This document shows, piece after piece, positions 1 through 64,000 of a stretch of 64,000 bases of DNA. Position 1 is the first letter of the stretch. The number at the start of each line of letters is the position of its first letter. The stretch comes from Sipunculus nudus (taxonomy: Eukaryota; Annelida; Sipuncula; Golfingiida; Sipunculidae). The notes below the pieces were generated by a model that saw only the letters and a list, made by a program, of their open reading frames with translations, was not told the origin of the DNA and did no database searches. The translations under genes were made by a program, and so were the position numbers. The DNA is taken from the NCBI GenBank assembly GCA_026874595.1, contig CM049315.1, positions 40,132,164 through 40,196,163 of the forward strand, written 5' to 3'.

Positions 1-51
1 ATATAACATATATAATATAATATAATATAATATAATATAATATAATATAAT

Positions 52-106
<55 letters not shown>

Positions 107-116
107 ATATATATAT
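1..116. repeat. AT-rich microsatellite, (ATATA)n then (AT)n
   Basis: TAATA-type pentamers run from the window edge to about 52, followed by a nearly pure AT dinucleotide tract to 116. The left boundary is cut by the window. Similar AT tracts lie at the matching place in segmental copies B and C, just upstream of the block that resembles position 120 onward. Confidence 0.95.
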
Positions 117-318
117 AGCGAAGACTCTGGCAAGAATCAATGGAATAATGAATTGCTCTTACAAGAATTAATATAGTTGTCCATCTGCCGAGAGTTAAAA
201 GGTTAATACTGAATCAGACTCGCACAAGGACACGCACTGCTTAAGGAGTACTTGGCATCTTGCTGTTGACATTGAAAAATGCAATAAAGATATGTTAATT
301 TAAGCCTGTCTCTCAATC

Positions 319-625
319 TCAACGGAGGATCGGTAAATTTTTTTTAAGGATCATTGTCCACACTAGGTGAGCGCTTAATATGAAGACTGCGCAGAATGGT
401 CGTGGTTCATTGACAAACGAGTGCGCCTTTCGGGAGTTCTTTCGTGGTATGACCTGGTAGTTGGGAGGAATACACATACATGACCCGCAGGTGCGGATCA
501 CAAAGCCTGGTTAACGCCAGGAAAATCAGGTCTTTCGCCCCGTTCCCGCACCTATTCCCGCCACCGAAACGGAATTCGAAGATGTATATTTTACTAAGTT
601 TAATCAGCATTTCAAAGGCTCCACC
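319..625 (+). repeat. SINE family 1 body, fragment in copy A
   Basis: The stretch shares an ordered series of short motifs with the full SINE at 58365-58697: GTGAGCG, a block ending in CACTCACARACRAGTGC-like sequence, ACCCGCAGGTGC, GCCTGGTTAACGCCAGG, and a 3' end GGAATTCGAAGATG followed by ATATTTTACTAAGTTTA. The tRNA-like head is missing or unrecognisable. The two overlapping short reading frames here are by-products of the SINE. Confidence 0.7.
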
Positions 626-2244
626 AAAATATAAAAAAGGGCCTGTTAACTGTTTTATGTCGCCTTTCTTGGTTTCATAAAAATATGGCAGTTATTTCAT
701 AAGGAGACTTTGTTGAAACCGGATGTGGTTATTTAAACAGATTTCACAGATCTCATATCTCTTTCGTTAATAGGCGATCACTTCTACCAATATTTGTTAT
801 TAACATTTCTGCAAAGGAGAAGTCTCAGTAATAAATCTAAGTCATAACCATCGGTACACTTTCACATGAAACTCTTGACCTCTATCCTTTTGTTAATGAT
901 CACGTACCATCCATTTAATTACAGACCAGGAAGTTTTGAAAAAAACTAACGATGAAATTAAGAGAGATTCCATGACAGGTCGACCATATAGATTACAGTT
1001 AAACGTTGTTTTTATGCTACTTCAATTATATACACCCACAGACGGAATAATTAACATTGCAGTGATATGCCGTAAATAACAACTGTGAAAAAAGGTCAAT
1101 ACGTGGAAACTAAATCACCTTCAGTTCGCCTAATAGTGTATTATCCGATATTATGCCCGAAAGATCAGCTAAATGCTGTAAAGGCAAATCAACACCGCCT
1201 ACTCAAACCGCCCCCTGATTCGCCCTCTCACGTCTCCAAGGGCAACAAGCCCCCGCAGACTTCCTCATATTTCAAGTTTTCAAGGTTTTGTTAAAATATT
1301 TCTAAATCTTGCAAAATTTTCAAACAATTGTGGAATTATTTATTATAGTAGCTCCTATCATCTTTCGTAAAACTGTACATGCACCTGAACTCGCTGAAAC
1401 TACCTTAAATCTGAATCAGAAAGCAAACTCCAAACAAGTTTCCAATTAAATAGTGATGTTTTATTTTTATACTGCTTGGGGGGGTAATACTTTTACCATA
1501 AATACACAATTAATTCAGAACACGAATTTTTCCATAAAAAGAATCGTTTATGTTGCCTTTGATCTGAACGTCTCTATTTTTAACCAACTTTGATTTCCTG
1601 GATTAACCTGATAAATGACGTCACCGAAACACCCATTTACATTATCATGATTTTTAAGTTTCAGTTTCGGTACCCGCTGATAAATCACATTCCAAATGTA
1701 GCTTGTCTTTATGCTGACGTACTTGTGTTTTTTATACCCATTTTCAAAGTAAAAGCTGATCTGGTCCTTGAATTTTAATCAATAAATTAGTCACCACTTT
1801 AGTCAGAAGTGCACTTTGTTCATTTTTATAACCCGTCATGTATAGGGGGAACATATTTACATGTTAAAAATGGAGTCAGTAACAACTAATATATTTGATT
1901 TTGCAGAAGAAACAAAGATAAAAAAATCTGATTAATATAATACATGTTAAAGCCCAACTGGCTTGTGGTTTTGATGGGAAGTCGTCTGACCGAAGGTGCA
2001 TGAAAATTGGTCTGAAATAAAGACAGAAGGTCAAGGACGAGTAATTTTAGAAGATTGGGATGCTTGTGTCACCGTTACTATGGCGACCTGCGTCGTCTGC
2101 TCTATTGTGACTTCTTGTCAGTGATGGGTTTTATTGTACATTTCGTTTATTTGGACTAACAAAGTACTAAAATAGCCCATCAAGTTGCCGTGTGAGGAAT
2201 AAAGGTATAGGAACCAAAAGAGTCGTTAGTTCTGTTATGATGCT

Positions 2245-2440
2245 CCTCGGCAAGGGTAGCTGAGTGGTAACAAACTCGGCTCTCTCCCCTGGCGAACTGG
2301 GTTAATGGCCGGCCTGGCCATGTGAACGCTTCGTGTTGATTGTAGTAACCCGTCTAGAGCCGGTGGTTTTGTCCGGGTCCCAGGGATTCCTCCACTCCTA
2401 GAGACTCGCCACCATCCGAGCCATGCTCAGTGACACGTTT
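2245..2440 (+). repeat. tRNA-derived SINE family 2 (copy A)
   Basis: The head reads TAGCTGAGTGGTAACAAACT, close to the Pol III A-box consensus TRGCNNAGYNGG, followed by a degenerate B-box region (GAACTGGGTTAATGG). The body then carries GCCGGTGGTTTTGTCCGGG and a GGATTCCTCCA block. The same head recurs at 9597-9680 and 15640-15720, and the GGTGGTTTTCTCC block also at 34450. It is a retroposed repeat, not a functional tRNA gene. Confidence 0.65.
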
Positions 2441-2603
2441 TAGTTGTTTTAACCATTTACACGGGCCATATAAAAAATAAAGTAATAGAGACAAGTTAAC
2501 CCTATAAATGCAACCATATGAAAATATATTTACCATATTTCTATGATACTGATAAATACGGTTGCTTATTTTGGCCACACAGTAAATTATTAAGAGAAGA
2601 TTA

Positions 2604-2797
2604 AAATCTCATTCCCTCGCGATAGTTCCGTGTGTTCACGCGATAATTATCTCTTTCCCATGCGATAGTTCTGCGTGGACACGCAATAATTATCTCGTTC
2701 CCATCCGATCGTTCCGCGTGGCCACGCGAGAATTATCTTGGTGCCACGCGATATATAGTATCTCGTTGCCATGCGATAATTATCGCGCTCGCACGCG
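2604..2797. repeat. Palindromic minisatellite, about 60-bp unit
   Basis: Roughly three to four degenerate units alternate a C/G-rich block (CACGCG, CCGCGTGG) with the palindrome GATAATTATC and a TCTCGTTCCC spacer. Each unit is itself close to an inverted repeat (for example GCGATAATTATCGCG near 2773), so the array could form several small hairpins. It lies inside the part of copy A that copy C lacks. Confidence 0.75.
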
Positions 2798-3651
2798 TAA
2801 GTAGGCCATGCCAGCTGAAGCCCTCATTTAGACAAGAATGTCTGCGGTCTGTTGCCTGTTGTATGTAAGAGCACGAATGCCACTTAAATTGATTGTGTGT
2901 ATTTAATGATATGTGTGTTTACGCCCGATTGCTATAAATTAAATTTTACAGGGGCTTTAATTGCGTTAATTGGATCAATATTTTATATTTAATGTTAAAC
3001 TTGCCCATTTTTATTGGTTCAGGGTAAATTTTATTGAGTTTGTTTAGGGATGCTAATTTTTTGATTAGGGTAAGGGTGATCTAAATCCTTGTTTACTAAA
3101 CATATGCAATAAAATGAAACTTTTTATTGCATTTTATGTTCCCGTAAAATCCTTAACCTTTCAGGGTTAGGGTTAAGGGTTATTAGTTAAGGGTATCAGG
3201 TATACCGAACAGGGGCAACAATATGTCGGTTAGTGATATGTCTAATGGGCCACCTTTTTGTCCACTCTGTCGGGGAATCAAAACCTAATGAGGAAAAAAT
3301 TGCTCATTTCCCCCTCAGAATATTCCACAATAATAAATCACTTATGTTTTTCATATTGTGAAAATTTAGTATGGCACATGTTTTATCCGAACTAACCCCC
3401 CCTCTCCATCTCTCTTCTCCGCTCACATATTCTCGGAACAAACATGGCTCATCGTTGTTGTGGAGTCGCTTTTTCAGGTCTCATATTCATGCAAAAAATT
3501 GACAATAATCTTAATCCAGTGCAGAGAAACATAGCTAAAGGATTTGAAAATGAAAGTATTATATAAACTCTAATTAATCGTTTTCAATTAATTGCTAGGC
3601 GTCATCATGATTAATTATAACATAACAAAACCATCAAACGATATTTCGAAT

Positions 3652-3710
<59 letters not shown>
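3652..3710. repeat. (AT)n microsatellite
   Basis: An almost pure AT tract of about 58 bp. It sits next to the GTGTATATAATG sequence that serves as the empty target site corresponding to the TRIM insertion in copy C. Confidence 0.97.
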
Positions 3711-3713
<3 letters not shown>

Positions 3714-4553
3714 TGTATATAATGTACTAATCCTAATCGAATTACCGCTACTTGGCCTCAAAATGATAGACTATTCATATTCTTCATCGTAAGGAGAGAA
3801 GAAGGCGCTAAATTAGAAAAAAAAAAAACAAACAACAGTAATTTTTTTTCATGACGTCTCTGGACAAAATAACATATATTAAGATCAAACCAACACGTTA
3901 GTAACAATGTTGAGGGAATTATAAAACTTCTGTGAAATTTGTTTTAAAAAAGTCCTAGGGGGAAGCGGTACTTCCTGCTGATGATTTTTTTACTTTTTCC
4001 GCATTTTGTGTTTGTCATTATAAACGCAATCGACAATGCCATTGACTGTCAGGTAATATTTAAAAAACTTACTCTGAAAAAGTTTTCAAAACCGTACTGT
4101 GTCTAATAATTCAAGACGGAAAAGCCGATTTTATATGATATTGAGGAACATTGTAGCACACTTGCAGGCGCAAACATCTTGACATTGCAAGGTTACTTCT
4201 GCGCATTTTTTACATTAAACAGTATATTTCTTTATCTTTTTAACAATCCATTCCAGGTGTCCTCTCGATTCCAAAATAGTGTTTGAATTCATTTACTCAG
4301 CAAATATTCTCAGGTTCATTCGTGCATTCGTGACCGTACATTTGTGATTTTATGACGTTCCTGAATCCGGATTACGTACCGGATCCACACCAAAACGTAA
4401 ATGCCCTGAAAATCTTATGAGATTCCATTCATGACTGCGTGTGTTATATTGTGAACAAATACACACACAAACGGACATAAGAACGTGGATGAAAGCATAG
4501 CATCCTAACGGAGGCAAAAACGGATCGAGACGCAAAAGTTTATGGTCTTTTCC

Positions 4554-4721
4554 TGATTAGGAGCATTTTATAATATCAGATTAAAAGTATTTTGTAATCC
4601 CTTATTCAGAGTATTTTATAATCCCTGATATAGGGTATCTTAAAATCCCTGATTAAGAGTACTTTGAAATCCTTGATTAAGAGTATTTTAAAATCCTTGA
4701 TTAATAGTATTTCATAATCAC
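4554..4721 (+). repeat. 24-bp tandem repeat, seven units
   Basis: Seven successive units follow a consensus close to TGATTAAGAGTATTTTAAAA plus TCCC. They differ from each other by a few substitutions each but keep the 24-bp period without indels. The array sits between segmental copies A and B. Confidence 0.85.
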
Positions 4722-4743
4722 TTATATTATTGTCAAAAATTGT

Positions 4744-4759
4744 GGGGGGGGGGGGGGGG
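4744..4759 (+). repeat. Poly-G tract (16 G)
   Basis: An uninterrupted G run followed by ATGGGC. It is one of about a dozen G or C homopolymers in the window and could form a G-quadruplex. Confidence 0.9.
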
Positions 4760-5300
4760 ATGGGCTTCTCGCGCCCCCTCTAATTCAGCCCCAGGCAGCC
4801 ATGTCAGTAAATAGTAATAAAAGTCGGCTGATTCTGTCTCTTCGTCCGTTCGTCCGTACATCTTTCATCTGTCGTTGTTATTCATATTAAGTCTTACATC
4901 ACTTTGTATAAGTTCTAAAATAAGGCAGTGGCTGAAGGACCATGTCACGTTCAAGGTTTAATATTTTCCGGTATCCGGTAAGGCAGCAGGAAGAGCGCCA
5001 TCTACATCAGACTGTTTGTACTTAATTCTTTTTCTAGTAAATTACGGAATATAAACATTTCTACCATGCTTTCCTTGCTAACCTTTCCCCACATCCAACA
5101 TTAATGGACTCGCCATCTGTCACAACTGTCGCTTGCTTACTGAACATGCATTGTTGATAGACATTTCTGATAAGGTGAAATCTGTTGCTACATCTACAAA
5201 AGAGGTAAGGTTCACCCATGTCTGTATTTTACAAGGATCATGCTAGAAAACTGCCAGGGAAGATCCCATTACATTTTTATGTAGATCCTCATAAAGACTT

Positions 5301-5398
5301 GTTCATATGTATTTATATGTTCATATATGTTCATATGTTTTTATATGTTCATATATGTTCATATGTATGTATATGTTCATATATGTTCATATGTATTT
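5301..5398 (+). repeat. 28-bp tandem repeat (GTTCATAT-rich)
   Basis: About 3.5 units of a 28-bp element alternate ATGTTCATATGTAT and GTATATGTTCATAT. The short reading frame across it (rich in Ile, Tyr, Met, Cys) is a translation of the repeat and not a protein. Confidence 0.85.
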
Positions 5399-5518
5399 TT
5401 CCACTCGGCTGTTTGTTTGTCTCAAACAATACAGGTCTCCATTAATGTCACTGAACCTTTGAACATATGACACCCGGGACAATATAACAAATAATTACAT
5501 TTTGGGCCAGATCGGTTC

Positions 5519-5555
5519 GGCGGGGGGGTGGGGGGGGGGGGGTGGTGGTGGCGCC
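5519..5555 (+). repeat. G-rich tract with GTG triplets
   Basis: Two G runs (7 and about 12) are separated by a T and followed by GGTGGTGGTGGCG. The corresponding part of copy C has no such tract, so it arose or expanded in copy B. Confidence 0.85.
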
Positions 5556-6531
5556 ATTTCGGCCATCCAACATTAGGTGGTCTACGGCCATCGTACTGTC
5601 ATCAGAGTGCCTGTACGTCCTGCACAGTGACGAAACATGGCCTACAAGTATACTGTCACTCGACAGTTATTTTTTTTTAAATCATTCTTACAACAACCAA
5701 CATTTGCGAGAAAATTCTTTTTTTTTTAATCAGCATATTGGAAATTCCTCTGCATCTTTGTTGATTTTCTGACCGTATCAATACAAGGACGGATTACTGA
5801 ACTATAGTCAACTTGTACGCGATACTGGAAATGACTCGTTGCCATTGAGACGAATTTTTAGTTTGTTTTGAGGGTTTACATATATTCTATTCTGTTAAAT
5901 AATCATTCGTAGCACAATGTAAAAACGATGGGCTGTTTAAATAGATATTATTGTTAATGTTTATAGTCTTATATTTTCCAGTAGAAAGTAAGTATCCCCT
6001 TCAAGAGACACACAAGAAACTTTCTGGATGTTTGTCAAATAACCACTGTCATAAATAAAGAAATGGCTCGGTTACTGAGCTGACAGGGATGTACTATCGC
6101 GGAAAGGCATCTGCCTTGGATAAGGTTTCGCCAGAAAAAAATCGTGACTGTTTATTTTCTGCCGAACACTATTTATCCAGTTTCACAAGCAGCATGTAAG
6201 GTTTCTTGAAAAAAAAATTACCTTGCTAATAATTTGATCAACACAACAAGAGCAATGTTTGATCGCGGGCTTCATGATTTTCCTAATGTCCATCAACCAT
6301 AAAACAAAATGTTATAGATAGTATCACCTCGGAATTACATTTATCGCCCACGATTGTGGAAAAAGGGATCGTTGGGTAATGAGTCTATTTTCTCTAACGG
6401 ATTACTGCATTTCTGGTTTTAATCCTGGTGTATTATGTCTCATTTTATGTCATAATCTTTTTAGATTTACTTTCTAATTTATTGTCGATAAGAAGAATCA
6501 TGTAATAGTAATATAGCAAAAGGAGTAAAGT

Positions 6532-6532
6532 T

Positions 6533-6581
<49 letters not shown>
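6532..6581. repeat. (AT)n microsatellite
   Basis: An AT tract interrupted once by AAATATA. It occupies the same place relative to the following repeat as the tracts at 60-115 and 12811-12870. Confidence 0.95.
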
Positions 6582-6584
<3 letters not shown>

Positions 6585-6734
6585 GAAGGCTTTGACAAGA
6601 AGCAATACATTTATCGATTGTTCCTACAAGAATAAATGCAATTATCGATGAATTTGATTAAATTAATATGATTATCAATGAAATTAATATGGTTTTCGAT
6701 CTGCCGAGATGCAATAAAGCAATAACGATATGTG

Positions 6735-7045
6735 AAATTAAGCCTGAGGATCGGTGAAATGTATCACGGTCGGTCTCAACACTGGTAGAGCGCTTTGCAG
6801 GCTTAACAGGAAGACTGTGCAGAAAGGTCGTGTTGCACTCACAAACGAGTGCACCTTTAAGGAGTAACTTGTTGGTATGACCAGGTAGTTGGGATGAATA
6901 CACACACATGACCCGCAGGTGAGGTACACTGAGGCTGGTTAACGCCAGGATAATCAGGTGTTTCGCCCAGTCACTTAGTCCCGCGACCGCAATGGAATTT
7001 TTAAGATGTATATTTTACTTACTTAAATCATCATTTCAAATTCTC
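6735..7045 (+). repeat. SINE family 1 body, fragment in copy B
   Basis: This is the counterpart of 319-625 and 13690-13960, with the same motif order: CACTCACAAACGAGTGCACC, TGACCCGCAGGTG, GGTTAACGCCAGG and the 3' ATGTATATTTTACTTA block. The two overlapping frames on the opposite strand are by-products. Confidence 0.7.
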
Positions 7046-7495
7046 CACCAGAATATTAAAAAAGGGCCTGTGAGTTGTTTTCATGTTGTGATGGTTATTG
7101 CATAATGCATCTATGTTGAAACTAGATGCGGTTGTTTAAACATATTTCCCAGATCTCTTATCACTTTATATAACATCTGATCAATAATCGATCACTAGTC
7201 CGATATTCTGGTTAATTAAACCATTATTCGATATTTACATTTCTCCAAATGACAAGCCTTAGTAATAATTCAAGGTCATTATCATTCGTACATTCTCACA
7301 TATAACTATCGTTCTATCCTATTGTTATTGATTATGTTCTATCCATTTAATAACATGCCAGGAAGTTTTAAAAAATTACGATGAAATTTAGAGATTACAG
7401 TAAAGCGTTAATTGTTTTATGCTACTTCATTTATATACACCCCAAGACGGAATGATTAACATTGCAGTGATATGCCGTAAATAACAGCTGTGAAA

Positions 7496-9400
7496 AAAGG
7501 TCAATACGTGGTAACTAAATCACCTTCACCTAATAGTGTATTATCCGATGTTATGCCCGAAAGATCAGCTAAATGCAGTAACTGCATATCAACACCGCCT
7601 ACTCAAACTGCCCCCTGATTCGCCCTCTCACGTCTCCAAGGGCAACAAGCCCCCGCAGGCTTCCTAATATTTCAAATTTTTAAGGCTTTGTTAAAATATT
7701 TAAAAAAAAAACTTTTCTTGCAAAAGTTTCAAACAATTTTGGAACTATTTATTATAGTTGCTCCTATCATCTTTCGTAAAACTGTACATGCACCTGAACC
7801 CGCTGAAACTACCTTAAATCTGAATCAGAAAGCAAACTCTAAACAAGTGTCCAATTAAATAGTGATGTTTTATTTTTATACTGCTTGGGTGGGTAATACT
7901 TTTACCATAAATACACAATTAGTTCAGAACACGTATTTTTCCATAAAAAGAATCGTTAATGTTGCCTTTGATCTTTACGTCTCTTATGTCACCGAAACAC
8001 CCATTTACTTTATCATGATTTTAAAGTTTCAGTTTCGGTACCCGCTGATAAATCACATTCCAAATGTAGTTTGTCTTTTTGCTGACGTACTTGTTTTTTA
8101 TAGCTATTTTCCAAGTAAAAGCTTATTTGGTCCTTGACATTTTATCAATAAATTGGTCACCACTTTAGTTAGAAGTGCACTTTATTCATTTTGTAACCCG
8201 TCACGTATAAAGAAAACAAACCATTCAAATAAAGATATAATTTACATGTTAAAAATGGAGTAAGTAACAACTAATATATTTGATTTTGCCGAAGAAACAA
8301 GATAAGATAACTAATTAATAGAATACATGTTAAAGCCCACAAGTAACAAAATGGCTTGTGGTTTTTGGTGGGAAGTCGTCTGACCGCAGGTGCATGAAAA
8401 TTGGTCTGAAATAAAGATAGAACCTCAAGGACGAGTAATTTTAGAGTCAATACGTGGAATCTAAGTTTTAAATATAAGTCATAAAGAAGTCCGAAATACC
8501 AGCTGAATGCTGTTACTGCAAATCAACACCGCCTACTCAAACCCCCCCCCCCCCCCTGATTCGCCCTCTCACGTCTAAGGTCTCCAAGAGCAACAAGTAC
8601 AGGCAGGCTTCCTCAGATTTCTACATTTCAACGCTTTGTTAAAATATTTCTAAATCTTTCAAAAGTTTCAAACAACTTCGGAACTATTTTTTATAGTAGC
8701 TCCAATTTTTCGTAAAATTTACCATACACCTGAACTCGCTGAATATACTTTAAATCTGAATCAGAAAGCAAACTCTAAACAAGTGTCCAATTAAAAAGTA
8801 ATGTTTATTTTCATACTGCTTAGGTGGGTTATACTTTTACCATAAATACATAGAAGTTCAAAATGGTTTTTTTTTTTCCATAAAAAGAATCGTTAAAGTT
8901 GCCATTGATCTTATGTCTCTATTCTTAATAAACTTTGATTTCGTGGATTTACCTGATAAATGACGTCACCCAAACACCCATTTACTTTGATGATGATTTT
9001 AATGTTCCAGTTTCATTACCCGCTGTTAAATAACAATTCTAATGTAGTTTGACTTTTTGCTGACGTACTTGACAATGTGGTTCTTGTAGCTATTATCTAA
9101 GTGAAAACATATCTGTCCTTGACATTTAATCAACAAATTGGTCACCACTTTAGGTAGAAGTGCACTGTGTTCATTTTTTACACGTCTTGTATGTGAAAAA
9201 AAACAGCATTCAAATAAACATATAACTTACATGATAAAAATGCATTTAGTAACAACTGATATATTTTATTTTTGCCATAGTAAAAAAGACAGTAACCAGC
9301 TGGGTTGTGATTGTAGATGGAAAGTCCTCTGGCCGAAGGTGCATAGAAATTGGTCCGAAATAAGGGCAGAAGCTTAAGGATAAGTAATTATAGAAGATTG
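7496..9400 (+). repeat. Local tandem duplication, period about 946 bp
   Basis: The block beginning at GTCAATACGTGG (about 7500) restarts at about 8448, and both copies share the series CAACACCGCCTACTCAAAC, GATTCGCCCTCTCACGTCT and GGCTTCCTNAGATTTC. Segmental copies A and C carry this block once (1095-2050 and about 14490-15430), so the duplication is specific to copy B. The second unit has a C14 homopolymer near 8545 where the first has a short C run. Confidence 0.75.
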
Positions 9401-9589
9401 GGGTGAAGTGCCCTTGTGTCACCGTTGCCATGGTGACCTGCGTCGTCTGCTCAATTGTGTCTTCTTATCACTGATAGGTTTTATCGTACGTTACGTTTAT
9501 ATGGACTAACAAAGTACAAAACTAGCCCAAAAAATTGTCGTGTGAAGAATTCAGTCATAGGAACCAAAAGAGTCGTTAATTCTAGCTGT

Positions 9590-9690
9590 TATGATGCTCT
9601 TCGGCCTAGGGAGTCGAGTGGTAACAAACTCGGCTCTCTCCCCCAGCGAACTGGGTCAACGGCCGCTTCGTGTTGATTGTAGGGGTTAGT
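9590..9690 (+). repeat. tRNA-derived SINE family 2, truncated (copy B)
   Basis: The head GAGTGGTAACAAACTCGGCT and the following GCGAACTGGGTCAACGGCC match positions 2260-2310. The element is cut after TGTTGATTGTAG, so the GGTGGTTTTCTCC block is missing. Confidence 0.6.
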
Positions 9691-10460
9691 AGGCCATGCC
9701 AATTTCAAAAAGTTTATTGTCGGGAATCTTGAACATTGCCCAAAACTCATTCTTATGAAAGTGTAACATAATACTATTATTCAGACATACTGTATATTAC
9801 CCGCGTTTTCAAATAAAGCTCTCTAGATTTTTTTGTATAATAAGACATCAGGAACTGACATCCGGAAATCGTTCTTTTGCATTGTATGATACTTTCAAAG
9901 AAAAGACAGTTTGTTATAGATATTCCAGCTGAGCACTTGTAGTGGGTACCAAACATTCGTGTTAGAATTCATTTCGCTCAACCAACGCTCCACTAATGCT
10001 TTCTTAAGCTCTGTTTGCTGGCTGTTGCCACCAGGGATATTGAAACATGGCCAAGGATGTTCCAACCATGAGATAATGACCTCTGCTTGAAGAGTTTAAG
10101 CCTCATATGTAGTAGTTATTATTCATATAATGCCTTACATCACTTTGTATTAGTTCTATATTTAGCCAATGGCTGGAAGCAACATGTATTGGTCAAAGTG
10201 TTAAATTAGGGGGCATCCGGTAGGGCAGTGAGAAAAGCGCCACCTACATCAGAATGATATAAACACTTCCACGATGCTTTCCTTGCTTATATTTTTCCCC
10301 AAATCTAGACTTAATGTACTCACCATATGTTACAACTGTCGCATACTAACTGAATATGTCATGTTAATAGAAAGTTCAGATCCGGTGAAGCATGTTGCTA
10401 TCTCCACAAAGGATGCAAGGGTTTCATGCCCCCTTACCTGTATGTTAGTCTTTCTATAAC

Positions 10461-10993
10461 CAGGGCCCCACTCGAGAGTGTGAAACTGGTTTCGGTTCAG
10501 CGTAAAAATCACTTACAAATAGCGAAACCGAAACTGGTTTTGGCGAAACTGCGAAACCATCTCCGGAGAGAGTTAGAGTTAAGTTAGAAATGACTGAGAT
10601 ATAAACATTCTTTCGGAAGTGTTTTGAATTCAATATTCACTACTGTAACCATGTATAGCTAAAGACGTGCTCCATGTATCCTGTACGTCCATGTCGTCTG
10701 ACACGTGGACATATTAGGACGCAGAGAAACAGTCTGTGTTCATCATAATTGAATATATATTTGCCAGTCACAATTAATTATGGTCTCACTTGGTCTCAAA
10801 GTGCCAAGGCATGGATCTCCTTCTTTTGAGAAGATTTTCATCATTAATTTATTTAATTAATAATAAATAATTTACGATGTCATCAATATTTTGTGTTAAA
10901 ATCGAAACCGTCCACTTAAAAATAGAGGGGGTGAAACCATACAGAACCAGTTTTCCCGGAACCGAAACCAGTTTCGAGTTTTCGAGTGAACCC
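10461..10993. mobile_element. Nonautonomous TIR element (MITE-like), about 530 bp
   Basis: The ends are inverted repeats: GTGAAACTGGTTTCGGTTC on the left (about 10479-10497) against the reverse complement of GAACCGAAACCAGTTTCGAG on the right (about 10960-10980), with CACTCG/CGAGTG outside them. Segment B at 5208-5240 lacks the insert: its TTTTAC joins directly to AAGGATCATGCTAG, while copy C has the insert between CTATAAC and AAGGATCAAGCTAG. The outer left end CAGGGCCCCACT resembles hAT ends, but I find no clear 8-bp duplication, so superfamily assignment is open. No coding capacity is seen. Confidence 0.65.
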
Positions 10994-12114
10994 AAGGATC
11001 AAGCTAGAAAACCGCGATTTCCACGGGTTGAAAAATGGGCAATGAAAGATCCCATTACATTTTGACGTGGATGTTGATGAAGGGTTGTTTTGTCTTGACA
11101 TACATTACAAGCCTTTCCGGAGTGCTACCTAGTAAAACCTCCACCACGTACTGTGTTTCCCATCAGCCCACTTACTCACACATTGCTTCCGTGCAGAACA
11201 TTTCACCTATAAGGGGCATATTACCTTCTACATAAGCTCATTCATCGCCGACAACTAAGTATACATAGCTTATGCGTTCGTCTGTTTCTCCACCTGGCAG
11301 TTGTGCCTGAGACCCTATGGGTCTGGCACTGTGTTTCCGTGTGCTCGAACATGCGTATATACATGGACTGGCAGACTAATATAGTTGTACAGTAGATCAA
11401 CAGGTCTTCCTAAAAAAAGATGGTGGAGTAACGTCATTTTACCCCGAATCCCTGAGTTCGAGAGGAACCTATTTATGCGTGAAAACCGACCCTGCATAGT
11501 GGTAAATCCCTCTGCATGACTGTTATATTTCTGATCGCAGGAATTGCTCGCACGGGTTACTGAACGAAAGTCAACTTGTACGCGATACAGGGAATGACTC
11601 GTTGCAATAGAGACGGATTTTGGTTTGTTAGTTCACATGTACTCTTTTGTGTTAATTCATCATTCGTAGCCTAATGTTAAGACGATCGATTGTTTACCTC
11701 AGTATCAATGCAACATGATATGTTGCAGTACATTGCCCCTTGTGGCTTGTTTCACGACTCATGTTAGGCTTTCCAGTCCAATATATTAATGATTGCACGG
11801 CGAGGTGGGATGTGGATGGCGTTGGATAAGGCCTGCGCTTTCTGAATACTTTCTAGTGTTATATTTTCAGGTGGAAAGTAAAAACTTCCCACCAGCAGAG
11901 ACGGACCAGAGACATTCTGGATGTTTGTTAAATAACCACAGTCATTAATCAAGTAATGGCTCGGTTACTTAGCAGACAGGGATGTATAGTAACGCGGGAA
12001 GGCATCTGAATTGGATAAGGTTTCGCAAGAAGAGTTCGTGACTGTTTATTTTCTGCCGAACCCTATTGATTATATATCACCAGAAGCAAGTGATGTGTCG
12101 GAGGGGGGTGGATG

Positions 12115-12647
12115 ATTACCTTGTTAGTAATTTAGTCATTATTCTAAACAAGACCAGCTCCATGCTTGCCCGCTGCCTTCAGGGTTTTCCTAATGATCCA
12201 TCAACCATCAATAATAGTTGATAATGAGAGATCATAATGAGAGCAGGTCACCGCAGTATTACGTTTAGCGCCCACGGGTGTGGAGAAAAAGGGTCGTTCG
12301 GATAATGAGTCTATTTTATCTAACGGATTACTGCCTTTCTGGTTTTATGCACGGTGTATTATGTTTCATATTCTGTCCCTGGATCTTTGTCTTATAGTTT
12401 TCATAAAATACCATTATCGTCATGCTTGTCAGGTCACTGTTACACTTTACCGATAAGACTCCATGAAAATACCAGATCAACATATGCCATTCGTGTTGAT
12501 TTATTCTTGTATGTTGTTAGGTTAATAGGCTATCTGTTCGTATGGTTTCCTGTTCGTAGCCACAATTGAACACAATTTATCATTTATTGTCGATTAGAAG
12601 AATCACTTGATAGTAATATAACAAAAAGGTGTAACGTTATTGTGATA

Positions 12648-12699
<52 letters not shown>

Positions 12700-12822
12700 T
12701 GTATAAATAGCCATGCTGGTTCATTGTTTTATAGATGGAAAGGGTATACACAGAAAAGTGGTTCACTGCCAGTGGGAGTGAACCACTTTTCTGTGTATAC
12801 CCTTTCCATCTATATATATATA

Positions 12823-12873
<51 letters not shown>

Positions 12874-13560
12874 TCTCTTACAAGAATTAATGCAATAATT
12901 ATCGATGAAATTGATTGTGGTAGTGTCGGGAATGAACGTGATGAAATTGAAAGCCGCCTTCTCGTGACGTTCGAGGGACGTTCTTTCCACGGTATTTTAC
13001 CTTCGTCTTCGGTGCTGCCACAGCACTGGAACGGTAATAACAGCGTTAATTTAATATCACCAGAAACATGTGAGGATTCTGGGAAAAAATGCTTTGTGAA
13101 TAATATGGTCATAATTACGACCAGATCAATGTTTGCCCGCGGCCTTCAAGGTTTTCCTTATGATCCATCAAGCACCAAACAGCATAATGAGAGAAGTTCA
13201 CCGCAGTATTACATTTGTCGCCCACGGGTGTGGAGAAAGGGATCGTTTGGGTAATGAGTCTATTTCATCTAACGGATTACTACCTTTCTGGTTTAACGAT
13301 GTATTATCTTTCATATTCTGTCCCTGGATCTTTGTCTTTCAGTCTGCACAAATACCATTATCGTCATGCTTGTCAGGTCACTGTAACACATTACCGATAA
13401 GACTCCATGATAATACCAGATCACCATATGCCATTCTTGTTGATTAATTCTTTTATTCTGTTATTTTGATAGGTTACCTATTCGAATGGTTTCCCGTTAG
13501 TAGCCTAATTGCGAACACAATTTCTAATTTATTGACAAATATTAATATGGTAGTCGATCT
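12115..13560 (+). repeat. Local tandem duplication in copy C, period about 950 bp
   Basis: CCCACGGGTGTGGAGAAA at 12271 recurs at 13221, followed in both by AATGAGTCTATTT, CTAACGGATTACT, TCTGTCCCTGGATCTTTGTC and CATTATCGTCATGCTTGTCA. Segment B carries this block once (about 6200-6500). The intervening stretch holds AT tracts and the 38-bp-arm hairpin. Confidence 0.75.
12643..12870. repeat. Perfect 38-bp-arm hairpin between two (AT)n tracts
   Basis: Positions 12730-12767 and 12777-12814 are exact reverse complements (38 bp) around a 9-nt loop, GCCAGTGGG. The arms contain GGAAAGGGTATACACAGAAA. (AT)n tracts of about 50-58 bp flank the hairpin on both sides. The longest open frame in the window (12724-13254) runs through this feature and is a by-product. 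Confidence 0.9.
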
Positions 13561-13679
13561 GTTAAAACGATTATTGCTTACTCTGACACGCACAAGAACA
13601 CGTACTGCTGAGGAAGGACTCGTCATCCCGTCATCGGCACAGAGAAAAAAAAATCAATACAGATATTTTAAATTAAGCT

Positions 13680-13960
13680 TGTCTCTGAATCTCAGCCGAA
13701 GATCGGTCGGTCTCCACACTGGGTGAGCTCTTTGCAGATTTAATAGGAAGACTGTACCGAACGACCGTGCTGCACTCACAAGCGAGTGCGCCTTTCGGGA
13801 GTAACTTGTTGGGAGGAATACACACACATTACCCGCAGGTGCGGTACACCAAGGCCGGTTATCTCAATGATAATTCGCTCCTTCCCCTTTCACGTAGTCC
13901 GCAACCGAGATGGTATTTTGAAGATGTACATTAAACTAGGTTTAATCACCATTTAAAATG
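13680..13960 (+). repeat. SINE family 1 body, fragment in copy C
   Basis: The motif order matches 319-625 and 6735-7045: CACACTGGGTGAGCTC, CACTCACAAGCGAGTGCGCC, TTACCCGCAGGTGCGG and GATGGTATTTTGAAGATGTA. It is more decayed than the full copy at 58365. Confidence 0.65.
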
Positions 13961-15639
13961 CACCACCAAAATATCAACATACGCCTGGCAGTTGTATTCA
14001 TGTATCCTTTCCTTACTTTATAAAAAAAATGTGGCAGTTCTTGCGTATAAAATGAGGACTTCTTGAAACCAGGTGCTTTTGTTAAATATAGTTCACAGAT
14101 CTTATGTCTCTTTCGAGAATATCTAACCAATGATCAATCACTTTGCCCGACATTCTGGTTACTTTTACCAAAATTCGATATTAACATTTTTCAGAATGAC
14201 AAGACTTAGTAATAATTATAGGTCATTACCATCGGTACACTTTCACATATAACACTTGACCTCTATCCTATTCTTAATGATCATGTTCTATCCATTTAAT
14301 TACATGCCAGGAAGTTTGAATTAATTACGATGAAACTTAGAGAGAAAACACGATAATAGTTTTAATATGACAGGTCGACCATAACGAGTACAGTTAAGCG
14401 TTGATTGATTTTTGTTACTTCAATGATAAACACCCACAGACGGAATATTTAACATTGAAGTTATATGCCGTAAAAAACAGCTTTGAAAAGAATGTCAAAA
14501 GGCCTATGTGGAAACTAAATCATCTCAGATTCGCCTGATAGTGTATTATCTGACGTTATGTCCAAGAGAACAGCTATATGCTGCAAGTCAATACCACCTA
14601 CTTCATCCGCCTACTGCTTCGCCCACTCACAATTCCTAGGGCGACGAGCACCCGCAGGCTTCCTCAGATTTCAATATTTCAACGCTTTGTTAAAATATTT
14701 CTAAATCTGGCAAGAGTTTTAAACAACTTCGGAACTATTTATTTTAGTATCTCCTATCATCTTTCGTAAAACTTATCATACACCAGGACTCGATGAATCT
14801 ACTTTAAATCTGAAATCAGACATCAAACTCTTAACAAGTGTCCAATTAAATAGTGATGTTTTATTTTCATACTGCTTGAGTGGGTAATGCATTTACCTAA
14901 GGTACACCATAAGTTAAGTACACGGATTTATTTCCATACAAAGAATCTTTTATGTAACCTTTGTTTTTCTCTATATTTATCGACTTTGATTTCTAGGATT
15001 TAATCGATAAATGACTTCCCCCAAACATCCATTTACTTAATGATGCTTTAATTGTTTCAATTGTGGTACCCGCTGACAAATCACATTTCTAATGTAGTTT
15101 GTCTTTATGCTGCGTACTTGTTTTTTCTATAGCTATAAAAGTGAAAGCCTATAATCAACAAATTGGTTACCACGTTAGTTAAAAGTGCGCATTGTCTTTT
15201 TTTATGAACCGTCATGTAGGTGAAAAGACCATTTAAAATAACTTACGTGACTAAAATGCAGTTCGTAACAATTATTTAGTTTTGCCAGAAAAACAAAGAT
15301 TAGATATTTGATTAATAGAACAAATGGTTGAGCCCATACCAAGTGGGTTGTGGTTGTTGATGGGAAGTTCTCTGACAGACTGTGCATGAAAATTTGTCTG
15401 AAATAAAGACAGACGCTCAAGGATGAGTAATTATAGAAGATCTGGGTGAAGTGCCATTTAGCTCACCGTTACCATGGAGACCTGGGTCGTCTGCTAACTT
15501 ATGACTTCTTGTCACTGCTAGGTTTTATTGAACGTTCATTTATATTAACTAAGAAAGTACTCAACTAGCCCATAAAGTTACCGTTTGAGGAATAAAGGTA
15601 TAAGAACCAAAAGAGCTCTTAATCATGCTACGATACTCC

Positions 15640-15805
15640 TCGCCCTAGGTAGTACAGTGGTTACAAACGCGGCTCTCTCCCCTGGCGAACTAGGTCAATG
15701 GCCGGCCTGGCCATGAGAGCGTTTCCATTTAATTGTAGTGACCGCCAAAGGCCGGTGGTTTTCCCCGTGTCATATAGGGTTTCCACCACTCCTAGAGACT
15801 CACAA
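15640..15805 (+). repeat. tRNA-derived SINE family 2 (copy C)
   Basis: The head GTGGTTACAAACGCGGCTC and the body GGCCGGTGGTTTTCCCCGTG followed by GTTTCCACCACTCCTAGAG match 2245-2410. After it, copy C has a GGAATGCGG-rich insert before similarity to A resumes near 16120. Confidence 0.65.
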
Positions 15806-15839
15806 GTGCCATACAAAATGCCTTTTAATAAGCTAAGAC

Positions 15840-16090
15840 CCTATGGACATAATGCAGCATGCGGAATGCGGTATGCCTGTTGAGAGATTTCAAATGTATC
15901 GGCACGGTAGCATGCATGGTTTCTATGTGTTGCTCCTGGATACCATGCGGAACCGGCAAAATTTAGCGATTCGTTTTGCCGGCTCCGTATTCCGCATTCC
16001 GGATCCGCCTATAAGGAATATCATCTTATTTATTTAGTCAATAGAGAGTTTATATGCATTCCACACGTCGCATTCCGCTTTCCGTACATA
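15840..16090. repeat. GCGGAATGC-type palindromic repeats
   Basis: GCATGCGGAATGCGGTATGC near 15857 and GCATTCCACACGTCGCATTC near 16056 are in opposite sense. Between them lies a hairpin whose arms are CCGGCAAAA (about 15953-15961) and TTTTGCCGG (about 15974-15982). The stretch has no counterpart in copy A at this place, so it is probably an inserted nonautonomous element. Confidence 0.5.
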
Positions 16091-16404
16091 AAGAATCTTA
16101 GCTTATAGATGTTATGACCATTTGTACGGTCCATATAAAATAATGTCTTAAGTGGTAATGACCAGTAAATCCTGTAAATGCAAAAATAAGGAAATGCATT
16201 GATGATATTTGTATGATACTGATAAATGTTTGTATTGAATAAGATCTTATCAATCGTTTTTCATCAAGATTATTCGCCATGATGATTATAGGTATATCAT
16301 GACAAATACATCGAACGATATTTCAAATGTTATCGATATATCTGTGTTGTTACGGAGCGACATAAAAGCGGACAAAACTGTCTCGCTAGTGAAGTTTGCT
16401 TTTC

Positions 16405-16477
16405 TAGCAAAGCGGTTGGTACGCCGGACTTTTGCGCCACCGACATGGGTTCGAATCCGGAATCGGCCTAGTATTTT
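16405..16477 (+). promoter_or_regulatory. Internal Pol III promoter and terminator in TRIM 1 5' LTR
   Basis: The A box TAGCAAAGCGGT (consensus TRGCNNAGYNGG) and the B box GGTTCGAATCC are 43 nt apart start to start, as in tRNA genes. TTTT at 16474-16477 would end a transcript of roughly 85 nt if initiation is about 12 nt upstream of the A box. In other copies the T-arm folds with a CTGGG/CCCGG stem. Transcription is inferred, not shown. Confidence 0.7.
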
Positions 16478-16506
16478 CCCCTGAGCAATTTGTCTTTGTG
16501 ACAAAA

Positions 16507-16519
16507 TGGGGGCTCGTCC
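16507..16519 (+). promoter_or_regulatory. Primer-binding site for tRNA-Pro (TRIM 1)
   Basis: Thirteen bases match the tRNA-Pro PBS TGGGGGCTCGTCCGGGAT and begin 3 nt after the LTR end. In TRIM 2 the same place reads TTAGGCTTGTCCG, which has lost some of the G run but keeps the next base (G), so the family consensus may extend to 14 bases. Confidence 0.7.
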
Positions 16520-17399
16520 AACGTGACGGTAAACTTTGTGGCCCAGGAAAAAGCTCACCATGTGTGACTCCTGGGATAATTAGTCTTGTTCTGATAACAG
16601 AACGCTCTGAAGAGGGGATGTGTCATAAAAGCGGACCGAACTGTCTCGCTAGTAAAGCTTGCTTTTCTAGCGAAGCGGTTGGTATGCCGGACTTGTGCGC
16701 CACCGACATGGGTTCGAATCCGGGATCGGCCCAGTATTTTCCCCTGAAGGATTTGTCTTCGTAACAGTGTATATAATGCACTGAACCTAAACTAGCCGCT
16801 ACTTGGCCTGACTCTTCAAAATGATAGACCGAGTTAAATGTGATGTACTGATCGTCGTTAGGAGAGAAGAAGGAGCTATACTAAAATAAAACAAATACTA
16901 GTATTTTTTTAAACCATGACGTCCCTGGAAAAAAATAGTGTATATTAAAATAAAACTTTTACGTGAGTAGCAATACTGAGGAAATCATATAACTGTAGTG
17001 GAATTTGTTTAAAAGCGCCTCAGGCACATAAAACGGAACTTCTTGCTAATGAAATCTTCTAATTTTCTACATTTTTGTTTTTATAGTTATAGAAGCAATC
17101 GACAATGCTCATAATAGATAGTCAGGAAATATTGTAAAAACCTTACTGTGTGTAGTATTCCAACAATGGGATTCATAAAATATAGAAGCGGAGTCATATA
17201 TGAAACAGACAAGCAGACATTATTCGCTTTTGAAGAACATTGTAGGATACATTGTAGGCGCATACATCTTGATAGTATAAAAGTAACCTCTACGCTAAAA
17301 TGTTTTTGCGTATTGTTTGCATTATACAGTATATTTATTAATATTTTTAGCTATCCAGGTGTCTTCTCGATTTATTTCTCCAATAAAGTCTTCCAATAA

Positions 17400-18399
17400 A
17401 ATTCTTCATGTTTCTTCTGTGAAAGAGCGGTATATATTACAGATGCTGTTATATAAAAGAGAGGTTTAAAATAACAGTTACTGACGTACGAATATGCAGT
17501 TTTTGTCCATTTACTTCGTGGTGGCAGCTTCTATTCATAAGTGTTGACTCTTGTAGACACTGCATTCAGCATATAAAGAAATAAAAAAAAATAGGCGTTG
17601 CACATTTGATTTGCTTATGCTCGTGATTATTTGAGACCGTGAATAAATTGTTAATGCAAACTAGTGTTACCATCTTAACTGGAATAAACAACGTTTTGTC
17701 AGGTCTGTGTCTATCTTTTTATTTTTTTCCTCTCAGTTTCGAAGCTCTCTCTATTTGTCTTTCATGTAAACATTGATTCTTCTTAATGAAACTGTAAAAT
17801 CTGTCTGTTTCACAGTATTGTTTTCCGACCCATCACGCCTCTGTAACCTTCCGTTTGCCTCTTGTTTTGTTTATCCGCGTCTTCTCACAAACCTAATTCT
17901 AATGTTCCTCTTTTTATGTGGGTTTCCTCGCGAAACCTCTTTTGGCTTCTCTATCCTATTTTCTATATTATCTCCCTCCCTCCCGTGCCCCCAGTCTTGT
18001 TTTTCCGAATAACACACTGTACTCATATTCATATACTGTACACTGTCTCCTCAATCCTAGTTTCCCTTTTCATAGCGGTGACTTGTATCTTCTCTTTGAC
18101 ATTAGTTAGACTCTTCCTTTGATAATTTCGAAGCTTCCTAATTTTTTTCTGATTCGTTTCTTCATTTATATAGCGGTGAGCCTTTCTGTTTCATCATTCC
18201 TCATTTGTATATTATCGTATTTGTTGCTATGCACACGGGCGACGATTCAGGTTGGGTATGCAATATTTAGCAAATGGTGGGGAGGGGAGTGATCAATGTA
18301 TAAAGCTATTCAGGGAACAAAATTTTTATAACAGAAATACATGTATTAATAATTAGAAATAAATATGAAATATATGAAACATTCAATAAAAGACTTTGG

Positions 18400-18459
<60 letters not shown>

Positions 18460-20000
18460 GTCCTCTTCAACACTATGTTGATGTTAACAACCTTTTATCA
18501 ATGTTCTTTTTTTGTACATTCATTAAGGTGCCCTTATCTACGCCCTAATCTGTAAATCATATTACCCACCCTTGAATCGACGCCGCTGGCTCCTATTTAC
18601 TTTCTTCGCCATGGTCTTGTGATTGCTATGTTTCCTGCAGTTGTAACTTTTTCATATGCCGTTGTGGCAATACATTCCCAATTCTTTACTGAAATGTTTT
18701 TGTTTCTTCCTTTACATTGATTAATTTAACCAAACATCGGAGATATATTAATTTCCCAGAATATAATTTGTGGACACTTTATCATTCTAACAGTGTTTAT
18801 TTAAGTATGAAGGCATCTCCCGTGCTGAGTAATGACTGCCATTAGCGTTAATTACATATAAATCATACTATAAAACAATCACGCGTTTAACAGCATTCAT
18901 TGCTCCGGCCGTCATTGCTTCAACACCCGAACACCTCAGGATTCATTATGTTGGTCATTTTCCGCCTTTCCATATCACACTATGTAACTATAATGCTACA
19001 AACTGATGCAGAGGATGGACCACACCTATTAGTGACAACAGAATATAGCCAGAAGCACGGAAGTATGACCACCTGATTACAGAATAATTTGATGAAATCT
19101 CAAAACCGCATTCACCGTGCAGAGTATACAATAATTCCTGGCTCAGCATGCAAGGAACCCTGGTTTATAATACAAGGATAATTTAGGTGGATCCAGGTTT
19201 ATGCAGTGTTGATCGGACAAGAACGATGGTATACGCCTGCTGATTACACATAGATAATGTAGGAATACATGTTTTTAAATAAAGGTAACTTTCATAAATC
19301 GGGTTAGTTTTTCAAGGTCAACGTGGATTAACAGTGTGCATTGAGCATACATTGCGAGATGAGGCATGTATTATGATACACGAGTATATGGGAAATTTTG
19401 CATTCGGTCATATTGCTGCGGAATCCGCTTCTTTTTGTACGACCATGCTGACATGATGTTAAGTTTCTGCGTTATTCATTAAATATATTATAGAAATATA
19501 CTTATATTCCCTGATTGCAAGTAAATCCTCGAACGGCTTTGTTTTTCTAGGAAAATATAAAGTTTCCTTTTTGAGATATGTGGAATAATACTCAGAGCAG
19601 CACAGGCCCATTGTTACAGTAACGGATTGATTGAAGACGATTAAAAACCATGACATTGCTGATTCCGCGTAAGTTATAGAGACAGTGCTAATATGTTTTC
19701 CTCAAAAACAAAGGATTTTGGATCCTGGGAAGGAAAGGAGCGCTGCCTGCTCGGATAGCAATGCTTGTAAGGTTTTTACCATATACCTTATACTTGTATC
19801 GTTAAAACACAGAGAGTGACTGATGTACACATTTTGGATGAGTCATATATGATATTAACAATGCCATATTGATCCAGGTACAGACGATAAAACTAGAAAC
19901 AATTAATAAACAAAAAGCACATGGAAGTAAAACTCTACTTCTACTGACTGACACGTTTACTAGACCAGATTGTCACGACGCGGTCAGCTGTCAAATCGTC
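17400..20000. other. No gene recognised; CT-rich stretch and AT microsatellite
   Basis: The + strand is pyrimidine-rich between about 17700 and 18200 (runs of CTCTCT, TTTCC). An (AT)n tract lies at 18402-18460. The remaining sequence is AT-rich with only short chance frames and no similarity to the repeats elsewhere in the window. Confidence 0.6.
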
Positions 20001-20215
20001 CATATGTAGGACACGTTTAAAACTCAACACTGAGTGGTTGACTGAAGTTACCGTTCCTGCGGGGTGAGTACTTGCAGAGGACGACTCTAGAACACCTGTG
20101 TCCGAAAGAACAACCCCACGCAGTGAATAGTCACGTATTAAATGACTGAATAATTTTAACAAAGCCCAAATGCTTACGTCAATCACGTCCTGGTCTTACA
20201 TACGGTGCAACAATC

Positions 20216-20236
20216 ATGGCCGCCGCAGTTAAACAG
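20216..20236 (+). CDS. Candidate first coding exon, MAAAVKQ, unidentified gene
   Basis: An ATG at 20216 in a favourable context (CAATCATGG) opens seven codons, MAAAVKQ, rich in GCC/GCA, and runs in phase 0 into CAG/GTAAGA, a near-consensus splice donor at 20237. About 250 bp upstream is richer in CpG than the surroundings, as in a promoter or 5' UTR. Short alanine-rich first exons ending at a donor are common in animal genes. I cannot name the gene because no downstream exon was recognised, and the same pattern can arise by chance. The gene would extend rightward. Confidence 0.4.
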
Positions 20237-21843
20237 GTAAGACCGCTCTGTGACACGTCACAACATGCGTACTGTCTTCTTAATCATGCTTATGTATATA
20301 TAATAGGTAGAGTTGGAGGTATTGCGTAATATTGTACACAATTCATCTTATATGTGAAGGATATTTTTGAATAATGCAGGATATATACTTTATGCATTAA
20401 ACCCTACAAACCATTGCACGGAGAGCGCGTTATAACCGAGTACTTAAATAATTTAATTACTGCTGTTGATAGTAAAGTATATGCACATGCAATGACAAGA
20501 ATAGCTACAATATGATTATTATAGTTAATGCAAGAGACAGCAGATGTACTATACCTACTTACCGATTATACCACTACCCAGGGACAAATAATTAAATTGT
20601 AATAATCAAGTATTTGCAGCAATGAGCAGTTTTCGATTCCTTGAAAAGTAAACATGCTCTGATTAGTACAGAACTTCCCGTAGACTTCACTTGTATAAAA
20701 TATTAGTTCGTTGAGGTGTTTTTCTCCGGATCAAGGCCAGACAAACGAATCTTTTCATGTTTTTGAATGTGAACATGCAGAAACTATAGCGTGCATAGTA
20801 CAGGCAAAAATATAGAAGAATTTAAGCATTTCTTCTGCAATCGAAGTAGGTCTCATTAGAGGTTACACCGTCCCTTCCTCGTAGTTTAGTCTTTATTTTT
20901 TTGTGAAGAATTCCTCAGCTCCATCTGAAAATATAAAACGTTCTGAAGTGTTTTCATTTAAGTTGTTTTTTTTTTGTTTTTTTTTGTCCTCCGGCGAAAC
21001 TTGCGGAAAAGCCCTTGCACCGGGTTCGCAGGAATAATAACGCTTCAATATGGAACGTAACAGTAAGTTTGTGAGCACATGCCCCACATCCTATCAAATG
21101 TCACATGTATAATATAATCTTTATATTTAAGCCAGCTATTCAGCTGTCTTATTTGTAAGATTTGTGTTATTTCTGGCTTACCTTGTGTGCTTATTAATTA
21201 TATGTATTTATTTCTGCTAAGAAAGGCTTCTAGTGGGAACAAGGGGATATTCTAAAGGGTGGTATGCGCTTGAGTATCGTCAATCTGTTTGTAAGCATGT
21301 TACACAAGTGCGGATGTTAAAAAATCACCGTTTGGAGGTGTTGCGAATATATAAAGATTTTTTTGCCATTTGTTAATCTCTGGTTGATCTGATATGCAAT
21401 TATGCCCTTGTCGGATGTGTTTTGGTAACGACTGGCTCAGATTTTGTATGAAAGTATACGAGTTTGCACAACAGTACTTCATAATTTTTTTTAAATATAT
21501 AAACAAGCTGGTGACAAATATAAAGAATGTTATGGTAGAAATTCGTAAATGAAACGTCCTGGCAGGTATTCATTAATAGCAGCACATTAATTCAAAAAAA
21601 TGTTTATCTGTGAATTTTAACATATTTTAACATTCTGTAGGACTGTTTTGGTTATATTTTTTGAGGACCTATCTACGTGTATTACAGTCAGGTATAGAAA
21701 TGGAGCTTGTATTAAAAAAATAGTTGTGTCAGAGGTTTGTCTTTAGGAAATGGATTTGACCCTCTCTCGTCACGTCATCCAATACATCAAGTCCTAAAGG
21801 TCCACGTTAAGTTTTATCTTATCTTATCTCTTCGTATTGAGAC
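20237..21843. other. Probable intron or intergenic sequence, nothing recognised
   Basis: The stretch is AT-rich with a T-rich tract at about 20960-20990 and short frames only. If the exon at 20216 is real, this would be the start of its first intron. Confidence 0.35.
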
Positions 21844-22001
21844 TGTTACGAAGACAAATTGCTCTAGGAAAATACTGGGCCGATTCAGGATTCGAACCCA
21901 TGTCGGTGGCGCACATGTCCGGCACATGTCCAACCGCTTCGCTAGAAAAACAAGCTTCAATACCGAGGCAGTTTGGTCCGCTTTTATGTCACCCCGTAAC
22001 A
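21844..22001 (-). mobile_element. Solo LTR of the TRIM family
   Basis: This 158-bp LTR on the - strand has perfect TGTTAC/GTAACA ends and a 4-bp target duplication AGAC (21840-21843 and 22002-22005). The A box lies at 21933-21944 and the B box at 21888-21898 (reverse complement). No internal region or second LTR is present, as expected after LTR-LTR recombination. Two small frames that overlap it are by-products. Confidence 0.88.
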
Positions 22002-22619
22002 AGACACAGTTGGACTTCCTGTATGTCTTTACAGGTTACATATACTTATAAATCTCCAGATGACTTGGTCTATTTCTTCCCCCGCACCCGCCCATGCACG
22101 GTGGGTTTTCCATTCATCGTCGAGTCAAAAACAAAACAGAAAGACCTTTCTCGGGTATACTTCAGCCCCAGCGCGGCTGTTTAAATAAAGAGAATTGCTA
22201 TTGACATGAACTGATCAGGAATAGAGCTATATAATCAAGCAGACTCCTGCTCACACAGAACGGCAATTAAACAAAGCGGCATGTAGCCCTGAATAATTTA
22301 TGCTACTCCCAAGACGGATGAGGGGTCGGTGGCTCTTAATTCAGTTTGTATCCAGGTAATACCGGTAGATTTTACACCAGTGACTGCCTGATGAAATTAA
22401 AAAGAGGCTGGGCTGGCTGGTCTGGCCTTCCAGTACCGTTGCCTTGTTATTATAAAACCAAATGATTAAAATGGCAGGTGATGTCACGTGATGGTATAAG
22501 GGATTATTGTAAAGTGTATGAAGCCCATGGTGTTATATTAGTATGAAGAATCTATTTCAAGTGTAAATATGAGGCTGTTAATTTATTTTAATATATTAAT
22601 TTTGGAGAGCATGTAGTCT

Positions 22620-22620
<1 letters not shown>
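22002..22620. other. No gene recognised
   Basis: The stretch is ordinary sequence of mixed composition. The frame continuing out of the solo LTR to about 22184 has no recognisable domain. Confidence 0.4.

Positions 22621-22627
<7 letters not shown>

Positions 22628-22701
<74 letters not shown>
22628..22701. repeat. (AT)n microsatellite
   Basis: A TA tract interrupted by a single ACATA, preceded by CTCTCTCTC. Just after it, near 22750 and 22835, CTGCAGATGGGC occurs twice, a possible trace of another short repeat. Confidence 0.95.
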
Positions 22702-22703
<2 letters not shown>

Positions 22704-23128
22704 TACATGTAGCTAAATATGTTGGAGCCTGTCTACCGATCGACCCGCCTGCAGATGGGCCTGGCCCATATAAGGATCCGATATTGTGCTGCCCACCTGC
22801 CGATGCTCTGCACTGCAAAGACAATGCCCGTCTGCAGATGGGCTTAGCCTAATAACTGATTTAATTCTTTTGTTAATACCATTTTAATCTTGTACTGCGG
22901 CCTGACGGTCATTCTTTTGAAATTCTAAGTTAGAGGTAGCCCGATACCCGAAAATGCTTTCAATCGGAAACATTTTACAGATTTCCATATGTACCCATGC
23001 CTTCAAACCTAAACAATTAGTATTAAAAAAATCAAATCAGCAAAAAAGAAAAAAATATTGTTCTATTTTTTTGTTTGATAGTAATGTATGAATTATTTAG
23101 ATACCTGTTTAATATTTCCTATATATGA

Positions 23129-23566
23129 TGTTACGAAGACAAATATTTGAGGGGAAAAATCTTGGGCCGATCCGGGAGTCGAACCAAGGTCGGTGGCGAA
23201 TAAGTCCGGCGAACCAACGTACCGCTTCGCTAGCAGAGCAAGCTTACCTAGCGAGACAGTTCGGTCCGCTTTTATGTCACCCCGTAACAAACCCCCTCTT
23301 AAGAGCGTTCTGCTATCAGAACAAGACTAATTTTCCCCGGGAGTCACACTTTGGTGAGCTCATTCTCTGGGCCACAAAGTTTAACCGTCACGTCGGACAA
23401 GCCTAATTTTGTTGCGAAGACAAATTTTTGAGGGGAAAAACACTGGGCCGATCCGGGAGTCGAACCCAGGTCGGTGGCGCAAAAGTCCCTTGAACCAACC
23501 GCTTCGCTAGCAAAGCAAGCATACCAAAGGAGACAGTTCGGTCCGCTTTTATGTCACCCCGTAACA
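23129..23566 (-). mobile_element. TRIM-like miniature LTR retrotransposon 2, full length (438 bp)
   Basis: On the - strand the 5' LTR is 23410-23566 (157 bp) and the 3' LTR 23129-23289 (161 bp), with a 120-bp interior. The outer ends are TGTTAC and GTAACA, and ATGA is duplicated on both sides (23125-23128, 23567-23570). The interior begins three bases after the LTR with a PBS-like TTAGGCTTGTCCG and ends with AAGAGGGGG, a polypurine tract, directly before the 3' LTR. Between them it closely matches the TRIM 1 interior (ACTTTGTGGCCCAG, GAGCTCACC, TTAGTCTTGTTCTGATA). Both LTRs keep the A box (23498-23509; 23221-23232) and the B box (23456-23466; 23175-23185). It has no coding capacity. Confidence 0.9.
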
Positions 23567-24159
23567 ATGATCAACAAACGGTCACAGTTTTAGTCGAGCA
23601 GTCCCTGCGCCCGGCGTGACTGCGATATATATAAATACTCCGTGTTAACCCTGTTCCTGAGCGCACTAAATATCACTAATTGAAAGTCAGATCCACGGAC
23701 TTTGTTGGTATGAAAATATGAATAATATTAGCGTGGCATAGCGCCTCCGTTTACATGGCTTGGCATAAGCAGCCGTTGATGACAGGAGTGGGCTTATCGC
23801 ATTGGGACAAGTGACACTCTGGGGTCACTTGTGTGTTCCGTTGCCGCAAGGAATGTCGCTCCAAGTGTGTGCCTAATTGTCCCCAGTGCCCTCACTGTGG
23901 TCAATATATTTAGAGAACATTAACTTCAGTACTTGTGGCTTTCTGCAGATGTGATCACATTAATTCAATCTTTGCCAGAGCCACTACAGTTGCGACCTGT
24001 TGACACCTCTGTCAACGGCGGCCTGCCTATATTTGAGGGAAATCTTGCATATATCATAAAAAGTCATTTTCTTCTTGACAGTGTTTCTTTCAGAACATTA
24101 ATTTTCCTTTTGAGTAGTGATGTGATGATTTTTGTTCTGATATCAGTCTGAAGCCGACC

Positions 24160-25640
24160 TACCATCTACCCATTTGTTAATCGCCCAGAAAATGTCTCGA
24201 CGGTCAACGAATGCCTTCAGCGGTGCCGGCAAACAATTGGCCGGAAAAATCACTAGATTAATGCTGGCTTGATATGGGAGTTTGACGGGTGACGAATTGC
24301 TTCAGACTGGGTTAAATATAGAGACCCCGGTGCTTTTTACAGCTTTGATCATAACATAAGAACACTGTCTCGATTCGGAGTCTATCGATGGCCATCTCCG
24401 TGTTGGTAGAAAAACCCGGAAATGATTGCTTTATGCATATTTCGTGTATTATTTACCAGAGCTTGGGCTTGTTCGGTCTATATTAATTATAATTATATAT
24501 ATGTATATATATATAAATATGTGAATATGTTGCCTCCTTGTTGCCCCTCTTCATAAATTCATTATATTTCGACGCTAACCTTCTACTTGTTAACAGCCTG
24601 ATATATGAATACAAAGCAAGAGAAAATTAATATTCATATCCTGTTGAATTTTGTCTCCAGTTGACGATACAGTATGCAAAACAAATCGTTTCGACGTAAC
24701 GTTTCGATATATCGATCCAGACCAATTGCTCTAACAAAGCACATCGATCAGTAATGGAACAGTTGATCGGCAAGCATGTTAGTGTTTTTTATTTTTTTTA
24801 TTTTGAGCATTGTACATACCATGGCGTGTAAGTTTGTAGTACACCATGGCATGAATAACGACTGGAACGTCATACTCATATTCCTAAGTGACATAGGAAA
24901 ATCCTCTTTGTCGTGACAGAAAAATACTTTCATGTCATACAAAATGATGCCCTGAGAGTCGTCTCATATTTTAGGCCATTAGTAAATTAAGGTGTCTGGG
25001 CTGACTTTTTTAAACAAGCGACCGGTGCGATGCCAAAATATAAAGAAAAACTTAATGAAACACGCACTAGGACGGAGTCCTGAAACCACAGCATGTACGA
25101 ATCCATGGCCTCATACGTGCAATTTAAATTGAAAAAAAAGGATTTTTTTTTCATACAACTTCGAAACAACTTTGCTTGCCGGTCCTGGTTAGTGACAGGA
25201 AGCGTTCACAGCCGCGAAACCTGACATAACTTCTGGAACTGGGGGAAAATACTACAATAAAAAAATAAAGAAATCATGCAATCGATTCCACGCCGAATGA
25301 TGCAGTAATCGCGTCGAAACTCCCACGTTAATGACTCTGGAGTGCCCGTGTAATGGTAGTACATCCATAAGTCAGCTACGTCATCAAGTAGCGTGCGCAA
25401 AATGTCACTGACCGCATAGAATAACCAATTTTAATATAGATTGGATCAGACAAAAATTGGCCACAGATCATACTGTCTGGCTTGGATAAGCTCTTGTATT
25501 TTCAGCCGTTATGTTGACGTGGGTCTGGTGCTGGGTAGCCCTGCCCGGCCGTTAGTAATTTTGTTTGCTACAAAAACAACCCCTTTATCGGGTGACGTAA
25601 CAGACCCCAGACTCTTAACGATACAGCTGGTCAGTGAACC
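24160..25640. other. No gene recognised
   Basis: The stretch holds a short AT-rich tract at about 24480-24520 and a 26-codon frame at 24192 (starts MSRRSTNAF) without supporting features. Nothing else stands out. Confidence 0.4.
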
Positions 25641-25649
25641 GTAAGCTGG

Positions 25650-25995
25650 CTTAACTGTATTGTGTACATCTACAGAATTCCATTCCGGTCTCGCACTACG
25701 TGACAGGGCGGAAACACATGGTTGGCCCGGCGTCAACCAGGCTCTGTGTACTGCACCTGCGGGTCCTGGGAGTATCTTTTTCAATTTTTCAGTCATAGCA
25801 CCGAAGCATTCCCGAAAGTCGCACCCGGTTGTGAGTGAAAGAAAACTGTGGGCCACAGTCTTTCCAACTGAGCCTCCAGAGCGCTGGGTAGGAACCGATC
25901 GTGAAAAAAATCACCGCTCCTCGGCTGAGATTCGAGCTCACCACCTCCCGACTATGAACCCCGAGCTGTACCCCTATACAGAAGCCAGTGGTCTT
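25650..25995 (-). repeat. tRNA-derived SINE family 1, near full length
   Basis: Read on the - strand, the head at about 25990-25915 includes GTATAGGGGTACAGCTCGGG and a B-box-like AGCTCGAATCTCAGCC. The body follows with CACTCACAACCGGGTGCGAC, CAGGACCCGCAGGTGCAG, GCCTGGTTGACGCCGGG and the 3' end CCGGAATGGAATTCTGTAGA. It matches the + strand copy at 58365-58697. The 115-codon frames on either strand are SINE by-products. Confidence 0.8.
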
Positions 25996-25999
25996 GATC

Positions 26000-28557
26000 G
26001 CATTTAATGTTTTAAAGGATTCTTTATTCCTGTGATAAAGGCAGTTTGAATATTCCGATCGAAAGCATTAACTGGTATAAGGGTTTGCCCTTGCTCTGGT
26101 AAGCAACTTACCTGTGATCCAACCGTGCATTTGATAAACTATGCCTTAAATTTTCTGTTCAGCCTAAAGGAAAATTAAGATTTTTTTATTAGGATAATAG
26201 AGGAGGAAAATATGTGGTATCTAACTACCTGTATTTTTTTCTATTTTTTTTACACTCACCCTTTCGGTTTTGAGGTTATTGCGACGATATGTGTCTTTGT
26301 TAGTTTGCAAATCTTTTATGTTTACCAAAACTTTTTGCAACAGTTTCCTGGTGGAATACTTTGGGGTCATTTTTCTGTTAGCAACAGTCTTGAGGGCATT
26401 TAATCTATGATCAGTAATCCGATAAGTTTAATCTACACAACAAAATAAGCCAGCACGCACTCTGAAAAAAAATACTATTAAACCAATTTAACGCCTGGAG
26501 CAGACCTTCATAAACTAGGTTTATATTTGATATTCTACCTTTGGTCGAAAGCCGATATAATTTCCTATAAGTCACCCTTATTGTAAAAGTATCCTCTCAT
26601 GTAAGATAAAAGGTTGATGTTTATAGTAACCTAATATTCTGAGACACAAAGAATACTTGACGTTATTACACACATGTGGTGACTCTTGAATACGGTTGAT
26701 TCTTCTGTGTATTTAAGGTTATATATATATGATATGCTTAGAACCGCTAATATCGGGAAACTAATCCTGTAGAAACGGATTTAGTACATTATGTCTTCAA
26801 TTCGTACAGAAAAATGGAAGCTGAAGATAACTTCTGATCGAATGGCTATTTTATGAGCTTCTAAATAACATTTGCAACAGAAATACTGTAAAAAGCCATG
26901 AATTATGCATGTGCTTTTCTTTACCTGACGGCATGATGTCAAACGAGATTTAACTTTATTGTAAATTTATTCTTATGATAAAGTTAACATTCGAGTACAC
27001 CAAAGGTCTCATTACAATGAACACATATTTACACTAACATGTACGACAAAGAGAATAGCTCTCTCTTCATGTATGTTTATCACAGGATGGTGATAGTGTA
27101 GGACTAAAATACGACAATATATTCTCTTTAGCGATCCTGAAACAGTTATTCTTTTTGTGTGCATGTGATGAGGATCTACAATTCTTTAAAAGACGCGAAG
27201 CTAGCGCTATAAGCATCGCCCCGCCAAGGAATCCCACACGTGTGCTCCTTTACCTTATAACAAGACTGCATGACCAGAGGTCTGATCTTGCACATAAGAG
27301 ACATTAAAGAAAAAAAATAGCTTAGCATCAACGGCTGGAAGTTTGAAAACTTATAACTGTGTAGGATTATGCAAACGGTTTTAGAACGAAATATTGGCAG
27401 AGGCCATAATATTTAATGGAGAAAACACCATTTCTCATTTGTTTCACATACTTCGTATGTGATTAAGTCCCTTTAAAATTACGACAAGATGTAAGTAACT
27501 TTCTGTGGTAGCTTGTGCTGCAGTGATAATCTCACAATAAATCGTCTTGTGAGACAATGTCTGGCAGGAAATTGTCTAGTGATAATTTGTCTCATGGCAT
27601 ATTTACTTTGAAGCCAATGTTCATTTAGCGATTGTCTTGCCAGCAATCTTGTTTTCTGGGCCAACTGACTGCCACGTTAACAAATGTCGTGTGTAAAATT
27701 GCCTTGATAACAGATGTTTGATTGTAAAATACTATTGCTTCACAGTGTTCGTGCAATATTGAGCTTCTCGTAATGTGTATGCCTCTTGCATATAGAGCTC
27801 TCTCATAATAAACATTTTGCTCTATCCTTTTGTCTGTCTGAAGGCTGGACATATAACAGATAATTTGTAAATGCCACGAACACACATGGTAAAAGGTACA
27901 TGGACAGTTGCAATAATATACCTATTATCACATACCATTGGTTAATTTCGATTGAATACAAAAGGTTCCTGGCAAAACAATCGGTGCGGACGGACTTACT
28001 GTCTCCAACTAACCTGTGTACACGACATTGTTTTGGTCCTGCTTGTTAGTAAATACAATCCATATTTGTGACAAGAGGTTCGCTTTTTGCGCACGACCAA
28101 CAACTCCCAAACAAATATCACAAATATGAAAGTAGAGACACAGAACAAAAGACCGTTAGAATGTTGAAAAATTTTGATTTGTAAAGTTGCTTGGTACGTC
28201 ATATTCATGTTTTTGCGTTTCTGATCGCGTAGGGTGTGAACGCATCTCGATTTATGTACAGTAAAAGCCAAACGGTTAAGAAAGAATTATTGCTTTGTAT
28301 CATAAAATCTTAAGGAGAAAACATGATACGCTTTAGCACAGTACCGGGTAGAGAAACTTATCATTTAAGCTAACTTAAAGATATATGTTTGCTTGAACAT
28401 GTATCTAAGTTAGTTATTGTGGAGTTATGCGTTCCGTTAGTGAACTCGGCATCTTGTTCAGGACCAGACAAAAATGTAAAAGCAGTTAATTTCTTTCTAG
28501 AATGTGATGTTTGCATCATCACAAATAAAATCTCCCAGCAAAAATATCAGGTTAGAC
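26000..28557. other. No gene recognised
   Basis: The stretch is AT-rich unique sequence. Short frames on the - strand near 27500-28270 show no recognisable domain, codon pattern or splice structure. Confidence 0.4.
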
Positions 28558-28735
28558 TGGAACGAACAAATCACATTATACTGATTATAGTTCCAGCAAT
28601 GACCTAGCAATGTGAACAGTTACACACGTAACATGTTGGTGTGGTAGTGGAACGAACAAATCACATTATACTGATTATAGTTCCAGCAATGACCTAGCAA
28701 TGTGAACAGTTACACAGAACATGCAGGTGTGGTAG
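28558..28735 (+). repeat. Tandem duplication, 90-bp period, two copies
   Basis: TGGAACGAACAAATCACATT begins at 28558 and again at 28648. The first 70 bases are identical in both copies, and divergence is limited to the ACACGTAACATGTTGG versus ACAGAACATGCAGG part. The near identity suggests a recent event. Confidence 0.92.
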
Positions 28736-28739
28736 TGAC

Positions 28740-31660
28740 CAGGCCTAAGAAACACCACGATATAAATGAGAGGAAGCGTGTGGAACCGCCCTGTCATGTA
28801 GCCTGATACTAATGGAATGCTACTATTAATCTACTGGGAATATTTATACATTTAGTCCATCTTCAATTTTTTTATGTAAATCAAGCAGACGTCATGAAAG
28901 ACATTAGAAAATGCAAATATACACTCTGATGAAAACGTTCAAATAAATAACCAGCTGCTATTATAATATATAGAATGGAAATCCAACGATACAAGTGAGA
29001 GAAACTTTAGTGCGCTGATAAAGTATAATATAATTCAGGTCACTTTATCGGATGCTTTTCTCATAATGGTCTGTTAATTAAATGTGTAAAGAAATATAAA
29101 AAAAAAATCAACCATCAAAAGAATAGGACCAACAAACAAACATGGCTTATGAAGGGTTGAATCTACCAGTACCCTAAGATGCAACTTAGAAAGCGTTGTT
29201 ATGACTAACAATAATCATGTATACAAGAGTGCACTGGTATCTACGCTAATAACTATACCCCGCTGAGCCAAGACATGCACTCTAATTCCAGGCTTATAAA
29301 CACCACTAGTCTACGAAGTCTTTGTGAAGATGCCATAGTTGTTGGCTCTTAAAAGTATATGTATTCCTATGACGTATTGATACACTATACTCTTACGGTA
29401 CAGTCTAGAGGCAGTCAGCGACCCATATGTCTATATATTTTCTTTAGACACAGGGCAGCCCGTTTCATCAACGAGTCTGTTTTCCCTTTAAGCGCATGCA
29501 TTAAATTATAAGGCATTTCGTCATACTCTGGTTTTCTTCAGCTTTTCAAATTTCAGCTTCCCCATTGTCAAGATTGCCCTAATTCTTAGACTACGTATAT
29601 ATCATATTTAAAGTTAATAACATGTCTTCAGGCAGCGGTAATTGATAATGGATCTCATTTCGGTACAAAACTGCATCGATATGGCTCAGGATATTGCCAG
29701 TGAGGTTTCCACAACGGGTGTCCGAAAAGAAATTGTCTAAAAGTGAGCGCAGATGAAGACGTCATTAGGTTAAATGAAGAATAAAGAATAAATATTAGCG
29801 CTGGGACCAAGCATTATCATTCTAACTACAAATAGTGTCCTAAGGGTTCCGCTTTTTCTATGTGAAAACAACGGAGACAGACGATTATGTGAACAACCGA
29901 GATACAAGCGGCCTCGTAGAAAAGTCACGTTTATCCAGAGTTCAAAGGTTATATCTAATGCAAGTCGGCACTGCTGCTATTGAGAGACATTCTCCACACA
30001 GAGGACTGATCAATGTATGCCAAGGATTTGCACAATAAATCTTGACCCTGCGGTGGAGATTACTATTGGGAGAACAGTATTTCCGTATATTTCCGTCTGT
30101 ATCCATGTGTTTATTTTAAATTTTTAAAATTCATTCAAGTGAATTAATTTTATATGTAATGTAGCCTTTAGAAAAACAACCATTAGTTCAATCATGGAGG
30201 TTTACAGAGTTTACACCATAATTACTCCGAGGCTTCCATCAGGTAAATCAACAAACCAACGAGACTTATTTCCATAACATTATACCGATAGACAAGACCG
30301 TTGTTACGGAGTGTTTGTCTGACCCTTTTCAGTTATTTATAACAATTAAACCTGGGTGTGGATTTATTTATGCTGTGATGTATCGTTACAAAAAATAAGG
30401 AAGAAAAACTTAATTTTGCCAATGGAATAAAGTGTTAATGTTAATAACTAAAATATGTACATTTCATAGGCGTGAAACATATGTTACACCTAATACACAC
30501 TGAAAACGTTTGGTATTATATACAAGCGTGTATTATGACCCATGATAGTGATCTTTATTGATCAAACTTTTATACTCTGCGAGTAGTGTCTTGTTCTGTC
30601 GAAAGGTGTCACCAGTTGAAGGTATGGTTTTATACACGTATAAACAGAATGTTGAATAAAAAATTATCCCTCTTTATTATCGGGCTCATAAAAGGACAAC
30701 AGGCCTGTATCTAAGTCCCTCGGCGAGCTTACTATTTTTTTTCCCTGGTGTTGTGTGATTTTTATTGGTGGCTAGATGTTTCCAAGATTTCGTTTGGGTA
30801 TTAACTGCTAGATGGCAACAGGTGCAACAGAAACGCTTTCTGCCTGGCATTGACCATATTATCTCGTGCTTCTCCCAGTCCTAATGGGAAAATATGAATA
30901 ATGAGTTTAATGGTGATTTTTTTCATCAAACTTGAAACGGTTCAAGTTTTTTTTATTATGCATCTTAACATAAACGTTAGCATTAATCAAATTTCAGTTC
31001 TTTGTGCAGTGTAAATTCTCCAAACCACCATTCCTTCTCGAACCCGTTTTACAAGGATCACCCATGAGTACTTTTCACTCATAGCTTGTGTGTTTCTTTG
31101 AATGAACACAAGATGGCGTTACCAAAGCAGTATTGTCATAATGAAAGATGAGAGTAAGCTGAAATTTATTGTTTCATTTATTGATTTAATGAAAATATAT
31201 TTTAACTTCAATTCATACAATGATACCGATGAAACAAATATTTCCTCTCATAAGTTGTAACATATTAATTCAAAATATTAGGTACATATGAAATTATAAA
31301 AAAAAGTATCAGAAATCAAATGATGCATTCATGTGAAGCACACTGCACGTTCGTCATGTAGTATTATCTATTGTATTTGAGGGATTAGAAATTAAAATAC
31401 TTTTACTAATGTTCATATGTTTATTGGTGTACTCCTTTCAGTACTAAATGGCTGGTCTAGATGTAGCACCAGGCGTGCAACAAGTCTACGCGAGTCTTAA
31501 GATTGGTTCATATGTCTCATTCAGTATTCATGAAATAGACTCCAGAGCGGCTCGCTGATTCACTTTTTCGGAAGCCTAGCTGCCACAGATTTGATAATAT
31601 GAAGATGTATGAACTTGTTTCCAAGAAACTTTATGTAGGTGCTGGACATTGGCAAGGAAA
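28740..31660. other. No gene recognised
   Basis: The stretch is AT-rich with no open frame of interest and no repeats matching others in the window. Confidence 0.45.
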
Positions 31661-31668
31661 AATCTTAA

Positions 31669-32025
31669 CATTTGGCGCGGATCCGTATACGTAGTAGATA
31701 CACAAAGACTTAACATATTGGTGCGGATCCGGGCACGTAGTAGATACATAACAACTTAACATTTGGTGCGGATCCGGATACGTAGTAGGTACACAACAAA
31801 TCAACATTTGGTGATGATCCGGATACGTAGTAGATACACAACAACTTAACAATTTAGGTGGATCCGTATAAGTATAGATACACAACTTAACATTTGGTGC
31901 GGATCCGGATACGTAGTTGATACAAAAAAATACATTACACTTGATGCGGATCCGGATACGAAGTAGATAAAGAACGACTTAACATTTAGTGCGGATCCGT
32001 ATGCTTAATAGATACACAAAGATTG
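31669..32025 (+). repeat. 45-bp minisatellite, eight units
   Basis: Eight units follow a consensus close to CATTTGGTGCGGATCCGGAT, ACGTAGTAGATACACAACAA and CTTAA. Units vary by substitutions and small indels (31850-31900 is shortened). The 84-codon frame on the - strand (31631-31885), rich in Cys, Thr, Pro, Asp, His and Gln, is a translation of the array. It is a satellite, not a CRISPR: there are no unique spacers. Confidence 0.92.
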
Positions 32026-32029
32026 TTTA

Positions 32030-32990
32030 GCTACCCCTTACATGCATGTACTTGTAACAAGGAACGAGCGAGTCAACATAGCCCTGTGTTAGGGAGTCTT
32101 TATTTATTATGAAAATGATATTATTCGGTCATGGAGGTTTTACATTACATCTGAACAACTTTTATGAAATGATTACTTGAATTTTCCATAAAATATGAAA
32201 ATATTATGTAAATACTAACCAGAGCAATCAAACATGTAGTCACTACTGCGTTTGGTCGAAAGATGTCGTTAGGTGATGGACTGAAATTATTTCAGACAAA
32301 TAGTTTGACATAAATGGGTGTGAACGGTCTGCCGTGTAAATTTAAACACAGGTCCCCGGGTCATTTTATCGATTTGTCCTGATGTGGTTTTCTTTCTGTC
32401 ACATCAGTGGAAATGTCAATTTCTGGGGAAAACGCGACAAAGATTAATTTAACGAATTCCTTTCCGATGCAGGATGCCTAATGAAGGGAGTTATACGCTA
32501 CACATAAGGATTTTAGGCAAGGCATATTAATACTTACTTACGCAACAACATATAAACCACGCAGGCGTTCGCTCTACTCAAACCACTTTGTTCTCGCTGT
32601 ATAAAATTTCCTTATATCAGATATACATTTTGGTTGAGCGGGTTGCAGCCCAGGCATGTTCTAATGGGTTGGAGGTGCCACGAGGACTCTTACCTGAAAG
32701 GAAAAATTAAAAAGGAAGGGCGTACATAGGACTATATTATATGTAAGCACAAAATTAAAAAAAAGCTGGCACAAGTTGATGAGATTGAGAAGCGCACGAA
32801 AAATTAACACGAGCTTTTAATCCGTTAGCCTTCATAACGCAGTTACACATGCAGGGTCAGTGGGCGTTGTGTAAATGAAGTCATAATTAGTATGAATGTC
32901 GTTTGTAAACGTCTTTTTTTTCATGATCTGGTGCTAATAATTTGGACCTCGAAGATTTCCTAACCTGGGGTCTGCAGTCTAACCCGGTTT
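32030..32990. other. No gene recognised
   Basis: The stretch is unique AT-rich sequence without supported features. Confidence 0.4.
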
Positions 32991-32999
32991 CTTTCTTCT

Positions 33000-33360
33000 T
33001 GATTTCCCAAATCAATTTGAATCTGTGGACATCTTATGTATGCATGTAAAATTGCGCTTTGGTGAAGTGTATGAGTCAATAAAAATATAATTTACTACAT
33101 TTTGCGACAACTTTATGTTTCGTAGATTGATTCCATCTTTTAAATCTTGTATCTTTCATGCGGTTAAATGAAATAATATATCATGAGTAGAAAATATAAG
33201 AATTTATTATATAGTTATTTCAACGAGCGAGTAATCTGAACAGTGCGGGATTAACCTGAAATAACGCCTCTGTGGGTAATCTGAAATCGATTTCAGAATA
33301 TCGGGGTAACTTGTAGTGTTTGTGTGTGTGGGGGGGGGGGGGACATAAACACCGGCATCC
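33000..33360 (+). repeat. Dispersed repeat with palindrome CTGAAATCGATTTCAG, copy 1
   Basis: The order is TGGACATCTTATGTATG, GATTGATTCCATC, TTTAAATCTTGTATC, then GGGTAATCTGAAATCGATTT inside a perfect 16-bp palindrome near 33280, then a G13 tract near 33331. The same order of blocks occurs at 57780-58260, and a similar set lies at 47060-47270. Confidence 0.6.
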
Positions 33361-33421
33361 CTATTGATTCAAAAAGAGATCAATCGCAGGAAATCATTTA
33401 AGAAAAAAAAACCGCATGAAC

Positions 33422-33705
33422 GTAGGCAAAAAAAAGGTATTATTCTTAGGCAATTTTTTTTAGAAATCAGTGCGGGCGGGCGATTTTTTACTCTTTTTTG
33501 TGTTTTTCGATAAAAATGTCATATGATCAAGAAAAAGCATGAAAATAACGGAGTTTTTCTCTAAACAGGTCAAAGCACAACATAACAAAGGAAATCTTAT
33601 CAAAGTTGTAATATTTTATCTTTTTGAAAGATGAAAATCAAAATAAAAATTTTTAATGCTGGGGTTACAATTGACGCAGGCGGTGCCTGGTCCATACCTT
33701 TTCTT
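33422..33705 (-). mobile_element. MITE-like element, copy 2 (inverted relative to 41796-42085)
   Basis: The reverse complement aligns over its full length with 41796-42085: GCACCGCCTGCGTCAA, ATTTTTATTTTGATTTTCAT, CTTTGATAAGATTTCCTTTG and GATCATATGACATTT. Its ends are decayed (GTAGGCAAAAAAAAGGTATT on one side, CCATACCTTTT on the other), so it is the older copy. Confidence 0.7.
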
Positions 33706-34423
33706 TTTCTTTTTTTTTTACCTTACCACTGTATTTATACAGAGTCTGCTGGTGATGGTTGCAAAATTATCAGTCTCAATGAACTGTATGTACCTTGAGA
33801 CACAGACGGAAATCCTGGATAACAAGCAGTTACCTTCTGCTATAGGGCTATCCTATGTAAATATCGTGTACATTAAAATCGAGGCACAAGATAAAGACGA
33901 TAATTAGTAAGGATATAAAGGTGTTGATCTCACCAACATATTATTTATACCAGTAATACGGATAAATAAGGCCTCGAATGTTCCCATTTACGTGTCATTT
34001 CTGTACCCACATGACACCTCAATAACTCTTTTTTCGAGGACACTGCTTGTGATTCGATAACGTAAATATTCCAAAAAGTATAGACTTCTGATGTAAACAT
34101 TCTGTAAAAAGTCATATGCCAAGTAAATTTCCTAAAAAGATTATCCTGTTGGGGCTACCCGTCCACAGTATAGTTCAGTCGTATATGGTTTTTACAAGAA
34201 TACCTATAACTGTCACATTAATTAAGAAAATAATCATGTTTCAATATATGGCAAGGCATTGCTGCAATAAAATAAAGTTATAGAAATGTGACATGACATT
34301 TGTTAAATCACAAAATAATTTGTTAACGTGCTAGGTTTTCAGCAGATATAATATAACCAGGCATCCCGAAGAGACCGTAATTTATTGAAGTGAAAAGTAA
34401 CTAAATGTACAAGGTTGTGGATT

Positions 34424-34545
34424 GAAGTAGCCCGATGAAGATCGGTGGTTTTCTCCTTGTCCTCCGGTTTCCTCCAGCCTTATACACTACCGAACGCCAG
34501 CATCCTTGCGATGGATTTTACCCCTCAGTAGTCGTTATATCTAGA
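34424..34545 (+). repeat. SINE family 2-type fragment
   Basis: GATCGGTGGTTTTCTCCTTG followed by TCCTCCGGTTTCCTCCAG matches the GCCGGTGGTTTTGTCCGGG and TTCCTCCA block of the elements at 2345-2400 and 15755-15800. The tRNA-like head is absent. Confidence 0.55.
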
Positions 34546-34604
34546 CGTACAATTCATAAAAAATAAACTTAGTTTAAATCCATTTGCATAAACAAAAACT
34601 GAAT

Positions 34605-34875
34605 ATTGCTTAAAGGAGCCTATTTCGATATCTGACGTCTGTTGACTGAAGATACCACCAGGAACCTTTCATAAAGAAAAACCGAAAAACGAAGATCCCA
34701 CTGCAAACACGTTGTATGTTTTGCTTGTTTCCTCATATTTATAACATGTGGGGGCCCGTAAAAAATCCAAACGTATTCAGCAAGGACATCTGACGGCAGG
34801 CCAGACAAAAAAGAGTTTTTCAGAGGGGTTTTGTGCACAAAGTGACCTTTTAACTTTCGCACACATGCAACAACC
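34605..34875 (+). repeat. Dispersed repeat, inverted partner at 37690-37885
   Basis: The element starts TTAAAGGAGCCTATTTCGAT and contains ACATGTGGGGGCCCGTAAA, then AATCCAAAC and ACATCTGACGGCA. The reverse complement of 37690-37885 has the same order: TTTAAAGGGGCCTATACCG, AATGTGGGGGCCCGCGGAA, AATCCAAACACAATC and ACATCTGGTGGCAA. Similarity is patchy between these blocks. Confidence 0.5.
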
Positions 34876-35580
34876 ACCTTAGGTTACATTTTTTTTTATT
34901 TCGTTTGTCAATATCGCGGTGTTTACCAACAGCATGTGTACAAACAAACTAATACATCCGTCACAGATGGGTTATGAGAACTTTTCGTAGTAGGAATTAC
35001 CTTAAGAGTTCATTAGTATGAGAGCAGAATCAGTCAGATATCACTTAAATTCTATAGAAAAAAGTAAGTAAAAAGCTGGCACGAAGTACAATTATAGGAT
35101 TACATGCAGCACCCTTAATCGATTGGTGCCAAGAGAATATCATACAAAATGTCAAACTAACGAAAAAAGAGAGTGACATTTTGTTAAGCCTTGGCATACA
35201 GCCTTCGGCGAAAAAGAAGGTTAATGAGAATACAGTGATTTAGGACCGCGTTTTACCGATAGGTCCAAACAAAGACAGATCGCATGCCTATAGCTACATG
35301 GCTCCAGGCCCTGCCGTAAATGCATGGAAAACCACACTAATCTAATAACATGAGCTGCTCGAAGATAAAAATGTATATGGAGCAATCCGGGATTGGCTGT
35401 TAACCGGAACGTCCTAATATTTACGACCGGCACTTGAGCCAAAACATTTTTTCTCTAAATAGTCAGTGTTTTGGGCAATATTTCTCTTTAAAAAAAAACA
35501 TAAAGACTTCCGAATATCGAATAAAAATTAAATCTTATCAATGCTGAAAGGCTGAAACAAATCCCCAGGTCTGGAAAGGC

Positions 35581-35665
35581 GGGGGGGGGGGGGGGGTCCA
35601 GGCCGAAAAAAATTAGTCTGAAACCCTAAAAAAAGGCCGGGACGGTTAAAAAAAAGGGGGCGGGG
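35581..35665 (+). repeat. Poly-G and G/A-rich tract
   Basis: G17 at about 35581-35597 is followed by runs of A and a GGGGGCGGGGG stretch. It is low complexity, and G-quadruplex formation is possible. Confidence 0.85.
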
Positions 35666-35839
35666 GTCCGGACTGTCTTTATAGTTTTATGAGAAGACTG
35701 GTTTCATCAACTGGAACTTTCAAAGTTAATGCTGTTTGTTTTTTTTAGCTCAGCTGACTGTAAGTCATCTGACCTATAGCAATCACCCTTTGTCCGGCGT
35801 CCGTCCTGTTTTCCGGCCGTCCAGCTGTTCGGCCGTCCG

Positions 35840-36870
35840 GCCGGTAACAGGGCACAAATTGTAACCGTTAGAACTAGAAACTTCTAATTGTATATCCAGG
35901 GAGGTCCTGGGTAAATATCCTTGGACACTCGAAATTGGGTCATGGTGACCTATATTTTGTGATCTACAGGCCGAAAAAAAGATTTTGAGCAGCCAGGCAG
36001 TCAGAGGGGCACAGCTTGTATCCATTAAGCCTAGAAACCTCTAGCCAGACATTTTGGGAGATCCTAGGCAAATGTCCTAGGAAACCTGAAACTAGGTCAC
36101 TGTAACCTATATTCTGCGACCTATAGGGAAAGGATTTCATATGAGTACCCTGAATGTCAGATGGGGACAAATCGTATATGTGAAGCCTAGAATCTTCTAA
36201 CTCAATAACCTGGGAGTTTCTAGGCAAATCTCCTTGAAACCAGGAATTAGGTCATGGTGGCCAATATTTTATGACCTATGGGCCGAAAACCTGATTGTGA
36301 GCACCCAGACAGTCAAATGGGGCACAAATAGTATCCATCAGGCCTCCAATCCTTCAACATGACATATAGGTAGGTCTTAGGCAAATGTCCTTAGAAACCT
36401 AAAATAGGTAACTGTCACCTATATTCTGTGACCTATGGGAAAAAAGATATTATATGGACACCCTGAATATCAGATGGTGACAAATCATATTTGTTATGCC
36501 TAGAATCTTTTTACACAATTTCCTGGGAGGCTCTAGACTAAATATCCTTTGTAACCTAAAATTAGGTCATGGTGACCATCATTTTGTGACCTACAAGACA
36601 AAAGCCTGGTTTTGAGCCTCCTGAATGTCAGATGGGCACAAATCATATCTGTTAGGCCCAGAATCTTCTAATGCAACATTATGGAAGGTCCTAGGCATAT
36701 ATCCTTGGAAACCTTAAATTAGGTCATGGTGACCTATATTTTGTGATCTTTAGGTCGAAAACAGGATTTTGAGCACCCAGAAAGTCAAGCAGGGCACACA
36801 TTGTATTTGTTAGGCCTAGAATTTTCTAATGTAACAATCAGAGACATCCTTGGCAAATGTCAGAATCAGA
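35840..36870 (+). repeat. 157-bp satellite, about 6.5 monomers with two alternating subtypes
   Basis: The landmark GGCACAAATTGTA (variants GACAAATCGTA and so on) recurs at about 35850, 36009, 36166, 36322, 36479, 36636 and 36794, a steady 156-159-bp spacing. Two monomer types are distinguishable. Type A has GGTCATGGTGACC, then a GGCCGAAAA block and TTTTGAGCACCCAG; type B has GGTCACTGTAACC, then GGGAAAGGATTTCATATG and TACCCTGAATGTCAG. The order is A-B-A-B-A-A plus a partial unit. Upstream, 35745-35845 holds TCACCCTTTGTCCGGCGTCC and a GTCCGGCCG-rich stretch. The period is close to a nucleosomal repeat. Frames in it are by-products. Confidence 0.88.
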
Positions 36871-37690
36871 ATGTCAACAGCACACAATAAAACAGACACC
36901 TTTAACAACAGTATCATATTAAATGAATGGAAATATGAAATGAATGAAAATATACAGGAGGAAGGGGAAAAAAGTTTAGTACTAATTCCAAAGTCAGCAT
37001 ATGATAAATCAATAAGCATTTTAACCGCAACGTGGGTCAAATATGAAGTACATATTTCATCTTTGCATTTAATCAGCTCTGAAAGTAAATCTGTATTTAT
37101 GGATGTTGTTACCATCATCAGATGTCTTTTAAGGATCTTTTTATCTTATATAGCGCTTTACACCATGGTTGCGCATCTGACTTTCAAGATATCGTAAAAT
37201 TGCCTCCTAACTAAAACAACTATAGCTGTATAATGAGCGTTTTTTTTTCATCAGACAATTTACAAAGTCATTTGCAACATTCTGCATGGTCAGAAATAAG
37301 TTAACAAAACGTGAGCTGATTATATCTATCAGAGCCGAAGAGCCAGCTAATTCATGAACAATAGTTTTGTGCGAGTTGTATGGTAAGTGCCATGGGTAAA
37401 AGGGACAACAGTAAGAGTGAAATAGCCTGTTTTCATCCGAAATTCGCCATTAAGGTTTGATGTTTGCAATAAATTTCACTCTTTTACCGAAGACGTCATT
37501 GTTACCTGACAAGTTCCAAGTTTGTATTCCCTAATTACTGTATAGAGAAGAGTATTCCTTATGAAGAGTAGGTCTTATACACATGTAATACTGGTTATCT
37601 GCAAGCTATTAGTAAACACGGCAATGTGACGAACGGACAAACAACATGTGCCCGAAGGTGCTTGGTTGCATATTTATATATCAATTTGCA
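36871..37690. other. No gene recognised; one 115-codon frame out of the satellite
   Basis: A + strand frame at 36850-37197 starts in the last satellite monomer and continues into unique sequence. It is Lys/Ser/Ile-rich with no domain I recognise. A - strand frame overlaps it almost completely, so it is probably chance in AT-rich DNA. Confidence 0.3.
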
Positions 37691-37885
37691 CTGGATGCAA
37701 AAAGACCTTTTTCAAAACTCTAGTCCGTCTGACTTAATTGCCACCAGATGTTGTTTTTGATTGTGTTTGGATTATTTCCGCGGGCCCCCACATTTAAAAG
37801 ACATAGATATTAACAAAATCAACAAGCTTTGTGCGCTGAAATCTTTATTTGACTTCTTATAACGGTATAGGCCCCTTTAAAAAAA
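37690..37885 (-). repeat. Dispersed repeat, inverted partner of 34605-34875
   Basis: On the - strand the stretch reads TTAAAGGGGCCTATACCG and later AATGTGGGGGCCCGCGGAA, in the same order as the + strand copy at 34605. Confidence 0.5.
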
Positions 37886-38538
37886 TGTTTGTTATGGTTA
37901 CTTTCATCCTCGGTCAGCATTCAGTGCCACATGTAAGCCAATGATCTATCCGTTAACAAAAAATAAATATATAGACTTTTAACCGCTTTCAATAATAAAT
38001 AACTGTTCCTAGGCGGAACATGCACACTCTATGGTTCAAAGAAATTCTCAATTTTGGGGGGTAGTCTGGCATGAACCATCACTCACCAGAAGGCCATCAT
38101 TTCATGTACACATACACGACTGACCGAACCTGCTATATATTAAAAACCCATTTTCAAAAATATACTTTAGCATAAAATAGTATTCTACCGCCAAGAACAG
38201 ATTGGCCTTTAGAACTGCGACAGAAAGTGTTAAAATGCCATCAAAAACGAGCACCGGGCTTGACGCTTTGCACAAACTATATGGCAATATATCTGATTTC
38301 TAAACCAAAATATATTCCTCTCAGCGAGGTGCGACCATATATTGACCTAAGTATGAGTCAGGTCAGTCCTCCCCGAGCTGTCTAGACGTGAACCTCCAAG
38401 CATGCAACCAGTATATCAATCACGTGACACTGTCTGTAACCTCGCCGATTGTTGCCTTTTGTACCTTGCTTGTCAATGTCTCCAGTTTTTTTTTAAAAAG
38501 GTTTGCAGGAGTGTCGCCAGGATTAAGGGAAGGGGGTG

Positions 38539-38539
<1 letters not shown>

Positions 38540-38595
<56 letters not shown>

Positions 38596-38602
38596 TTATA
38601 TA
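38540..38602. repeat. (AT)n microsatellite
   Basis: A TA tract of about 50 bp after GGGGGTGGG, followed by ACATATTTATATA. Four overlapping frames made of Ile-Tyr repeats are by-products. Confidence 0.96.
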
Positions 38603-41600
38603 ATCGGTCAACTTCAGTTACCTTGTATCACTATTACCTTGTATCGCTAATAGTGATAGCACTATATTATACAAAATTTACATTTCATTTTTACATAAAA
38701 AAAACTATGCTACCATCTAAGCCAATATCTGCAATAGTATCTGCTTAAGAACAATTCAGCCTACATGTATATCAGACAAAGTTAGTGATGTCAACATGCT
38801 GTGAAAAAAAGTTTGCTAATATTTCTTTTTAACTTTGTTAATTGAACATTCCAGGAAACTCTATTGATTTTTTTGTTTATTAAAGCGTGCGTTCCATGTA
38901 TTCATAGATTTCTTTTTTTCATAAACCATTTTCCATTTAAAAATTACAACCACTGAAAGGGCTCACTATGATAAAATAGATAACGCGACATATTCGTTTC
39001 ATTACCATGGTAATCGCCAAAAACACCTGAGAGCCGAAGCACGTTTCATATTAACTACATGGAAATCAATATAAACAATATCATGTTATGTACCCATGGT
39101 AATATTTTACATAAAACCACACACAATCTATCTTAAAGTAGTAATCGTCTGAGCATTTGATATTTGAACATAAGATTTTAAAGTCAGTAATTAGGCTTAT
39201 AATTTATACTGATTTTCGAATAGGGAAATTTTTTATACTTTCCTCAAACGGAATCATATTTACATTGAAGCCGACAGTGTTTGTTACAGAGCAAAATTTA
39301 ACAAGTTTTATATAATTGGCCATGAGTAACCAAAAAGCCATATTATGAAAATCCGGGTCCCTTTTAATTTTATAATTTATAGACACTAGACTGAAAGAAA
39401 CACATGTCGCAAATGAACATGAGAACAATCCACTGTGTTCAATATGTTAACTGACGACTGGACGTCTACCCGGCATAACATTTCAGACTAGCATTTTTAA
39501 CCGTCAAATGGCTATTGGATGTCGCACAAGGAACAATATATCACCACAACTGGCGGTCATGTAATTTTGCCTTCCCATCAACTTTAAACATTTATGGCAA
39601 AAGAGCTAAAGATACTAAGCTGACTGGAAAGAAAAAAAAACTTACTAGTCAAACTAGGTTTAGTGAAGGACATTCTGGTGACACAAATAAATAAATACTC
39701 TAGGCCCTGCTTACGGTATATAACCGTGCAATCTAAAAGGGACTCATTCATTTGTATTGTGTGTGCCAAATATAGCTCCTTAACTTCAAATTCCCCTGAG
39801 CGTCTTGGCCCATCGGTCATTTGTTTGTTAATCCTCTGATACATATGAATTTTATTTTGTTGTTTGTACAATTAGTCCAACTGTTTATAAATTTTAAATT
39901 ATAAGTCTGCAAATATATAGATTTGTTGTCGACCTGCGTTTGTTCTGAAGGCACTGGAACCCGAATGAAAACTTCCTTAATACGACAAGTGTATGGACCA
40001 GTGGTGACAGTTCTCGCACGTATATCTGTTCAACCATCGTCCGACACGAGGCCATTATTCAGTAGTTACGACGGGAAGGGTCGTTTGACGTGTGGACGGC
40101 AGTGCCGTTATCGGTCTCGGGGGATCTGAAGACGTATAATCAGTACTGATCACGTGACAACGAAAGATTCTGCCCTCAGAACCGACACTGTAATTTGTAC
40201 CACTCGCCAATGATCAAGGTAACCTATGGAATACGCACCCTTCCGACAGATGTTGTTTCTACTCTTCTGTTTTGCCACTGTGGGATATGGCCGGGACTAT
40301 TTATCTCATCTGTTAAACTTGTTATATTTCAAGGGAACACCTTCTGTTTACTTTTCGAATGCGCATGCTCACAAAAAATAACTTATTCTGTAAAATCCTT
40401 ACCATCTTACTACAAAAACACCCAGGTTAATGAATTTGCCTTCAGAAAATTCTAATCCAACACACTTGAACGGACTTAATTTTCCTCTTCACTACATTTA
40501 TATCTACGTCGCTGGTGTTTTTAGAAGACCCGGTGCATTGTGGGTGTCACATTTTGACAACAGGGTCGTACTCTTGTGAGTCCGAGTCTGCGCAGTGCGA
40601 AGGTACACGGTGCATTGATCCCTTACGGTCGTATGGACTGGCCAGAATATCCATTTAAAAATCAAATTATAACAAGGGCAACGCAAAGCGCTAGGGCGCA
40701 TAATCAGACTGAATGTATCAATGTCTAAGCCTTGTCCGTATGAAAAGCAGAAGGCCGGTCATGCGGCCATGATCATTGACCACATGATCTCAGTATTCAT
40801 ACAAGAAGTGGGCCCTGTATGCCTGACCTTTGACCTAATGATCGCAAGATCAATAGGATTCTTAGTCTATTGGTGGGTGAGCCACATGTCTTGTATTTTA
40901 TATCTGGATCAGGGCCCTGCTTACAAATGAAGTGTTCTTCTGGTGCAGGCTACCCTGCGGAGTGTTGTAATAAAATAAATTTAAAAAATAAATAAATGTG
41001 TGAAAGGTGGAAATTTTTGGATGAAAAACTCGGCCTAAAATGGGTCAACAATCCTTTCCAAGGAGTAGGTGGTGTGACCTTGACCTTTGACCCCGTGATC
41101 TTATTATCTGAAAATGATTTCGAAATGCCCCTTTGCTGATATAGTTCAACGATAAATCCTTTTGCTATTAATTCATATTATGTAAAATTATTAATTGCTC
41201 GTTAAACGTTTTGAAGCTGGCATCAAAATCTAAAACAATAATATTAATTACACTATTAATCATTCTTATATTGATTCATATAATTCAAGAAAGGGGTAGA
41301 CACAAAAATAATATACGAAGATTCAACCTAGTTGCAGAAATCAATGAGAAAGTAAGTACAATATTCATATATAACACATGAGATTCTGATATCACTAGAC
41401 AGGTGATATCGCTAGGCTTGTGTAACATTTTACCTAATATCCTTAATTTGAATCTTTTTAATTCTATGTGATATTACCTCTTGTGGGACCTGAACCCAGT
41501 TGACCTCCCCTCTCGCTGATTTAGATTAAATAAAGTTCGTGATATATTTATGGAATAAAACGCAGAAAGTTTGATGCTGGTTATGATAACTGGAAATGAA

Positions 41601-41790
41601 AACATTCAATCTGGTTCAAACTACAGGTTACCATGAAGATTCAATACATTAACCCAAGCACTCCCCTTTAACTCTCCTGTATCTGTCTGTAATCCATCCT
41701 GCGTTATCCAAATTGGTCAACCGTTGTTGGTAAGCATCTATTGATGGCACCAGTAAAAAGAGTAAAATTGCTTTTGGTAATTAAAAAAAA
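38603..41790. other. No gene recognised
   Basis: The stretch is AT-rich, with a somewhat more CpG-containing part at 39930-40150 where a 68-codon + strand frame lies (39923-40129) without known domains. GATCACGTGAC at 40147 is an E-box palindrome. No splice-consistent exon chain could be drawn. Confidence 0.4.
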
Positions 41791-41795
41791 TGTCC

Positions 41796-42085
41796 CTTAG
41801 GCCAAAAAAGGTATGGTTTACAGGCACCGCCCGCGTCAAATTTAACCCCGGCTTCAAAGATTTTTATTTTGATTTTTATCTTTCAAGAAGATAAAATAAT
41901 TCAATTTTTTGATAAAATTTCCTTTGTTATGTAGTGCTTTTACCTGTTCAGCAAAATAATTCTGTTATTATCATGCTTTTCCCTGATCATATGACATTTA
42001 AAAAAAAAAGAAACAAAATAAAAACAACGCTCGCACTGATAAATGAACAAGAATGCCCGAGAACCATACCTTTTTTTGGCCTAAG
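41796..42085 (+). mobile_element. MITE, 290 bp, 23-bp terminal inverted repeats
   Basis: The left end CTTAGGCCAAAAAAGG (TIR 41796-41818) is the reverse complement of the right end CCTTTTTTTGGCCTAAG (TIR 42062-42085), apart from one A/T-run length change. The interior is AT-rich and noncoding. An older inverted copy lies at 33422-33705. No clear target duplication is seen (TCC left, CTC right), so the superfamily is not assigned. Confidence 0.82.
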
Positions 42086-42391
42086 CTCATGTTTTTTTGT
42101 TCTCAAAAGATTTCCTGAAATTTGTCTGAAAGACCACTTGCCTGATAAGACCATCTGTCTATAGAGACCACCCTAGACTAGAGTGAAACGAACGCATTCA
42201 CAGTATAGTTATATCTGACCTGTCTAATAAAACTACCTGTAAAAAAGACCAATAATGCCAGTCCCATAATTACTCGTAATATCGACATGCGACTTTTGAG
42301 ATCCAGGTTTGAATGTGTACGCAAAATTGTAGCTCCCATGAGCGGTTTTGTCAAACAGGGAGAAAAAAAAACTGTCAGGGTTCGATAAGGG

Positions 42392-42430
42392 CTATAACAA
42401 TCCTAGTATAATTTAGTAGGATTGTTATAG
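42392..42430. repeat. Perfect 14-bp-arm hairpin
   Basis: CTATAACAATCCTA (42392-42405) and TAGGATTGTTATAG (42417-42430) are exact reverse complements around an 11-nt AT-rich loop. No T-run or coding context gives it a function. Confidence 0.85.
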
Positions 42431-42439
42431 TACACTATT

Positions 42440-45400
42440 ATAGTTTTTATGTTTCCTTGCACCAGCTGAACCCAAAGTAAAACACCAACAATGCATCCAG
42501 CCAATTTCTAAGCCTACTGACAATATCAGTTGCGGAAAGAAAAACATGTGATCAGTAAAAATATACCCTAAAACAGAGTGCAGCTAGAAAAATAACAAGA
42601 TTGACCTCAAAGTTTATGTGGCTTGTTTTACATTGTGAATGTGAACGGATTGAGCTGCAATCGGTTTGTAATCTGCGCTCATGAATAACCCATTGGACAC
42701 CTTCAAGGGCGAGGGAAGTAAAACCCATAACCAGGGGCCAGCTTCGGTTGTTATAAAAAATCCAATATCATCACATTACAGGCACACGCATATTAGCGAG
42801 TTCTATTGCAGGTAGTTTTGATCTTTTGGAATATATTATTGATACGTGGATGTAGCTTGCGACGTTTTGCATTAGTATATCGTATGTGGAGCAGGCAACA
42901 TTTCTACTAAAATACGCATCCTATTCTCGTAGTCCCACTTTGATTTGAGATTATGGACCTGGGACACTTGGCCGTTACACGTCCCCTCTCCAACCTACTC
43001 AAACTCAAAACTGCTCTCGGTGTATTTTCGTAGCGTCAAGTGCCTTTATTGAAGCCTGGTTTTTTTCTTTCAATTTCTCGAAACCGCCCACGGGGGCTGC
43101 CGGATGTCACAGGTCGCATGTCAAAATTTTAAGTATACCGCTAATTACTGTAATCACAGGGTTATAAGATACTTGTTTCCAGAAACACCGCTTCTGTTTG
43201 GCTTTTATTCAAGTTGAGTATAACAGATACATCAATGAAAATAAAAACTCTTAATAGTGTATGTTTTGGATGAGGAAAAATAAATCAATCTTTAATGAAA
43301 CATAAAGCATTTAATTCATTAATGGGCATATGTATTGTGTTAACTTGAATATGTATTTTACCTGTATTTTAATAGGCTGACCGATGCCCGTTTCTCATTT
43401 ATAAACCCTGGATTTTTATCTTTGTCACATTCAATTTCTTGATTCAAGACTCGTTTATTAGTTGTGAAAGTCACTGCCAATAATATGAATTACTAGACAG
43501 AGAGAAATATACGAACTAACTCCTCATCTGTGTTTGACAAAAGCAATGTGTCCACTTGTACGGGGCGGTTGTGCATGCGGCTAAAACTCGCACAAAAAAT
43601 TACTACAATACTATTCCCATTCGGTCGGAGCTGAGTTTAGTTCCGCATTTACGATTCAGGCGACCGGATCAAATAGCGCCAGGTAAGCAAACGTACACGG
43701 AGACATACTGGGTGTCAACTAACAAAATGAAAGATTTGAAAACCGCATTGACAACCCTAAGTATGGAAAAGTGTACGCATGTGTACCCCTGTACGTCCGT
43801 GCAAGTGGACACGTTCACTGGGAAACATCCAGGGAATCGAATCACACGAAGTGACGAACACACAGAGTCAGATTAAATTAAAAATTTAAAAAAATCATAC
43901 AAATTTTAAAAAATGTGTATTAGGCTGTTTTTTTATATGGGTTACTGTAATATGAAACCATAATGTTTTTCATAAGAGCTCTTGCGGTCTGCTCAGATAT
44001 TTTATGTACATATCTGTTACTTGATGGTCCCTAAAAATTCTGCCGGATCCCAGTCATATTCTGTCCTACCACATGACATATATGCCGTTGAAATCTAGTT
44101 TCCGCCCGACGGGACATTGGATGCCATGCTAAATCCCCAATTTGGTTATTTATGTCCTATTTGCTAGAGATAAAAATGTTTCCATAGAGAATCTATTTGA
44201 GGTCTGTCTTTCAGCTGTAATCTGATAAATACCCTTGAACCATCTCTCGTTTGTCTGTTTTCATGAGTTTTTTATTTGTTTAAATCAGCCCTTCAACGGC
44301 CCAGAGACAAAGGGTAGAGCCAGACTCTTTGGTTTTATTTTTCTGTAAGATCTAAAGATCAGCTTGTCTGACATCAGATACAGCCAGCCTTAGTGTGGGC
44401 AGATGGTTCAACATCAAAAGTCACATATTTCTATTGCTGGCTTTTCCTTGGCGGTTTGCCTGTTAGAAGCCAGTTTTTATAGACGGCGCTTTGGTTGGAT
44501 TGGATAAGTCCCATATTCTAAAACAACTTGTTTGTTACAACCGCTGATAAACTTGTCTTGTTTTTATCCTCCTTCACATGTTTGTTTGTTTAAAGGATAT
44601 CGTTATTCAACTTTGTACAGGATATATTGAATAAGTCTTATTCAATTTTTATTCACGTTTTATGGAATAAAAATTTTAAATTTATTCTACCCTACATAAC
44701 CATTTGTCCTTGAAAATATAAAGAATAAAACTTTTCACAGCAAAAATAGATGTACACAGGAAGTTAATGTTTTATGTCTTTTTGAGAAGGCTGTTACTAT
44801 AGAACAGACCTTATAAACTTCTGCTAAACCTGATTAACATGGACTATGCGTTGCCAATATCAGTGTTATCAGCACAAATAATGCAGGAACTGGCAGCAGT
44901 TTATTTGACTGGCTAGGACTAGAGGGGCCATAAATGCCGGGTACCAGTCTAGCATACTACCGGCAGTGTTAGGTACGCCACGGCAATGACGTCATCGTCT
45001 TCCTCACTTAGCAAATGCACTTGACCGCGCTTGGCCACACCTGAAGTAAACCTTGCCCATATAGCACTGCAACTTTCCAGTTTGTTTATTTACTTTTATC
45101 AGTGAAAGTGGACATCCTACATGGAAAAAAGTATCAGCGGGTGTGCTGCTAGGGTACATTCTTCATGAGAGAGGCCCCTGCAGATTTTTAGTATTGTCCG
45201 GTAATTTATTTGAGAAAGTGACGGTAATATAAACAAGGGCCTAAAGGAACAAATGGTCCTTTGCAATGTGTTTAACTAGGAAGGTATGGCATAAGTGGTA
45301 GCCCAATTTTCTCAAACCTCGACATAAACCCTTTTTAAAAAGGAACTTGTATAATCGTATCCACCATCATATCACTGGAAAGCATTTCTACGTAAAAAAA

Positions 45401-46500
45401 TAACATAAAATTCGCACCATACCTTTTGTTCATAGATTCCGTAGAACAATTAATTTTTTTTGTGGACTCATGGCTAAAATCCTGTGAGTGGAAATTTTCT
45501 GAAAGAACTGTATTTGTGTATCAATAGAAATATACCTTCTTAGCAGGTTCCCATGACGTTGATTAGGTACTTTGAAGCCACAATCGATTTGATAGAAACT
45601 GCTTCAACTTTAAGATTGGAAAAGACTTTTTTGTTACAAAACGCTTCTCATTAAGTTACGGATGAAGGCACTTAAAAAGACTTACGATTTATGCTTGGAC
45701 GTCATGAAGTGAATGATGACGTTATCACCCGATAAAGTAACACTCACATTTTCCGGAAAATAAATCAATAAAAACAAAATCCACCAGCCCTACAATGAAC
45801 GTAATAATACCAAATCATTGCGGTATGTGGTAGCACACTTTAAAAACTTATCAAACCGGTGTTATTAATAAACAACTTATGTTTAATTAGCCGGATAATA
45901 ATTACACCCCCCCCACACACACACACACAATATATTTGCTGTTTGTGTGTGAATGTGTACTTGCAGTAGCATTATCTTTCATTTCGGAACAGCTTCACAA
46001 ATCATACTGGTTTACAACTGTTTTAACCCATTAATATAATAGTCACAGCTGATGTAATGAATAGTATTGACATAACTGTGTTCTGGATAAAAGTAGTTGA
46101 ACCTTTTTCCAGAGGAAAATGCAGTATCCCCTAAAGGCCCACAATTATTGATATGCTGTCAAACTGGACCATAAAAAAGCTCCTACTCCCTCGTAAACCA
46201 AAACACGTGATAAATTAGCACCCCGATGTATAATATACACGCCTTCAGACGATAAATATAATTGACACTGCAACATGCTTTTGCTGATTTCTTTTATCAA
46301 TCAGTCAATAGAATTACCTTATACAGGTAATAGACACGTTTATTTCTTTCCTCAATATTTAAAAACAATGAAGATTTATAAAAGTTAATGAAGAATAAAG
46401 CTTAATAAAACCCATATATCATAAACAAACAAAATACATGATAAGTAGCCCAGTCCAGGTGGTATTTTTTCTGGATAAAATTAAAGAAATTCGGATCACA
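42440..46500. other. No gene recognised
   Basis: A 106-codon + strand frame at 43556-43876 has no recognisable domain; inside it CGCCAG/GTAAGC resembles a donor. Near 44985 the sequence is more GC-rich and has the CRE-like palindrome TGACGTCA, so it may be regulatory. A C/CA-rich tract lies at 45907-45929. Confidence 0.4.
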
Positions 46501-46516
46501 ACTTGATATATTGTGG

Positions 46517-46803
46517 TTAGTTATTCATTCCACGGGGGTTGCTGACTGGGACGTAATTTCCCATGAGTCTCTCTACACTTTCATCCATGGAGCCAAGCAT
46601 CCCAAATGATGGTCTATGTCGTTCTCTTATTTTTTATTTGTGACGGTTTCGATGTAAATACAGAACCGTTTGAAGGATAGGCTTCTGCAGACGGTGATGG
46701 GATTTTGTGGGCAGGATTTCCTTTGTCTTCATAATATCGACACTTTCTTTCAACGCGGACCCTCATTTTGACGAAGGCTTGTCTTCTCTCTGTCGAGTTC
46801 GTC
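46517..46803 (-). CDS. Candidate last coding exon, unidentified protein, frame break
   Basis: On the - strand a pyrimidine-rich stretch and AACTGAAG (46804-46811) end at a possible acceptor, then an open frame runs 46803 to a TAG at 46614-46616. It includes ERRQAFVKMRVRVERKCRYY and SPSAEAYPSNGSVFTSKPSQ. The next 38 codons are open in a different frame (46633-46520) and read FGMLGSMDESVERLMGNYVP before a TAA at 46517-46519. The switch falls at an A-run (T-run on +, 46625-46640), so a one-base indel, a sequencing error or chance would each explain it. The composition looks like a real protein tail, but I do not recognise the family. Upstream exons would lie at higher coordinates and were not found. 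Confidence 0.35.
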
Positions 46804-47059
46804 CTTCAGTTGCCAAAGTGAACGAAAACCAATAGTGCAAAGAAACAAGCAAAGAATTGGGCAAGTGGAGAGTGGAGACACTGAGCCTCTTGATCATGGC
46901 AGGCACAAATTTAATTAAAAAAATAAATGAAACTAAAACATTATTGAAAATATTTTAATAAATTATACCAACCTATGTTTGATTAAGACCTGAGGAAGAA
47001 ACTATATATCCGCTTCATTGAACTATACTGTCAAACATGCTGACGTAGCGATTTCAGAT

Positions 47060-47270
47060 TACCCATCCCGCTCCAGCTCCAGATTACGGGGGGGGGGGGG
47101 GGTAATCTGAAATCGAATTCAGTATATCATACCATACAAGTTTAATCAAATTATCATTTTGTGACAATTTATTTCTTCACAGGTTGATACGAACTCTGAT
47201 TCTCGCATCTTTCATGTGGTTTATTGACAAAATATATCATTACTTAAAAGCAAAATGATTCAGTGGCGGG
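47060..47270 (+). repeat. Dispersed repeat with CTGAAATCGA block, copy 2
   Basis: CGATTTCAGATTACCC, then ATTACG followed by a G13 run and TAATCTGAAATCGAATTCAG, then TTTTGTGACAA, GGTTGATAC and TCTTTCATGTGGTTTATT. The same block order surrounds 33100-33300 and 57780-58200. Confidence 0.55.
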
Positions 47271-47638
47271 TCTAGATGTTGGTCAAGTTCTCCTCCTTTT
47301 CAGCAGCAACAACTTTTTCAAGTTTTTTATATAGACCAATTTTTCCCAATTTTTCCTTTCCTTTTTAATTTATGATTATCAGCTTGGATTAATTGTATAC
47401 AAATTTGTATCTGTTTCTGACCAAACATGTTCTAAATATGACAAAACTCAGTCACTATTCTTAACGATATTTATATATTTGTGTTGCTTTGTTGCACGTT
47501 TTCTATCCAGATACAAATCAATTATTATAGTTCAATGATTTATAACAAATATTTCACCCGCACTTTAATATAGAATGCGAGTGCTGGGCAGGGAAACCCC
47601 CACTTTGGATATGTCATTATCAGGTATCCCCACGCGGC

Positions 47639-47777
47639 AACGCGCGTAACGCGTCAAAAATCGCTCCAGGAGTGATAGCTGACGCTTGACGCTGGACGTG
47701 CGCATGACGCGCGCGTTAGTCTGTTTTGTCATTGATAGATAGAGTGGAGCGATATTTTCCGGAGCGTCACGCGCGTT
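47639..47777. repeat. CpG-rich imperfect palindrome
   Basis: The left arm contains AACGCGCGTAACGCGTC then AAAAATCGCTCC (47639-47667). The right arm contains GGAGCGATATTTTCC then GGAGCGTCACGCGCGTT (47746-47777). The interior has further GACGC and GCGCGC pieces, and GCGCGTTAGTCTGTTTTG is partly repeated at the right end. It is strongly CpG-rich for this AT-rich window and probably a folded nonautonomous element. Confidence 0.6.
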
Positions 47778-48062
47778 AGTGTGTTTTGGGCTTTATCTTA
47801 ACAGTGCGGGCGTAATTTGTAATTCGCCATGACTACCCCCGGGGCTATGGGGGTAATCAATTTTAGGTTGTGGGAGGGTGTGGGGGTGGGCGGTTACATG
47901 AAATGAGAGGGGGTAATCTAAAATAAATTTTATACGTCGGGCTGTTCAGATATGGTAAGATTACATTTTTCATGGTGCACACTAACGAGTTTTATATAAT
48001 GTTTCTATAATACACTATTTTGGACAAAATTTCCAATGCTTAGTTACTTCCATACGAATGTG

Positions 48063-48063
<1 letters not shown>

Positions 48064-48118
<55 letters not shown>
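48064..48118. repeat. (AT)n microsatellite
   Basis: A nearly pure AT tract of about 55 bp. Confidence 0.97.
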
Positions 48119-48119
<1 letters not shown>

Positions 48120-48120
<1 letters not shown>

Positions 48121-51100
48121 TGTTTTCATCAGCTTGTCAAACTATCAATGTTCATAGGGAAGATAAAGTGACGTTATTCTGTTGTGGAAAATAATAATAT
48201 TACATTCGAGGTTGACTTACGTGTATTCATGCAGCATTTATTAATAACCAGGCTGGTTTTACTCAGAGAGATTGTCTCTGTGTCCGTCATGTGGGCTTGA
48301 CAGGTTTGTGTGTATCCTCGCTTCAGAGAAGAAGGGAGGTAATAAGTGTATTTAATTTTGTGTAACAGCATTTTTTCTTCATCATTTAGCAAAAATATAA
48401 CAGGACCATATAAGCCGCTGATGTCAAGAAATACCACCCAGTAAATATTGCAACCCATTCCTTAGAAAGGGTGTTCTATTGTGAGTTGTATCATGACTCA
48501 CAGGCCCCAATCAGTTTATTTCAGAAGGCTTGAGTGTCATGTTGTCATGACTAGTCTCGCGGTGCACATTACCAATTCACAACCACACCTCCCACCGGGT
48601 CAGCTGTTATATTAAGCGGAGGAGTTTCCAAGGATCTTATTGAATTACATGCAGGGTACATGTTGGAATTTTCATGATATTCGCTCTAATTTGTGCATAA
48701 TTGCTCTGATCCTTGGCCAAGTCCTTGTTACCGTTAATGGAGAGTTTAGTAAAGGGTTAGGACAGTGAACTTTTTGCTAGATAACATGTGGGTGGATTTG
48801 TGAGATGCTTCTAAATGAATATCGACCTACATACCGTTGGATTCAGAAAATATTTAATATATACTATGACACTTTTATATTTACAAGAGACACGTTTAAT
48901 ATTAATTTATGCAGGACCAATATGTATCCAGTTATTCTTGTGTTTTCTAATTATAAATACGAAGCTAATTTAAACCCTGATCATGAGGTTAAAACTCTTG
49001 CATATGCTTTTCACGTGTCTCATGAAAACGGGAATGGGGTTCACCGTAACATGATTTAGAGCGGTTTTTGCCTTATAACCAGTGTCCCTAAATCCATGAC
49101 AGAGACACATAATCAGCGGCAGAACTCGGGTAGAAGCGCGACAAAGTAAACAACCACAGTGCCAGTATTTTGATAAACCTCATGATAAACCCATCGAAGC
49201 AAAACAAAATATATCATATCCGCATCCGTTTATGTTACCCAATTTCTACACATGTTTTGACGCCATTTGACTAGCAGATGCAACACATGGTTTTTATACC
49301 GAATTTATGGTGTAATCGTTGAAATAAAACCCAATTTAACCTTTACTCCGCAGGTAAACAAGATCCTTAACAGCAGATATATCAACAATTCTTTTCAATC
49401 TGCTCGGTGTAACCTGTTTTCAAAACAAACACAGAACATACTAATTCACAATACAAATTCTGTCTTTTGCTAAGCACACAGAGATACTGTGATTAGTGAA
49501 GAAGAAAAGCTTTATGAAACAATCTCAAAATGCAACGCCTGGGCTGTCCTGTCCGTAAGTTTATATACAGAAGTGGACGCGTCAACCTAAGCACCAGATA
49601 TAGGCGGCCACTCGGGTATTGTTCTCACTTCATCACTGAGGATTTTATGATACTGTGTAGTGTATACATTATCATGTTTCAGGAACTGGCACAAAAGATA
49701 CCACAGCTGTAAATCGATCATGGCGTTATTAGACGGGTCACTACTCGAGTTTCTTCCAGGTGGTTTTCGTTTCGCTAGCAATAAGTGAGCATTTTAAATT
49801 TCAAAAGGGTGGGATTTTTTTGTCATTTCGAATCACAGGAACCCTAATTGATTACAAAATTTTATTTATAATTTTGAGAAAAAAACATACAAAGTCATTT
49901 GATACTTTCAAAACTAGGGTGTACATGGCGGCGGCTGTGCACGTACACCCACTTATGTTCCGGAATTTGATGCAGATATTTTTGACCTTCCAATTGCCTC
50001 ATTGGCAAAATAATCCGCGATTAGCTCGAATATCTTAACTAATGGTTAAGGGATCTGGATCATTTACAGCCCCGTGCATATTAAAGGGGCTCATTCACGT
50101 ATCAGATATGTTAAATATACATGGAGTATACCGTTTCTTTCTAAAACTATGATGGTATCTGCCAACATTTTGTTCTAAAATCGTTGGTTTACTCTGGTAC
50201 ACTGAGTTTGAATAAAAATGCAACGGGCATGATCAGTTGCGCAAAACAGGAACATAGCGCACACACAACACCACGTGGGAGCCGTACCGCACAACTTTAC
50301 AAATCAAGATTTTCAAACTTTCAATCCGTTTTTTTCATATTTCATGTCCTTGTTTTGGATTTGTCGCGCTTGCTCAAGATCTGACCTCTGCTCACGCATG
50401 TTTGTTATAATAAAAAAACACATATTGACTGTTTAAACACAACTAGAATCATAATAACGTATAAAACAACTGAACTGAAGACAGAAAGTGCGTTTGCTGC
50501 ACTATCTACCCGGGGAAAACTTTTGTATTTCGCCAAATTGAATGATAGCCTGTGGTAATAGAAATATGATTGTGTATTTCCAGGAGGCTTAATAAATAAT
50601 AACATACCATTCTTGTTGTATGGCTTGCTTCGTCCTCACTGAATTTAGACTGCCACCTACAAACCATGGAGTTCTGTAAAAAAATATACTCAGTTGATTC
50701 GACACACATGTATACATGTGTAAAGTTGTCTGGTTGTACATATGTCCGTTGAGAAAAAAGGAACAATAGTGACGATATATATTGGTAAGGTTGCAAACAA
50801 GGTATATTTCAAGGAAATGTTTGAACTGCGCAAAATTGTAATCAAGCGTTCTCCATCCATCAGCATAAATAAGGCCTTTGAATACATAAGTGTATTATAT
50901 ATAGCTTATTTAAATATGATATGAACATATTGAATGGATAATGAAAGACATACGTAAAAATATCACAGAAATATAACAGAATGTTTGCATACCTATATAC
51001 CCGAGGCATTCACATGGTGTATAGTGTTAATATGAATGGTCGCTGATTTTGATTCATGTACTCATATGCATAAGGGTATTTTTGTGAGTGTGTGACTGGA

Positions 51101-51500
51101 GCAAACCTGTGAAAAAAACAACTGCCAATTTTCCAATTATAACTGCAGAAATAGGGAACATTTACAACAGATTTGAATTGATCTATAGCCTTGGCTTAAA
51201 GTAGACAACATTTGTGTGGGCGGAGGTACGTGCTCTTTGAGTGTTATCTTGTTTACTGTTGAAGTTCGTGTAAAAATGCCAATCCAGTAAGCACGTCAGA
51301 GTGTATTGAGAGTGATACAAGGTTGATATATTGTGACTTCTGTAAATGAAGAAGAATTTCCAGAGTCTGACGATGTGTCCGCCTAATCAAAATCGACGCT
51401 AAACGAAGCACTTCTTCCTGACCGAATAGAGAGAGGCGAACGTTTTGTCACCTGTAACGGAATTTTGTTGAATAATTGATCCCCTGTCGAAGTAAATTAA
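48120..51500. other. No gene recognised
   Basis: A possible - strand internal exon at 48221-48320 (a pyrimidine tract and AG before it, GTAAGT after it, one open frame of 33 codons) was weighed and left out for lack of a recognisable peptide. The rest is unique AT-rich sequence. Confidence 0.35.
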
Positions 51501-51509
51501 GGTCCGGTG

Positions 51510-51731
51510 GAGGGACCAGGCGGTGAATTTGTTACGTCCAGTTCCGGAATGCTGTTATTATGGACAGCACCTCTCATAACAGAAGGTTATTTAGCCCCCT
51601 TCTCCTGTTAATGGTATAATATGAGCGTTCCAGTGGTAACAGCCAATCACAAGCAGGTACTGGGGGAAGATTTGGCTGGCACGACTAGGAGGTCATGCGG
51701 TTACTAGCAGTTGGGTGTGAGCGCTGAAGCC
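51510..51731 (+). promoter_or_regulatory. Possible promoter and 5' UTR of the exon at 51732
   Basis: Relative to its surroundings the stretch is GC-richer (GGTCCGGTGGAGGGACCAGG) and holds a CCAAT box in AGCCAATCAC at 51641-51650, about 90 bp before the ATG. ATGGTATAATATG at 51611 is a weak TATA-like motif. The assignment rests on the downstream exon. Confidence 0.3.
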
Positions 51732-51800
51732 ATGCAGGCCGCACGATTCGGCTCTGTCGTCCATACCGTGCAAGCGTTAAAAAAGAAAGGCGACCTGCCG
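51732..51800 (+). CDS. Candidate first coding exon, 23 codons, unidentified gene
   Basis: The ATG at 51732 (context GAAGCCATGC) opens 23 codons: MQAARFGSVVHTVQALKK followed by KGDLP. The frame reaches a splice donor CCG/GTAGGT at 51801 in phase 0. Codon use is G/C-rich at third positions (GCC, TTC, GTC, CAC-type), unlike the AT-rich sequence on either side, which favours a real exon over chance. The gene would extend rightward. No downstream exon was recognised before the window ends, so the product stays unnamed. Confidence 0.42.
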
Positions 51801-53040
51801 GTAGGTTTGTTCATTTATTAATCATTCACTCACTGAAATGTGATTTCTCATGTAAGTCCGTGTATTATTTGTCATGTAGGGATTAGACTCGGCGCTCAAA
51901 TTTGCTGCCATAACCACTCCTATATCAGGATCTCAGTCGACGTGTACAGTGATAAGTTACAGAATTAGAAATATTACTTTCTATTTGTTTTATTTAAACA
52001 TGACTACGTTAAACGCCGCTTTAAAGGACAATGTAAGATTAAGACGGAATAATCGAAACCTTCACTTTTAAATTAAAAAAAAATATATATTGCACAAAAA
52101 CGTTTATTTTCTTAAGTTAATGTAAAGTATGTTTGACTGTTTTACTTAAATTTATGGCAAATATTAATTTAAACCTTGACATCTTAATGTCCACTGATGA
52201 ATTGCGTTTTGTCTATGACAATTTTTAAATTACCATGAATCCAAATTACTACAGCCAAAACAAAAACAAAAAAATACAAACGAGTTCAGTATGAATTAGT
52301 TAATTAAGTCAAATTTATTTTAGTATTGGTAAATTTTATTATTATTATAAATTGTTCCAAGATTACGATTAGACAGCATCCCATCCCTTGTCACGTGATC
52401 AGGATCAACGGGGGGTATAAGCTCTATTCCTCTTGTTTAAATATACAAAAATCAACTATATCACTGTATACTTTTTTACCATAATTGGTTTCGTAACCAC
52501 ATTTCCTTTTTAATGAAGATGAGAACTGGACTAATGGCATTAGTGTCTTGTTCAATTGACCATTTATAAAAGCGACAAAAAGCTAATATACAATATATAA
52601 TAAAGATTATGCATATGTGAATCTCTTTCCAGCACTATACATCATTCAACAGTAACGTCTAACTGGTATAGAGTAACCCATGGACGGTTCGACAATAGTA
52701 ATGCAAAGGAATAAAGCTTTCACCTTTTTTTGGATCTCGAATATATTATTTCAGTACGATGCTACGTTAATTTCAATTTTTATTTAAAATCTGGAATATT
52801 CCATCGTCCCATGGATGTCTCGGCAATGGTAATGCAATGGAAATAGATTTCTGACCTTTTTTAGGATCTCGAATATTTCATTTTTATGCCAATTTTATTT
52901 GATTTTATATTTAAAATCCGGAATTTTCAACGTATTATTGAATACAATCAAACTTCTCCTTGGATGAGTTTGGGTCAGTTTTTTTTTTTTTTTTTAGGGG
53001 GGGGGAGGGCAAGGAGTGCTTTGTGTAGGACATACCCGTT
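51801..53040. other. Probable intron, nothing recognised
   Basis: AT-rich sequence follows the donor at 51801. Two similar stretches, CCCATGGACGGTTCGACAAT at about 52677 and CCCATGGATGTCTCGGCAAT at about 52808, each followed by GGTAATGCAA/AGTAATGCAA and later GGATCTCGAATAT, show a local duplication with a period of about 130 bp. A T16 and G-rich tract lies at 52981-53008. Confidence 0.45.
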
Positions 53041-53071
53041 GTCATAATAATAATAATGTTGATAATAATAA

Positions 53072-53112
<41 letters not shown>

Positions 53113-53115
53113 GAT
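53041..53115. repeat. (TAA)n trinucleotide microsatellite
   Basis: ATAATAATAATAATG then about twenty near-perfect TAA units, with interruptions near 53058 and 53070. Confidence 0.95.
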
Positions 53116-55180
53116 AATAAACAGATAATAAGCCTTTTGTGAATCTCATAATAAATAATAATACTTTTAATAAATCTAATTTACTCAAATTATTGTTTTT
53201 TTTACCTACCTTACATATACACGGTCATTATGGATTCCTCTTGATAAAAGTAAGTTTAACGAGTACAATTCGGAATTAAAAAAAAAACTAATTTTAAGGT
53301 GAACCGTGTGGGTGAGTGTTTCGTGATTATCAAGTCGGATGGCTGAACTATAAAGGATGGAAGTCTTAATCTAACTGTGGCTGGTCTCAGACTAAACCGA
53401 ATTTTCACACAGTCTTAATGTTAAAGGGGAGATTTACGAGACGATTTCCCGATACATTGCCAACTAGCTCCAGGCTTTTTCAGGGGCGCGACTGATCACA
53501 CCATATAAGGGAACGGAATTAATGGATTTTGTGATAATATAAAGGCCGACCTTTACAAGATTAACCTTTCGTATGGGAATGTGTTTATACCGGGATTGGT
53601 TTGGCAAGAGTGACATATGGGATGCAATACTAATTGCACTCAGACAATTGGACGGGGGACAGGGACAATCTTCCAAAGACTCTCTGGAAGAATGTCTACA
53701 TTCCCATAGGGAAAATTATTATATAAAGAATGTCGAAATTAAAAAAACAAGTCTGTATGACCGGTACTCTAATGCGGAGATATATAAGGTATATCGCTTT
53801 TTCTGTGACAGTTAAAGCCTGGGGATTGTGCTCATGTATGTTGGTGTGTTGGTTCGTCAGACTGTCAGAGGTTAAACTTTGTAGACGGGTGAGGGATGAT
53901 GGGTAATGTCCCAACAAATTGTAGCGCCGATCACGACAAAATTAGGACCCAGCACGACACTTTTGGTTTGTCGAAGTATGCATTGTGATTAAAGTGACCT
54001 AATCAGGTGCAAAACATGTTCAATTAATAGCTAAAAATAGCATCTTCTCTTGGAGATAAAATACCACCTGCCAAAATATTGCCGAGACTCATTGGACCGT
54101 GTTAACTCACACGCAAATCAATAACAAGATGTTAAGGAGCTGAAGGGCAGGTACTGGGACTGTGTGCTGGGAATGTTTTCCTGGGATATTTTTGTATAAG
54201 GCAAAACTAAAATGACAGTGTGAAAGAAAAGGCAAAATATTGCCACTGATTATGTCCCTTTAAATAAAACTAAACCAAACAAAGAGGTTAATTTGTGTTT
54301 TTCTTGCCCTTTGATACTAAGACTTTGTTTTGATATTCCATCAGCTAGTTTGGGTGCATTGTGGCGTTGATATATTAGAGAACCTATTGCTTTGACAAGA
54401 CAAATGGTGAACGCTGAAAACGAAACCGTGATGTTGGCTTGCCGAACACGTAGACCGGAGATTTGGTAATACATCTAGTTACAGCGGCTGTAAAAGGCTG
54501 ACAGCGTGGAGGACAGACAGTCGTGGGCTCCAGTGACAGCGTCCCCTAAGGCTCCACTGATAGAGTATCGGCAGAATAGGTCCGACATTTGATCAAATTC
54601 AGATTGAATTCACATTGGGGCGGACAGGAACATATTGAAGTACTGGCGCTTCAAATACCCCGGATCTTAATGGTTTCCTTTGCTGACATGTCACGTGATA
54701 TGTATTAGATAACATCACCAAGGCCATTTTTTTCTGAAATCGCATGTCTTTACTGGTGTGGTTTTTTTTTCGCAGGAGGTTGTGATTATGGCGGTTTTTT
54801 TCTTTACTAGTTTACTTCAGTTTTACTTACTAGTTTTTATTTTTTCTGTCTGTCTGTCAGTTTGTTGTAACTTTATTCAATATTGGAGATGATCAAGGAT
54901 TTTTGTTTGTTTGTACAACTATGAGTTTATTCAGGTACAACTCTTTAATGAATTGACGCTACATAATAATTTCCTTAAAAGGTTATAATGATATTGCAGA
55001 AGGAGAGGCCTGGTTGGAAATACGCAGTTAATTGTATTATAATACCAGTTTTCAAGTGACAAACATTATTTTTACCATTTTGGGTTGTAATGGCTGTGCC
55101 CTGCGTTTACCACAGTTGGTTTATGTGTATTGAATTAAATATAAAAAACTCTCTATTTTTTAAACCGAAGTCAACTGGGT
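53116..55180. other. No gene recognised; an 80-codon frame at 53573-53815
   Basis: The + strand frame starts MGMCLYRDWFGKSDIWDAIL, is not overtly low complexity and ends FFCDS, but has no domain I recognise and no clear splice sites. A - strand frame also covers its first part. The rest is AT-rich unique sequence. Confidence 0.3.
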
Positions 55181-55184
55181 ATCT

Positions 55185-55320
55185 GTAACTCTGCAGAATT
55201 CCATTCCGGTTTTGGACTATATGACAGGGCAGTATAACACGCTTCAACTAATAAAATATCCCTATGTTAACCAGGCCTGGTGACTACTGCACCTGCGGGG
55301 CCTGGATGCTTAATTGTAAC
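55185..55320 (-). repeat. SINE family 1, 3' part
   Basis: On the - strand it reads CAGGCCCCGCAGGTGCAG, CCAGGCCTGGTTAACA, then AAACCGGAATGGAATTCTGC. This is the same 3' half as at 25650-25760 and 58585-58680. The tRNA-like head is missing. Confidence 0.7.
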
Positions 55321-55797
55321 AAGCTGGGTCAAGCATACCCAAGATGACAATACTAAATAATTAAGGTATAATCGTACCTTGGACAATGTAGATATAAATG
55401 ACAACATATTCGACAAGCAGGTAAAGAAGAGGATAAAGGATCGCTTCATGGATGTTGTTCTGATGTACTCGCTTACAATGACCGTTAATAGGCGCTAGCG
55501 ATGTGTCCGACTCAAGATTTCCAAACATGGACCATCGTGACAGCTACCTCGGTGAAACTGAGATATTGGAAAATTCCTGTACTTCTGTTAAAAAAAATTA
55601 TGAACACGTCTTCCTCACGTATCGTTGGCTGATAAGAGTAATATAAAAACCGTTAATATTGTCATTTTTTTTCTCAAATAAAACACTTGTTGAAATCAAA
55701 AGAGATAAATTAATTTCTCAAATGGGTCTCCTGTTAACGACTGCTTGTATATCATCTCTAGACACTGAGTAAAAGGGGTTTAATATTCAAGCATTCA

Positions 55798-55848
55798 CAA
55801 TATATATATATATATATATGTATGTATATATATATATATATATATAAC

Positions 55849-55893
<45 letters not shown>
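55798..55893. repeat. Interrupted (AT)n microsatellite
   Basis: Three AT blocks are separated by GTATGTATA and ACTATAAAT. Confidence 0.95.
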
Positions 55894-55895
<2 letters not shown>

Positions 55896-55899
55896 GTAG

Positions 55900-57770
55900 G
55901 CCTACAGTGTCATTCTAGTATAGACTTTTATTTACTTCATTAATGAATCCAATGCTATCAATGTACATTCAGTGAAAGATGTTTTCCACCCTGTTTCAGT
56001 ATTTCTGTAAAATTACACTTTAAATCTTCATTTCGTGAAGGAAATTATGATTGCTAACCAGATGAATGATGCCTAAACGTCAACAAGAAACAACAAACAA
56101 AGCATCCTGTCAAGCATAACCACAAGATGACGATACTAAATAATTAAGATATAATCGTAAATCTTAATTAAAGAATTTCAAAGTACCACATTAAATATTT
56201 CTCCCGGAAAAAATTATATAATTTCAAGAGATTAAGTTTAAAAGGCTAAATCACACTCATTCAAGTTTGTTTATTGCATTTAATTAAGTTCGCGGAATCA
56301 GATTGCTTAATAGCAAATGAACAAAAATGGCTGATAAATTAAGCTGACTTTCAAGATCGAATAATAGCCTCTCTTTTTCTGTTCAAGGAAAAAAAATCCA
56401 TATTATAAAGAAATATCTGTTTGACATGGAGTATACTGAGTCACCGTGCGCTCGTCATACATTTCGTGTTTCTATTCATGTCTTCTTTAATACAGCAAAA
56501 TGAACAGTAACTGTCGTGTCATTACATGCAACAGAAAGGACAATAACGATAACAATTCCTAATTCTTGAAATTATTGGGCTACCTTTCGTAGTTATTTCC
56601 TACTGGCAGGCATAAAGTTTAGAATAGCCTCAGGGCATTGACGAAGTGAAGTCGAAATGACTGAAAGAGTAAAGGTCATCAATTAAGTTCCCGTTACCGC
56701 TCGTTGGCACGCCAAATGCTCCAACAGTTTTCTAGATAATTGTCCGGGTAAGGAGTTTCGGTCTGCTTGGCTGCCATATGTTATGCCTGGCAGGTCTGGA
56801 ATTCAAGAAAGCACATATTGTTTTTTTTTATTTTAAGCAATTAAATACGACAAAAACGCATATGATATTTCAAAAAAAGCTTCTCCAAAAAGACGAGTCT
56901 TCAAAATAACGGGAAGTAATTCATAACAAAACAGCTATTGGATGGCCAAATAAGTTTTTTACAGGTCTCAAATTTGATAATGCACATCCTTTTGTAAGAC
57001 CAAATTTTTAGAGTAAATTCTCGGCAACTGTTCGAATGTTTTTGAGAAGATGCACTAGGAAGAGTGTGTAAGACTGGCGGACAGAATCCGGATTTATCAT
57101 AGGGCACTCATCTACACGGATTTATAATTAAAATAGAACAAGATAAACGGAGTACACGTTTTTTTTCAGATAAATTTCCATTTCCTTCTGCCAAGTTTTC
57201 ATTAGTTTATTGGACATGAGATTGTGCTTCCCCATTCTACAGTCAGATGGCATAAAGACGTCAACACGCTTTCTGATTCATTCACTGGCAGATTTTCAAA
57301 ACTTCCTATGTTATCTCTAAACAAAAGGTTATTGTGTATTGAAATTCAGTTCTAGGAGACTCATCGGACCTGACTCTGCTAAATCAATAGTTTAATTATT
57401 GTTCTCTGTCGAAGAATTGTCTCAGTTTATTGTGCAAATTTCTTCTAAGTGCTAGGCATCTATTAAAACTCTTCAACCTAAAACATTAGATAATCATGCA
57501 GTGTTGGAGAAACGTGTTGAAATTAGCATGATGTAATCTGGAAATGACAGGTGGTTTTAATTCCAGCAAATGTTGGAATTTAACTTGATATCATGTAACA
57601 ATAATTGAATATCTCTATAAATATTTACAAAATCTAGATGTATCCGCAATTACTCCTGTTGTGTTTTCACATATGTTTTCTCTGCTTTTTGTGTTAGTGG
57701 ACTCAAAACGCATTTAAGCGAAACATATGGGGGAGATTGTAGTATCAGCTTTTAAATGCAAATTGGGTGT
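55900..57770. other. No gene recognised
   Basis: The stretch is unique AT-rich sequence. GATACTAAATAATTAAG with a following ATAATCGTA occurs at about 55348 and 56130, a short repeat shared with the flank of the SINE at 55185. Confidence 0.4.
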
Positions 57771-57779
57771 AGCGGTTTC

Positions 57780-58260
57780 ACATTGTCCCCGCTTCAGATT
57801 ACCGGGGATAATTTGAAATTGATTTCAGATAACACCCTACGATTCAAGGTAACCCTTTCCAAGCAGTTGCTTCTTTATATTTATTCAAATTCATGTCAAA
57901 CCCGTGTACATCTTATGTTTGAAATGTATCATGCGTTTCAGGGAAGTGTATTCACAGTATGAGTGAATATAAATATAATTAACAATATAACTGACATTTT
58001 GTAACAATAATATTTTTCAAAGATTGATTCCATCCTTTAAATCTAATTTCCATCAAGTGGTTTATTTAAAAGTATATTTTTATTATTTAAAAGCATATTT
58101 ATATGATTTAAAAGCATTTAAATTGATCATTTAAATCAGGAAGAGGCTAATCTTAACAGTGGGGGAGGGGGGGGGGGGTTACCCTGAAATCAGGTTCAGA
58201 CTATCAAGGTGGCAATCTGAAGTTGATTCGTCTTACTGTAGGGTAATCAGAAGTATTAAC
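57780..58260 (+). repeat. Dispersed repeat with CTGAAAT/TTCAGATTACC blocks, copy 3
   Basis: The stretch contains TTCAGATTACCGGGG, TGAAATTGATTTCAG, then ACATCTTATGTTTGAAATG, GATTGATTCCATCCTTTAAA, CATCAAGTGGTTTATTTAAA, and GTGGGGGAGG followed by a G-run and TTACCCTGAAATCAGG. This parallels 33000-33360 closely enough to call the two copies of one element. Confidence 0.6.
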
Positions 58261-58364
58261 ACCGGCTTAAGATGATGCAGACCTGGATTCAAATGTAGAT
58301 GCGGATCTGTAAGATTAAGAACTCGATTTCAACAAAAATCCGGAAACGGGGAGGGGGGGGGGGG

Positions 58365-58697
58365 TAGTTCTGTCTCTCAAGGGTAGAGCACAGGACTCAA
58401 AGCCGGGAGATCCTAAGTTCGAATCTTATTCGAGGCGTTGAGATTTTTTACGATTGGCCCCCACCCATGGTGAGCGATCTGCAGGCTTATTGGGGAGACG
58501 GCGCCGTAAAGTCGTGTTACACTCACAGACAAATCCACCTTTTGGGGGGTTTTCTCGGTGCTAGGACCAAGCAATGGGGATGACACACCCAGGACCCGCT
58601 GGAGCCTGGTTGACGCCAGAAATATCGCGTGGAAGCACCTCTAACCGAAACCGGAATGGAATTCTGCAGATGAACATTATACTTAGTTTAGCAAGCA
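58365..58697 (+). repeat. tRNA-derived SINE family 1, full length reference copy
   Basis: The head TCTCTCAAGGGTAGAGCAC resembles a Pol III A box, and AAGTTCGAATCTTATTCG (about 58415) a B box. The body follows in the order seen in the fragments: CATGGTGAGCG, CACTCACAGACAAATCCACC, CAGGACCCGCTGGAGC, CCTGGTTGACGCCAG and a 3' end CCGGAATGGAATTCTGCAGA followed by ACATTATACTTAGTTTA. A G-rich tract (58350-58364) abuts the head. Confidence 0.8.
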
Positions 58698-58699
58698 TT

Positions 58700-59339
58700 C
58701 ATAAAAAAGGCGGTTACCTCGAAAAAGAGAGAAGGGGGGGGGGAGGGGGAAGAAAGAACGATGGAGAGAAAGAAAGAGGGATACAGACAGAAAGACAAAA
58801 ATAGAGATTAGAGGAGACAGATTTGATCAGACATATTAGCTTGGATTCAAACAGACAGATTACATTTGAATACAACAACTGGTTGAATAAAATTGTTTAG
58901 CTGGTTTAACTTCATTTGATTTGGGAGGAGTGTTAGAGTTGCATCACTCGATTGATGTGATAGAATTTGTAGATGGAATACTATGGGATCGCATTGTTGG
59001 TTTAGTAGGACGACCAGCTTGGGTTTACTGGATTCCTGGCTTATAGTTAGTATATCAGGGCTTGGAATGTAAAACTTTTATGTTTTTTTTTTCTTTTTTA
59101 ATTTTAGTCATAACTGTGTCAGTGTAAGAATGGACATCGTGACATTTATAATTAATTCACTTCAGTGTAATGTGAGGGTCAGTTTTAGAGCACTGTTTAC
59201 ATACTGAGTCTTTTGTTTGAGATCGATCCTCTCGATCTTTTCGGCCGGAACGACCGATGGGATACTTGAACCTCCAATACCGAGCGTCAGGAGGAGATTA
59301 TGAGGGTCACAGACGCTAACCTCCGCGTTCCCGGAAGCC

Positions 59340-59340
<1 letters not shown>
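58700..59340. other. G/A-rich tract, otherwise nothing recognised
   Basis: 58720-58800 is purine-rich (GAGAGAAGG, a G-run, GAAAGAAAGAGG). The remaining sequence is ordinary. Confidence 0.5.

Positions 59341-59342
<2 letters not shown>

Positions 59343-59409
<67 letters not shown>
59343..59409. repeat. (AT)n microsatellite
   Basis: An AT tract of about 65 bp abutting the 5' end of the TRIM at 59413. Confidence 0.97.
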
Positions 59410-59412
<3 letters not shown>

Positions 59413-59696
59413 TGTTACGGGGTGACATAAAAGCGGACCGAACTGTCTCGCTAGTGCCAGGGAATAAGCTCACCAAAGTGTGACTCCTGGGATAATAAGT
59501 CTTGTTCTGATAGCAGAACGCACTTTAGGGGGGGGGGGGGGGTTACGGGGTGACATAAAAGCGGACCGAACTGTCTCGCTAGTGAAACTTGCTTTGCTAT
59601 CGAAGCGGTTGGTACGCCCGACTTGTGCGCCATCGACCTGGGTTCGACTCCCGGATCGGCCCAGGATTTTCCCCTCATTTATTTGTCTTTGTAACA
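59413..59696 (+). mobile_element. TRIM-like miniature LTR retrotransposon 3, internally deleted
   Basis: The 5' LTR starts TGTTACGGGGTGACATAAAA at 59413 but is cut after CTAGTG at about 59456, where the sequence jumps to the interior (GGGAATAAGCTCACC). The deletion removes the promoter half of the LTR and the primer-binding site. The polypurine tract has expanded to a G15 run (about 59528-59542), which replaces the first bases of the 3' LTR. That LTR (to 59696, ending GTAACA) keeps A box 59598-59609 and B box 59641-59651, and the T-arm stem CTGGG/CCCGG is intact. The flanks (AAAT, ATAA) do not match, perhaps because of the adjoining AT tract. A short TGTTACGG recurs at 59702. Confidence 0.82.
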
Positions 59697-59704
59697 ATAA
59701 TTGT

Positions 59705-59860
59705 TACGGAACCTAATAGAAACAGACTAGCAAATACCCGTGCTACGCAAGGTTTGGGACGAACGAAACAATCCGTACGTTGGTATCGGAAATCCACCGG
59801 AAATCGGGTGATACGGAAATCACACAAATCGCGATACGCTTTTAATATATAGATACATTA
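59705..59860 (+). repeat. Dispersed repeat, second copy near 61120-61240
   Basis: CAATCCGTACGTTGGTATCG, GTGATACGGAAAT and ACGCTTTTAATATA here correspond to CAATCCGTACGGTGGTATCA, GAGATACGGAAAA and ACGCTGTTAATATG at 61171-61232. The start CAAATACCCGTGCTACGCAAGG also recalls a family of dispersed retroelement ends, without proof. Confidence 0.55.
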
Positions 59861-60465
59861 TATGTAGGGTGATATGCATAAACATCGCATTGAAGCCAAA
59901 AGATTGGACGGAGATGTTTTCGGAGAAGTTGATATGATAATGAAATAATTTTTATATAAAAATATATTATGTTGAACATCGCTATTTAAAGTTGCCCTCC
60001 GAATTTTCTTGCGACAAAATCGCACTGTGTAAAAAATTGGTGACATATTCCAAGGTTTATTTGCATCCGATCATCGCATCCGTTCATCGCATTTGTGTAC
60101 AAATTTTGGACACTATATTTTCAATTACACATGACACATACCTCCATGCAAGCGTTTATCGCAGACCTTGAGTCCTGCTCGACTTTTGCGTTGAACGCAT
60201 CCGTTAAACGCACAGGGGATTCCACTTCATGACGTGAAATCGGGGAAGCCCACACTTCCATTACCAAAATATGAGTATTAAAGTTCATAGGGGAATAACT
60301 GTAGGGAAGCATTATGTCTGTAACACTCAACATGCATCTTACTATGTATGTATCACTGAAAGATTGCAACAATGAATTTGATGCAATAAAAGTGACATTT
60401 AAAGTGGAAGCAAAATAAAGCGTTAAGCACGGGCGCCAGGACAATTATTTTTGTGTGCATGTGTG

Positions 60466-60500
60466 TGTGTGTGGGGGGGGGGGGGGGGGGGGAGGGAGGG
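60466..60500 (+). repeat. (GT)n followed by poly-G (about 19 G)
   Basis: GTGTGTGTGTGTG grades into an uninterrupted G-run and GGAGGGAGGG. A second G-run (about 15) lies at 60818-60832. Confidence 0.9.
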
Positions 60501-61119
60501 TCCTATCCCACATTAATTTAATTAAAACATAATTATTTGTTATATTTTACTGAAATATCATTTAGGTTTACAGGCATAAATCTTGATTTGAAAGGACTAA
60601 ACTACCTATCGTCATCTGTTTGACGCTTGTGTGTCATGTGTTGCCTCATGGTTGCCGTCCTTTGATCGCACATGAAAGACGGGTGCGACAAACCAAATGC
60701 GATAAACACTGGTTTGTGTGACCATGGGACACGATTTTAGTCGCATGCGACTCGCTCATTTGTCAAACGCCCTGGACGCGGCACATGTGCATTCAAGCAT
60801 ATCAGGTCATGTACCGGGGGGGGGGGGGGGGGTCGCAGGTAGAAGCCCTCTTCGTGCGATATCCCGGTGACAGGAAGGCCTGCCAAACATTTCTTTCAAA
60901 GATTTCCCTTTTGAGAAGGGGATAATTTCGGGCCAGTGACCGCGAAATGTACAAATAACCCAGATAGGGCCCCCGAGTAAAACTCTGTTCGGCCATCACA
61001 CACTCTATGGCCATTGTCTTACGGGACCCGAAGACACAAAGAAAAGAGGCGCCCGCGGGGGAGCAAATATTAAAATTATTAATTATGCGCGTAATACGCA
61101 AATATTGCAAATAAAACTG

Positions 61120-61260
61120 GGTGGAATCTCTTCGAACACAACCGGAGCATATGTTTGTTGAAAATCACGGCAATCCGTACGGTGGTATCATAGGAGATAC
61201 GGAAAATTACAAAAATCGCCTTACGCTGTTAATATGCGTATACGTGATGAACACAAATTT
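61120..61260 (+). repeat. Dispersed repeat, second copy of 59705-59860
   Basis: It shares the CAATCCGTACG, GATACGGAAA and ACGC/TTAATAT blocks in the same order with the copy 1.4 kb upstream. A GC-rich stretch (60840-61060) precedes it. Confidence 0.5.
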
Positions 61261-61534
61261 TGTAATGGAGATTTTAAAAATCAGATTATGCAACACTAGG
61301 CAGCGTGAAATGTCTAGGGGAATGAATAAAGAAATAAGTGGTTTCTTGATAACACATACCTATAATTTATTCTTAAAACAACCCTAACAATTCAATACAC
61401 TAAATCAATACATTTATACAGTATAACAGCGGTATAGCAACAAGTCAATACAATCACACAGAAAGTAATGTGCACAGTACCTGGCTACCAACACCGTCAT
61501 AACGATAAGTTCTTTAAAATTAAAAAAGTTAGAA

Positions 61535-62530
61535 ATGCAACATGAGCTAGCATTAAAAGAGAAAGAAAAAGCAATTGAGTTAAAACGACTGGAGTTAGAA
61601 AGACTTAAACTAGAACATAGTCTACGTGCTGCCCCAACTCACAGTTTTGATGTTACTAAACACATTAGACTTGTCCCACCTTTTCAAGAAAGAGAGGTTG
61701 ATAAATATTTCTTACACTTTGAGAAAGTAGCTGAAAAATTTAAAATAGCCTAAGGAAAATTGGACTTTGCTGTGACAAAGTGTATTCACTGGCAAGGACA
61801 GAGAAATTTATACAGAGCTTTCAGTAGAAGCTGCTGCTGACTATGGCCTGCTGAAACGGTTAATCCTTAAAGGTTATGAGTTAGTTCCGGAGGCTTACCG
61901 CCAGAAATTCAGAAATTGGGAAAAGCGCAAAGAACAGACCTACGTCGAATTTGCTAGGACGAAAGAGCAGTTGTTTGATCGCTGGTGTAACTCTAAAAAT
62001 GTAATGAAAGATTATGACAATTTGCGCCAGTCGATTTTGCTTGAAGAATTTAAGCGCTGCATTAACGCAGATGTTAAAACTTTTCTCGATGAGAAAAGTC
62101 CTGAAACACTTGACATTGCTGCTCAATTGGCTGATGATTATTCATTAACACACAAAATGTCCTTTACTAGCAAATCAAACTAGTCATTCACAAACAAGAA
62201 AGTAAATCAGTATGGTCAAAAGAAGTTTAAAGCGCAGTCACCCAGTACTAGTAGTCCTGATAGTTCATCAAAGTCAATTGCTAAACCTCAGTCCACGTCC
62301 ACTGTGTCTAAGTCCAACAAAGACCAGTCATTTTCAAAGAAAATCTGTCATTACTGCAAGAAAAAAAGGTCATCTAATATCTGACTGCTGGAAACTTGCG
62401 AATAAATCAAATAGCAAACTTTCTGGGTTTGTTTCAAAATCTATGCATGGCAAAGTACAAGAGCTATTTATAACTTCTCACCCGAAGCCGAAAATTTTCC
62501 ACTTCTCGAACAGTACAAAGGATATAACAT
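61535..62530 (+). pseudogene. gag: Ty3/gypsy-type retrotransposon gag relic (SCAN-like capsid, CCHC knuckle)
   Basis: The first part (61535-61741) encodes an alpha-helical Glu/Lys/Leu-rich segment (for example ELKRLELERLKLEH) followed by LVPPFQEREVDKYFLHFEKV. An inserted base near 61743 and a nonsense codon (TAG) shift it. The frame then continues from 61749 with a TGA at 61773, through a capsid segment with YELVPEAYRQKFR, YVEFARTKEQLFDRW and ILLEEFK. This combination is known from the capsid of gypsy elements related to the vertebrate SCAN domain. A TAG lies at 62181-62183. Still in the same frame, a Ser/Lys-rich linker leads to a nucleocapsid CCHC zinc knuckle (C-X2-C-X4-H-X4-C, 62346-62388), with an extra A in an A-run before its His. 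No pol, protease or flanking LTR pair follows, so it is a dead fragment. Confidence 0.85.
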
Positions 62531-62539
62531 AATACACAG

Positions 62540-62751
62540 TAAACACGCGTTACAGGAATCATCTAGGAGAACATCGCTGTGTCTCTACATATCAGGGTCT
62601 ACACGTGATCTCGGCCAGGCGAGAAAGCCCCAAGCTAGCATGACAACGAGAGTTCAACCAGTACGGATTAAACATAGAATGCAATACGCGGCCAGACACC
62701 GGCGCTACAACACGAGTTACGCCCGTGCCACACAATAAAAAGGGCACCTGT

Positions 62752-62757
<6 letters not shown>
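62540..62757 (-). mobile_element. Possible LTR remnant (TGTTACAGGTGCCC start)
   Basis: Read on the - strand from 62757, the sequence starts TGTTACAGGTGCCCTTTTTA, typical of LTR starts, and continues for about 210 bp without coding potential. The other end is not defined. It could be unrelated to the gag relic beside it, because the orientation is opposite. Confidence 0.25.

Positions 62758-62816
<59 letters not shown>
62756..62816. repeat. (AT)n microsatellite
   Basis: A nearly pure AT tract of about 60 bp between the LTR-like remnant and a MITE. Confidence 0.97.
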
Positions 62817-62818
<2 letters not shown>

Positions 62819-62819
<1 letters not shown>

Positions 62820-62988
62820 AGTGGAACCTCTTCTTACGGACACCTCTTTATAATGGCGCCTCTTACTTACGAGCAATATGGGAGAGTCCCTCGGGAGTAA
62901 GTCCCGAAATCTATAATCTCCCTACTAAAGACCCCTCTCTAACAAGGGCAGAATGTCCGGTCCCGTCAGTGATTTGGAAGTTCTACTG
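62819..62988. mobile_element. Short TIR element (MITE-like, Tc1/mariner-pogo type ends)
   Basis: The left end CAGTGGAACCTC and the right end, reverse complement CAGTAGAACTTC, form imperfect 12-bp inverted repeats. TA follows the right end (62989-62990). Internal pieces such as ACGGACACCTCT and ACCCCTCTCTAACAAGGGCA resemble the repeated blocks seen in pogo-like elements of many animals. It is noncoding and decayed. Confidence 0.55.
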
Positions 62989-62989
62989 T

Positions 62990-63560
62990 ATATCCGCCTG
63001 GCCTAGTGCGTCATTTCACCACAAATTCGCCCACATGGATTGCGTGTGGGCGTTTCTATAGTCACCAGCATGACATTAAAAGGAAAAGCAGCTACGTTGT
63101 GTTAAGAGTAATAATTGAAGTCGTATAAAAGCTTCACGGTTTTTGTGTGTGTCGCAATAGGAATCCATCCAAATTGTCTTATTTTCAATTCGTTTCTTTC
63201 TTTAAGTTTTGCAGACTTATGCGGTAAACTTTATTATTTTATGAACAAAGTTTTGAACTTGATATTATTTCTTAAGCAATATATCAATTATCAGAACCCT
63301 GTTGTTGACTATACATGAATGCCAGATGCAATTAAGGCTGTGGCCTGACAGCTTGTATCCCATATTAGAAAGTACTTTACAATTCTATAAGACCTAAATT
63401 ATCAAAGACTACTTTTTATAATTTTTTGATTTATTTCCATTGTTGTCTTTGAACCTGTTTTAATCCTGTCGGAGGATACTTTTACTAGCAATTTTTTTAT
63501 CCCAAAGAAGTTTTATTAACTAGATGGAATCGCATTGCTGGACTTTTCTTTATTTAAGTT
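62990..63560. other. No gene recognised
   Basis: The stretch is AT-rich unique sequence. A 67-codon + strand frame (63115-63318), rich in Phe/Leu/Ile, has no supporting evidence. Confidence 0.4.
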
Positions 63561-63564
63561 CTGC

Positions 63565-63909
63565 CTACAGATGTCTTTCAAACGTCAGAATGGCAGGAAA
63601 CCACTTAACCCCATTACAAGGAATCTCTGCAGTATCGAGGCAACTCTTACAAAGAGATATGGGATCACTAATGCCGGGATGAGGTGTTAGACATAATACT
63701 CTATTCGTATCGGGGAAACAGACAGAAATTGATGGTCCCCAAAGGTATAGATTAAACAGACCACAGGAAACAGGGAAGCACAGATGGGGCTTCTTGATGC
63801 GCAAGATCACCTCCATATACAATAGCGTTATCCCTACATCACATGGTTTGAGATGAACGGAGAGGACGCGATAAAACACGCTAATGAGGGCTTTTTCAAA
63901 AACGTCCAA
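63565..63909 (-). other. Unexplained region open on both strands
   Basis: The - strand is open for 114 codons here. On the + strand one frame starting after TTCTGCCTACAG (63568) is also open for about 94 codons, with a single TGA at about 63679-63681 (GNHLTPLQGISAVSRQLLQR before it, GFLMRKITSIYNSVIPTSHG after). The pyrimidine tract and CAG before 63571 would suit a splice acceptor. I recognise neither protein. It may be an exon, a retroelement fragment or chance. Confidence 0.2.
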
Positions 63910-64000
63910 AGGTCATGTCGGCAATATATCAGGTTTATGTATCTTTGATTGTTCCCCTGAAAATTGCTTTCTCGGTTTAACAACAGCACACACGCTGTGT

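What the first reader, a model, noticed from the sequence alone, without database searches (positions are those of the whole stretch)
16348..16766. Miniature LTR retrotransposon family with a tRNA-type Pol III promoter inside the LTR
Four loci (16348-16766, 21844-22001, 23129-23566, 59413-59696) share about 157-bp LTRs (TGTTAC...GTAACA) containing a well matched A box, a B box GGTTCGANTCC at tRNA spacing and a TTTT stretch. The interior is about 115-120 bp with only a primer-binding site and a polypurine tract. TRIMs are established, and plant Cassandra TRIMs carry 5S rRNA Pol III promoters in their LTRs. A tRNA-like version in an animal would be a parallel invention, or a SINE captured as an LTR. 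A family-level search result for novelty is not available to me.
Basis: partly seen in the sequence, partly recalled or inferred. Interest (0 to 1): 0.88.

Follow-up and report, generated by a model that had tools for sequence, protein, structure and literature searches.

The report
Tiny LTR element with tRNA-like promoter
These repeats are tiny passenger retrotransposons that carry a tRNA-like promoter in their end repeats, a kind first named in 2024, and broken copies elsewhere in this animal genome point to the larger element that probably carries them.

Summary
The window holds copies of a ~430-bp TRIM: ~157-bp LTRs (TGTTAC...GTAACA) with an A box, a B box at tRNA spacing and a TTTT, around a ~116-bp interior with a tRNA-Pro primer-binding site (PBS) and a polypurine tract. 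The genome has 1,831 exact A+B-box pairs and 1,012 exact LTR-end/PBS junctions (controls 0), the latter including Gypsy copies. Sampled copies carry 4-bp target duplications (19 of 28 outside AT tracts; shuffled mean 1.35). The kind is published as Helenus/TRIMp3 (Kojima 2024), so this is a new member. Pol III transcription is untested.

Newer are fossil reverse-transcription products. At 23 exact sites an 18-nt PBS (the usual strong-stop length) or longer tRNA-Pro copy is joined to other sequence; 20 run into an inverted TRIM LTR at its tRNA-like T-stem. Six of 15 TRIM-TRIM loci show 4-bp duplications by script. Five loci join the TRIM to one Gypsy family (Gypsy1) with the same PBS; one, Gypsy1 LTR-PBS-inverted TRIM LTR, is flanked by GTAT on both sides, consistent with integration as a unit. 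Gypsy1 is the likely carrier.

The parts
16344..16347 (.). left 4-bp target-site duplication GTGT of copy 1
   Evidence: scripted for the same copy (L001)
16348..16503 (+). 5' LTR of copy 1
16405..16415 (+). A box TAGCAAAGCGG in the 5' LTR
16448..16458 (+). B box GGTTCGAATCC in the 5' LTR
16474..16477 (+). TTTT, candidate Pol III terminator 16 nt after the B-box motif
16507..16519 (+). PBS TGGGGGCTCGTCC, complementary to the 3' end of host tRNA-Pro plus CCA, after an AAA spacer
16610..16617 (+). polypurine tract AAGAGGGG before the 3' LTR
   Evidence: family data
16620..16766 (+). 3' LTR of copy 1 (first ~10 bp damaged)
16767..16770 (.). right 4-bp target-site duplication GTGT
21844..22001 (-). 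solo LTR, flanked by 4-bp duplication AGAC (21840-21843, 22002-22005)
23129..23566 (-). copy 3: 3' LTR 23129-23289, interior 23290-23409 (PBS decayed), 5' LTR 23410-23566; duplication ATGA at 23125-23128 and 23567-23570
59413..59696 (+). copy 4: 5' LTR stub 59413-59456, partial interior to ~59540 without PBS, 3' LTR 59541-59696; in an AT tract, no clean duplication
59702..59726 (-). 25-bp end of a Gypsy1 LTR (96% identity), 5 bp from TRIM copy 4
61239..62755 (-). further Gypsy1 LTR pieces (61239-61518 and 62467-62755) of the candidate carrier; a Gypsy1 gag piece lies between them at 61514-62225 on the + strand

Best explanation
It is a Helenus-type TRIM (a TRIMp3): a non-coding ~430-bp LTR retrotransposon whose LTR carries a tRNA-like type-2 Pol III promoter. 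Inferred transcription: Pol III starts 10-20 nt before the A box, reads through the weak TTTT in the 5' LTR in some transcripts and stops at the TTTT in the 3' LTR, giving an RNA with R at both ends. Supported by sequence: tRNA-Pro primes reverse transcription at TGGGGGCTCGTCC, the polypurine tract primes the plus strand, and integration makes 4-bp duplications. The likely source of enzymes is Gypsy1, a Gypsy-type element (SCAN-type gag, RT) with the same PBS, a similar polypurine tract and the same LTR tips, whose LTR-PBS18 (the form of plus-strand strong-stop DNA) is found physically joined to the TRIM LTR. Inferred: the LTR's T-stem ATCCSGGAT resembles the 3' end of strong-stop DNA (TCCGGGAT-3', after 18 nt of tRNA-Pro), so that end can mis-anneal there on either strand, yielding palindromic strong-stop dimers that can be integrated.
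For: TRIM: 4-bp duplications in 26 of 43 anchored elements, 19 of 28 outside AT tracts (1,000 shuffles: mean 1.35, max 7); 3-, 5- and 6-bp matches 0 of 28. Exact PBS in 22 of 35 interiors (many loci were fetched by their PBS, so biased), GGGG-purine run at the 3' end in 31 of 35. PBS matches host tRNA-Pro genes. Promoter: strict A+B in 56 of 97 LTRs, gap 32 nt in 52 of the 56; T4-5 sixteen nt after the B-box motif in 59 of 77 with strict B; AATAAA in 1 of 97. Carrier: Gypsy1 LTR TGTTACAGG...CCGTAACA, PBS18, tract AGGAGGGGGAG, SCAN gag, RVT_1 RT. Loci joining TRIM and Gypsy1: L090, L095, L100, L102, L105; L102 has GTAT on both sides.
Against: No RNA data. No tRNA covariance or ARAGORN match. 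Promoter columns are only weakly better conserved than the rest (0 of 22 variable against 24 of 156 overall, P=0.019; rank test P=0.065). A second Gypsy family with the same PBS exists; its polypurine tract and LTR start were not seen. Beyond the tips Gypsy1 and TRIM LTRs are not alike. Only 6 of 15 TRIM-TRIM dimer loci gave a 4-bp duplication by script. Of the five Gypsy1-TRIM loci only L102 has a duplication shown, and ~540 bp in the middle of its Gypsy1 LTR were not fetched; for L100 the LTR start was not found where expected. Three of 22 ordinary interiors already have GGGAT after the 13-nt PBS, so 18 nt need not always come from the tRNA itself.
Confidence: 0.8

Rival explanations
1. A tRNA-derived SINE family whose monomers became tandem or paired by recombination; the LTR look is incidental.
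For: Tandem forms occur, e.g. one 766-bp multi-LTR unit (L035) with one 4-bp duplication, and the LTR has tRNA-like boxes.
Against: 4-bp duplications around LTR-interior-LTR and around solo LTRs, fixed TGTTAC/GTAACA tips, tRNA-Pro PBS and polypurine tract; strong-stop-type junctions after 18 nt of primer.
Confidence: 0.03
2. A TRIM transcribed by Pol II; the tRNA-like segment is a passive relic and ACATAAAAG at LTR position ~13 is the TATA box.
For: ATAAAAG is among the best conserved stretches of the LTR (positions 15-21 at 0.96-1.00 majority); promoter-column conservation is weak by rank test (P=0.065); no transcript data.
Against: AATAAA in only 1 of 97 LTRs and ATTAAA in 2; B-box specified positions conserved while its two free positions vary (0.93-0.98 against 0.81-0.84); A-B gap fixed in 52 of 56.
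Confidence: 0.15
3. The chimeras are DNA-level rearrangements (recombination or microhomology repair between PBS and LTR T-stem) and say nothing about a shared particle.
For: PBS18 and LTR share 7-8 nt (TCCGGGAT / ATCCCGG); the sense-orientation forms (L045, L106) could be deletions between short direct repeats; most chimeric loci have no shown duplication.
Against: Palindromic forms end at LTR tips on both sides with a 4-bp duplication in six loci by script, and so does the Gypsy1-TRIM locus L102; L086 and L099 carry 38-39 nt of tRNA-Pro antisense and L095 a longer stretch, more than the PBS holds.
Confidence: 0.15
4. The carrier is another tRNA-Pro Gypsy; Gypsy1 chimeras only reflect its abundance.
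For: A second family (spacer GATTTCT) shares PBS and GTAACA tip and was not compared in full; Gypsy1 is abundant (108 exact junctions, three of them in chimeras).
Against: Gypsy1 shares both LTR tips and a similar polypurine tract with the TRIM; five loci join TRIM and Gypsy1, none of the 27 sites read joins the TRIM to the second family.
Confidence: 0.2

Closest known systems
Helenus (TRIMp3), Kojima 2024, PMC10886601
   Same: TRIM with tRNA-derived A and B boxes in the LTR, PBS for a tRNA 3' end (tRNA-Pro among those used in bivalves), polypurine tract, 4-bp duplications in animals, solo LTRs, tandem arrays in one family, mostly not a functional tRNA.
   Different: Sequence relation to a named Helenus family not testable here (Repbase not held). 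The paper infers Gypsy carriers for animal families from PBS similarity and reports no complementarity between the LTR tRNA-like part and the PBS; here the LTR T-stem shares 7-8 nt with the end of the 18-nt PBS copy, and physical chimeras point to one Gypsy family.
Cassandra (plants) and Ajax (nemerteans)
   Same: Pol III promoter in a TRIM LTR; same transcription logic proposed.
   Different: Those carry 5S rRNA promoters; no 5S match (8 loci; copy 1).
biv-TRIM of bivalves, PMC6934838
   Same: Animal TRIM, tandem arrays and solo repeats.
   Different: Reported 202-218-bp repeats, 77-80-bp interior, no clear PBS; here ~157 bp, ~116-120 bp and a tRNA-Pro PBS.
tRNA-derived SINEs
   Same: A/B-box promoter.
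   Different: LTRs, PBS, polypurine tract and fixed 4-bp duplications instead of a LINE-type tail.

Membership tests
Helenus / TRIMp3 | short TRIM (311-1263 bp in the paper) with two LTRs and no coding region | tested here: met
   LTR-interior-LTR copies of about 400-440 bp; interior ~115-120 bp
Helenus / TRIMp3 | tRNA-derived A and B boxes at tRNA spacing inside the LTR | tested here: met
   56 of 97 LTRs strict, 0 of 9,700 shuffled; 1,831 genome hits, control 0
Helenus / TRIMp3 | PBS matching a cellular tRNA | tested here: met
   13 nt equal to the antisense of host tRNA-Pro plus CCA
Helenus / TRIMp3 | polypurine tract before the 3' LTR | tested here: met
   31 of 35 interiors
Helenus / TRIMp3 | 4-bp target duplications in animals | tested here: met
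   19 of 28 outside AT tracts, shuffled mean 1.35
Helenus / TRIMp3 | tRNA-like part usually not a functional tRNA (the paper excepts some bivalve and fungal families) | tested here: met
   no tRNA covariance match, no ARAGORN gene in the window
Helenus / TRIMp3 | sequence homology to a named Helenus family | not testable with these tools
   Repbase not held
Helenus / TRIMp3 | Pol III transcript | not testable with these tools
   no RNA data; PMC10886601 says it is not validated for Helenus either
Cassandra / Ajax | 5S rRNA-derived promoter in the LTR | tested here: not met
   no 5S match
biv-TRIM | 202-218-bp terminal repeats, 77-80-bp interior, no clear PBS | tested here: not met
   LTR ~156-158 bp, interior ~115-120 bp, PBS present (for the published figures)
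tRNA-derived SINE | no LTRs; LINE-type tail and variable duplications | tested here: not met

The most novel reading that the evidence does not exclude
The tRNA-like segment of this LTR was captured from its own primer, tRNA-Pro, by reverse transcription that read past A58 into the tRNA body, rather than from a SINE that jumped into an LTR. The same likeness now makes strong-stop DNA of TRIM and Gypsy1 land in the LTR, so the genome keeps dimers, Gypsy1-TRIM hybrids and read-through products that record where reverse transcriptase stopped on the primer.
Probability: 0.12. Interest if true: 0.8.

Novelty: new member of a known kind. Interest (0 to 1): 0.58.

Why it matters
The element adds a well-populated member to the recently named Helenus class. 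The added value is the set of fossil chimeras. Which autonomous element moves an animal Helenus has rested on primer-site similarity (PMC10886601); a duplication-flanked hybrid of Gypsy1 LTR-PBS and TRIM LTR suggests that both were copied together and integrated as one molecule. The junctions also look like an in-genome record of where reverse transcriptase stops on a tRNA-Pro primer (after 18 nt, and just before position 37), matching stops reported for HIV-1 on its primer (PMC13191261, passages). Such junctions can be counted in any genome that has Helenus.

Tried and rejected
Tandem SINE monomers: rejected on duplications, PBS, polypurine tract and solo LTRs. Functional tRNA: no covariance or ARAGORN support. 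Cassandra-like 5S promoter: no match. biv-TRIM: dimensions differ. Shared LTR sequence between TRIM and Gypsy1: only the tips match.

Host identity: a haemocyanin-domain search found nothing, but its control was silent, so it shows little. A muscle myosin exon matched 3i5f (squid, recalled) and then scallop chains (recalled) best, at bit scores hardly above vertebrate ones (193 against 190). An animal, possibly a mollusc; not settled, so I make no claim of a range extension.

Primer capture: 97 LTRs scored against 13 tRNAs; host tRNA-Pro was best (median z 3.15; best for 52 of 97), then recalled human Val (2.31), recalled human Thr (1.98) and host Lys (1.96). For single LTRs it is unsteady: one of three window LTRs reached z 4.3, another 2.1, where host Lys did as well.

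The rank test for promoter columns did not reach 0.05. The AT-tract preference is strong in the whole sample but 2 of 10 in the pattern-sampled subset.

Full report
What is there. Reading the coordinates and aligning them confirms a repeat with ~157-bp LTRs that begin TGTTAC and end GTAACA. Copy 1 (16348-16766) is LTR-interior-LTR with the PBS TGGGGGCTCGTCC after an AAA spacer, a polypurine tract AAGAGGGG and the duplication GTGT. The 21844 copy is a solo LTR (AGAC). The 23129 copy is complete but with a decayed PBS (ATGA). The 59413 copy has lost most of the 5' LTR and the PBS and shows no clean duplication.

How many. In the 1.43-Gb genome the 419-bp copy gives 55 scored matches, a lower bound because only 40 of 3,966 candidates were scored. 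Exact A+B-box pairs number 1,831 and exact LTR-end/PBS junctions 1,012, each with 0 for the reversed pattern. The junction count is not TRIM alone: of the 30 junction loci held, 26 were TRIM and 4 a Gypsy-type element.

Is it an LTR element. A script found 66 clusters in the loci held and the window, after dropping 9 repeats and 1 edge case (the 11 clusters that do not end in LTRs were not checked for repeats). Of the 66, 43 had both tips anchored and 12 a damaged tip. Of the 43, 26 had a 4-bp duplication; outside AT tracts 19 of 28 against a shuffled mean of 1.35 (maximum 7 in 1,000), with 0 of 28 for 3, 5 or 6 bp. Solo LTRs and tandem forms also carry duplications. The sample is mostly best matches, so it is not a random draw. 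Of the sites, 18 of 43 lie in or beside AT repeats against 4.6% of random points in the same loci, but only 2 of 10 among copies taken by junction pattern. LTR pairs within 30 elements differ by a median 8.1% (3.2-21.9%), so the sampled copies are not recent.

Promoter. In 97 LTRs the A box (position 58) and B box (101) stand at tRNA spacing; 56 have both in strict form, 52 of them with the same 32-nt gap; 59 of the 77 with a strict B box have T4-5 sixteen nt beyond the motif. In the B box the specified letters are 0.93-0.98 majority while the two free letters are 0.84 and 0.81. The formal test is modest: 0 of 22 specified columns are variable against 24 of 156 overall (P=0.019), but a rank test gives 0.065. 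There is no cloverleaf: no tRNA model match and no ARAGORN gene in the window. AATAAA occurs in 1 of 97 LTRs. Transcription by Pol III is therefore likely but inferred.

What it is called. Kojima 2024 (PMC10886601; abstract, the first of six parts of the text, Results, Discussion and tables read) describes this kind as Helenus, with 4-bp duplications in animals, tRNA-Pro among bivalve primers, Gypsy as the likely carrier of animal families from PBS similarity, and tandem arrays in one family. Satovic 2019 (PMC6934838; abstract, first part of Results and Discussion read) describes a different bivalve TRIM. The defining features of Helenus that could be tested are met; sequence homology to a named family and a Pol III transcript could not be tested.

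The likely carrier. Four of the 30 junction loci (L039, L043, L059, L067) carry a Gypsy-type element, here Gypsy1: LTR of 808 bp in L067, TGTTACAGG...GTTCCGTAACA, spacer TAAAAT, PBS TGGGGGCTCGTCCGGGAT. One copy's gag ORF matches the SCAN domain. In another (L067 and, ~5.4 kb on, L069) the polypurine tract is AGGAGGGGGAG and an RT lies downstream of a weak, below-cut-off integrase C-terminal match. That gene order and a SCAN-type gag recall Gmr1-like Gypsy elements (recalled, not tested). Its LTR is unlike the TRIM LTR beyond the tips. Pieces of it lie in the window, one 5 bp from TRIM copy 4. Exact Gypsy1 junctions number 108, three of them in the chimeras below. A second Gypsy-type family shares the PBS; its LTR start and polypurine tract were not seen.

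Fossil reverse-transcription products. Checking the PBS against host tRNA-Pro showed that some LTR-PBS junctions run on into tRNA-Pro antisense or into an inverted LTR. The pattern TGGGGGCTCGTCCGGGATTNGAACC has 23 genome hits, control 0, and all 23 were read. Seventeen (15 loci after merging two apparent duplicate pairs) are TRIM LTR-PBS-inverted TRIM LTR, the inverted part running from the B box towards LTR position 1, in some only for a short piece. By script 6 of the 15 have a 4-bp duplication at LTR tips (TGGC, CCTT, ACAG, AGGA, ATAT, AACA); L084 (CTGT) is a seventh by eye; L096 matches at 3 of 4 letters; two lie in AT tracts; the other five are damaged or not fully in view. Three hits (L090, L100, L102) are Gypsy1 LTR-PBS-inverted TRIM LTR. 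L102 is the clearest: a Gypsy1 LTR begins right after GTAT (L108) and the inverted TRIM LTR ends right before GTAT; the first 63 and last ~200 bp of that LTR were read, ~540 bp between were not fetched. For L100 the LTR start was not found where expected (L109). The last three hits are read-through: L086 with 38 nt and L099 (a Gypsy1 LTR) with 39 nt of tRNA-Pro antisense, and L095, where a TRIM LTR runs through about 60 nt of it (4 mismatches, ungapped) into a Gypsy1 LTR tail and interior. L086 showed no duplication. A sense-strand pattern has 4 hits in three loci: L045 and L106 (TRIM) and L105, a nearly complete Gypsy1 LTR-PBS18-TRIM LTR tail. So five loci join Gypsy1 and TRIM: L090, L095, L100, L102, L105. 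None of the 27 sites joins the TRIM to the second Gypsy family.

Mechanism. A review (PMC13191261; passages only) states that plus-strand strong-stop DNA normally ends after 18 nt of the primer because of m1A58, and that HIV-1 shows minor stops further in, including position 37. In 22 ordinary TRIM interiors with an exact PBS the next letters are most often AACGTGAC (8), and GGGATGAC in 3, whereas in the chimeras they continue as 18 nt of tRNA-Pro. In 17 of the 23 hits the 20th letter is C, as in the LTR B box, not T as in tRNA-Pro. The 39 nt of L099 end at tRNA position 38, just before G37 (my numbering on the gene). The end TCCGGGAT-3' can pair with the LTR T-stem ATCCSGGAT on either strand, which would give both the inverted and the sense products. 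Extension of one strong-stop DNA on another to its 5' end would give the observed palindromes with LTR tips at both ends, which integrase could use. These steps are inference from junctions; no enzyme was tested, and the three interiors with GGGAT show that 18 nt need not always come from the tRNA. That Gypsy1 and TRIM were copied in the same place follows if L102 arose as one molecule, for which its duplication is the evidence.

Not in print? Searches listed no paper that I recognised as describing strong-stop dimers or carrier-TRIM hybrids of this sort; I saw listings, not the texts. The library is open-access only, so this is weak evidence of novelty.

Origin. Kojima proposes SINE insertion. 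Here the primer, tRNA-Pro, is the best match to the LTR among 13 tRNAs tried, and read-through products show a route by which the primer body enters element DNA. The test is incomplete and the scores are modest and uneven between copies; I keep this as the most novel reading.

Noticed in passing
window 59702-62755: Broken Gypsy1 LTR on the minus strand with a Gypsy1 gag piece in the opposite orientation between its parts, and TRIM copy 4 only 5 bp from its end.
   Followed up: partly
L074 (2,001 bases), PBS at ~786: A second Gypsy-type family with the same tRNA-Pro PBS, spacer GATTTCT and a long open frame after the PBS that was not scanned.
   Followed up: partly
G000 C9:40605435-40699894: Tandem array of dozens of high-scoring tRNA genes at about 1.67-kb spacing.
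   Followed up: no
G000 C14:19081323-19319682; L110: tRNA-Pro matches repeated, many at ~3.65-kb spacing; the one read is tRNA-Pro(TGG).
   Followed up: partly
G000 C115; L075-L076: Interleaved tRNA-Lys and tRNA-Asn genes packed within about 1 kb.
   Followed up: no
L043, 1-935: A ~80-bp minisatellite, about 91% alike between shifted copies, upstream of a Gypsy1 copy.
   Followed up: no
L048/L049: A strong-stop dimer duplicated within a locally repetitive region, 99% identical over 1.9 kb.
   Followed up: partly
TRIM insertion sites in the sampled loci: TRIM copies are frequent in AT dinucleotide repeats (18 of 43 against 4.6% of random points); only 2 of 10 in the pattern-sampled subset.
   Followed up: partly
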